Below, in pieces: positions 1 through 34,720 of a DNA stretch of 34,720 bases. Source of the stretch: Desulfocapsa sp. GTDB lineage: Bacteria; Desulfobacterota; Desulfobulbia; Desulfobulbales; Desulfocapsaceae. The notes below the pieces were generated by a model that was not told the DNA's origin, searched no databases, and was given only the letters and a program-made list of their open reading frames with translations. The stretch is from the NCBI GenBank assembly GCA_022712895.1, contig JAFLJS010000058.1, positions 1 to 34,720 of the forward strand, written 5' to 3'. Position 1 is the first letter of the stretch. Each line of letters begins with the position of its first letter. The translations under genes and the position numbers were made by a program.

Positions 1-104
1 GTTACGAGAATAACTGCTGCCAGAGCAACTGCTGCAAAGGTTGATTTTATAAGTTTAGCTGCCGAGGGCAGCTCGGAGTCCGATGGTCTGTTATTGGTAT
101 TCAT
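1..104 (-). CDS. Transmembrane anchor protein, N-terminal fragment
   Basis: The reading frame starts at an ATG (complement of 102-104) and stays open to the window edge, giving about 34 residues beginning MNTNNRPSDSELPSAAKLIK. This short polar segment with an ELPS motif is followed by a hydrophobic stretch of Ala, Val, Leu and Ile. The pattern matches my recollection of the small proteins annotated 'transmembrane anchor protein', which often sit beside HupE-type genes. It lies downstream of hupE on the same strand and would be its operon partner, but two repeat elements now separate them. The ribosome binding site is weak (AGAGAAAA). Function is unknown; a role in metal uptake or efflux is inferred from context only. 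The rest of the gene is outside the window. Confidence 0.6.
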   Translation of the reverse strand, partial: MNTNNRPSDSELPSAAKLIKSTFAAVALAAVILV

Positions 105-120
105 TATATTTTTCTCTGTA

Positions 121-131
121 ATTAGTTATGA
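121..131. repeat. Target-site duplication, left copy
   Basis: The 11-bp sequence ATTAGTTATGA here is repeated perfectly at 302-312. The next base on each side differs, so the match is exactly 11 bp. The two copies bracket a 170-bp element, as expected of a duplication made on insertion. Confidence 0.7.
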
Positions 132-301
132 TGGTGTCGTATTTATGCCCGTAGTTAGGGTGAAAATTCTCCATCTCCTTCGTTGCTGCACATTTTCTAT
201 CATTACGACGTACCTTAGTACGCCGAAATGATAGAAAATATTTGCGCCTCGGATATGAAGTTTTTTACTTAACCATCTAAATTCTGGGTTTTTACGAGTT
301 T
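132..301 (-). mobile_element. MITE-like 170-bp element, copy 1
   Basis: This non-coding element is flanked by a perfect 11-bp direct repeat. Read on the minus strand it begins AAACTCGTAAAAACCC and ends GGGCATAAATACGACACCA. The ends share an imperfect terminal inverted repeat (TCGTA...CCC). It contains a long near-perfect hairpin at 192-239. Similar sequence recurs at 313-457 (plus, diverged), 6969-7055 (plus, partial) and 10747-10897 (plus). It has no coding capacity, so any movement would need a transposase supplied in trans. It lies between hupE and the anchor-protein gene. Confidence 0.75.
192..239. repeat. Long hairpin inside element copy 1
   Basis: The arms are 192-213 and 218-239 around a 4-base CTTA loop. 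They pair over 22 bp with two mismatches (205/226 and 208/223). The outer 13 bp (ATTTTCTATCATT) are perfect. The counterpart in copy 4 (about 10809-10856) keeps the shape with more mismatches. Confidence 0.85.
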
Positions 302-312
302 ATTAGTTATGA
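302..312. repeat. Target-site duplication, right copy
   Basis: Second copy of ATTAGTTATGA, identical to 121-131 and bordering the other end of the 170-bp element. Confidence 0.7.
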
Positions 313-457
313 CAGGTTTGTAAAAGCTTACAATGACCGATGCTAAGTAAAAAAACTCCTTGGCAAAGCGCATGAATTTCACATCATTTCTGCGTACTAA
401 ATGTCGTAATGATATAAAATCTACAGCAGCGAAGCAGGTGATTTTTTTTAACGACGT
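313..457 (+). mobile_element. MITE-like element, diverged copy 2
   Basis: Read on the plus strand this follows the element consensus in order: TTTGTAAAAG near 317, AAGTAAAAAAACT near 346, TGCGTACTAAATGTCGTAATGA near the centre, then CAGCAGCGAAGCAGGTGATT. Identity is clearly lower than between copies 1 and 4, so it is an older copy. It is head-to-head with copy 1 and ends just short of the hupE stop codon. No clean target duplication was found for it. Confidence 0.6.
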
Positions 458-463
458 CACCCG

Positions 464-1180
464 TTAAGAAATTAAAAAACCTGTGAGCTGGTAGCCAACA
501 AAAATAAAGCCGCCTGCCATTAAAACAACATTGGCCTTGTATGCATGTCGCATAAAACTTCCTAAACGACGCCAATAGCCCATTATGATAAGCATTATTC
601 CCAGGGCAATGAGTTGCCCCAGTTCTACTCCCACGTTAAAGGCAAAAAGATTGGGAATCAGACCATCGGGGGAAATTTTATAATCAAGAATTTTAGTTGC
701 CAGACCAAAGCCATGGAAAAGTCCAAAAATCAGAGTAGCGACTTTGGTGTTCGGCTGAAAGCCAAACCAGCGTTGATACGCTCCCATATTATCGAGTGCT
801 TTGTAGACAATTGAAAAGCCAATAATCGCATCAATAAGATACGCATTGACACTGATATTCATCAGCACACCGGAAAGAAGTGTAACCGAGTGGCCAACAG
901 CAAATAACGTCACATAAATACTGATATCTTTAAGACGATATAGAAAGAAAATTACTCCAAAGAGAAAGAGTAAGTGGTCATATCCGGTTACCATATGTTT
1001 TGCGCCTAAATAGATAAACGGTATGAGCATGGTTCCGGAACTTTCCTGAATATATCCCTTATCACCGGCTGTTACACCATGAGCACTGGCATCAACGGCA
1101 TAGGCAAAAAGAATTGTCAGCAATCCAATAAAAACAAAACAGCTCTCTCTGTTTATGGATCGTTTAAAAAATTGAATCAT
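464..1180 (-). CDS. HupE/UreJ family membrane protein
   Basis: The product has 238 residues, about seven hydrophobic segments and a hydrophobic N-terminus (about 14-30) that may be a cleaved signal. Family landmarks are His34, the H-x-x-x-GYDHLLFL block at about 62-73, GHSVTLL at 96-102, DAIIGFS at 117-123 and FGLFHGFGLA at 152-161, followed by FNVGVELGQL. These match the HupE/UreJ_2 type of metal-transporter-like proteins. Nickel or cobalt permease activity is proposed for the broader family but the substrate here is not established. A good ribosome binding site (AAAGAGG) precedes the ATG. Upstream lies a His-rich exported protein and downstream an anchor protein, so the three probably form one metal-handling operon, now interrupted by repeats. 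Confidence 0.85.
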   Translation of the reverse strand: MIQFFKRSINRESCFVFIGLLTILFAYAVDASAHGVTAGDKGYIQESSGTMLIPFIYLGAKHMVTGYDHLLFLFGVIFFLYRLKDISIYVTLFAVGHSVTLLSGVLMNISVNAYLIDAIIGFSIVYKALDNMGAYQRWFGFQPNTKVATLIFGLFHGFGLATKILDYKISPDGLIPNLFAFNVGVELGQLIALGIMLIIMGYWRRLGSFMRHAYKANVVLMAGGFIFVGYQLTGFLIS

Positions 1181-1274
1181 AAATAAACCTCTTTGAAACA
1201 GTACTTCTGCACAAGCAATGAGTACTATTTCAAAATAATTGTTTCTTAATTGTTAGGTGATTTTCTAAAAACAA

Positions 1275-1715
1275 TTATCCAAACAGAGGTGGACCACGAA
1301 TTATTGAAAGAGAAGCATACTGCTCTTTTGTGGAAGCAGGCTCCTGGTGAAAAGAGATGGCTTTTTCAAAGCCCGCAGGAGGAAGATACTCAATGGAAAA
1401 CAAAGGGTTTTGTTCGTAAAATGTTCCATTATGTGAAGATTGTGATCGGGTGACATTCCAATCGATCTGATTCTCATAGTTGTGCTGAGTGTCACTGGGA
1501 TGTGAAGGTCCTTTTTCACCATGCTCATGGGCCGAGGAATGTTCAAGCACAAAATCCAAAGGATGGTAGCTGACTTCAAAAGCCAATGCATCATTTTCAT
1601 GAAAATGATGCAGGTGGGAAAATTGAAAGGCCTGAGTAAAACATATCAGTGTCAGAAAGAGGTAGGTATTTATCTGATGTACTGGAATATTCTTTTTATT
1701 ATTTAATTTCGACAT
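1275..1715 (-). CDS. His-rich exported hypothetical protein
   Basis: This 146-residue protein starts MSKLNNKKNIP and has a hydrophobic segment at about 16-30 (TYLFLTLICFTQAF), consistent with a signal peptide or membrane anchor. The mature part is rich in histidine and acidic residues (SHLHHFHEND, HSSAHEHGEKGPSHPSDTQH) and ends IRGPPLFG. Such proteins often precede HupE-type or metal-efflux genes, so a periplasmic metal-binding or sensing role is inferred. I chose the ATG at 1715; an in-frame TTG at 1736 would add seven residues but has no better ribosome binding site. The product is not assigned to a named family. It lies 94 bp upstream of hupE on the same strand and is probably cotranscribed. 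Confidence 0.6.
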   Translation of the reverse strand: MSKLNNKKNIPVHQINTYLFLTLICFTQAFQFSHLHHFHENDALAFEVSYHPLDFVLEHSSAHEHGEKGPSHPSDTQHNYENQIDWNVTRSQSSHNGTFYEQNPLFSIEYLPPAGFEKAISFHQEPASTKEQYASLSIIRGPPLFG

Positions 1716-1843
1716 ATACAACTCTGATCCACACAACCAAGTGATTCAATGGTGATACAATCCAGGTGGTGAATATGATCGCGTTTCGGGTTCTGTTGTG
1801 TAAGAGTATGCATATAAATAAAGATTTTGAAGAGTGACCATGC

Positions 1844-1877
1844 AAAAATGACCTTAGCCTTATTGATGACGGTCATT
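1844..1877 (-). terminator. Possible weak terminator or attenuator after the TPR gene
   Basis: On the minus strand AATGACC pairs with GGTCATT across a 17-base loop and is followed by a short T run. A second, overlapping pairing is possible between an upstream TGACCTT (near 1881) and the same AAGGTCA arm. The two folds exclude each other. The stem is only 7 bp, so this is tentative. Confidence 0.35.
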
Positions 1878-1903
1878 GTGCGAAGGTCAAGAAGCCAATT
1901 TGA

Positions 1904-2482
1904 TTATTTTTTCCTTTCTGCCACAAAGTCACTGAGAAGTTCTCCAGAAGGAAGTTGAGCCATAGGATTAATAGCAAGGAGTTCTTCCCAGACCTGTATC
2001 GCAGCGCTCTTGTCCTTCTTGTCATAGAGTAACACTACCCCCTTATTAAGTCTGGACTGTTCATGGGCAGGAGCAACCTGAATCGCTTGATCAAAAACCA
2101 GTAAGGCCTGATCCGGCTGCCCATCACGACGGTACATCACTCCAAGATCCGTTAATATATCTGGATTTCCAGGGGCAAGTTCCAAAGATTTAAGGTAGGC
2201 CTTTATGGCCTTGGCAGGCTGATCTGTATCAAAGTAGGCATTTCCAAGATGACTCCAGGCGCCAGGGTCATTGGGAGTAGCAAGAACCTGACTTTCCACC
2301 GCAGTCATATTATGAACTCCGCTCTGTTCTTGCGTTACTGCTGGCGGCTGGCCTCCATTTCCTTTGGGTGTTTTATACACTGCAAGCAGCACCCCGCTCA
2401 AAAAGCCGATCAGAAGTGAAACACTGATCAGAATGTATACCCGTTCTTTTTTTACATATCCTGCATATTTTTCTTGTTCCAC
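1904..2482 (-). CDS. Membrane-anchored tetratricopeptide repeat protein
   Basis: The product has 192 residues. A basic N-terminus is followed by one transmembrane segment (about 16-35, VYILISVSLLIGFLSGVLLAV) and a linker, then about three TPR units from about 70 to 175. Typical TPR spacing is seen in WSHLGNAYFDTDQPAKAIKAY, DILTDLGVMYRRDGQPDQAL and RLNKGVVLLYDKKDKSAAI. It resembles the TPR part of cytochrome c biogenesis and assembly proteins (NrfG/CcmI style), but no specific partner can be named. It probably sits at the membrane with the TPR domain as a protein-protein interaction scaffold. No tight operon partner is present: 380 bp lie upstream and about 190 bp downstream. Confidence 0.75.
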   Translation of the reverse strand: MEQEKYAGYVKKERVYILISVSLLIGFLSGVLLAVYKTPKGNGGQPPAVTQEQSGVHNMTAVESQVLATPNDPGAWSHLGNAYFDTDQPAKAIKAYLKSLELAPGNPDILTDLGVMYRRDGQPDQALLVFDQAIQVAPAHEQSRLNKGVVLLYDKKDKSAAIQVWEELLAINPMAQLPSGELLSDFVAERKK

Positions 2483-2865
2483 GAGACGACCTCATCGTAA
2501 TACTGGCTTTGTTTTTTCCTCCTGACATTGGAGAAGGAGCGAACTCTTAATTGCGTCCATTTGCCTAGCAAGGGGAGTGCCAAGATAAAAAAGCACAGTA
2601 AAAAATGTGCATAAACGGTGTTGACAACGTGCAGAAGTCGACTTCTGTGGAATATTTGTACTTACAGGCCCTAGAGATAGTGAGACAAATTAGGCCATGG
2701 CGGGACAAAATGCACCACTAAAGCTTAGTTGCTTTATTCGATAACGCTCCAGAAACTGCTGGGTTGCAACTGGTTACATTTTGCTTATCTTCCCGGCAAA
2801 ACCAGTGAAAACCCATTCACATGTATGCTGGCAAAAGTTATGACTGAAGTCCAATCCTCAAGCCA
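2483..2865. other. Intergenic spacer with a 16-bp palindrome
   Basis: I see no gene in this stretch. It contains a perfect palindrome CAGAAGTCGACTTCTG at 2632-2647, preceded on the plus strand by TTGACA at 2621-2626, but no convincing -10 follows at proper spacing. The palindrome could be an operator for the TPR gene downstream on the minus strand. Nothing else was recognised. Confidence 0.3.
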
Positions 2866-3453
2866 CTAGACATACAACCAAAGAAAAAACAGGGGCATAA
2901 ACACACCAGCGCCAGTGAGCCAGGCTCCCCGTCCGGTGATTCCGTTCTTACCCCGTAAAACAAACATCCCCGTGAGAGCAAGGCAAAAAAGAGCCAGTGC
3001 ATAAAGATCGGCAAACCATGTCCAGAGTTTTTTTGCATGGTTTAGATGCAGGAAATTCATCTGGTGTAATCCCTTTCGGGGCATACTCTTTTCCTGCACA
3101 ACTGCACCCGTCTTAAGATTAACAATGATAGTGTTTTCCTTCACGAACAGTTGCATCTTGTCAGGCTGAGGTCTAAAGCTATCCACCAGTGGCCTGCTTT
3201 CCCCAATTGCCGCCAAAATTGCGGGAGCCAGTTGTTGCGGTGGCAATGTACGCAGTGGCTCAGGGTCAATGGAGGAGGTAAGCCGTTCAAGACGATAATT
3301 CGGATTCCAGTCAGCAATATGATTGACGGCAATTCCAGAAATAGCATAAAGCATGGTTAAGCCCACACATAAGTATCCAAGATCACGGTGGATGATTTTG
3401 TTCCACTTACGCCATTTTATCTTCTGATTTTGCTTATCCTTCAATGACAGCAC
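2866..3453 (-). CDS. PepSY-associated transmembrane protein
   Basis: The product has 195 residues. A cytoplasmic basic start (KWRKWNKIIHRDLGY) leads into a first membrane helix (about 25-45), a roughly 85-residue extracytoplasmic region, and two C-terminal helices (about 147-166 and 177-194). The H-R-D-L-G motif at the first helix and HLNHAKKLWTWFADLYAL before the second are typical of PepSY-type membrane proteins related to heme or iron reductases. The start is a GTG that overlaps the end of the upstream DUF4920 gene by 20 bp, so translation is likely coupled. A role in redox or metal metabolism at the membrane is inferred from the family; the substrate is unknown. Confidence 0.75.
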   Translation of the reverse strand: MLSLKDKQNQKIKWRKWNKIIHRDLGYLCVGLTMLYAISGIAVNHIADWNPNYRLERLTSSIDPEPLRTLPPQQLAPAILAAIGESRPLVDSFRPQPDKMQLFVKENTIIVNLKTGAVVQEKSMPRKGLHQMNFLHLNHAKKLWTWFADLYALALFCLALTGMFVLRGKNGITGRGAWLTGAGVFMPLFFLWLYV

Positions 3454-3898
3454 CCAAGGCGTGGATTCTGATTATTTTTTCATCACCAGTGACCGTTGAG
3501 GGATCAAAAGATTTGCCTTGCTCTTCAGCAAGATGCCGTTTGTACTCAATTACTTTTTCCTTACTCATGGCAAGTTGTTCCACTGTACCTTCCACCGTTG
3601 CCTGACGCCCGGAAGCACTCATGGGGAACACAATTTCTCCATCAAGCACTTTAATCTGAATTTTCTCATAGGGACGGTCGCTTGACAGATATACCCAACA
3701 CCCTCTTGTGGCACAGACCTCAATAATCATTCCGGAAACCTGTACCCGCTTACCAATAAATGTATCGGGATTATCGAGGATGGTTGAAATCTTAGTCTGT
3801 TCAGTCAGGCGTAAAGGCTTGCCATAGTCTTTTGCCAACGCATTGCTGCTAAAACTCAGTGTGATCAGGGTAGCTACAATTACAAGAAAAGTCTTCAT
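3434..3898 (-). CDS. DUF4920-type exported protein
   Basis: This 154-residue protein has a clear signal peptide (MKTFLVIVATLITLSFSSNA, cut after about ALA at 20-22). The mature protein has an OB-like pattern: a GKRVQVSGMIIEVCATRGCW segment, then YEKIQIKVLDGEIVFPMSASGRQATVEGTV. The Cys-x3-GCW motif is typical of DUF4920 proteins and may hold a metal or form a disulfide. It should be periplasmic. It is the first gene of a two-gene unit with the PepSY-type membrane protein, whose GTG start lies inside its end. Biochemical function is not known. The product matches the family's usual size. Confidence 0.75.
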   Translation of the reverse strand: MKTFLVIVATLITLSFSSNALAKDYGKPLRLTEQTKISTILDNPDTFIGKRVQVSGMIIEVCATRGCWVYLSSDRPYEKIQIKVLDGEIVFPMSASGRQATVEGTVEQLAMSKEKVIEYKRHLAEEQGKSFDPSTVTGDEKIIRIHALGAVIEG

Positions 3899-4146
3899 AC
3901 ATTCACTCCGTGAAAAGATGTGTGATTTTCGTTGTTATGCCCTTCCACATCCTAAGATGAGGATCTTTTCAAACAACGGTTTAGTTGAAAAATTACGGGG
4001 AGAGGATTGCAAAAATCGAGCCACATTGTGACACACCCCCTAAGTGTTGTAATCTCAACATATAAGAAAAAATTCATCATCGAAAAGTCAGTGAAAGGCC
4101 GTCTTCTCTCGACAATTATGTCGAAAGCTACCGGGATTGTCGAATC

Positions 4147-4157
4147 GGGGGGGGGGG
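4147..4157. repeat. Run of 11 G in the 293-bp spacer 3899-4191
   Basis: An uninterrupted run of 11 G lies about 35 bp beyond the stop codon of the sensor kinase and 250 bp upstream of the DUF4920 start. A run this long is prone to slippage. It is outside any reading frame, so it cannot switch one directly. The rest of the spacer shows no gene; AAAGGT-CGA-ACCTTT at 4178-4192 may be a small terminator hairpin for the kinase. Confidence 0.9.
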
Positions 4158-4191
4158 AAGAAGGTTTTACTTATGGAAAAAGGTCGAACCT

Positions 4192-6594
4192 TTAAACGGA
4201 ATGATCAAACAGGTGACGGATTTTCCCCTTCATTTCATAGATCGATATCGGCTTTTCACAAAAAGTGATGCGCGGCTGCCGTGTCAATGAAGCAGCCTGC
4301 AATTTTTCACTGAATCCTGAGCAGATAATAACAGGCAGAGAACTTCTTGTTTTGCGAATAGCCTCCACCAATTCCAGCCCCGTCAGACCCGGCATAGTCA
4401 TATCAGTTATAAGAAGGTCATAGTTCTCGGGGTGTGCCATGAATTCGGCGAGCGCCTCTGTTGGTTTGGTAAATGTAGTCACGTCATATCCAAACGCCTC
4501 CAGGGCGTCTCGATTAAAATCTAGAATAGCCTGCTCATCATCTACAACCATCAATCGTTCAGTGCCACCACATATTTTAGCAGCCTCTCTAGCGGAGGAC
4601 AGTTTTTCCTGTAAATCACAGATTGGCAGATAGACATGAAAAATTGTGCCCATACCGGGTTCACTGTAAACATAAATGCCCCCTTGGTGATTTTTAATAA
4701 TTCCATGTACCACTGCCAAGCCAAGTCCTGTCCCACGCCCCAACTCTTTAGTGGTGAAATAAGGCTCAAAAATTCTCTTGAGGGTGGTGGCATCCATACC
4801 TTTCCCGGAATCTCTCACTGCCAGTTTCAGATAATGCCCAGCCTTCAGTTCAATTTTGTCACCTGTAGAAACTTCCGTGTCCGTCAACTCGACATGCAAC
4901 ACTCCCCCCTTTTCCTCCATGGCATGGAAGGCATTGGTACACAGGTTCATTATCACTTGATGAATCTGTACAGGATCAGCCTCCACCAAGCTTGAGGAGA
5001 TGATTTCCTGCTCTATCTTGATGGTTGCGGGAATGCTTGAGCGGATAAGTTTTAAGGCCTCTTTGATTACAAGGGAAATCTGTAAGATCTCTTTCTTGTG
5101 GGCACGTTTTGAACTGAAGGTGAGAATCTGGCTAACCAGCTCCTTGGCTCTATTTGCTGCCTTCAGCACATTAGCAATATCTTTTTCGACCTGCCCTCTG
5201 TTATCAAGATGAAGTTGAATCAATTCTGAATAACCAATGATACCTGCTAAAATATTGTTGAAGTCATGGGCAATTCCGCCTGCAAGGGTTCCCATGGCCT
5301 CCATCTTTTGTGATCGTATCACTTGCTCTTCCAGATTTTTTCGTTCCGTCACATCACGTATTACAGCACTGACGAGTTTTTCCCCACCTATGGAAAAACA
5401 TTTTAGAGTAATCTCTGTCCAGAAGAGACTGCCATCTTTCTTTCTGGATCGCCACTCAAAGAGCTGCGACTCTCCTTGTGACGCTGCCTCGACATATGCG
5501 TTAGCCTCCCGGGCTGAGTAAGGCGCTTTCCCGATACTCAGATCGGCAACAGACATTTGGGTGGCCTCCAGCCGTGTGTATCCGAACATCTCCTGCGTGG
5601 ACGTGTTAGCATCTAGAATAACCCCAGTTTCTGCCTCATGGATAAAAATTGCCTCGGAGGTGGAATTAAATATACCACGATAACGTTCTTCACTCTCCTG
5701 GAAGTCTCTGGTACGAGCAGCAACCTGAACTTTTAATACTTTTACCCAAAGCCCGAATAATAATGCAGCAGCGCATACAGCAGCCAATGCGAAAAGGAGC
5801 CATCTCGGCAGTACTGTGCTTATGAATTCTCCGCCAAGCCAGTAATTGAGTGCTTGATAATAGGGTGAGTCTTTATTGTCCTTCCACGACTTGAGATATG
5901 TATCAATGGTCGTAAGTATTTCCTTATTCTTCCCTTTAGGAACAGCAAAGTAGATGGAAAAAGCGTCAAAAATGATGGAACTTTTAACCAGACCGTACAA
6001 GTGAGCATGGCCTGTACCAAAGACATTCGCCACGATTCCCGCAGCCACTGTTCCATCTTTGACCCACTGTAGAACTTCGTCTGAGGTTCTCAGTTCAACA
6101 AACAAACAGTTCAGGTTAAAGCTTTCAGCAAGTGCCTTGAAATTTTTCCCATTGATATCCCCTTTCATGATTGCCACTTTTTCTTGTTGGAGATCAAGGA
6201 TATTTTGTACACTTGATTGCGGTCGAAGATAAACTTCTCCCCAGATCGTTAGAACTGTTTCTGTCGTAAAATCGGCATATTTGTCCCGTTCAGCTGAGTG
6301 GGCAATGGAAGGCAGGATATCAATTTCTCCGGCTTTGAGGCGGTTGATGCCTTCATGCCAGGTACCGGGGACATATTCGATTTGCCACTCCTCCAAACGG
6401 GCGATCTCCTCAATGAGATCCACATAAATCCCTGCCGCCTCCCCCTCAGCATCGACATACACTATGGGGCTCATGGAAAAGACACCAAAACGAATACTTG
6501 AAATGGCATCGTGATCTGCCCACGAGACATTGGCAAAGAAAAACAATGCACTTAGAATTAAAAGAACGTATTTTTTATGCTTATTTCGTTTCAT
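4192..6594 (-). CDS. Hybrid sensor histidine kinase with solute-binding sensor domain
   Basis: This 800-residue protein has, in order, a signal peptide (1-26), a periplasmic SBP_bac_3-like ligand-binding domain (about 32-250, FGVFSMSPIVYVDAEGEAAGIYVDL at its start), a transmembrane helix (about 264-284), a PAS domain (about 300-418), HisKA with the phosphoacceptor His443 in GGIAHDFNNILAG, HATPase_c (N-box near 549-554, DSGKGM 595-600, GRGTGLGLAV 619-628), and a receiver domain with acidic DD at 685-686, phosphoacceptor Asp731 and Lys781. All catalytic residues are present. It probably senses a small molecule in the periplasm and ends in its own receiver, so it needs a further partner or acts through the receiver. 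No DNA-binding regulator is adjacent. Long spacers on both sides suggest it is monocistronic. Confidence 0.9.
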   Translation of the reverse strand: MKRNKHKKYVLLILSALFFFANVSWADHDAISSIRFGVFSMSPIVYVDAEGEAAGIYVDLIEEIARLEEWQIEYVPGTWHEGINRLKAGEIDILPSIAHSAERDKYADFTTETVLTIWGEVYLRPQSSVQNILDLQQEKVAIMKGDINGKNFKALAESFNLNCLFVELRTSDEVLQWVKDGTVAAGIVANVFGTGHAHLYGLVKSSIIFDAFSIYFAVPKGKNKEILTTIDTYLKSWKDNKDSPYYQALNYWLGGEFISTVLPRWLLFALAAVCAAALLFGLWVKVLKVQVAARTRDFQESEERYRGIFNSTSEAIFIHEAETGVILDANTSTQEMFGYTRLEATQMSVADLSIGKAPYSAREANAYVEAASQGESQLFEWRSRKKDGSLFWTEITLKCFSIGGEKLVSAVIRDVTERKNLEEQVIRSQKMEAMGTLAGGIAHDFNNILAGIIGYSELIQLHLDNRGQVEKDIANVLKAANRAKELVSQILTFSSKRAHKKEILQISLVIKEALKLIRSSIPATIKIEQEIISSSLVEADPVQIHQVIMNLCTNAFHAMEEKGGVLHVELTDTEVSTGDKIELKAGHYLKLAVRDSGKGMDATTLKRIFEPYFTTKELGRGTGLGLAVVHGIIKNHQGGIYVYSEPGMGTIFHVYLPICDLQEKLSSAREAAKICGGTERLMVVDDEQAILDFNRDALEAFGYDVTTFTKPTEALAEFMAHPENYDLLITDMTMPGLTGLELVEAIRKTRSSLPVIICSGFSEKLQAASLTRQPRITFCEKPISIYEMKGKIRHLFDHSV

Positions 6595-6968
6595 ATCAAC
6601 CTGACAATATGATGATGATATATTTAATACTATTTTTCTTCTTATTAAATCACAACCGGACGGATGATATCAAGCGCAAAACCTTCTATCGTCAAGGACA
6701 ACCAGTGAAAAAAAAGGGAACCACTTCTTAGTGCAACTACTGATTCATTAGCTATTTCTTTAAGCAACCTATCTCTTTCAGATGGGAATGACCATTCCAT
6801 TTATCTTACTGTTAATTGAACAGTAATTGCATGATTCTTCAGCGGACTATCCGAAAGAGTACGAAATCTCCATTACAATTCCAAAAGAAGCGCAGCAGCT
6901 GGTGATACTGTACAAAGGCATTGAAAAGATTATCGAAACATTGAATTAAAACAATTAATCAAAGCTGA
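6595..6968. other. Intergenic spacer with a possible ORF remnant
   Basis: No intact gene is seen. On the plus strand a short frame at 6827-6949 ends ...AQQLVILYKGIEKIIETLN and reads like the C-terminus of a real protein, but it has no good start, only a TTG after a stop. I do not recognise the family, and it may be a gene remnant. It ends 20 bp before the partial repeat element at 6969. Confidence 0.3.
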
Positions 6969-7055
6969 TGGACTCGTAAAAAGTCCGGAAACAGGATGGG
7001 GTTGTAAAAAACTTCATATGCGAGGCACGAAATATTTCTATACTAGTTGTACAGC
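6969..7055 (+). mobile_element. MITE-like element, partial copy 3
   Basis: This stretch carries ACTCGTAAAAAG, then GTAAAAAACTTCATATGC, GAGGCACGAAATATTTCTAT, in the same order as the first half of copies 1 and 4. After about 7045 the similarity is lost. The preceding GATGGACTCGTAAAAAGTCC resembles an intergenic repeat that I recall from other Desulfobacterota. The right boundary is uncertain. Confidence 0.55.
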
Positions 7056-7362
7056 ATCAATTTAGTAAAATCCACGGCAACCTTTTGAAGTTGCTGTGAA
7101 GTCCATCGGTTAACTGATTAGGACACAAAGAATAAGCTTAATCAGCTGAACATCTCTTGATATCATATGGTAAGACGAGTACGTACCGTATATATGGGGA
7201 ATGGCTATGACCAGTATATCGGTAAAGCAGACGACAACACAGTGGTACGTGTTCTGGAACGTGTACCGACGCAGCCACCGATAACTTGCTGCTACCACGG
7301 GTTAACCCTGCGTATGCTCTCGGGTCACGTGCTGGGGAGTTGAAGCTTAATCTGACCTTCAC
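7056..7362. other. Intergenic stretch, nothing recognised
   Basis: No gene, RNA or repeat could be supported here. Short open frames exist on both strands, but none has a ribosome binding site or a recognisable sequence. Confidence 0.4.
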
Positions 7363-7397
7363 AAAAAAAACAGGCCGGCCCCATATGGAACCAGCCC
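7363..7397 (-). terminator. Rho-independent terminator of the alkylsulfatase gene
   Basis: On the minus strand GGGCTGGTTCC pairs with GGGGCCGGCCT over 11 bp, using several G-U pairs, around an ATAT loop. It is followed by G and eight T (complement of 7363-7370). It lies about 30 bp after the stop codon of the sulfatase gene. Confidence 0.85.
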
Positions 7398-7427
7398 AAG
7401 TGCTAATCATACAGTATGTGCATGGTA

Positions 7428-9524
7428 TCAATCAATCATCGAACGTACAGATGGTGCTCCCATCTCAAAGGGTTGCTTTTTTGAAGTCAGATCCTGAACA
7501 CCGGTACCAGGAAGAATCTCAAAACCCATGTCAAACTGTACAAGCATATTCTTCAGTTGGTCGTAAGGTTTCCGGTCACCGCTGAGCTTTGCGTTACCAC
7601 TCTTGATCTGCTCGTCGAAAGTAACAGCGCCCATCATGGTTTTTTCAAGTTCGGTGCGATTAATGACTATCGTCAAATCCGCCTTATCTGCCTGGACACC
7701 TTTGATGTTGGTTAGTGTCGAATTACTTAACTCGATGACATATTCTTCACCATTATCAGGTGTAGACAGATTGATAACAAATTCAATTCCCTCAGCTTTT
7801 TTACTGTCCAGACGGATGCCGAGGAAATCAAGCCAGAGACCTGTCTTCATCGCTCGAATCATGTCAGGACCAGTGGACTTAACTGATGTTCCCTGAGGAA
7901 CACCATTACGGAGTTCAAAGGCACCTGCCAAAAAGGAATTACGAATACTAGGACTTTCTTTCTGGTAGCCGATCTGTTCATACACATCTGCCAGCAGGTC
8001 TTTAGCAAGCTGGTTGTCAGGCTCTGCAAAAACAAGTTTGTTGAGGATTTCCATGGCATATCGGTATTTACCGTTATTATGGAGTTCTTTACCTTTCTTC
8101 ATAATCTTATCAGAACCACCCATCATTTCAACATAGAGCGGTGCAGAATCACGAGGAGAAAGTGGAATCAGTGTGGCCGGGTTGGCATCCCAGTAGCCCA
8201 GATAACGGTTAATAACGGCACGGCTGTTGTTTTCTTCAGAGCCATGATAACTATGGGCTGCCCATTGCTTTTTCAAGCTCTCAGGAGGAGTGTAGACATT
8301 ATGGATTTCATTGACAGTAACGCCTTGATTGGCAAGATGAAGAACTTCGTTATTCAAATTGGCATAGATATCACGCTGAGCACGCATTACTTCCTGGATA
8401 CGATCATTTCCCCAGCGTGGCCAGCTATGTGAAGCAAACATTACCTCAGCCTCCTGACCGAAGCGGTAGAGAGCGTTGTTGATTTGCTTAGACCACTCCA
8501 GTGCGTCACGAACCAATGCGCCCCGAAGAGTGTATATATTATGCACAGTGCCAGTAATATTTTCAGCAGCCCAGAAGGCTTTCAGCTCAGGAAAATAGGT
8601 GTTCATCTCAGCAGGAGCTTCTGTACCGGGAGTATTCTGGAAAATCATACGAACGCCATCAATAGTCCGCTCCTCAAAATCTTTCTCCACATAATCTGAT
8701 GGTTCAATCAGGCCAAGATTACCAGCAGCTGTGTTCTTACCAATGGCCTGATCGACATGACCAAAAGGACTGCGAGGCAGGAGTACACCGTATTGATAAA
8801 ACATACGACGACTCATGGCATTGCCAGCATAGACATTTTCTGAAACAGCATGATCCATGAATCCGATTGGTGCGAGTACAGGAACTTTTCCGCTGCGGAC
8901 ATCAGCTTCATCAACCACCCCATGAACACCACCGAAATGATCACCGTGTGAGTGTGAATAAACAACAGCAGTAACCGGGCGTTCACCAAGTTGTTCGTTG
9001 ATAAACTTTAACGCTGCCGCCGCTGTTTCTTTGGCGGTCAGCGGGTCAAAAACGATCCATCCTTTATCACCTTTGATAAAAGTGATATTAGCCAGGTCAT
9101 ACCCGCGAATCTGATAGATTTTATCCGGTATCACTTCATAAAGGCCATAGGCCATGTTTAATAAGGCCTGACGCTGTAGTGACGGATGAATGGTGTCATA
9201 TTCCTTGTCGGTCAAAAGGAACTCGTAGCTTCCCATATCCCAGGCAACATGGCCAGCTTCGGCCATAATCTGTTTATACGTTGGTGCAGCGATAAAGCCT
9301 TTCTTCGCTTCATCAAAGTCACGCTTGTCTTCAAATGGCAGAGACTTCCGTAGACCGTTCTGCAGTTCAATGGTAAATTGCGACGGCATTTTCCCCTTGG
9401 CATCAAAATGGTTAGCAGGGTCAGTAACTATTATGCTTCCTCCACCTGTGGCAAACGCAGCTGTTTGCAAAAGAGCAGAAACAGTCAGAGCGACTGCCAT
9501 TGTTAAAAGTTTATTGATTTCCAT
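7428..9524 (-). CDS. Secreted alkyl sulfatase (SdsA1/BDS1-type, metallo-beta-lactamase fold)
   Basis: The product has 698 residues with a signal peptide (1-26, ending TAAFATG), so it is periplasmic or secreted. The catalytic domain has the zinc motif HSHGDHFGG (191-199), acidic ligands in PGTEAPAEMN (Glu302, Glu306), ENITGTVHN (321-329) and FASHSWPRWGN (His366). These are hallmarks of type III alkylsulfatases that hydrolyse alkyl sulfates such as dodecyl sulfate to alcohol and sulfate. An alpha-helical dimerisation segment (about 400-540) and a C-terminal SCP2-like lipid-binding domain (about 570-690) follow. Length is typical for the family. It is monocistronic, with its own terminator and a possible promoter. 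It is the only intact gene in a stretch otherwise holding relics and repeats, so acquisition by transfer is possible. Confidence 0.92.
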   Translation of the reverse strand: MEINKLLTMAVALTVSALLQTAAFATGGGSIIVTDPANHFDAKGKMPSQFTIELQNGLRKSLPFEDKRDFDEAKKGFIAAPTYKQIMAEAGHVAWDMGSYEFLLTDKEYDTIHPSLQRQALLNMAYGLYEVIPDKIYQIRGYDLANITFIKGDKGWIVFDPLTAKETAAAALKFINEQLGERPVTAVVYSHSHGDHFGGVHGVVDEADVRSGKVPVLAPIGFMDHAVSENVYAGNAMSRRMFYQYGVLLPRSPFGHVDQAIGKNTAAGNLGLIEPSDYVEKDFEERTIDGVRMIFQNTPGTEAPAEMNTYFPELKAFWAAENITGTVHNIYTLRGALVRDALEWSKQINNALYRFGQEAEVMFASHSWPRWGNDRIQEVMRAQRDIYANLNNEVLHLANQGVTVNEIHNVYTPPESLKKQWAAHSYHGSEENNSRAVINRYLGYWDANPATLIPLSPRDSAPLYVEMMGGSDKIMKKGKELHNNGKYRYAMEILNKLVFAEPDNQLAKDLLADVYEQIGYQKESPSIRNSFLAGAFELRNGVPQGTSVKSTGPDMIRAMKTGLWLDFLGIRLDSKKAEGIEFVINLSTPDNGEEYVIELSNSTLTNIKGVQADKADLTIVINRTELEKTMMGAVTFDEQIKSGNAKLSGDRKPYDQLKNMLVQFDMGFEILPGTGVQDLTSKKQPFEMGAPSVRSMID

Positions 9525-9559
9525 TTTTATCTCCTGAGTTTTATCAAAAACATATTAAA

Positions 9560-9644
9560 ATTGTTCAACAATCATAATATCTAAAGCTATATTGTTACTA
9601 TTTTAGAACCAGCACAGAGTAGTAAAGCGAATCATTCTTGTCAA
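9560..9644 (-). promoter_or_regulatory. Candidate sigma-70 promoter and palindrome for the alkylsulfatase
   Basis: On the minus strand a perfect -35 TTGACA (9639-9644) is followed after 17 bp by TACTCT (9616-9621), a poor -10. A perfect 13-bp palindrome ATTGTTCAACAAT lies between it and the gene (9560-9572) and could be an operator. A GGAG ribosome binding site precedes the ATG at 9524. Confidence 0.35.
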
Positions 9645-9748
9645 TGAGCTAATGAAGCCCCCAAACATTCTCAGATGTACACCATGCCCGTCACAACAGA
9701 CAACGTACCGATTCGCTCACCGCATAACCTACTACTATCACATCGATC

Positions 9749-10380
9749 TTATGAAAAGAGTTCACTTTTGTCCAAAAGAGGTTTTAAACAAAAAAGCCTC
9801 TTTGCAAATTGTGTTGCCGTATGCTTAAACAAAGAACCATATTTGCCATGATATGCCTCACCTGCAATAACAAATTTTATTTCTTTACCCATTGCTTGAG
9901 CAATATTGACGAGGAAAGGCAAGAAGTTACTGTCGTGATGATTTGCTGAGGGCCAGCACTGAAACAAGAGGAAAACTGAGCCCTGCTGTGGCATCAATTG
10001 CGGTGACAGTATGTAACGGTATCCAACAACATACTTTGACCTGTTCCGCTTGATGCGTCGCGCTCCACAATCGCAGCCTATGTCGTTGTAGACTCGTATC
10101 TTTTCCCCAAGCAGCCCAGATTGTTTAAAATGGAGGAGAAAGCTATGTTTCTATTGCGAGCAATTGTTCAATGGGAGTTCCAACTGCCTGGTTGAAATCA
10201 TATTCTACAACAACTTCTGCCAAACTTGCATGGCAAGCGTTTCCAATTGGGACTCTGATTTTTTAGTTGTTTTCGTACTAGCAGCTTGATATTCTTGTGG
10301 TGCATGAGAAGCCTTTCTTTTGGTTTGGCAATCTTTTGGTAGGGACACCCTCCCAAAACAAAGGCTTTTCTGCTTTAATC
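9749..10380 (-). pseudogene. Transposase relic (DDE type)
   Basis: Reading the minus strand across stops gives a decayed transposase: an N-terminal part (LFWEGVPTKRLPNQKKGFSC), a middle part (RVPIGNACHASLAEVVVEYD, then GTPIEQLLAIET), and an open C-terminal part from about 10124. The C-terminal part contains EKIRVYNDIGCDCGARRIKR, YVVGYRYIL, NHHDSNFLPFLVNIAQAMGK and GEAYHGKYGSLFKHTA. The order and spacing (a DIGCDCG segment, a NHHDSNF block, then an (A)D/GEAYH block) match an IS transposase type that I recall as common in Desulfobacterota. Several in-frame stops and a frame change near 9800 show that it is dead. No terminal inverted repeats were found. The exact IS family is not assigned. Confidence 0.7.
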
Positions 10381-10735
10381 AATTGTTTTATTCGATATTT
10401 CACTAGTCTTTGCGACACCCTTAATTAGATTACTTACAGCAATTATCAAAATAGGCAAGAAACACAAAATAGAAAATTCGCCATGCCCCCTCCCCATTCT
10501 CAAGTATTAGTCTATCAGGCTGATAACGGGCATATCGAACTTGATGTCCACCTGGAGGATGAAACCGCCTGGCTAATCCAACCGTTAATACCAGAGCTAT
10601 TTCAGACAACACAGTAGAACATAAGTCAGCACATATTAAATATATATGAAGAAGAGGAGCTGCCCACCGAGGCAACTCACAAGAAATACTTGTAAGTTCG
10701 CAGGGAGGGAGCACGAGAGCTCAAAAGACGGAAAG

Positions 10736-10746
10736 TGAAGATTGCT
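10736..10746. repeat. Target-site duplication of element copy 4, left
   Basis: TGAAGATTGCT here aligns with TCAAGATTACA at 10898-10908, with 8 of 11 positions identical. It has the same length and position relative to the element as the perfect duplication around copy 1. Confidence 0.55.
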
Positions 10747-10897
10747 GAACCCGTAAAAACCCAGAACTTAGATGATTAAGTAAAAAACTTCATATCCGAG
10801 GCGTAAATATTTCCTATCATATCGGCGCACTAAGGCACGTCGCAATGATAGTAAATGGAGAGTTTTCACCCTAACTACGGGCATAAATACGACGCCA
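10747..10897 (+). mobile_element. MITE-like element, copy 4
   Basis: This 151-bp copy starts GAACCCGTAAAAACCCAGAA and ends GGGCATAAATACGACGCCA, closely matching copy 1 read on the minus strand. It lacks about 19 bp in the second half (after the hairpin). The internal hairpin at about 10809-10856 is kept. It sits inside the RhuM relic and is bordered by an imperfect 11-bp duplication. Confidence 0.75.
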
Positions 10898-10908
10898 TCA
10901 AGATTACA
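10898..10908. repeat. Target-site duplication of element copy 4, right
   Basis: TCAAGATTACA pairs with the left copy at 10736-10746 (8 of 11 identical). Confidence 0.55.
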
Positions 10909-10992
10909 AACCTATGATTCATAGGTGGCGGAGACAATCCGTTAAATATGATCATGATTTCCATAAGACTCCAACTAGTCAAGGAGAGAACA

Positions 10993-11208
10993 ATGAATGA
11001 ATGGATATCCACACCGGAATCATCGAATGTAGTGGGATTTAGTTACGATGAAACAAATCAAGCGCTAACAGTAGAATTTAATAGTGGGAGTCGTTATAAC
11101 TATTTTGATGTTCATCAGTCCATTTATGCGGGAATGAAGAATACTAGTTCAAAAGGTAAATATCTCAATGTAGAAATAAAGGGACATTATAGGTATGCGA
11201 GACAGTAA
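10993..11208 (+). CDS. KTSC domain protein
   Basis: This 71-residue protein, MNEWISTPESSNVVGFSYDE at its start, has the pattern VEFNSGSRYNYFDVHQSIYAGMKNTSSKGKYLNVEIKGHYRY. This is the KTSC domain (named after its Lys-Thr-Ser-Cys motif, here N-T-S-S-K-G), found in small proteins and near nucleic-acid enzymes. I chose the ATG at 10993 because AAGGAGAG lies 5 bases upstream; a longer frame from 10948 has no such site. It ends 3 bp before sbcD, so it is almost certainly cotranscribed with sbcDC. Function is unknown; a link with the SbcCD nuclease is inferred from position. Confidence 0.8.
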   Translation: MNEWISTPESSNVVGFSYDETNQALTVEFNSGSRYNYFDVHQSIYAGMKNTSSKGKYLNVEIKGHYRYARQ

Positions 11209-11211
11209 CAT

Positions 11212-12453
11212 ATGAAAATCCTCCACACCTCAGATTGGCACTTGGGACGTTCTCTTTACGGACGAAAACGCTACCAAGAATTCACACAATTTCTGGACTG
11301 GCTGCGTGTCACCATAGAAAATGAAAGCATCGATGTACTACTGGTTGCCGGTGATATCTTTGATACCAGTACTCCCAGTAACCGTGCCCAGGAACTTTAC
11401 TATCGCTTTCTCTATGAAGTGTCTGGCTCTTGCTGCCGTCATATTGTTGTTATTGCAGGTAACCACGATTCGCCTTCGTTTCTAAATGCCCCTAAACAGT
11501 TGTTACGAGCATTGAATGTATATGTTGTCGGGCAGATAACGGAAAGTCCTGAAGATGAAGTAGTTGTGCTTTCTGATGAACAGAATCTTCCGCAGGCCAT
11601 TGTTTGTGCAATACCATATCTTCGGGATAAGGATATTCGTACTGCCCGGGCTGGAGAAAGCATTGACGATAAACACGCAAAACTCGTCCAGGGTCTAAAG
11701 AATCATTATGCAGATGTTTGTGCCATCGCAGAACAAAAACAAGTAGCATTTGCGAAAGGTGGTCACCCAGATGTGCCGATTGTTGCCATGGGACACCTCT
11801 TTACCACCGGAGGGAAAATGATTGATGGAGACGGGGTTAGAGAATTGTACGTTGGTTCTTTGGCACATATTGGTGAAGATGCATTCCCGGCTTCCATTGA
11901 TTATCTTGCACTTGGCCACTTGCATGTTCCTCAGTCCGTGGGAAAGGCGGGACATATACACTATTGCGGCTCACCGCTCCCCATGGGTTTTGGTGAAGCA
12001 AAGCAAGATAAGAAAGTGATTATTGTAAGCTTTGAAGGTACCACACCTAATATTCAGGATGTGCAGATACCATGTTTTCAAGCTCTGGAACAGATTGTAG
12101 GTTCTCTTGATGACATCCATTCAAAAATAGAACAGCTTAAACAGGAAAACAGCCGGGCATGGCTCGAGATTGAATATACCGGCAACGATATTATCAGCAA
12201 CCTCCCGGAAATGCTCGACGAGGCATTAACTGATTCTGCCATGGAAATTCGGCGCATAAAGAACAAACGGGTCATTGATCGGGTGCTCAATACAATTCAG
12301 GAAAATGAAACCCTCGATGATCTGGATGTAAATGATGTATTTGAACGCTGCCTGGAGAGCTTTGAGATTCCAGATGAAGATCGAGAAGAGTTAACACACT
12401 CTTACAACGAAATAATCAAGTCTCTCCATGAAGACGACATCAATGCGGAATAA
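11212..12453 (+). CDS. sbcD: Exonuclease SbcCD subunit D
   Basis: The 413-residue product is the Mn-dependent nuclease subunit that, with SbcC, cuts DNA hairpins and blocked double-strand ends. Phosphoesterase motifs are complete: SDWHLGRSLYGRKR (7-20), VAGDIFDT, VIAGNHDSPSFL, a histidine in AMGHLFTTGG, and ALGHLHVPQ followed by HYCGSPLPMGF. The C-terminal part (about 280-413) is the SbcD cap and DNA-binding region, with many acidic residues. It sits between the KTSC gene (3-bp gap) and sbcC (11-bp gap). The length is typical. Confidence 0.95.
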   Translation: MKILHTSDWHLGRSLYGRKRYQEFTQFLDWLRVTIENESIDVLLVAGDIFDTSTPSNRAQELYYRFLYEVSGSCCRHIVVIAGNHDSPSFLNAPKQLLRALNVYVVGQITESPEDEVVVLSDEQNLPQAIVCAIPYLRDKDIRTARAGESIDDKHAKLVQGLKNHYADVCAIAEQKQVAFAKGGHPDVPIVAMGHLFTTGGKMIDGDGVRELYVGSLAHIGEDAFPASIDYLALGHLHVPQSVGKAGHIHYCGSPLPMGFGEAKQDKKVIIVSFEGTTPNIQDVQIPCFQALEQIVGSLDDIHSKIEQLKQENSRAWLEIEYTGNDIISNLPEMLDEALTDSAMEIRRIKNKRVIDRVLNTIQENETLDDLDVNDVFERCLESFEIPDEDREELTHSYNEIIKSLHEDDINAE

Positions 12454-12464
12454 AGAGATTTGTT

Positions 12465-15400
12465 ATGAAAATCCTTGAACTCAGATTTAAAAATCTCAAC
12501 TCACTCTACGGTGAGTGGTTTATTGATTTTAGCGATCCTGAATATACTTCCAACGGTATATTTGCAATAACCGGACCGACTGGTGCCGGTAAATCAACTA
12601 TTCTGGATGCTATCTGCTTAGCACTTTATGGTGCGACACCACGTCTCGGGCGTATCACCAAAAGTAGCAATGAAATCATGTCCCGCGGGACTGGAGAATG
12701 CTATGCGGAGGTGCTCTTCGAATCCCAGGCCGGACGATTTCGTTGTTACTGGGGGCAACATCGTGCTCGTAAAAAAGCGGATGGTAATCTTGCTGATGCC
12801 AGGCATGAAATTGTAGATGCATATACAGAAAAACCCATCGAGACTAAAAAAAGTCTGGTTAAAGCTGTTATTGAAGAAAAGACAGGTATGGACTTTGAGC
12901 GTTTTACGCGCTCAATGCTGTTGGCTCAAGGTGGTTTTGATACCTTTCTAAAAGCTGGTGCGGAAGAGAAATCCAAAATACTCGAACAAATCACCGGCAC
13001 CGAAATTTATACGGAAATTTCACGGCGTGTCCATGTCTGCGCCCGAGATGAGCGTGACAAACTGAATCTCCTGCTAGCCGAAACATCAGCTATTACCATC
13101 CTCGAACCTGAACAAGAAAAGGAAACTGGGCAGGATCTGAAAAACAAACAAAAACAGGAAACTGAGCTTGCATCCAAAGTAACAAAAGTCGGGAAAGCTA
13201 TTGCCTGGTTGACTTCCATTGATGGTCTGAAAAAAGAAATCATCTCGCTTGATGAAGAGTCTGAAAAACTGAAATGTGAACTCGAGTCATTTAAGCCGGA
13301 CCGGGAGCGTCTCAGCCGAGCGCTTAAAGCGGCTGAATTAGATGGGAATCATGCGACACTAACCGCTTTACGAAAGGAGCAGCAGACGGATCAAAGGTCC
13401 CTGAAAACCGAAGAAGCCAAATTGCCTGATCTTGAGCCTTTGGCTGTTCAAAAACAGGGTGCCCTCAACAAAGCCGAACAACGAGCCCTTAGAGCAAAAA
13501 AGAATCTGAAGACTGCAGCTCCGCTGATCCAAAAAGCACGCGCTCTTGATCAGGAATTAGCAGAGAAAAAGAAGGCTGTCGCTCGTGGTGATACCGATTG
13601 CAGGAAGGATATAAATCAAATTGAGGCTGACAAAAAGCTTCTAAAGGAGGAGCTGAAAAAGCGAGAGACTGCCCAAAAAAAATTAAAATTTACGGCAGAA
13701 TGCCTTGAGACTACTTCCAGAGATGAATGGCTCGTGAGTGGTTTGGCCGGTATTGAAGAACAGTTTGCTAATCTTCTTGTTGTACAAAAAGAAATCACAA
13801 CAAAAACGAAAGATGAAATAACAGCAACAAATTGCATGAATACAGCCGCCACGACGATGGAAGGCAGTACGAAGCAGCTGAACACCCGAAAACAGGACGT
13901 GAAAGATGCAAGACAACATCTTGAGAAAGAAAAAAATGATTTAGCATCACTACTCGGCAATCGCCTGCTTCGGGAATACCGTACCGAAAAAGAGACTCGA
14001 CTTCGTGAGATGGCATTTCTTTCAAAGATTGCTGAACTTGACGACCACCGCTCCAAACTGGAAGATGGGACTTCGTGCCCATTATGTGGTTCGAAGGAAC
14101 ATCCTTACGCAGAAGGAAATATTCCTCAACCAGATGAGACCGAGAAAAAGATCGAGAGCCTGTCGGAATTGATTCACAAGGCCGAGCAAGGTGAATCTTG
14201 CATCAAAAAGAGTGAGAAGACAGAAAGGGATGCTCTGAAGAACCAAACAGATAGCGAAAAACTTGCAGCAGCTGCCGCCAATGAAAAGAAGGTGGCCGAA
14301 AGACTATTGATGGATCTTACAGATGATTTAAAAAATTCAACACTGCGTTTTAACGAGTTGAAAAAATCCGTTTTATTAAAACTCCAGCCACTTGGCATAG
14401 AGGCAATCCCTGATTCGGATATATCATCACTGCTAATATCACTCAAAGTGCGGCTTAAGGGCTGGCAGGATCTTGTTAAGAAAAAAGATGAAATAGAAAA
14501 ACTGATATCTGATCTGAATAGTGAACTACAACGGCTGGACGCAATTATCGATACTCGAAGCAAGGCATTGACTCAGAAACAGGCTGCCTTGGAAACAACC
14601 AGGGAAAGATTCGAGACCATTAGCTCAGGGCGGCGGGAGCTGTTTGGCAACAAAGTCCCAGACGATGAAGAAACTCGAATGAATAAAACCATTACCGAAA
14701 CTGAGCTTGCAGAAAAACTGGCCAGAACTGCCTATGATGAGGTCAAACAAAAACTTACTGCTGTCAAAGTACATATCGCCTCCTTAAGCGAACGGATTGA
14801 AAACAGGGTCTCCAAGCTGAAAGTGATGGAGTCAACGTTCAGCAGTTATTTGAGACAGGTAGGGTTTGCTGATGAAAAACAGTTCCTTGAAGCCCGCCTT
14901 ACAGCTTTTGAGCGTGATGTCCTTAAAACAAAAGCAAAGGGCCTGGATGACTGGCAGACTGAACTTATGGCCAAACAAAAAGATCGTAAAAACAGATTGT
15001 CTACAGAAATTGCCAAGAAGGTTACAGAGTCAAAACTTGAAGAGCTTGAACCATCACACAAAGAGCTTGAAGAGAACCTGCAACTGCTCGGCAGAGCGAT
15101 TGCAGGTCTGAAGCATAAGCTAGCTGAAAATTCAGCGGCCAAAGAGCGGATAAAGAAAAAGTATGCTTCAATTGAAGCTCAGAAAAAAGAGTGCCATCGC
15201 TGGGAAAAGCTGCACGGTCTCATCGGGTCTGCGGATGGCAAAAAATTTAGGAATTTTGCTCAAGGTCTAACTTTTGAACTGATGGTGTCTCATGCCAATC
15301 GTCAGCTTGAAAAGATGACGGATCGCTACCTGCTAATTCTGGATGACATACACGCTCTTGAGTTAAATGTCGTCGATAATTATCAGGCAGGAGAAATCAG

Positions 15401-15722
15401 ATCGACTAAAAATCTGTCCGGTGGCGAAAGCTTTATCGTTAGCCTTAGCCTTGCTCTGGGCCTCTCACAAATGGCCAGCCGCAAAGTTAGAGTAGATTCA
15501 CTGTTCCTGGATGAAGGCTTTGGGACATTGGATGAAGATGCATTGGAAACAGCTCTCGAGACTTTATCTGGGTTGCAGCAGGATGGAAAACTCATTGGTA
15601 TCATTTCTCACGTTTCCGCATTGAAAGAACGAATCAGCACACAAATAAGTATTGTCCCCTTATCAGGTGGTAGAAGCACGATAAATGGACCGGGATGCCA
15701 ACTGCTCAGTGGACGTAATTAG
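12465..15722 (+). CDS. sbcC: Exonuclease SbcCD subunit C (SMC-like ATPase)
   Basis: The product has 1085 residues and Rad50-like architecture. An N-terminal ATPase half has Walker A GPTGAGKST near residue 38. Two long coiled-coil arms (about 200-530 and 560-900) flank a zinc hook, CPLC, with Cys538 and Cys541 close to the exact centre. The C-terminal ATPase half has the signature LSGGESF, Walker B DSLFLDEGFGTLD and the switch IISHV. It partners SbcD in ATP-dependent DNA end and hairpin processing. It directly follows sbcD and ends the operon; the next strong terminator-like hairpin is about 320 bp downstream. Confidence 0.95.
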   Translation: MKILELRFKNLNSLYGEWFIDFSDPEYTSNGIFAITGPTGAGKSTILDAICLALYGATPRLGRITKSSNEIMSRGTGECYAEVLFESQAGRFRCYWGQHRARKKADGNLADARHEIVDAYTEKPIETKKSLVKAVIEEKTGMDFERFTRSMLLAQGGFDTFLKAGAEEKSKILEQITGTEIYTEISRRVHVCARDERDKLNLLLAETSAITILEPEQEKETGQDLKNKQKQETELASKVTKVGKAIAWLTSIDGLKKEIISLDEESEKLKCELESFKPDRERLSRALKAAELDGNHATLTALRKEQQTDQRSLKTEEAKLPDLEPLAVQKQGALNKAEQRALRAKKNLKTAAPLIQKARALDQELAEKKKAVARGDTDCRKDINQIEADKKLLKEELKKRETAQKKLKFTAECLETTSRDEWLVSGLAGIEEQFANLLVVQKEITTKTKDEITATNCMNTAATTMEGSTKQLNTRKQDVKDARQHLEKEKNDLASLLGNRLLREYRTEKETRLREMAFLSKIAELDDHRSKLEDGTSCPLCGSKEHPYAEGNIPQPDETEKKIESLSELIHKAEQGESCIKKSEKTERDALKNQTDSEKLAAAAANEKKVAERLLMDLTDDLKNSTLRFNELKKSVLLKLQPLGIEAIPDSDISSLLISLKVRLKGWQDLVKKKDEIEKLISDLNSELQRLDAIIDTRSKALTQKQAALETTRERFETISSGRRELFGNKVPDDEETRMNKTITETELAEKLARTAYDEVKQKLTAVKVHIASLSERIENRVSKLKVMESTFSSYLRQVGFADEKQFLEARLTAFERDVLKTKAKGLDDWQTELMAKQKDRKNRLSTEIAKKVTESKLEELEPSHKELEENLQLLGRAIAGLKHKLAENSAAKERIKKKYASIEAQKKECHRWEKLHGLIGSADGKKFRNFAQGLTFELMVSHANRQLEKMTDRYLLILDDIHALELNVVDNYQAGEIRSTKNLSGGESFIVSLSLALGLSQMASRKVRVDSLFLDEGFGTLDEDALETALETLSGLQQDGKLIGIISHVSALKERISTQISIVPLSGGRSTINGPGCQLLSGRN

Positions 15723-16043
15723 GTTCAGCTTCAATGAAAAATAGGTGAAAACAGGAAATGTGACAAATGTTTTGTTGGAAATTGCCATACAGTCAGATGC
15801 AGCCAATGGTATGATGGCCACGCCTCAGAAAAACAGTGTCAGGATTGCTACAAAGGTTAACGACAACGACCTCATAGCAAGTGCAATTGAGTAGTGGCCT
15901 GGTTGCACTCAGTGCGCACTGTATTTCATGCTGGCCAACCAGCTGAGCAAGAATCTTCAGGTACTTTTAATCAGAATTAGTTGCGTAGATTACTGCCAGA
16001 ATTAAACAATTTGAAATCATGGATGTCTCCAGAGTAGGAACAT
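15723..16043. other. Spacer after sbcC
   Basis: No confident gene is seen. A short plus-strand frame from GTG at 15745 to 15894 codes 49 residues ending KVNDNDLIASAIE, but it has no clear ribosome binding site and no recognised family. A perfect 12-bp palindrome CAGTGCGCACTG lies at 15910-15921. Confidence 0.3.
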
Positions 16044-16101
16044 CAAAAAAAAAGCGGTTACTTAGGATGCTAAACTTTATGCATCCTAGGTAACCGCTTT
16101 T
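16044..16101. terminator. Bidirectional terminator between sbcDC and the tRNA-Leu operon
   Basis: Arms 16052-16070 and 16081-16099 pair over 19 bp with a single G-T wobble around a 10-base loop. Eight A precede the hairpin on the plus strand, which become eight T on the minus strand, and a short T run follows it. It is best placed to end the minus-strand gap-to-tRNA-Leu transcript and can also stop read-through from sbcC. Confidence 0.9.
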
Positions 16102-16134
16102 AAATGCCTTGTTGTAATAAGGACTTGTAAAAAA

Positions 16135-16220
16135 TGGTGCCGAAGGCGAGAATCGAACTCGCACGATCGAAGATCACTGCCCCCTCAAGACAGCGTGTCT
16201 ACCAGTTCCACCACTTCGGC
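16135..16220 (-). tRNA. tRNA-Leu (anticodon GAG)
   Basis: The minus strand folds as a class II tRNA. The acceptor stem GCCGAAG pairs with CTTCGGC, followed by ACCA encoded in the DNA. The D-arm has GGTGGAACTGGTAGACAC, the anticodon stem is CTGTC/GGCAG with loop TTGAGGG, and the long variable arm and T-arm (GAGTTCGATTCTC) are present. The anticodon GAG reads CUC and CUU. It lies 24 bp after secG and before the strong terminator. Confidence 0.95.
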
Positions 16221-16244
16221 ACACAATTATGTGTTCTTTATATA

Positions 16245-16628
16245 CTACTCGTTGGCTTTAGAAGCCTCTGGAGCAGGTGCTGCTTCTTCCGGTGCCACTG
16301 TGGGCATTGGAATTATTTTTGGACTTTCTGGGACAGTTTGTCCTGTTTGTGCAGTAGGTACTGTTACCGCAGAACTCATTACAGATCCAGTGCTTGATGT
16401 TGACGAAATATACGCCAAACTCACAGAAGTTACCATAAAAACTATCGCCGCAAGGGTCGTTATTTTATTCAGTAAAGGAATAGGTCCTTCAGAACCGAAT
16501 ACCGACTGGCTGGAACCTCCACCGCCAAAGGCAGCACCAGCATCAGCGCCTTTTCCATGCTGGAGAAGAACGATGATTACCAGGAATAAGCAAACAGCAA
16601 TATGACCAACTGTTAATAAAGTTGCCAT
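16245..16628 (-). CDS. secG: Protein translocase subunit SecG
   Basis: The 127-residue product is the small membrane subunit of the SecYEG channel. It has two membrane helices (about 3-22 and 53-72) around the conserved cytoplasmic segment GADAGAAFGGGGSSQSVFGS. The C-terminal tail (about 75-127) is a long, Pro/Ala/Glu-rich extension, longer than in E. coli. It follows tpiA closely, as is common in bacteria, and precedes tRNA-Leu. Confidence 0.95.
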   Translation of the reverse strand: MATLLTVGHIAVCLFLVIIVLLQHGKGADAGAAFGGGGSSQSVFGSEGPIPLLNKITTLAAIVFMVTSVSLAYISSTSSTGSVMSSAVTVPTAQTGQTVPESPKIIPMPTVAPEEAAPAPEASKANE

Positions 16629-16641
16629 TAATCAGTATTTC

Positions 16642-17394
16642 TCATTTAAAATTTATAATGCGACAAAACGATTCAGCATTCAATGCTGCTCCGCCAACTA
16701 AAGCGCCATCAATATCAGGCTGCGCCATCAGTTCGTCCACGTTATCAGGCTTAACCGAGCCACCATACAATATTCTTACGGAGTCGGCAATAGCTTTTCC
16801 AAACATTTCTGCTAAAAGTTTTCGAATAAAGGCGTGAACCTCCTGAGCCTGTTCTTTAGTGGCTGTCTTTCCGGTACCGATGGCCCAGATGGGTTCATAA
16901 GCCACCACCGTTGTAGCCATGTCTTCTACACTGACCCCAGCAAGACCTTTTCTGATTTGCGCCTCAAGAACCTCAAAAGTTTTTTCGCCTTCCCGCTCTT
17001 CCAGGGTTTCACCAATACAGAAAAGAGGAATCAAACCAAATTTCAACGCTCCCAAAACACGTTTATTTATCATTTCGTCGTCTTCATGAAAGATCTGACG
17101 CCTTTCAGAGTGACCAATAATAGAAGCAACGGCTCCAGCAGATTTCACCATGGTTGGGGAAATCTCACCTGTAAAAGCGCCCTCTTCTTCCCAGCACACA
17201 TTTTGTGAGGCAAGGAGCACATCACTATCGTGCAACACCCTTGAAACCGCATTGAGGGCGATATTAGGCGGGGCCAGAATAACATCTCGATCCTTGAGGC
17301 CAGCAGCACATTTTCCAATTTCAGCAACCAGAAGATATGCTTCAAGTATACTGGTATGCATCTTCCAGTTCCCTGCAATCAGTGGTCTACGCAT
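16642..17394 (-). CDS. tpiA: Triosephosphate isomerase
   Basis: The 250-residue product interconverts dihydroxyacetone phosphate and glyceraldehyde 3-phosphate in glycolysis. Catalytic residues are all visible: Asn9 and Lys11 in GNWKMH, His95 in IIGHSERR, Glu167 in AYEPIWAIGTG, and the phosphate loop GGSVKPDN. The ATG follows a good ribosome binding site (AAGGAGAG). It lies between pgk and secG in the glycolytic cluster. Length and motifs are standard. Confidence 0.97.
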   Translation of the reverse strand: MRRPLIAGNWKMHTSILEAYLLVAEIGKCAAGLKDRDVILAPPNIALNAVSRVLHDSDVLLASQNVCWEEEGAFTGEISPTMVKSAGAVASIIGHSERRQIFHEDDEMINKRVLGALKFGLIPLFCIGETLEEREGEKTFEVLEAQIRKGLAGVSVEDMATTVVAYEPIWAIGTGKTATKEQAQEVHAFIRKLLAEMFGKAIADSVRILYGGSVKPDNVDELMAQPDIDGALVGGAALNAESFCRIINFK

Positions 17395-17409
17395 TCGAAC
17401 TCTCTCCTT

Positions 17410-17460
17410 AGTACCTTATAAATTCTTTCCATATTTTTTAAAAACAATTTGGTGAAGGTG
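17410..17460 (-). repeat. Possible degenerate third copy of the post-stop hairpin repeat
   Basis: In the pgk/tpiA spacer the plus strand reads AGTACCTTATAAATTCTTT, then a T/A-rich centre, then AATTTGGTGAAGG. The left side matches AGTACCTTACAGAAT of the repeat at 24190 well. The right arm is degenerate. It occupies the same kind of position, close behind a stop codon. Confidence 0.35.
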
Positions 17461-17471
17461 CTTAATTACAT

Positions 17472-18647
17472 TTATTTCAGGGCTTCAACACCTGGCAGAG
17501 TTTTTCCTTCCATAAGAGTCAGAAAGGCTCCACCGCCTGTGGACATATAGGAAATATTAGCGGATTCTCCAGACTTTTTCACCGCCGCATTGGAATCCCC
17601 CCCACCTGTTATGGACAACGCATGGGAAGAGGCAACAGTCTGACAGATGGCCATGGTACCTCTGGCAAAGGCATCCATTTCAAAGGCGCCCATGGGGCCG
17701 TTCCAGACAATTGTACGGGCATCCATCAATGCTTCTTGAAAGAAGATCGTACTGGCAGGACCAATATCCAGAGCCATCCAACTTGCGGGTACATCACGAA
17801 AAGTAACATTTTTATGAACTGCATCAGGTGCAAACTTCTCCGCGACTACGAAATCCACCGGAAGGTAGATTTTCACACCTTTTGCTTCAGCTTTTTCCAT
17901 AAACTCACGGGCCGTGTCAAGGAGGTCATCCTCTGTTTTTGATGCTCCCATATCAACACCCTGACTCTTCAAAAAGGTATTGGCCATGGCACCACCGATT
18001 ATCATACTATCAACTTTATCCAGCATGTTTTCAAGTGCACCAAGCTTGGAAGAGACCTTGGCACCACCAACCAGAGCGACAAGGGGACGAACGGGAACAT
18101 CCATGGCCTTATGGAAAAAATCCATTTCAGTCTGCAGAAGATTACCGGCAGCTTTTTCAGCAACATTGGCGGGAACTCCCACAACCGATGCATGGGCACG
18201 GTGGGAGACTGCAAAAGCGTCATTTACATATACGTCCGCCATACGTGCAATTTTTGCTGCAAATGCAGCATCATTGTCAGTCTCTTCAATATAAAATCGA
18301 AGATTCTCGAGCATAACCACATCGCCCGGTGACATGGCGGCCACCAGTGCTTCAGTCTCAGCCCCAATACAATCCGGTGCAAGTTTCACATCACGTTTAA
18401 GGATTTTGGCAAGGTGAGCCGCAACCGGCGCTAAGCTGAAGGCTTCGTTTCGCTGACCTTTAGGGCGTCCCATATGGGAGCAAAGGATCAATTTTCCATC
18501 CTGTTCAAGGATGTGCTGGATGGTGGGCAATGCCCTTCTGATACGAATATCATCGGTAATATTCTTTGCTTCATCCATGGGGACATTAAAATCCACCCGG
18601 ACTAGTACACGTTTTCCCGTTAGATTAAGATCACGAATTGAATTCAT
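17472..18647 (-). CDS. pgk: Phosphoglycerate kinase
   Basis: The 391-residue product transfers phosphate from 1,3-bisphosphoglycerate to ADP. Signature regions are RVLVRVDFNVPMD (14-26), the basic patch CSHMGRPKG, the VNDAFAVSHRAHAS segment, GGAKVSSKLG, and the nucleotide site WNGPMGAFE followed by SITGGGDSNAAV. The length is normal for bacterial enzymes. It lies between rimI and tpiA; the rimI/pgk spacer carries a hairpin repeat that could affect the relative expression of the genes. Confidence 0.97.
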   Translation of the reverse strand: MNSIRDLNLTGKRVLVRVDFNVPMDEAKNITDDIRIRRALPTIQHILEQDGKLILCSHMGRPKGQRNEAFSLAPVAAHLAKILKRDVKLAPDCIGAETEALVAAMSPGDVVMLENLRFYIEETDNDAAFAAKIARMADVYVNDAFAVSHRAHASVVGVPANVAEKAAGNLLQTEMDFFHKAMDVPVRPLVALVGGAKVSSKLGALENMLDKVDSMIIGGAMANTFLKSQGVDMGASKTEDDLLDTAREFMEKAEAKGVKIYLPVDFVVAEKFAPDAVHKNVTFRDVPASWMALDIGPASTIFFQEALMDARTIVWNGPMGAFEMDAFARGTMAICQTVASSHALSITGGGDSNAAVKKSGESANISYMSTGGGAFLTLMEGKTLPGVEALK

Positions 18648-18673
18648 ATATTCACGGTCACCTGTTAGTTTTT

Positions 18674-18754
18674 AGTGCCTTACAGAATGTTTTCTTGTTT
18701 TTTTTAAAAATATTCTGTAAGGAACTTATGCTGGCTTACCATTCATCTCCGGTG
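18674..18754 (-). repeat. Post-stop hairpin repeat, copy A (rimI/pgk)
   Basis: Perfect 11-bp arms CCTTACAGAAT (18678-18688) and ATTCTGTAAGG (18712-18722) enclose a T/A-rich loop. The homology with copy B at 24190-24285 continues for about 30 bp beyond the hairpin (18725-18754, 23 of 30 identical), covering the last nine codons and stop of rimI. There is no long T run, so it is not an ordinary terminator. Confidence 0.75.
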
Positions 18755-19184
18755 TCAGATTGCGAATCAGCAGAACTGCGTCGTCCACAGGATTGTTATA
18801 ATAGTTTTTCCGCTTCCCCTGCTCGACCCACCCAAGTTGCTGATACAGCATTAGGGCTGGAATATTTGCAGATCGAGCTTCCAAAAAAATCTGCTCTGCA
18901 CCATTTCCAGCAAGCAGAGTAGCAAACTCCAACAAAAGCAAACTTGCCACGCCTTGCCGCTGCCAGCTTTTGGCCACAGCAATTTTTAACAACTCTGCTT
19001 CGGGGGACAGCAATATTCCACAGCACCAGCCAACAACTTCCTGCAAATCATCAACGATCAGACTAACGCCGGAATCTCGTTCAAGCTCAGCAAAAATCTG
19101 TTCCTTCACCCAGGGCGAAGAGAACTGCGCCTCAATACGTTCCACAGCCGCCACATCACTGGCGGCCATAGGTCGAATCAGCAC
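18726..19184 (-). CDS. rimI: Ribosomal-protein-alanine N-acetyltransferase RimI (GNAT family)
   Basis: The 152-residue GNAT protein has the acetyl-CoA motif (A)VAKSWQRQGVASLLL at about 69-83 and the RimI signature LEARSANIPALMLYQQLGWVEQGKRKNYY. RimI acetylates the N-terminus of ribosomal protein S18. The start is a GTG three bases past the gap stop codon, overlapping its own GGAG; an ATG at 19169 would be an alternative but is too far from that site. The last residues (TPEMNGKPA) lie within the hairpin repeat and may be an acquired tail. It is between gap and pgk. Confidence 0.85.
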   Translation of the reverse strand: MLIRPMAASDVAAVERIEAQFSSPWVKEQIFAELERDSGVSLIVDDLQEVVGWCCGILLSPEAELLKIAVAKSWQRQGVASLLLLEFATLLAGNGAEQIFLEARSANIPALMLYQQLGWVEQGKRKNYYNNPVDDAVLLIRNLTPEMNGKPA

Positions 19185-19187
19185 TCC

Positions 19188-20405
19188 TTACAACATATTG
19201 CCAGCGACTTCGAGGGTTAGATCGCCAAGCGTATTGGTATAACTGCCCAGTTCATTATCATACCAGGCATACACAACAGCCTGAGTGATGGGAACATTAA
19301 GGATATGATCAGCGCCGGCATCCACAGAACAACTCTTTAACTTGTTCAGATTTACCGGAATGGAGGCTGTGCGGGTGTGTGTTTCTGTACTCTCAATTAC
19401 GGCCGCAGCTTCCGGCACCCCGATAATATCAGAGGACACATTTTGCGCTTCCGAGTATTCGAGATATGGGCTATTAGCCGCATACTCCCGATAAATAGCG
19501 TTTATTTTGTCACGCTTTAGTGGAGAATCCAGATCATCCTGCACATTCAACACAAGCACAATCAGTGAACCAGTGGATATGGGAACACGAACCGATTCCG
19601 CAATAAATCCGATGGATTTCATCTCCGGGATAACAAGCGCAAGAGCCTTGGCAGCACCGGTGGTGGTAAGGATAATATTATTGAGGATTGAACGGTTTTT
19701 ACGAAGATCCGCAGCACCTGTTTTAGGCAGGCAGTCCAGCACCTTCTGGCTTCCAGTTGCCGCATGAACAGTAACCATGGAAGCACTCAAGAAATTTTCA
19801 GCACCGATGGATTCCATCAGCGGTTTAATCATATATGAGAGACAGGTGGTGGTGCAGGATGCGGCAGAGATGAGCGCATGTTTTGATGCGTCATAATCTT
19901 CTTCATTAATGCCCATAACGGTTGTTATGGCGTCATCCGGCATATCCAGCCCTTTGGATTTAATCTTAAAGGGAGCTGACAACATCACCTTCTCGGCTCC
20001 GGCCTGTAAATGGCCACGCAGAGAGCCCCAGCCGCCTTCTGCATCTGCGGTGGGATCAGTGAAAGCTCCAGTGGTATCCACCACCAGCTTCACATTATTT
20101 TCCTGCCAGGCAATATCTTTAGGATTACGAGCTGTGCGTAAAAATTTTACTGGAACACCATTGATAACCATGGTTCCGGCTTCTTCGTTCAGCTCTTCAA
20201 TCACACGGCCACCTTTATGTCCGTGAAGATAGGTACCGAGACGTCCAAATGAGGAATCGCGCTCAACAGATGCAGCAAGATCATTCAGTCCGCAACCAAT
20301 TTCCCGGCCGACGTTAACCACAATTTCTGAAAAATATTTTCTCGATACGTGGTGCCATAACGAAAGTTTTCCTATACGACCCATGCCATTAAGCCCTAAT
20401 ATCAT
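19188..20405 (-). CDS. gap: Glyceraldehyde-3-phosphate dehydrogenase, long divergent form
   Basis: The product has 405 residues, against the usual 330-340. It keeps the NAD-binding glycine motif GLNGMGRIGK (4-13), the catalytic Cys184 in ASCTTTCLS (canonical ASCTTNC), His214 in VTVHAATGSQ, the TTTGAAKAL loop, and YAWYDNELGSYTN near the end. It should oxidise glyceraldehyde 3-phosphate to 1,3-bisphosphoglycerate, fitting its place ahead of pgk and tpiA. The usual acidic residue after the second strand (NDL in classical enzymes) is not evident (VVNVGREIG), so cofactor preference may differ. Extra length is spread over the N-terminal half (for example 120-165). It is the first gene of the minus-strand cluster. 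Confidence 0.92.
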   Translation of the reverse strand: MILGLNGMGRIGKLSLWHHVSRKYFSEIVVNVGREIGCGLNDLAASVERDSSFGRLGTYLHGHKGGRVIEELNEEAGTMVINGVPVKFLRTARNPKDIAWQENNVKLVVDTTGAFTDPTADAEGGWGSLRGHLQAGAEKVMLSAPFKIKSKGLDMPDDAITTVMGINEEDYDASKHALISAASCTTTCLSYMIKPLMESIGAENFLSASMVTVHAATGSQKVLDCLPKTGAADLRKNRSILNNIILTTTGAAKALALVIPEMKSIGFIAESVRVPISTGSLIVLVLNVQDDLDSPLKRDKINAIYREYAANSPYLEYSEAQNVSSDIIGVPEAAAVIESTETHTRTASIPVNLNKLKSCSVDAGADHILNVPITQAVVYAWYDNELGSYTNTLGDLTLEVAGNML

Positions 20406-20556
20406 GACAATGCTTCTCCTGTTGGGGGGTAAAGTAATGTTCCGGGAAAGGCAATTTGAACTTTCCCTTTTGAATTGTGTTCTTTATACTGTATTTTAAG
20501 CTATTCTTCATCTTCAAAGACTAACTACTTACTAAATAATTCACTTTTTTTGAACA
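20406..20556. promoter_or_regulatory. Divergent promoter region between gap and sfsA
   Basis: This A/T-rich 151-bp spacer must serve both genes. On the minus strand TATAAA near 20487 is a possible -10 for gap but without a good -35. On the plus strand TTGAAT, 16 bp, TATTTT (about 20471-20498) is a moderate match ahead of sfsA. CAGGAG precedes the gap start. Assignments are tentative. Confidence 0.35.
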
Positions 20557-21267
20557 ATGATTTTTGCAAACCCTTTACAAAAAGCCACCCTGGTTAAACG
20601 ATACAAACGATTTCTTGCCGATGTCATTAATGATGAAGGACAAGAGATCACTGTCCACTGTCCCAATTCCGGTTCCATGCTAGGCTGCTCCACACCCGGC
20701 AGCGAAGTCATGCTCTCCACCTCACCAAACCCCAAACGTAAATACCCACAAGGACTTGAGATGGTTAAAGAAGGTGAAACATGGATTGGCATCAACACCA
20801 TGCTCACCAACGGAATTGTGGCTGAAGCCATTATGGATGGCCGGATACAAGAATTACAAAACATTGAAAAGCTGACCCGAGAAGTAAAAACATCAAAATC
20901 CAGCCGGCTGGATTTACTTCTTGAGCGTGGGGACGAAAAAATCTATGTGGAGATTAAGACATGCTCTCTGGTTGAAGATGGCTGGGCCATGTTTCCCGAT
21001 GCTGTGACAGCCCGTGGCACAAAGCATCTCAACGAACTGGCGATGCTTGTGGAACAGGGGAATCAAGGGGTGTTGCTTTTCTGTATTCAACGAAACGATG
21101 CGGATAAATTTAAACCGGCAGCACATATTGATCCTCTCTACGCAAAGACCCTTAGCGAAGTTGCTAAAAAAGGTGTACAAATCCTTGCCTACCAGGCGGA
21201 AGTGACACCTGAATCAATCGAAATAATAAAAACCATCCCCATTTTTCATGAAGGAATCCCATCCTGA
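20557..21267 (+). CDS. sfsA: SfsA family DNA/RNA nuclease-like protein
   Basis: This 236-residue protein shows the SfsA signatures: an N-terminal OB-like part with [24 protein letters not shown], and the nuclease-like core [29 protein letters not shown]. It is named for sugar fermentation stimulation in E. coli, and the family fold resembles PD-(D/E)XK nucleases; the in vivo role is unclear. Its stop codon overlaps the queC start by one base (TGATG), so the two are translationally coupled. Confidence 0.93.
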
Positions 21268-21965
21268 TGCACTCTACAGAAAATAAAAAAGCAGTTATCC
21301 TCTTCAGTGGCGGGCTGGACTCCACAACCATTCTGGCCATTGCCAAAGATACCGGCTACAGTTGCTACTGCCTCAGCTTTCGATATGGCCAAAAACAGAC
21401 AATTGAGCTTGAAAAAGCAACCTCTCTGGCAAAAAAAAGTCAGGTCAGCAAACATCTTATCCTGAATCTTGATCTTGATAAAATTGGTGGCTCTGCACTC
21501 ACTGATGCCATTGAAGTCCCCAAAGACCGGGATACCAGCGATGAGTCCATCCCTGTGACCTATGTTCCTGCACGCAACACCATTTTCCTCTCCCATGCTG
21601 TGGCCTGGGCAGAAGTACTGGGTGCTCAAGATATCTTTATTGGAGTCAATGCGGTTGATTATTCGGGATATCCTGACTGCAGGCCTGAATTTCTTGAAGC
21701 ATTCGGCAAGATGGCAAACCTGGGCACAAAAGCAGGAGTCAGCGGAGAGGGAGGATTTACCATTCACGCCCCGTTACTCAAACTGTCAAAGGCAGAAATT
21801 ATAACCAGAGGCCTAGCACTTGGGGTGGATTATGCAAAAACACACAGCTGCTATGACCCGGTGGGCTATAAAGCTTGTGGCAGATGCGATGCCTGCGTCT
21901 TACGCCTGCAGGGATTTCGTGATGCAGGGCTGACAGACCCTGTGGATTATGTCAGTTCGTCGTGA
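21267..21965 (+). CDS. queC: 7-cyano-7-deazaguanine synthase QueC
   Basis: The 232-residue enzyme converts 7-carboxy-7-deazaguanine to preQ0, using ATP and ammonia, for queuosine. It has the PP-loop SGGLDSTT (about 16-23), the ARNTIFLS segment, [17 protein letters not shown], and a zinc site in [16 protein letters not shown] near the C-terminus with four cysteines. It is coupled to sfsA. Its last codons overlap the end of the convergent pyrC gene by 19 bp. Confidence 0.96.
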
Positions 21966-23224
21966 GTAACACGACCACCCATAATCGTAAGTACGGCCTT
22001 CCCCTGTAATTTCCAATCAATAAAGGGGGAGTTCTTTCCTTTTGAAAGGATTGACTCCTTCGTGAAAATAAATTCCTTTTCGGTATCGATTACGGTGACA
22101 TCGGCGACACTGCCTTCGACGAGGGTTCCCCCTGCCACTTTCAGGATTCTTGCAGGTGCTGATGACATCAACTCCACCAGTCGCAGTGGTTCAATAACCC
22201 CTTCACGCACCAGAGCCAAAGAAAGTGGCAAAGATGTTTCAAGACCTATAATTCCATTCATTGCCCGATCAAACTCACACTCTTTTTCCAGTACCGAATG
22301 CGGTGCATGGTCAGTGGAAATACAGTCATAGGTACCATCCTGCAAACCAACACGGATGGCCTGTCTGTCTGCTTCCGTTCGCAGCGGTGGATTCATCTTG
22401 GCGTTGGTATCGTAATCACCCACAGCTTCTTCAGTGAGAGTAAAATAATGGGGGGTTGTTTCAGCAGTTATTTTCACGCCTCTGGCCTTGGCCTGCCTGA
22501 TAAGATCGGTGGCAGCAAGGGTACTTACATGGGCGATATGGGTTCGCTGTCCGGTAAGTTCGGCAAGGGCTATTTCACGGTATACCATGATTGCTTCAGC
22601 TGCGGCCGGAATACCACGCAACCCCAGACGGGTAGAAACCACACCTTCATTCATGGCACCATTTTTACTGAGCGCCATTTCTTCGGAATGGGAAATAACC
22701 AGCAGATCATGACTGCCGGCATATTCCATGGCACGGCGCATTAGCTGGCTATCGAGTACAGGTAGCCCATCATCTGTTACTGCCACCGCTCCTGCTTCTT
22801 TCAGCTCTCCATACTCCGCAAGTTCTGTCCCCTGGCTACCCCGACTGATTGCCACAGCGGGATAAACCCTGGCACTGGCATTTCGTGCCTTATCCAGTAT
22901 AAATCGTGTAACGGATGCCTCATCATTTACGGGCTTAGTATTAGGCATACAGGCAACTGCAGTGAATCCTCCGGCGGCGGCAGCCCGGGTTCCCGATTCA
23001 ACGGTTTCTTTATACTCTTCACCAGGTTCCCGAAGATGTACATGCATATCGATAAGTCCCGGGACAATCCATTTTCCTGATACATCTTCAATTCTGCTGT
23101 TTTCAGGAATCTGAGCTTCCGCAGGAACAATTTCACCACCCTTGATCCACAGGTCACCGGTCGTATCAGTACCAGTTGTGGGATCAAGCAAACGTCCGTT
23201 TTGTAAAATAATCATATCATTCAT
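21947..23224 (-). CDS. pyrC: Dihydroorotase
   Basis: The 425-residue enzyme closes carbamoyl aspartate to dihydroorotate in pyrimidine synthesis. It has the metal motif [10 protein letters not shown] (58-67), [31 protein letters not shown] and STDHAPHS, as in the long (type I) bacterial dihydroorotases. Its ATG overlaps the pyrB stop by 4 bp, so the two are translationally coupled. The coding sequence ends inside queC on the other strand. Confidence 0.96.
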
Positions 23225-24165
23225 ACCTCTGCTCCCTGTGTTCCCATAACCAAATAGAGTAATGCCATGCGGATGGCCACACCGTTGGTCACCTGCTCAA
23301 GTATCACTGAGGCCTCCCCGTCAGCAACATCAGGATTCATCTCCACACCTCGATTGATGGGGCCTGGATGCATAACAAGGACGTCGGGCTTCGCATGTTT
23401 CAAAATAGACTTGTTGATACCATAAAACTGGGCATATTCACGAAGAGACGGGATCAGCGGATCATCCTGTCGTTCTTTTTGAATGCGTAGTGCCATAACA
23501 ACATCGGCATCGGTAACGGCCTCTTTAACAGAGGCGGCAACAGTTGCCCCAAGAGTGTCAACATGGGGAGGCATAAAGGTTGCGGGACCTGCCACATGCA
23601 CATCGGCACCCATCTTTGTAAATCCCAGGATATTGGAGTGAGCCACACGACTGTGGGCAATATCTCCGATTATTGCGATCTTCAAGCCTTCAAGGCTCTT
23701 CTTATGATCACGAACCGTCATCATATCAAGCAGTGCCTGACTGGGATGTTCATGGGTTCCGTCACCGGCATTGATAATTCCAGCTGTTACATAACGGGTG
23801 AGCAAAGCAGGAGCACCGGAACTACCGTGCCGCAGGATAATAATATCAGGATTCATGGCCTCAAGATTTCTGGCCGTATCGATCAGGGTCTCGCCCTTTT
23901 GAGCAGAACTGGTGGAAGCGGCGATATTAAAGGTATCTGCGCTCATGCGCTTTGCCGCGATTTCAAAAGAGAGCCGCGTCCGGGTGGATGGCTCAAAAAA
24001 GAAATTTATGATTGTTTTTCCCTTCAGGGTGGGGACTTTTTTAATGGAACGGGTGGATATTTCTTTAAACGAGAGGGCGATGTCGAGAATATGAATAATA
24101 TCAGTCGTCGACAACTGCTCTATGCCAAGGATATGTCTGTGTTGAAACTGATATGAGTTTTTCAC
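23221..24165 (-). CDS. pyrB: Aspartate carbamoyltransferase catalytic subunit
   Basis: The 314-residue enzyme makes carbamoyl aspartate, the committed step of pyrimidine synthesis. It has the carbamoyl phosphate motif [11 protein letters not shown] (about 58-68), HPSQALLDM, the regulatory-free length of the class with no pyrI in view, and [13 protein letters not shown] near the end. It is followed by pyrC with a 4-bp overlap and preceded, after a hairpin repeat, by lepB. Confidence 0.96.
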
Positions 24166-24189
24166 GTTTCTCTGTTTAATATAGAATTA

Positions 24190-24285
24190 GTACCTTACAG
24201 AATATTTTCTCGAAATCTACACTTGCCTGTTGTTTTAAAATATTCTGATAAGGAACTTATACTGGTTTACCGTCCTTCACCAGTG
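24190..24285 (-). repeat. Post-stop hairpin repeat, copy B (lepB/pyrB)
   Basis: Arms CCTTACAGAATATTTT (24193-24208) and AAAATATTCTG-A-TAAGG (24237-24253) pair over 16 bp with one bulged base around a 28-base loop. The homology with copy A extends to 24285, the base next to the lepB stop codon, so the repeat begins exactly behind that gene. There is no T run after the hairpin. Confidence 0.75.
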
Positions 24286-24939
24286 CTAACGGACAATATC
24301 ACCTATACGACTCCAGCGAATAGAGGTGAAACGATCCACCGACATAAGTGGTTTCTGCAGATCCCAGGACCAGTACAAGATAAAAGCCTTGCCAAGGACA
24401 TCTTTCAACGGCACAAATCCCCAGAAGCGACTGTCGTAACTGTTATCGCGATTGTCACCCATCACAAAGATAGAGCCCTCAGGAACCTTTACCGGACCCA
24501 TATTATCACGAGGGCCAGCATTGGCCTTCATGATATTCTTATCAGTGAACTGAATATGGGGATTTTCAACGGCTTTACCATTTATATACAACTGCTTGTT
24601 TTTTATCTCAATGGTATCACCCGTGATCCCAACCACTCGTTTAATATAGTCTACGGAACGATCTTTAGGATATTTGAAGACAACGATATCATCACGTTTA
24701 GGATCTTTCCACGGGATAACAACCGTTCCGGTTACGGGAAGTTTTACACCATAAATGAATTTATTGACCAGCAGGTGATCACCAATCTGGAGAGTGGAAA
24801 GCATGGAACCGGAAGGAATTTTAAAGGCCTGAACCACGAAACTTCTGATAAAAAGAGCGAGAAGTACTGCGATAACTATAGCTTCGGCATACTCACGAAC
24901 TACTGATTTTTCAGATTTTCTATAACTCACTACAGCCAC
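24286..24939 (-). CDS. lepB: Signal peptidase I
   Basis: The 217-residue membrane protease removes signal peptides from exported proteins. One N-terminal membrane anchor (about 15-36) is followed by the catalytic Ser45 in KIPSGSMLSTL, the general base Lys100 in DYIKRVVGITGD, and the GDNRDNSYDSRFWGFV box. The length is typical of single- or two-anchor forms. It lies upstream of pyrB, separated by the hairpin repeat. Confidence 0.95.
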   Translation of the reverse strand: MAVVSYRKSEKSVVREYAEAIVIAVLLALFIRSFVVQAFKIPSGSMLSTLQIGDHLLVNKFIYGVKLPVTGTVVIPWKDPKRDDIVVFKYPKDRSVDYIKRVVGITGDTIEIKNKQLYINGKAVENPHIQFTDKNIMKANAGPRDNMGPVKVPEGSIFVMGDNRDNSYDSRFWGFVPLKDVLGKAFILYWSWDLQKPLMSVDRFTSIRWSRIGDIVR

Positions 24940-25034
24940 TCCAGTAAAGTATCTAACAGCTTTATTTCAAGGTTGAGAATGTTGCACGCAACCTACTCCA
25001 TTGACAGATCAATTTCAAGAAGTCCCTATTTGCT

Positions 25035-25670
25035 CTAAAGCAAATACTTGATCAAAACAAAGCCACCAATAAGCAGAACAAGGAACACAATGGAAAGAAC
25101 ATTAAAGTACTTTTCGATATACACTTTCACAGGAGGTCCGAACTTCCAGATAAAGGCAGCTACCAGAAAAAAACGAGCAGAGCGGGAGACAAGGGAAACC
25201 AACATAAATGTTGGAAAATTAATATGAAATGCACCAGCAGTGATGGTAAACAGTTTGTAGGGTAATGGTGTAAACCCAGCCGCCCCTACAGCCCAGGCAT
25301 CATACTGCTGGTAGAGACTCTGCACTGTGACATACTTTTCACTCAGCCCGTAAACATCCATGATCGGCCGCCCCACGCTGTCCATAAACCACATGCCAAG
25401 ACCATAGCCGAAAGCACCGCCAAGAACAGAACCAACAGCACAAACGGCAGCATATTTAAATGCTTTTTTAGGAACCGCAATACACAACGCAATCAGAAAG
25501 ACATCAGGTGGGATAGGGAAAAAAGAGGACTCAACAAAAGCAATGGCAAAAAGCACCCAGATCCCATAAGGAGTTTGCAACCACTCCATACACTTATCAT
25601 ACAAACGATGGAGGATGGCTTTTCTGGGTTTTGATTCTATTTCTGTATTACTCTCAACCATTCCAGCCAT
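25035..25670 (-). CDS. YqaA/DedA-type VTT-domain membrane protein
   Basis: The 211-residue protein has four or five membrane helices and the VTT/SNARE-associated pattern [33 protein letters not shown], and [20 protein letters not shown]. This matches the YqaA branch of the DedA superfamily, whose relatives move undecaprenyl phosphate or other lipids; the role of this branch is not settled. It overlaps the end of pcm by 17 bp. The start could be the ATG at 25670 or the one at 25661; AGGAG lies close upstream of the first. The stop codon lies within a small hairpin (25027-25046). Confidence 0.85.
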
Positions 25671-26301
25671 GTTCTCCTATTAAGCTTACAAAACGCACAC
25701 TTTCCATCTTTTCAACTTCCACTTCCCCATCTATTTTTTTCACAAAATGCAACTCCTGCACCTCACGTTCCCCAACGGGAATAACCATCCTACCGTTATC
25801 AGCCAATTGATCCACCAGGGGCTGCGGGATTTCAGGGCCGCCAGCCGTAACAATAATTGCATCGTAGGGAGCATATTCCTGCCAGCCCATCGTGCCATCA
25901 TCCAGGCGGGAGAGAATATTATAGTAATGGAGCGTGTCAAAGACTTTCCTGGCCCCAGCCAGGAGCGAGTTAATACGTTCGACAGTGTACACTTTTTCGC
26001 AGAGCCTTGAAAGCACGGAAGCCTGATAGCCAGACCCAGTACCAATTTCCAACACTTTCTCGGTGCCTGTCAGTTGCAATGCCTGGGTCATGGCAGCCAC
26101 TACAAGCGGTTGGGAGATGGTCTGATCGCCGCCAATGGGAAGGGGGTGATCACCATAGGCCTGTGCCCGCAAAGCATCTTCAACAAAGAGATGCCGCGGC
26201 ACCTCTGCCATGGCCTGCAATACGCGAACATCCATTATTCCACGGGGCTGGAGCTGTTCCTGCACCATGCGTTCACGAACGGTTACAAAACCATCTGTCA
26301 C
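25654..26301 (-). CDS. pcm: Protein-L-isoaspartate O-methyltransferase
   Basis: The 215-residue enzyme uses S-adenosylmethionine to methylate isoaspartyl residues in damaged proteins so they can revert. It has the PCMT signatures [15 protein letters not shown], the SAM motif [13 protein letters not shown], the YTVERI strand end, and GGRMVIPVG-like text ([10 protein letters not shown]). It starts 4 bp inside the end of the upstream lipoprotein gene and overlaps the downstream membrane protein. Its position below htpG groups two protein-quality functions. Confidence 0.95.
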
Positions 26302-26693
26302 TTTTTAATCTCTTGCCAGGAGTAGTCATCCTGCCAATCAAATTCATCATCATCGTGACCACGATAGTGACACGTTTTAACAATATCACCGGTAAACGTA
26401 ATCATCACCATCTCATAACCTTCGGGATCAAAAAACTCACTGAACAGGGGCGTCCCATCGATGGTCGCAGCCCTTTCTTCGTAATAAACCCACTCTTCAG
26501 TATCAGCATTCAGCATCCGCTTGGAGTCAGGGTCACCCATCAGTTTTAATACTTCCTGACGACTGGTACTCCCGGCACTGATCATGGCAACATCAGACAC
26601 AAGATGGCGAGTAGGGGCGGAAGAGCACCCGCTCAACCCCAAGAGGGAAAACAGCAGAACAAATAGAAGAACAGAACGAAAGGAATTTAGCAT
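26298..26693 (-). CDS. Lipoprotein of unknown function (SmpA/OmlA-like pattern)
   Basis: I place the start at the ATG at 26693, giving 131 residues, because it is followed at once by a lipoprotein signal ([17 protein letters not shown], lipid on the Cys). A longer frame to 26816 would put 41 unlikely residues ahead of the signal. The mature part has [30 protein letters not shown] and [18 protein letters not shown], the kind of segment seen in BamE/SmpA-type domains. It ends with acidic residues and lysines. A role in the outer membrane is possible but not shown. It overlaps pcm by 4 bp. Confidence 0.7.
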
Positions 26694-26700
26694 GGCAATC

Positions 26701-26756
26701 TCACGCAGAAAGAACGGTTGAAAAAAAATAATGTTTTCAACCGTTCTATAGCGTGA
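26701..26756 (-). promoter_or_regulatory. Long hairpin just upstream of the lipoprotein start
   Basis: AGAACGGTTGAAAA (26711-26724) pairs perfectly with TTTTCAACCGTTCT (26734-26747), and outside it TCACGC pairs with GCGTGA (26701-26706 and 26751-26756). It sits between htpG and the lipoprotein, only 8 bp before the latter's ATG, and covers the likely ribosome binding site region. It lacks a T run, so it may be a leader structure or RNA processing site rather than a terminator. Confidence 0.6.
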
Positions 26757-26866
26757 AGGGGGGGATTTTTCAACACCTAACACTTGTTGGACTCGCAAAA
26801 ATTCTCCATCTGACAAATTCGGTCTTCAGGAAATCATAAACACTGGCAAATGCCAGGCCATCCCTA

Positions 26867-28735
26867 TCAAACACCCACAGCTTTGTTTAAAATCTTGTAA
26901 TTTCGTTCAACCATGACCATGGGATCAACGACAAGACCGGCCTGAACCATGGCATTATCATAAATCTGCATGGCCACATCAGCGGCAAAGGACTCATCCG
27001 TTTTGACAAGATCGGCAAGTTGCTTAATCAATGGACTGGCGAGGTTAATCTCAAGATTCTTTTTGCTGTTCTCAGGTATTATACCTTTTTCCATACGACT
27101 TGCTGCCATTACCCGCTCCATGGACGATGTCATATGCCCGTCGGGGTTTACGATCATTGCAGGAGAGTCAACCAGACGTTTGGATTCAATCACATCGGCT
27201 GCATGAGCCTCAAGGGTTTTTTTCAACCAGCCAATCAGATCATCACTGGCATCATCACTGAGTTTCTCAACACTTTCACCATCAGCTTCCTCGTCCCCAC
27301 TCTTGGAAAGGTCAAGATCAGCACGATCTGCTGAAACAAGTTTTTTACCGTCAAACTCACCAAGATGGTTTAACACAAAGTCATCAATGGGTTCCATGGT
27401 GTATACAATCTCGATGCCTTTTTTCTTAAACATCTCAACATAGGGGCCTGCTTCAATTGCGGCACGACTTGGACCATTGATGTAATAAATTTCTTCCTGG
27501 CCCTCTCCCATACGCTCGACATAAGCAGCGAGTGAAATTGCTTTACCATCTTCTGAGCTGGAGGATTCAAAGCGAACCAGCTTGGCCAGTTCTTTTTGAA
27601 ACTCAAAATCAGATGTTGCACCTTCTTTGATAAAGATGCCAAAAGTATTCCAGAAATCGAGATATTTATCCTCATCCTTTTTTGCTTCTTCATTGAGGAA
27701 CTTGAGGAAACGTTTAGTGATAACCTTACGCAACTTCAGAACCAGCGCATTATCCTGAAGAGACTGGCGAGAGATGTTTAATGGCAAATCTTCACTGTCC
27801 ACCACACCTTTTAAAAAGCGCAACCATTCCGGCAGAATATTTTCAGAGTGTTGATCGATAAGTACTCGCTGGCAATAGAGGTTCACACCCGGGTCCATAC
27901 GGCCAAAACCAAAGGATTCAAAATTCTCTTTGGGAACAAAGAGCAGGGCGTTAATCATCAAAGGTGCATCGGCGGTAAAATGGAGACGCATCTCCGGCTC
28001 GTCCATGGCGTTGCCGACAAACTTGTAGAATTCGGTGTACTCTTCGTCGGTAATTTCATTTTTACTTCTTGTCCAAATAGCCTGAACCGTATTGACGGTA
28101 TCGCCTTCCAGTTTAATGGGAAAAGGCACGAAGGTGGAGTACTGCTTAATGATTGACTCTATCTTAAATTTCTGTGCGTACTCCTCAGCATCATCCTTCA
28201 GATTGATAATAATCTTCGTTCCACGATGCAGTCCGGGACGATCAGAGATGGTGAAACTTCCAGCGCCTTCAGATACCCACTCATTCCCTTCAGATCCATC
28301 CCAGGAACGACTCTGCACAGTGACCTTGTCCGCAGCCATAAAAGCTGCATAAAAGCCAACACCAAACTGGCCAATCAGGTTCACGTCCTTTTGGGCAGCT
28401 TCTGCAAGCTCTGCCAGGAAATTACCTGACCCGGAATGGGCAATGGTGCCAAGGTTTTCTTCAAGCTCAGCTCTGGTCATTCCGATACCGGTATCGGTGA
28501 TGGTCATGATGTGCTCTTTTTCATCAAGATCGATGGTAATCTCAAGGGGCACATGGGAATCAAAAACATCATCTTTAGTCAAACTTTCGTGACGCATCTT
28601 TTCCAGCGCATCGGCACAGTTGGAAATGAGTTCACGTACAAAAATATCACGCTCTGTGTAGAGCGAATTTATAACGATATCAAGCAGTTTTTTGGTTTCC
28701 GCCTGAAATTCATGGGTACTTGTCTGGTCAGTCAT
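26867..28735 (-). CDS. htpG: Molecular chaperone HtpG (Hsp90)
   Basis: The 622-residue ATP-dependent chaperone has the GHKL nucleotide fold: ELISNCADALEKMRHE (about 38-53), DTGIGM, GQFGVGFYAAFM and GTKI. These are followed by the Hsp90 middle domain (SRNEIT-like text, FKVYCQRVLIDQ-like text, SRQSLQDN) and a C-terminal dimerisation domain. The length matches bacterial HtpG. It has a near-consensus promoter upstream (28816-28843) and heads the minus-strand group that runs to pyrC. Confidence 0.97.
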   Translation of the reverse strand: MTDQTSTHEFQAETKKLLDIVINSLYTERDIFVRELISNCADALEKMRHESLTKDDVFDSHVPLEITIDLDEKEHIMTITDTGIGMTRAELEENLGTIAHSGSGNFLAELAEAAQKDVNLIGQFGVGFYAAFMAADKVTVQSRSWDGSEGNEWVSEGAGSFTISDRPGLHRGTKIIINLKDDAEEYAQKFKIESIIKQYSTFVPFPIKLEGDTVNTVQAIWTRSKNEITDEEYTEFYKFVGNAMDEPEMRLHFTADAPLMINALLFVPKENFESFGFGRMDPGVNLYCQRVLIDQHSENILPEWLRFLKGVVDSEDLPLNISRQSLQDNALVLKLRKVITKRFLKFLNEEAKKDEDKYLDFWNTFGIFIKEGATSDFEFQKELAKLVRFESSSSEDGKAISLAAYVERMGEGQEEIYYINGPSRAAIEAGPYVEMFKKKGIEIVYTMEPIDDFVLNHLGEFDGKKLVSADRADLDLSKSGDEEADGESVEKLSDDASDDLIGWLKKTLEAHAADVIESKRLVDSPAMIVNPDGHMTSSMERVMAASRMEKGIIPENSKKNLEINLASPLIKQLADLVKTDESFAADVAMQIYDNAMVQAGLVVDPMVMVERNYKILNKAVGV

Positions 28736-28815
28736 TTTTATATTCTCCTCTTACAAATTCGAGAACCGCTGCAGTTGCCGCAATTCCGTTGCATTTTTTC
28801 ATAAAGTCGGCCAAA

Positions 28816-28843
28816 ATGATAAGCACGCCTGCCTTGCTGTCAA
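28816..28843 (-). promoter_or_regulatory. Sigma-70-type promoter for htpG
   Basis: On the minus strand a perfect TTGACA (28838-28843) is followed after 16 bp by TATCAT (28816-28821), about 80 bp ahead of the htpG ATG. The -35 lies inside an imperfect inverted repeat (GCCTTG-CTG-TCAA ... TTGA-CAAGGC, 28831-28860), which could be an operator. It does not match the CIRCE sequence. Confidence 0.65.
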
Positions 28844-28886
28844 CCCTTTTGACAAGGCAGAACCATACAAATTTTTGAGGTCATTC

Positions 28887-30287
28887 ATGGAAACTGTAAA
28901 AAGAGATAGCTTAATCATCGGTGCCGGGCTTTCCGGATTAAGCATTGCCTGGAAACTAAAACAGATCCCAGGGCATTCTTTTCTCCTCTTGGAAAAATCT
29001 GATCGCTCTGGCGGCGCCATTGTCAGCCATGCCGAAAACGAATATCTGGCTGAAGGCGGACCGCACGGATTTCTTGACAACTGTGCCGAAAGCCAGGAAC
29101 TTCTGAAGGAAACAGGCCTTGACAAGGAGATGTTAAAAGCACCTCTTAAAGAATTTGTGCGGTATGTATGTATGAATGGCAAACTCCGTCTAATCCCGCA
29201 ATCGCCAACAAAAATCCTGACAGCCCCCCTAATCTCTCTTTTTGAAAAAATCCGAGTGGCTGGAGATCTCTTCAAAAAACCGCTTGAAGGAGAACCCACC
29301 GTCAGTCAGTGGGTTGAATATCGTTTTGGCAAGGCCCTACTCCCATATGTCGATGCCGTTTTCACTGGTACCTACGCAGGGGATTTTGACCGTCTGCTCA
29401 TTGATGGGGTAATGCCCGGCGTACGAAAAATTGAAAAAGAACACGGTTCCATTATCTACGGACTGCTCAAAAAGAAAAAAGAGATGAGACAAAAGGGCTC
29501 CAGCACCAGCAAAGGGCTGCCTGCCATGACCAGCTTTCCTGGCGGTATGACCAGGCTTGCCGAGCGCCTCCGTGAGAACCTGACCGACACAGAAGAGATT
29601 CGTTGCAACTGTCCGGTGCAGAAAATTACTAAAACAGAAGATGGCTGGCAGGTTACAACAGAAGAGGAAACATTTATTGCACGTAATCTGGTGCTGGCAC
29701 TTCCTGTTAACCCAGCACTTTCTCTTATCTCGCCCCTGCACACCCCACCACAGGCCAGCATCCCGGAAGCTCAAATTATCACCATTGCCCTTGGCTTTGG
29801 TAAAGATGCCACACTGCCCCCGGGTTTTGGATATTTAAGCCCGGAACAGGAAAAACGATTCTGCCTTGGAGCACTCTTTTCCTCAAATATGTTTCCGGGC
29901 CGCACGCCAGAAGGTCACCTGCTGCTCGAAGCTCTTGTCGGAGGCCGCAGACACCCTGAGCGTCTCGAACTGGACGACGAAACCCTAATTAAAGAAGCAG
30001 TCAAAGATCTGAAGCAACTCCTCGACCTTCCCGGAGAGCCCGCATATGCTCGGGTTTTGCGTCCTCAAGGTGGCATTCCGCAACTTGAAGCTGGATATCC
30101 CACCTTGCTCCAGTGGCGAAACGAACTTATGCAAAAAGAAAAAGGCCTCTACATGACTGGATTTGGCTGGGAAGGTATCGGGCTCAATGAGATGATAAAA
30201 ACTGCTTTTCGGGTAGCTGATGCGATACAGGCTGGGGAACAGGATGCAGGGGAAACGGATACCAAAGTTAAAAAAATATATTTTTAA
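28887..30287 (+). CDS. hemG: Protoporphyrinogen oxidase (HemG/HemY type)
   Basis: The 466-residue FAD enzyme oxidises protoporphyrinogen IX in heme synthesis. It has an N-terminal dinucleotide-binding motif (IIGAGLSGLSIAWKL), the LLLEKSDRSGGAI strand, GGPHGFLDN, YVDAVFTGTYAGD, SFPGGMTRLAERL, and a C-terminal FAD closure GLYMTGFGWEGIGLNEMIKTA. I chose the ATG at 28887 with GAGG 7 bases upstream; a TTG at 28875 would add four residues. It lies divergently from htpG and converges on the kinase operon. It is a standalone gene, so the rest of the heme pathway is elsewhere. Confidence 0.93.
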   Translation: METVKRDSLIIGAGLSGLSIAWKLKQIPGHSFLLLEKSDRSGGAIVSHAENEYLAEGGPHGFLDNCAESQELLKETGLDKEMLKAPLKEFVRYVCMNGKLRLIPQSPTKILTAPLISLFEKIRVAGDLFKKPLEGEPTVSQWVEYRFGKALLPYVDAVFTGTYAGDFDRLLIDGVMPGVRKIEKEHGSIIYGLLKKKKEMRQKGSSTSKGLPAMTSFPGGMTRLAERLRENLTDTEEIRCNCPVQKITKTEDGWQVTTEEETFIARNLVLALPVNPALSLISPLHTPPQASIPEAQIITIALGFGKDATLPPGFGYLSPEQEKRFCLGALFSSNMFPGRTPEGHLLLEALVGGRRHPERLELDDETLIKEAVKDLKQLLDLPGEPAYARVLRPQGGIPQLEAGYPTLLQWRNELMQKEKGLYMTGFGWEGIGLNEMIKTAFRVADAIQAGEQDAGETDTKVKKIYF

Positions 30288-30363
30288 TATATCTCCCTTG
30301 GCCCGACAACAGCCCACGGACTATTTATAGTACTTATGAACCTGATGTTTACTGCATAGGGAA

Positions 30364-30396
30364 AGCCCAAGCTCACAAGAAATATGAGCTTGGGCT
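30364..30396. terminator. Hairpin between the convergent hemG and kinase genes
   Basis: AGCCCAAGCTCA (30364-30375) pairs perfectly with TGAGCTTGGGCT (30385-30396) around a 9-base loop. There is no T run on either side, so it may be a terminator of low efficiency or a processing signal for either transcript. Confidence 0.55.
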
Positions 30397-30460
30397 AAGG
30401 CCGCAATTACAGTCACAAAACTATGGTGCTATTCAGTAAACTGGAGGCAACTCCCGTAAA

Positions 30461-32221
30461 TTACCAGGCAAGAGAAATATCTTTCACCACACGAAAACTG
30501 GTATCCGTATAATAGTTTTTTGGATCTTTTTTTAGCATTAACCCATTCTCTACCATACTCGACACCGACTGGCCAAAAACCATAAAATCATCTTCTACAG
30601 ATTTTCCCCATTCAGCAATCTGCTTGATCCCCCGTATTCCGAATTTGCCCTTGGGATAATTAATAACAGGAGTGGGTAATAACAGATGAGGAGGGTTATT
30701 GTTTTCGTTTGAGGCCATGACAGCATACCACTCTTCATTGGTCACCAGACGGAATCCAAAAGAACTGGCGTAGGCCTCAGCCCCATAACCAGTTACCATC
30801 AAGACGGCACAAGATGAATGCATCGGATGTTGTATACGAAATCGCCCGTTTTTGAACAGGATTGGCTGGTAGCCTCTTATTTTTTCACTTAATTTAAGGA
30901 TCAATCGCCCGTCAAGGCGCACGTCGCTCGCAGTATTTTCAACTCGATCAAGGATCGTGTTTAAAAATTCCACATACTGCTGGTTGGTGACTGGGGTTTC
31001 TGAAAGATAGAAGGACTTTGAAGAACCCTGGCTCTCCTTAAAAGGATTTCCAGCTGGTCGTTCCAGCTCCATTGAAGGTATCAAATGCAGGATGGAGTCG
31101 TCGGCGCCATGAACAATCTGCTTCAGCCCCTTGGGATATTCGCCATAAACGACCCTATTCCCTGGAAACTGTGGGGCTTCTGTCTTACCTTGCGGCTCTA
31201 TTAGCGCAACGGTGGTATTTGTGTTTAGAAACGATTTAGCGACAAAAATAGTGAGGCCGATAACGGCTGCCACCAGTATGATCCATACATATTGAGCCTT
31301 CCATTTTCGCTCCCGGCCTTCTGTCTTATTCGGGAGAAAATTGACTGGGCATTGATGAATTTCTATAAGTTGTTGTTTCAATTTCCGAACAGACTTGATG
31401 CGCTCCATTGGGTTTTCGGCCGTTGCCTCCATGATGATACGATTGAGGGCTGTCATATATGTTGTGTCGGTGGTTGTCAGTTGTACCTGGGTAAAAGGGA
31501 TAACCTTTTCAGTTATTTTTCCTTCAACAATCTCAAACAGGATACGACCGATGGCAAAAATGTCTGCCGGTTCACGGGCCATGCTGAAGTTGTTGTACTG
31601 TTCCGGTGCCATATAGGCCAAGGTACCTAATATATCAACCATCGACTCTGTGACAGACGGGAAATCGTGCCCCATGGAAAGGCCAAAATCAGCCAACTTG
31701 GCAACATTTTCTTTCATGAAGATGTTTTCAGGCTTGATATCTCTGTGAATGATCCCACCCTCATGAACCTTCTCCAATCCATCAAGAAGCGGGATCATAT
31801 ACCTGGTAAGCCATGTCATCATCTCCTCTTCAGTTTCGAAACCACTTTCGTCCATGGTATCACGAAGGGTCCGCTCGGCCATCAGTTCCATTACGATATA
31901 ATCAATACCAATGCTCTGACCTTCGTACTCAACGGTATCGTGCTTAAGGCCGTACATACGGATGACGTTGGGGTGGTCGATCCGTGCAACAATCCTTGCT
32001 TCTGCCTGAAATCGCTTAAGTGCCAGATCGTATTCGGAGGACCTCGGAGAGCTTCCGTTTCCGGAGGAGATAACCTTTATGGCTACTTTGAGATCAAGGT
32101 GGCTGTCATACGCCATATAAACAGCACCCATTCCACCTTCTCCAATCAGGCGAATAATCTGGTACTCTCCGCCTAAAATTGTCCCAGCAGATAGAACCGC
32201 GAGCTTTGTTGTTTCTTTCAT
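30461..32221 (-). CDS. Membrane Ser/Thr protein kinase with C-terminal FGE-like domain
   Basis: The product has 586 residues. The kinase domain (about 20-290) has the glycine loop GEGGMGAVY (28-36), Lys49, catalytic HRDIKPEN (159-166), DFG (178-180) and APE (205-207), so it should be active. A membrane helix follows (311-328), then an extracytoplasmic part ending in a formylglycine-generating-enzyme-like fold (about 400-582) with SKSFYLSETPVTNQQYVEFLN, AEAYASSFGFRLVTNEEWYAVM and DTSFRVVKD. The Cys pair that forms the FGE active site is missing (the only Cys in this region is 471), so the domain is probably a binding or sensing module. It is downstream of a PP2C phosphatase, its likely antagonist. 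Confidence 0.9.
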   Translation of the reverse strand: MKETTKLAVLSAGTILGGEYQIIRLIGEGGMGAVYMAYDSHLDLKVAIKVISSGNGSSPRSSEYDLALKRFQAEARIVARIDHPNVIRMYGLKHDTVEYEGQSIGIDYIVMELMAERTLRDTMDESGFETEEEMMTWLTRYMIPLLDGLEKVHEGGIIHRDIKPENIFMKENVAKLADFGLSMGHDFPSVTESMVDILGTLAYMAPEQYNNFSMAREPADIFAIGRILFEIVEGKITEKVIPFTQVQLTTTDTTYMTALNRIIMEATAENPMERIKSVRKLKQQLIEIHQCPVNFLPNKTEGRERKWKAQYVWIILVAAVIGLTIFVAKSFLNTNTTVALIEPQGKTEAPQFPGNRVVYGEYPKGLKQIVHGADDSILHLIPSMELERPAGNPFKESQGSSKSFYLSETPVTNQQYVEFLNTILDRVENTASDVRLDGRLILKLSEKIRGYQPILFKNGRFRIQHPMHSSCAVLMVTGYGAEAYASSFGFRLVTNEEWYAVMASNENNNPPHLLLPTPVINYPKGKFGIRGIKQIAEWGKSVEDDFMVFGQSVSSMVENGLMLKKDPKNYYTDTSFRVVKDISLAW

Positions 32222-32288
32222 TGCTTGCTCCCTCTTACTTTGAAGCGCAGATAGTTGAATATGTATATCATCGGCCCCTCAGAATATT

Positions 32289-33047
32289 TCAACTCATATG
32301 GGCTACAATGAGGGTAATGTCATCTCGTCCATTTTTTGCTATTGCCTGTGACAGCAACTGTCCGGCAGTATCTTCGGGGCTGGCTCCATCCTTCATTATC
32401 TGTTCAATCTCCTGAAACAAAATAACATCATGGAGCCCGTCAGAAGATAATAAGATACGATCACCAGGTTTGATATCGATGGTGTTAATACAGACATCCT
32501 CTATGTGCTCATCGGTACCCACCACTTGGGTTAACATATTGCGATAGAGGCCGCTCTCTGCCGTTTCCGCAGTCATAGTGCCTCGCTCCACCATCTCCTG
32601 GACAAAAGTGTGATCGGTTGTCAATAAGCTCAACTTTTCATCATGTAAGCTATAAATACGGGTATCACCAACGTGGGCGATTACAGCTTTCCCGCCCGAT
32701 AGTACAAACGCCGAGAGGGTCGTCCCCATATGCTCACAAGCCGGATTTTTCCCGGCGTATAACCTGAGCTGCTCATCAATGTCAAAAAAAATCTTCACCA
32801 ACTCACCCTGAAGGTCTTTCACAGAACCCTTCTTCCGCGTAAAGAGAGCATCTACCAGGCCATCACAAGCCAACATACTGGCAAGTTCACCGCATGGATG
32901 CCCTCCCATTCCATCTGCAACAGCAAATAACATAAAATACTCATTCAATGCGGCAGCTTGTCTGTCACCTAACTCAATTCTATAGGAGTCTTCATTGTTG
33001 CTTCGTTTTAAACCAGTTTCGCTTCGCACTGCGTATTGAACATGCAT
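32289..33047 (-). CDS. PP2C-type protein phosphatase
   Basis: The 252-residue phosphatase is soluble and metal-dependent. It has the N-terminal motif TGLKRSNNEDSY (11-22), FAVADGMGGHPCGE, AHVGDTRIYS, LLSSDGLHDV and a final DDITLIV that supplies metal ligands. It should reverse phosphorylation by the kinase encoded 67 bp downstream. The pair is a typical bacterial Ser/Thr signalling unit. The ATG has AAAAGGAA upstream. A PilZ-like gene lies 90 bp upstream on the same strand. Confidence 0.93.
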   Translation of the reverse strand: MHVQYAVRSETGLKRSNNEDSYRIELGDRQAAALNEYFMLFAVADGMGGHPCGELASMLACDGLVDALFTRKKGSVKDLQGELVKIFFDIDEQLRLYAGKNPACEHMGTTLSAFVLSGGKAVIAHVGDTRIYSLHDEKLSLLTTDHTFVQEMVERGTMTAETAESGLYRNMLTQVVGTDEHIEDVCINTIDIKPGDRILLSSDGLHDVILFQEIEQIMKDGASPEDTAGQLLSQAIAKNGRDDITLIVAHMS

Positions 33048-33137
33048 GAATATTTCCTTTTTGAGGTTGTAGTTACGGCGAAGAGCATAATGGCGTACTC
33101 ATAGAAAAAAAGCTTACCACACTCAGTGGGCACTTCC

Positions 33138-33578
33138 TCAAAGGCAGGAGAAGGCTCCCGGTTTGTTTTGCAAACCACTAACAAATCGCAACCATTCAGA
33201 AGAGGCTGTGTTCAACTGAAAACCTATGGTTTTATACATTCCACCATTTGTTGTTTTCGACCAACGAGAGTGCAGAGAAATTTTAAAATTATGCAAAGGC
33301 GAAAGAATCAAGGCCGTGAATTTTTCTGTGGTTTCGTTTAAATTGCTTGGGATTTGAGTGAGTCGTACCCCCTTTTTTGACAAATCATCCACTATGCACA
33401 GAAAACGTGAGTGCCCATCATCAATCATTGCCATAAGCCCAAGAACCCTGCAACGATGGTCATTTTTTTGTGTATTTCCATCGGAGTCATACCGCAAGAC
33501 ATAACGCCTGTCCAAGCAGAGAATGCCTCTGATAGCACCACGATGACCAGGTGTGGTTCTAGTCCCTAAAGTGTTCAT
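33138..33578 (-). CDS. PilZ-like domain protein
   Basis: This 146-residue soluble protein has a central segment VDDLSKKGVRL (about 63-73) that fits the D-x-S-x-x-G core of PilZ domains. It is preceded by an Arg-rich segment (DHRCRVLGL) and followed by a beta-rich region to KTIGFQL. PilZ domains bind cyclic-di-GMP; the RxxxR motif is not clean here, so binding is uncertain. A strong ribosome binding site (AAAGGAG) precedes the ATG at 33578. It leads the gene group PilZ, PP2C, kinase and may link second-messenger and phosphorylation control. Confidence 0.55.
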   Translation of the reverse strand: MNTLGTRTTPGHRGAIRGILCLDRRYVLRYDSDGNTQKNDHRCRVLGLMAMIDDGHSRFLCIVDDLSKKGVRLTQIPSNLNETTEKFTALILSPLHNFKISLHSRWSKTTNGGMYKTIGFQLNTASSEWLRFVSGLQNKPGAFSCL

Positions 33579-33704
33579 TGTTGGCTCCTTTGATATTTCC
33601 CGGAAATAACAAATACAAAACTAACCCTGCGTATTTACAAAAAAAAGACAAGTATTCAAAAGAACGTTTTCGAGACAGTCTCTTGGTTATCTCACAATGT
33701 TTTA

Positions 33705-33720
33705 TGCAGGTATCATGCCA
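33705..33720 (-). promoter_or_regulatory. Candidate sigma-54 promoter for the PilZ-PP2C-kinase group
   Basis: The minus strand reads TGGCATGATACCTGCA. The GG and GC have the 10-bp spacing of -24/-12 promoters, and the match to TGGCAC-N5-TTGCA lacks only the C of the first box and the first T of the second. It would give a leader of about 115 bp before the PilZ start. Confidence 0.4.
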
Positions 33721-33883
33721 GGCAGAAGAAACCTGGGCCGAAAGAACAGTATGCCCACGACTTTGAACTGTTTTTGTTTTAAAAGATTTGTCATAGTAAA
33801 TAGTTAACCTACACGAAAGATTACAACGGAGTACCATTGCCACCTGTGGGATTCCTCTCTGCTTCCTCTTGTATTACGGTAAG

Positions 33884-33900
33884 TGTCTAAATACAGGACA
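33884..33900. promoter_or_regulatory. Upstream activator-type dyad 1 (TGTC-N9-GACA)
   Basis: TGTCTAAATACAGGACA is a dyad with TGTC and GACA arms, extended to GTGTC/GACAC. It is repeated as a second dyad 42 bp downstream, about four helical turns, in the upstream region of the copper ATPase gene. Confidence 0.55.
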
Positions 33901-33925
33901 CCCCGTCGACTACACCCATCCCACA

Positions 33926-33942
33926 TGTCTTATTTATGGACA
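33926..33942. promoter_or_regulatory. Upstream activator-type dyad 2 (TGTC-N9-GACA)
   Basis: TGTCTTATTTATGGACA has the same arm spacing as dyad 1. With the promoter at 34043-34058 it lies about 130 bp upstream of the expected start, in the range typical of sigma-54 enhancer sites. Confidence 0.55.
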
Positions 33943-34042
33943 CCTGCCCTACTGCACAACAAACAGTACCCCTGGTCGACTAACGATTTACTCTTCGCAA
34001 TACAGCAACTTATCAGGCCGCCAGCCATACAAACTTCCTTTC

Positions 34043-34058
34043 AGGCACACCATTTGCA
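34043..34058 (+). promoter_or_regulatory. Sigma-54 promoter for the copper ATPase gene
   Basis: AGGCACACCATTTGCA matches the -24/-12 consensus TGGCAC-N5-TTGCA at all key bases; only the leading T differs. The start point would be about 34069, giving a leader of about 45 bp before the ATG, with a ribosome binding site at 34101-34106. Confidence 0.7.
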
Positions 34059-34113
34059 TTATAAGAAATAGTAGACGTCCAAATACGAGGAGTTTTTTCA
34101 GGAGGTAAACATC

Positions 34114-34720
34114 ATGAAAAAAGCAATCCATACCCACCAGGATCATGGCCATACCCAGACAGACCATTTCACAGATCCGGTCTGCGGCATGAGAACAGAA
34201 GATCCATCTGCTTTCAGCCAATACAAACACAAGGGCAGCAATTATTATTTCTGTAGTGATCATTGTCTTGCCAAATTTAAAGAAGAACCTGGCAACTATG
34301 AGACGGGCAAGATGAAAAAATGTGCCCATGCAGAGCACGGAGAAAAAGAGGATAAGCAAAACTCCCCTGCTGCGCACTCGCATTCCGGGGACAACTCCTA
34401 TACCTGCCCCATGCATCCCGAGATAGTACAAGACACACCCGGTAGCTGCCCCAAGTGCGGCATGGCTCTTGAGCCGCAAACCATTTCCCTGGCAGGTGAG
34501 GAAGAAACCCCTGAATATGAGTATATGAAAAAACGCTTCATCTTTGGAGCGATTCTCACCGTCCCCCTGGTTTTCATCGCCATGCGCGAAATGCTCCCCG
34601 GTGGACACCTCATTGCCAACCTGGGTTCAACCAGAACACTTGGCTGGTGGGAGTTTTTCCTGGCCACACCCGTTGTTCTCTGGGCTGGCTGGCCCTTTTA
34701 CATCCGGGGTGTCCAATCGG
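34114..34720 (+). CDS. copA: Copper-type P1B ATPase with YHS and metal-binding domains, N-terminal part
   Basis: The frame starts at ATG 34114 behind GGAGGT (7-base spacing) and runs 202 codons to the window edge. It has a His-rich start, a YHS domain (about 20-63, DPVCGM and YYFCSDHCLAKF), a second His-rich linker, and a heavy-metal binding domain (YTCPMHPEIVQDTPGSCPKCGMALE, about 96-120), then a first membrane segment (about 141-160) and a second (about 180-200). This is the N-terminal layout of copper-translocating P-type ATPases of the CopA/CopB type. It exports copper from the cytoplasm, and the YHS and metal-binding domains probably bind the metal on entry. The ATP-binding part lies outside the window, so the gene symbol is provisional. 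Its regulation appears to be by sigma-54, see the promoter entry. Confidence 0.9.
   Translation, partial: MKKAIHTHQDHGHTQTDHFTDPVCGMRTEDPSAFSQYKHKGSNYYFCSDHCLAKFKEEPGNYETGKMKKCAHAEHGEKEDKQNSPAAHSHSGDNSYTCPMHPEIVQDTPGSCPKCGMALEPQTISLAGEEETPEYEYMKKRFIFGAILTVPLVFIAMREMLPGGHLIANLGSTRTLGWWEFFLATPVVLWAGWPFYIRGVQS

Follow-up and report, generated by a model that had tools for sequence, protein, structure and literature searches.

A candidate sigma-54 copper regulon with a paired TGTCY-N7-RGACA operator upstream of copA in Desulfocapsa sp.

Genes for copper-exporting ATPases (copA) are often under CueR- or CsoR-type control. Sigma-54 promoters require an ATP-driven activator, so the leakiness and response of a copper pump at such a promoter may differ from those of the same pump under CueR or CsoR control. 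A precedent for sigma-54 copper control is the CorSR system of Myxococcus xanthus. According to the available part of its description, CorSR pairs a kinase with a sigma-54 response regulator and governs both a multicopper oxidase and a copper P-type ATPase that contains a YHS domain; the curA operon of this organism is copper-induced, and four putative sigma-54 promoters are listed (PMC3707914). Compared with this published description, the predicted sigma-54 units reported here likewise precede oxidase and YHS copper ATPase genes. They differ in that the M. xanthus ATPase belongs to one nine-gene operon with the regulator, whereas copA is located on another contig here, and in that no paired operator is seen in the available CorSR description (PMC3707914). 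The first-pass annotation of this DNA had presented sigma-54 control of a copper exporter as notable. The novelty is smaller than that implied because a copper ATPase is already known to be under CorSR control, with putative sigma-54 promoters (PMC3707914). The control type is known, and the available portions of the literature searched yielded no account of this operator or of this set of targets; no description of a sigma-54 copper operator of paired-dyad form was found in the open-licence literature.

The candidate activator of copA, a two-component system encoded on contig C17, is related to the ZraSR and AtoSC systems. Like ZraSR of enterobacteria (PMC4987338, available in part), it combines a membrane kinase with a regulator of the same general kind, and the regulators are 49–52% identical. 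A Met/His-rich periplasmic stretch is found at a similar place in E. coli ZraS, as judged by eye, and exported Met/His-rich proteins are among the targets in relatives. Unlike ZraSR, the C17 proteins score below the NCBIfam cut-offs (276 versus 479 bits for ZraS and 496.1 versus 760 bits for ZraR), and their targets include a copper exporter and oxidases. The operator is absent from the E. coli zraP-zraS region, where the best match to TGTCY-N7-RGACA has 3 mismatches and the next has 4. AtoSC yields the top NCBIfam scores for both proteins (310.2 bits for AtoS and 536.6 bits for AtoC), followed by ZraS and ZraR. In the plasmid collection, AtoC is 48% identical to the regulator, with ZraR ahead by identity. 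However, the AtoSC scores fall below the curated cut-offs (646 bits for AtoS and 714 bits for AtoC), and the neighbours are copper genes here but acetoacetate genes there.

The outer letters of the operator, TGTC...GACA, and the use of a sigma-54 response regulator are shared with GlrR/QseF, whose operator is given as TGTC-N10-GACA in the available parts of two reports (PMC4987338, PMC8745638). In contrast to that operator, both window dyads have N9 and Y/R inner edges, the dyads are paired at 42–45 bp, and the targets are different. In Desulfovibrio alaskensis under copper stress, zraP and heavy-metal ATPase genes are down and one sigma-54 regulator gene is up in the available part of the report (PMC8836040); these data do not bear directly on the C17 system. 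DVU3334 of Desulfovibrio vulgaris, considered as a lead for copper control, was dropped because the available part of PMC4641369 places it under potassium uptake. PMC3333781 gave no match for copper, metal or TGTC.

Organization of the region upstream of copA

The window, which is the whole stretch of 34,720 nucleotides analysed, is contig C41 of a 3.68-Mb assembly of 75 contigs and ends at position 34720. The first-pass annotation had reported two TGTC-N9-GACA dyads 42 bp apart and a near-consensus −24/−12 promoter before copA, and both features stand. The first dyad, TGTCTAAATACAGGACA, occupies positions 33884–33900, and the second dyad, TGTCTTATTTATGGACA, occupies positions 33926–33942. Both dyads match TGTCY-N7-RGACA exactly, carry no strand assignment and are separated by 42 bp from start to start. 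The sigma-54-type element AGGCACACCATTTGCA (GG-N10-GC; 34043–34058, plus strand) agrees with the consensus at 11 of the 12 scored positions and lies 159 bp from the start of the first dyad and 117 bp from that of the second. The copA ATG follows at 34114, and the copA transcript is predicted to start near 34069. An rpoN gene is present in the genome. On the best reading, the two dyads are paired putative enhancer sites for a sigma-54 response regulator.

The copA gene is known here from its N-terminal 202 residues (34114..34720, plus strand) because C41 stops at 34720. This fragment contains YHS and HMBD domains in a Pfam search and probably represents the N-terminus of a YHS/HMBD-type copper P1B ATPase. 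Its homologues are mostly single frames of 730–944 residues, with a few shorter ones, and the homologue from genome G062 passes TIGR01511, the family of copper-translocating P-type ATPases (610.7 bits versus a cut-off of 397). The earlier designation of a copper ATPase is corrected here to a probable one, as it applies to a 202-residue fragment. Elsewhere in the genome, PF00122 is found on contigs C48 and C72 only, and the copA fragment has no other match, so the ATPase core of copA seems to be absent from the assembly. No pair-plus-element unit was found in the stretches around the two other P-type ATPases (C48 and C72).

Control of copA by a CsoR- or CueR-type sensor on a sigma-70 promoter, with the sigma-54 features arising by chance, is hardly credible. 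CueR/CsoR-controlled copA genes share the target type but differ in promoter class, and no such regulator gene is seen beside the assembled part of copA. A regulator gene 3' of copA would be unseen, as that side is absent from the assembly, and one CsoR-family gene is present in the genome (C53). However, this only CsoR-family match (L306:1477–1755, plus strand) directly precedes an MntP-type manganese efflux gene and not copA. No sigma-70-like site was found in 33580–34140, which is weak evidence given an average of 1.1 in shuffled sequences, and the geometry counts in orthologue loci given below rule out chance as the source of the site set.

Other features of the window were observed. Two short frames of 146 and 94 residues between the PP2C gene and copA (33138–33843, minus strand) have no Pfam match. 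A separate sigma-54 element, TGGCACTCCCCTTGCT, is located at 2567–2582 on the minus strand, just 5' of a listed frame (1904–2482, minus strand).

Candidate activator and units within the genome

The only other perfect pair in the genome, C17:9581/9623, also has its dyads 42 bp apart. In minus-strand reading, it follows the membrane kinase and sigma-54 response regulator genes and precedes a copper operon. The products of this operon are a SHOCT protein, a protein with a weak zinc-ribbon match, a Met-rich protein that belongs to no family, a multicopper oxidase and CopB. The oxidase is of the CopA type (TIGR01480, 876.6 bits versus a cut-off of 478.95). The C17 element, TGGTACGGTTTATGCT, scores 10 of 12 and lies 102 bp past the second dyad start.

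The candidate regulator gene (G000:C17:9767–11113, minus strand) adjoins the gene of the membrane sensor kinase and encodes receiver, Sigma54_activat (AAA+) and HTH_8 domains, all over the Pfam cut-off. The loop motif reads GSFTGA in this regulator and in 3 of the 12 aligned sequences and GAFTGA in the other 9. Toward the C-terminus, the residues A-R-Q-T-L, N-K and Y do not vary among 12 orthologues, consistent with a conserved operator. The periplasmic stretch of the kinase, EAGARTTMMHEMMG, is Met/His-rich, with His70 present in at least 90% of 12 sequences, and may bind metal.

All 18 exact TGTCY-N7-RGACA dyads of the genome were checked for a partner at 41–46 bp and an element, a scan that units with two degenerate dyads would escape. 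Six of the 18 fall in four pair-plus-element units. Two of these are the units before copA on C41 and before the oxidase/CopB operon on C17. The third, on C75, precedes an oxidase frame that is open at the fetched end and whose best match is CueO (338.6 bits, below the cut-off of 525). The fourth, on C67, precedes the gene of a DUF4118-HisKA protein, followed by that of an HMA-domain protein. The partner dyads on C67 and C75 contain 2 mismatches each at spacings of 41 and 43 bp, and the elements, both with a score of 11, are located at 114 and 115 bp. For each of the remaining 12 dyads, any potential partner has at least 3 mismatches. Among the exact dyads, those on C20 and C42 share their letters and surroundings; both are located at a contig end, and they probably represent a single site. 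This site lies inside a frame read by eye as thioredoxin reductase and has no partner. The search for paired dyads and for their activator that the first-pass annotation had proposed thus led to a candidate two-component pair adjoining a perfect 42-bp dyad pair and a copper operon, and to looser units on C67 and C75.

Taken together, it is likely that copA belongs to a sigma-54 copper regulon under a ZraSR/AtoSC-type two-component system, which would act through a paired operator of its own. The periplasmic part of the C17 kinase would detect excess metal, most likely copper, and the kinase would phosphorylate its partner sigma-54 response regulator. The phosphorylated regulator would bind both dyads as an oligomer and, using ATP, would open the closed complex of sigma-54 RNA polymerase at 34043–34058, thereby switching copA on. 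The same regulator would also switch on the C17 oxidase/CopB operon, the CueO-like oxidase gene on C75 and the DUF4118-HisKA/HMA operon on C67. The steps from copper through phosphorylation to the open complex are modelled on the family, and we infer regulator binding, phosphorylation, a need for rpoN and copper as the signal. Confidence in this reading is tempered by the C67 unit, which is of a heavy-metal type and not plainly of a copper type, and by the weakness of several copA elements. The suggestion of sigma-54 control through a two-component activator, made in the first-pass annotation, is the one best supported by comparison, given the candidate activator, the copper targets, the geometry and the presence of rpoN. 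Beyond the one published example found, it specifies for such a regulon the operator, the promoter geometry, the activator and the targets, so that the regulon can be tested promoter by promoter.

The pair and the sigma-54 promoter could instead be real and bound by the C17 regulator in response to general envelope or zinc stress, as in ZraSR, with copA as one of several envelope-defence genes. This alternative draws on the closest annotated proteins of the plasmid collection, which are ZraR at 49–52% identity, on the best solved structure, ZraR 1ojl, on the start of ZraS, where a Met/His-rich stretch is found by eye at the same place, and on the targets in relatives, which are often Met/His-rich exported and SHOCT proteins. 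It is nevertheless unlikely, as the four units of the genome precede copA, the CopA-type oxidase/CopB operon, the CueO-like oxidase gene and the HMA-protein operon, and the operator is unlike the E. coli zraP-zraS region even at its best match (3 mismatches).

Recurrence of the putative paired operator in the order

Single dyads are no commoner than chance. TGTC-N9-GACA is found at 63 places in the 3.68-Mb genome versus 94 for the reversed control, and TGTCY-N7-RGACA is found at 18 versus 27. Paired dyads, by comparison, are far beyond chance. Across 257 genomes of the order, TGTC-N9-GACA pairs with a gap of 24–26 bp were found in 6 genomes, at 9 places in all, with 0 control matches. Each of the 18 dyads involved carries Y at position 5 and R at position 13, and neither letter was part of the query. 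TGTCY-N7-RGACA pairs with a gap of 15–40 bp occur in 13 of the 257 genomes, again with 0 control matches. The pair matches of one genome (G083) form a tandem repeat and were left out. An orthologue of the C17 regulator is present in 11 of the 12 pair genomes (11 of 13 with G083 included) versus 55 of 240 others (Fisher 2e-6; searches of 257 and 252 genomes). The 12 include G131, where the pair is spaced at 48 bp, lacks an element and may have arisen by chance. A chance origin is rejected for pairs by the genome, copA-locus and orthologue-locus counts but is not rejected for single dyads.

The orthologue set was obtained from a regulator search of 252 genomes, in which six candidates per genome were scored, so the absence of an orthologue is uncertain. 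Among these candidates, 69 genes from 66 genomes have at least 62% identity and were taken as orthologues; a gap separates them from the next group, which scores about 500 bits or less. A contig search with the regulator gave relatives of at most 54% identity and added no orthologues. The 69 genes form 68 loci of up to 20 kb each, with many stretches ending at contig ends; the G118 and G025 stretches were positioned to take in already known pairs, which introduces a small bias. Exact dyads number 39 in 61 of these loci, versus 3, 3, 6 and 3 for four controls. In the 68 loci, pairs with at most 2 mismatches number 8, 9, 11 and 5 at spacings of 42, 43, 44 and 45 bp (33 in total) and 0–3 at any other spacing from 18 to 120 bp. 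Six control patterns gave no pairs at spacings of 42–45 bp in the same loci.

The sigma-54 element occupies an equally constrained place, mostly 111–118 bp past the beginning of the second dyad. Elements were scored by the number of matches among 12 sigma-54 consensus positions, and the frequency of those with scores of at least 10 is 1.9e-4 per position across the orthologue loci. At 98–128 bp past the second dyad start, 28 such elements are observed versus 0.40 expected, with 1 at 20–97 bp and 7 at 129–399 bp. An element of this quality is found at the expected place for 25 of the 34 pairs with spacings of 41–46 bp; the other 9 (e.g. L127, L128 and L129) lack one. Full units, consisting of a pair with at most 4 mismatches and an element, are present in 40 of the 68 orthologue loci versus 0 of 20 paralogue loci. 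The 28 orthologue loci without a full unit are drawn from a set in which many stretches end at contig ends. The paralogue control comprises 20 of the first 23 paralogue matches, after two further G140 genes and a G144 gene near an orthologue were skipped, and no pair or full unit was found in its 340 kb. The earlier proposal that the dyads occupy the usual place of sigma-54 activator sites agrees with this conserved geometry. What the comparison establishes is the presence of the elements, their geometry, their recurrence ahead of genes for copper and heavy-metal functions, and the association of these elements with loci of the C17 regulator's orthologues.

Before copA itself, the pair is restricted to a minority of loci. 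The copA set comprises 58 of 59 loci, as the stretch of L206 (G083) gave no match and was dropped, and pairs were accepted with at most 4 mismatches and a spacing of 40–45 bp within 320 bp of the assigned start. Eight of the 58 loci have a pair, versus 0.19 on average and 2 at most over 200 rounds of shuffling, and 50 have none within 320 bp. All eight are among the 27 copA loci in orthologue-bearing genomes, of which the other 19 are without a pair. An element with a score of at least 8 is located 111–117 bp beyond dyad 2 in seven of the eight loci and is weak (8–9 of 12) in three of these seven (G026, G030 and G062). In G115, the copA pair is divided between the ends of two contigs, which have 95 bases in common, and a weak element follows dyad 2 at 112 bp; in G229, a pair and an element (113 bp) are located farther 5' of the assigned start than the 320-bp limit. 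Conservation of the dyads in orthologous upstream regions, on which the first-pass annotation had made its proposal depend, is therefore partial: the dyads are found in 8 of 58 copA loci, plus G115 and G229, but are missing from most copA homologues, so the pair is not a general means of copA control.

No regulator orthologue was detected at E 1e-120 among the six candidates scored per genome in G115 or G229, both of which are drafts. These two genomes, each with a copA unit, would be accommodated if some other enhancer-binding protein bound the dyads and the proximity of the C17 regulator were coincidental, and the genome under study holds 30 strong PF00158 matches from which such a protein could come. 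This explanation is very improbable, given that 40 of the 68 orthologue loci but 0 of 20 paralogue loci hold a full unit and that the C-terminal recognition region is conserved in the 12 orthologues.

Targets in relatives

Across the orthologue and copA loci, the unit targets include copA, genes of SHOCT, Met/His-rich exported and outer-membrane efflux proteins and those of one DUF302 and one TPR protein, and the kinase gene itself is a unit target in four loci. Met/His-rich exported proteins follow the pair in many orthologue loci. The three that were scanned have no Pfam family, two of them have no NCBIfam family, and the ZraP matches are weak. Because many of the targets in relatives are small Met/His-rich or SHOCT proteins without known function, the signal may exceed copper.

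Five membrane proteins of 215–238 residues adjoin paired dyads (L221:794–1510, minus strand; L218:1857–2549, plus strand; L132:2068–2715, plus strand; L038:649–1365, minus strand; L043:491–1156, minus strand). The three that were scanned contain DUF4118 and HisKA without an ATPase domain, and the other two are alike by eye. No sigma-54 element was found for the DUF4118-type genes of L038 and L043. The DUF4118-HisKA membrane proteins could be phosphotransfer or feedback partners. Tentatively, the ZraSR/AtoSC-type system may have become a main copper regulator in part of the order, replacing CueR/CsoR-type control of copA through its own operator (two TGTCY-N7-RGACA dyads in a 42–45 bp step, approximately 113 bp before the sigma-54 element) and inducing ATPase-less DUF4118-HisKA proteins that possibly feed back on the phosphorelay. 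This wider reading, which is possible but doubtful, is also tempered by the heavy-metal character of the C67 unit and by the several weak copA elements.

In genome G097, beside what seems by eye to be the same PP2C gene as in the window, a pair and an element precede the genes of a DUF4118-HisKA protein, a TolC-like protein and a CusB-type adaptor. When L218:423–5705 is set against window positions 32289–34720, copA is found in one genome and TolC-like and CusB-type efflux genes are found in the congeneric one, with the same enhancer layout ahead and seemingly the same PP2C gene adjoining.
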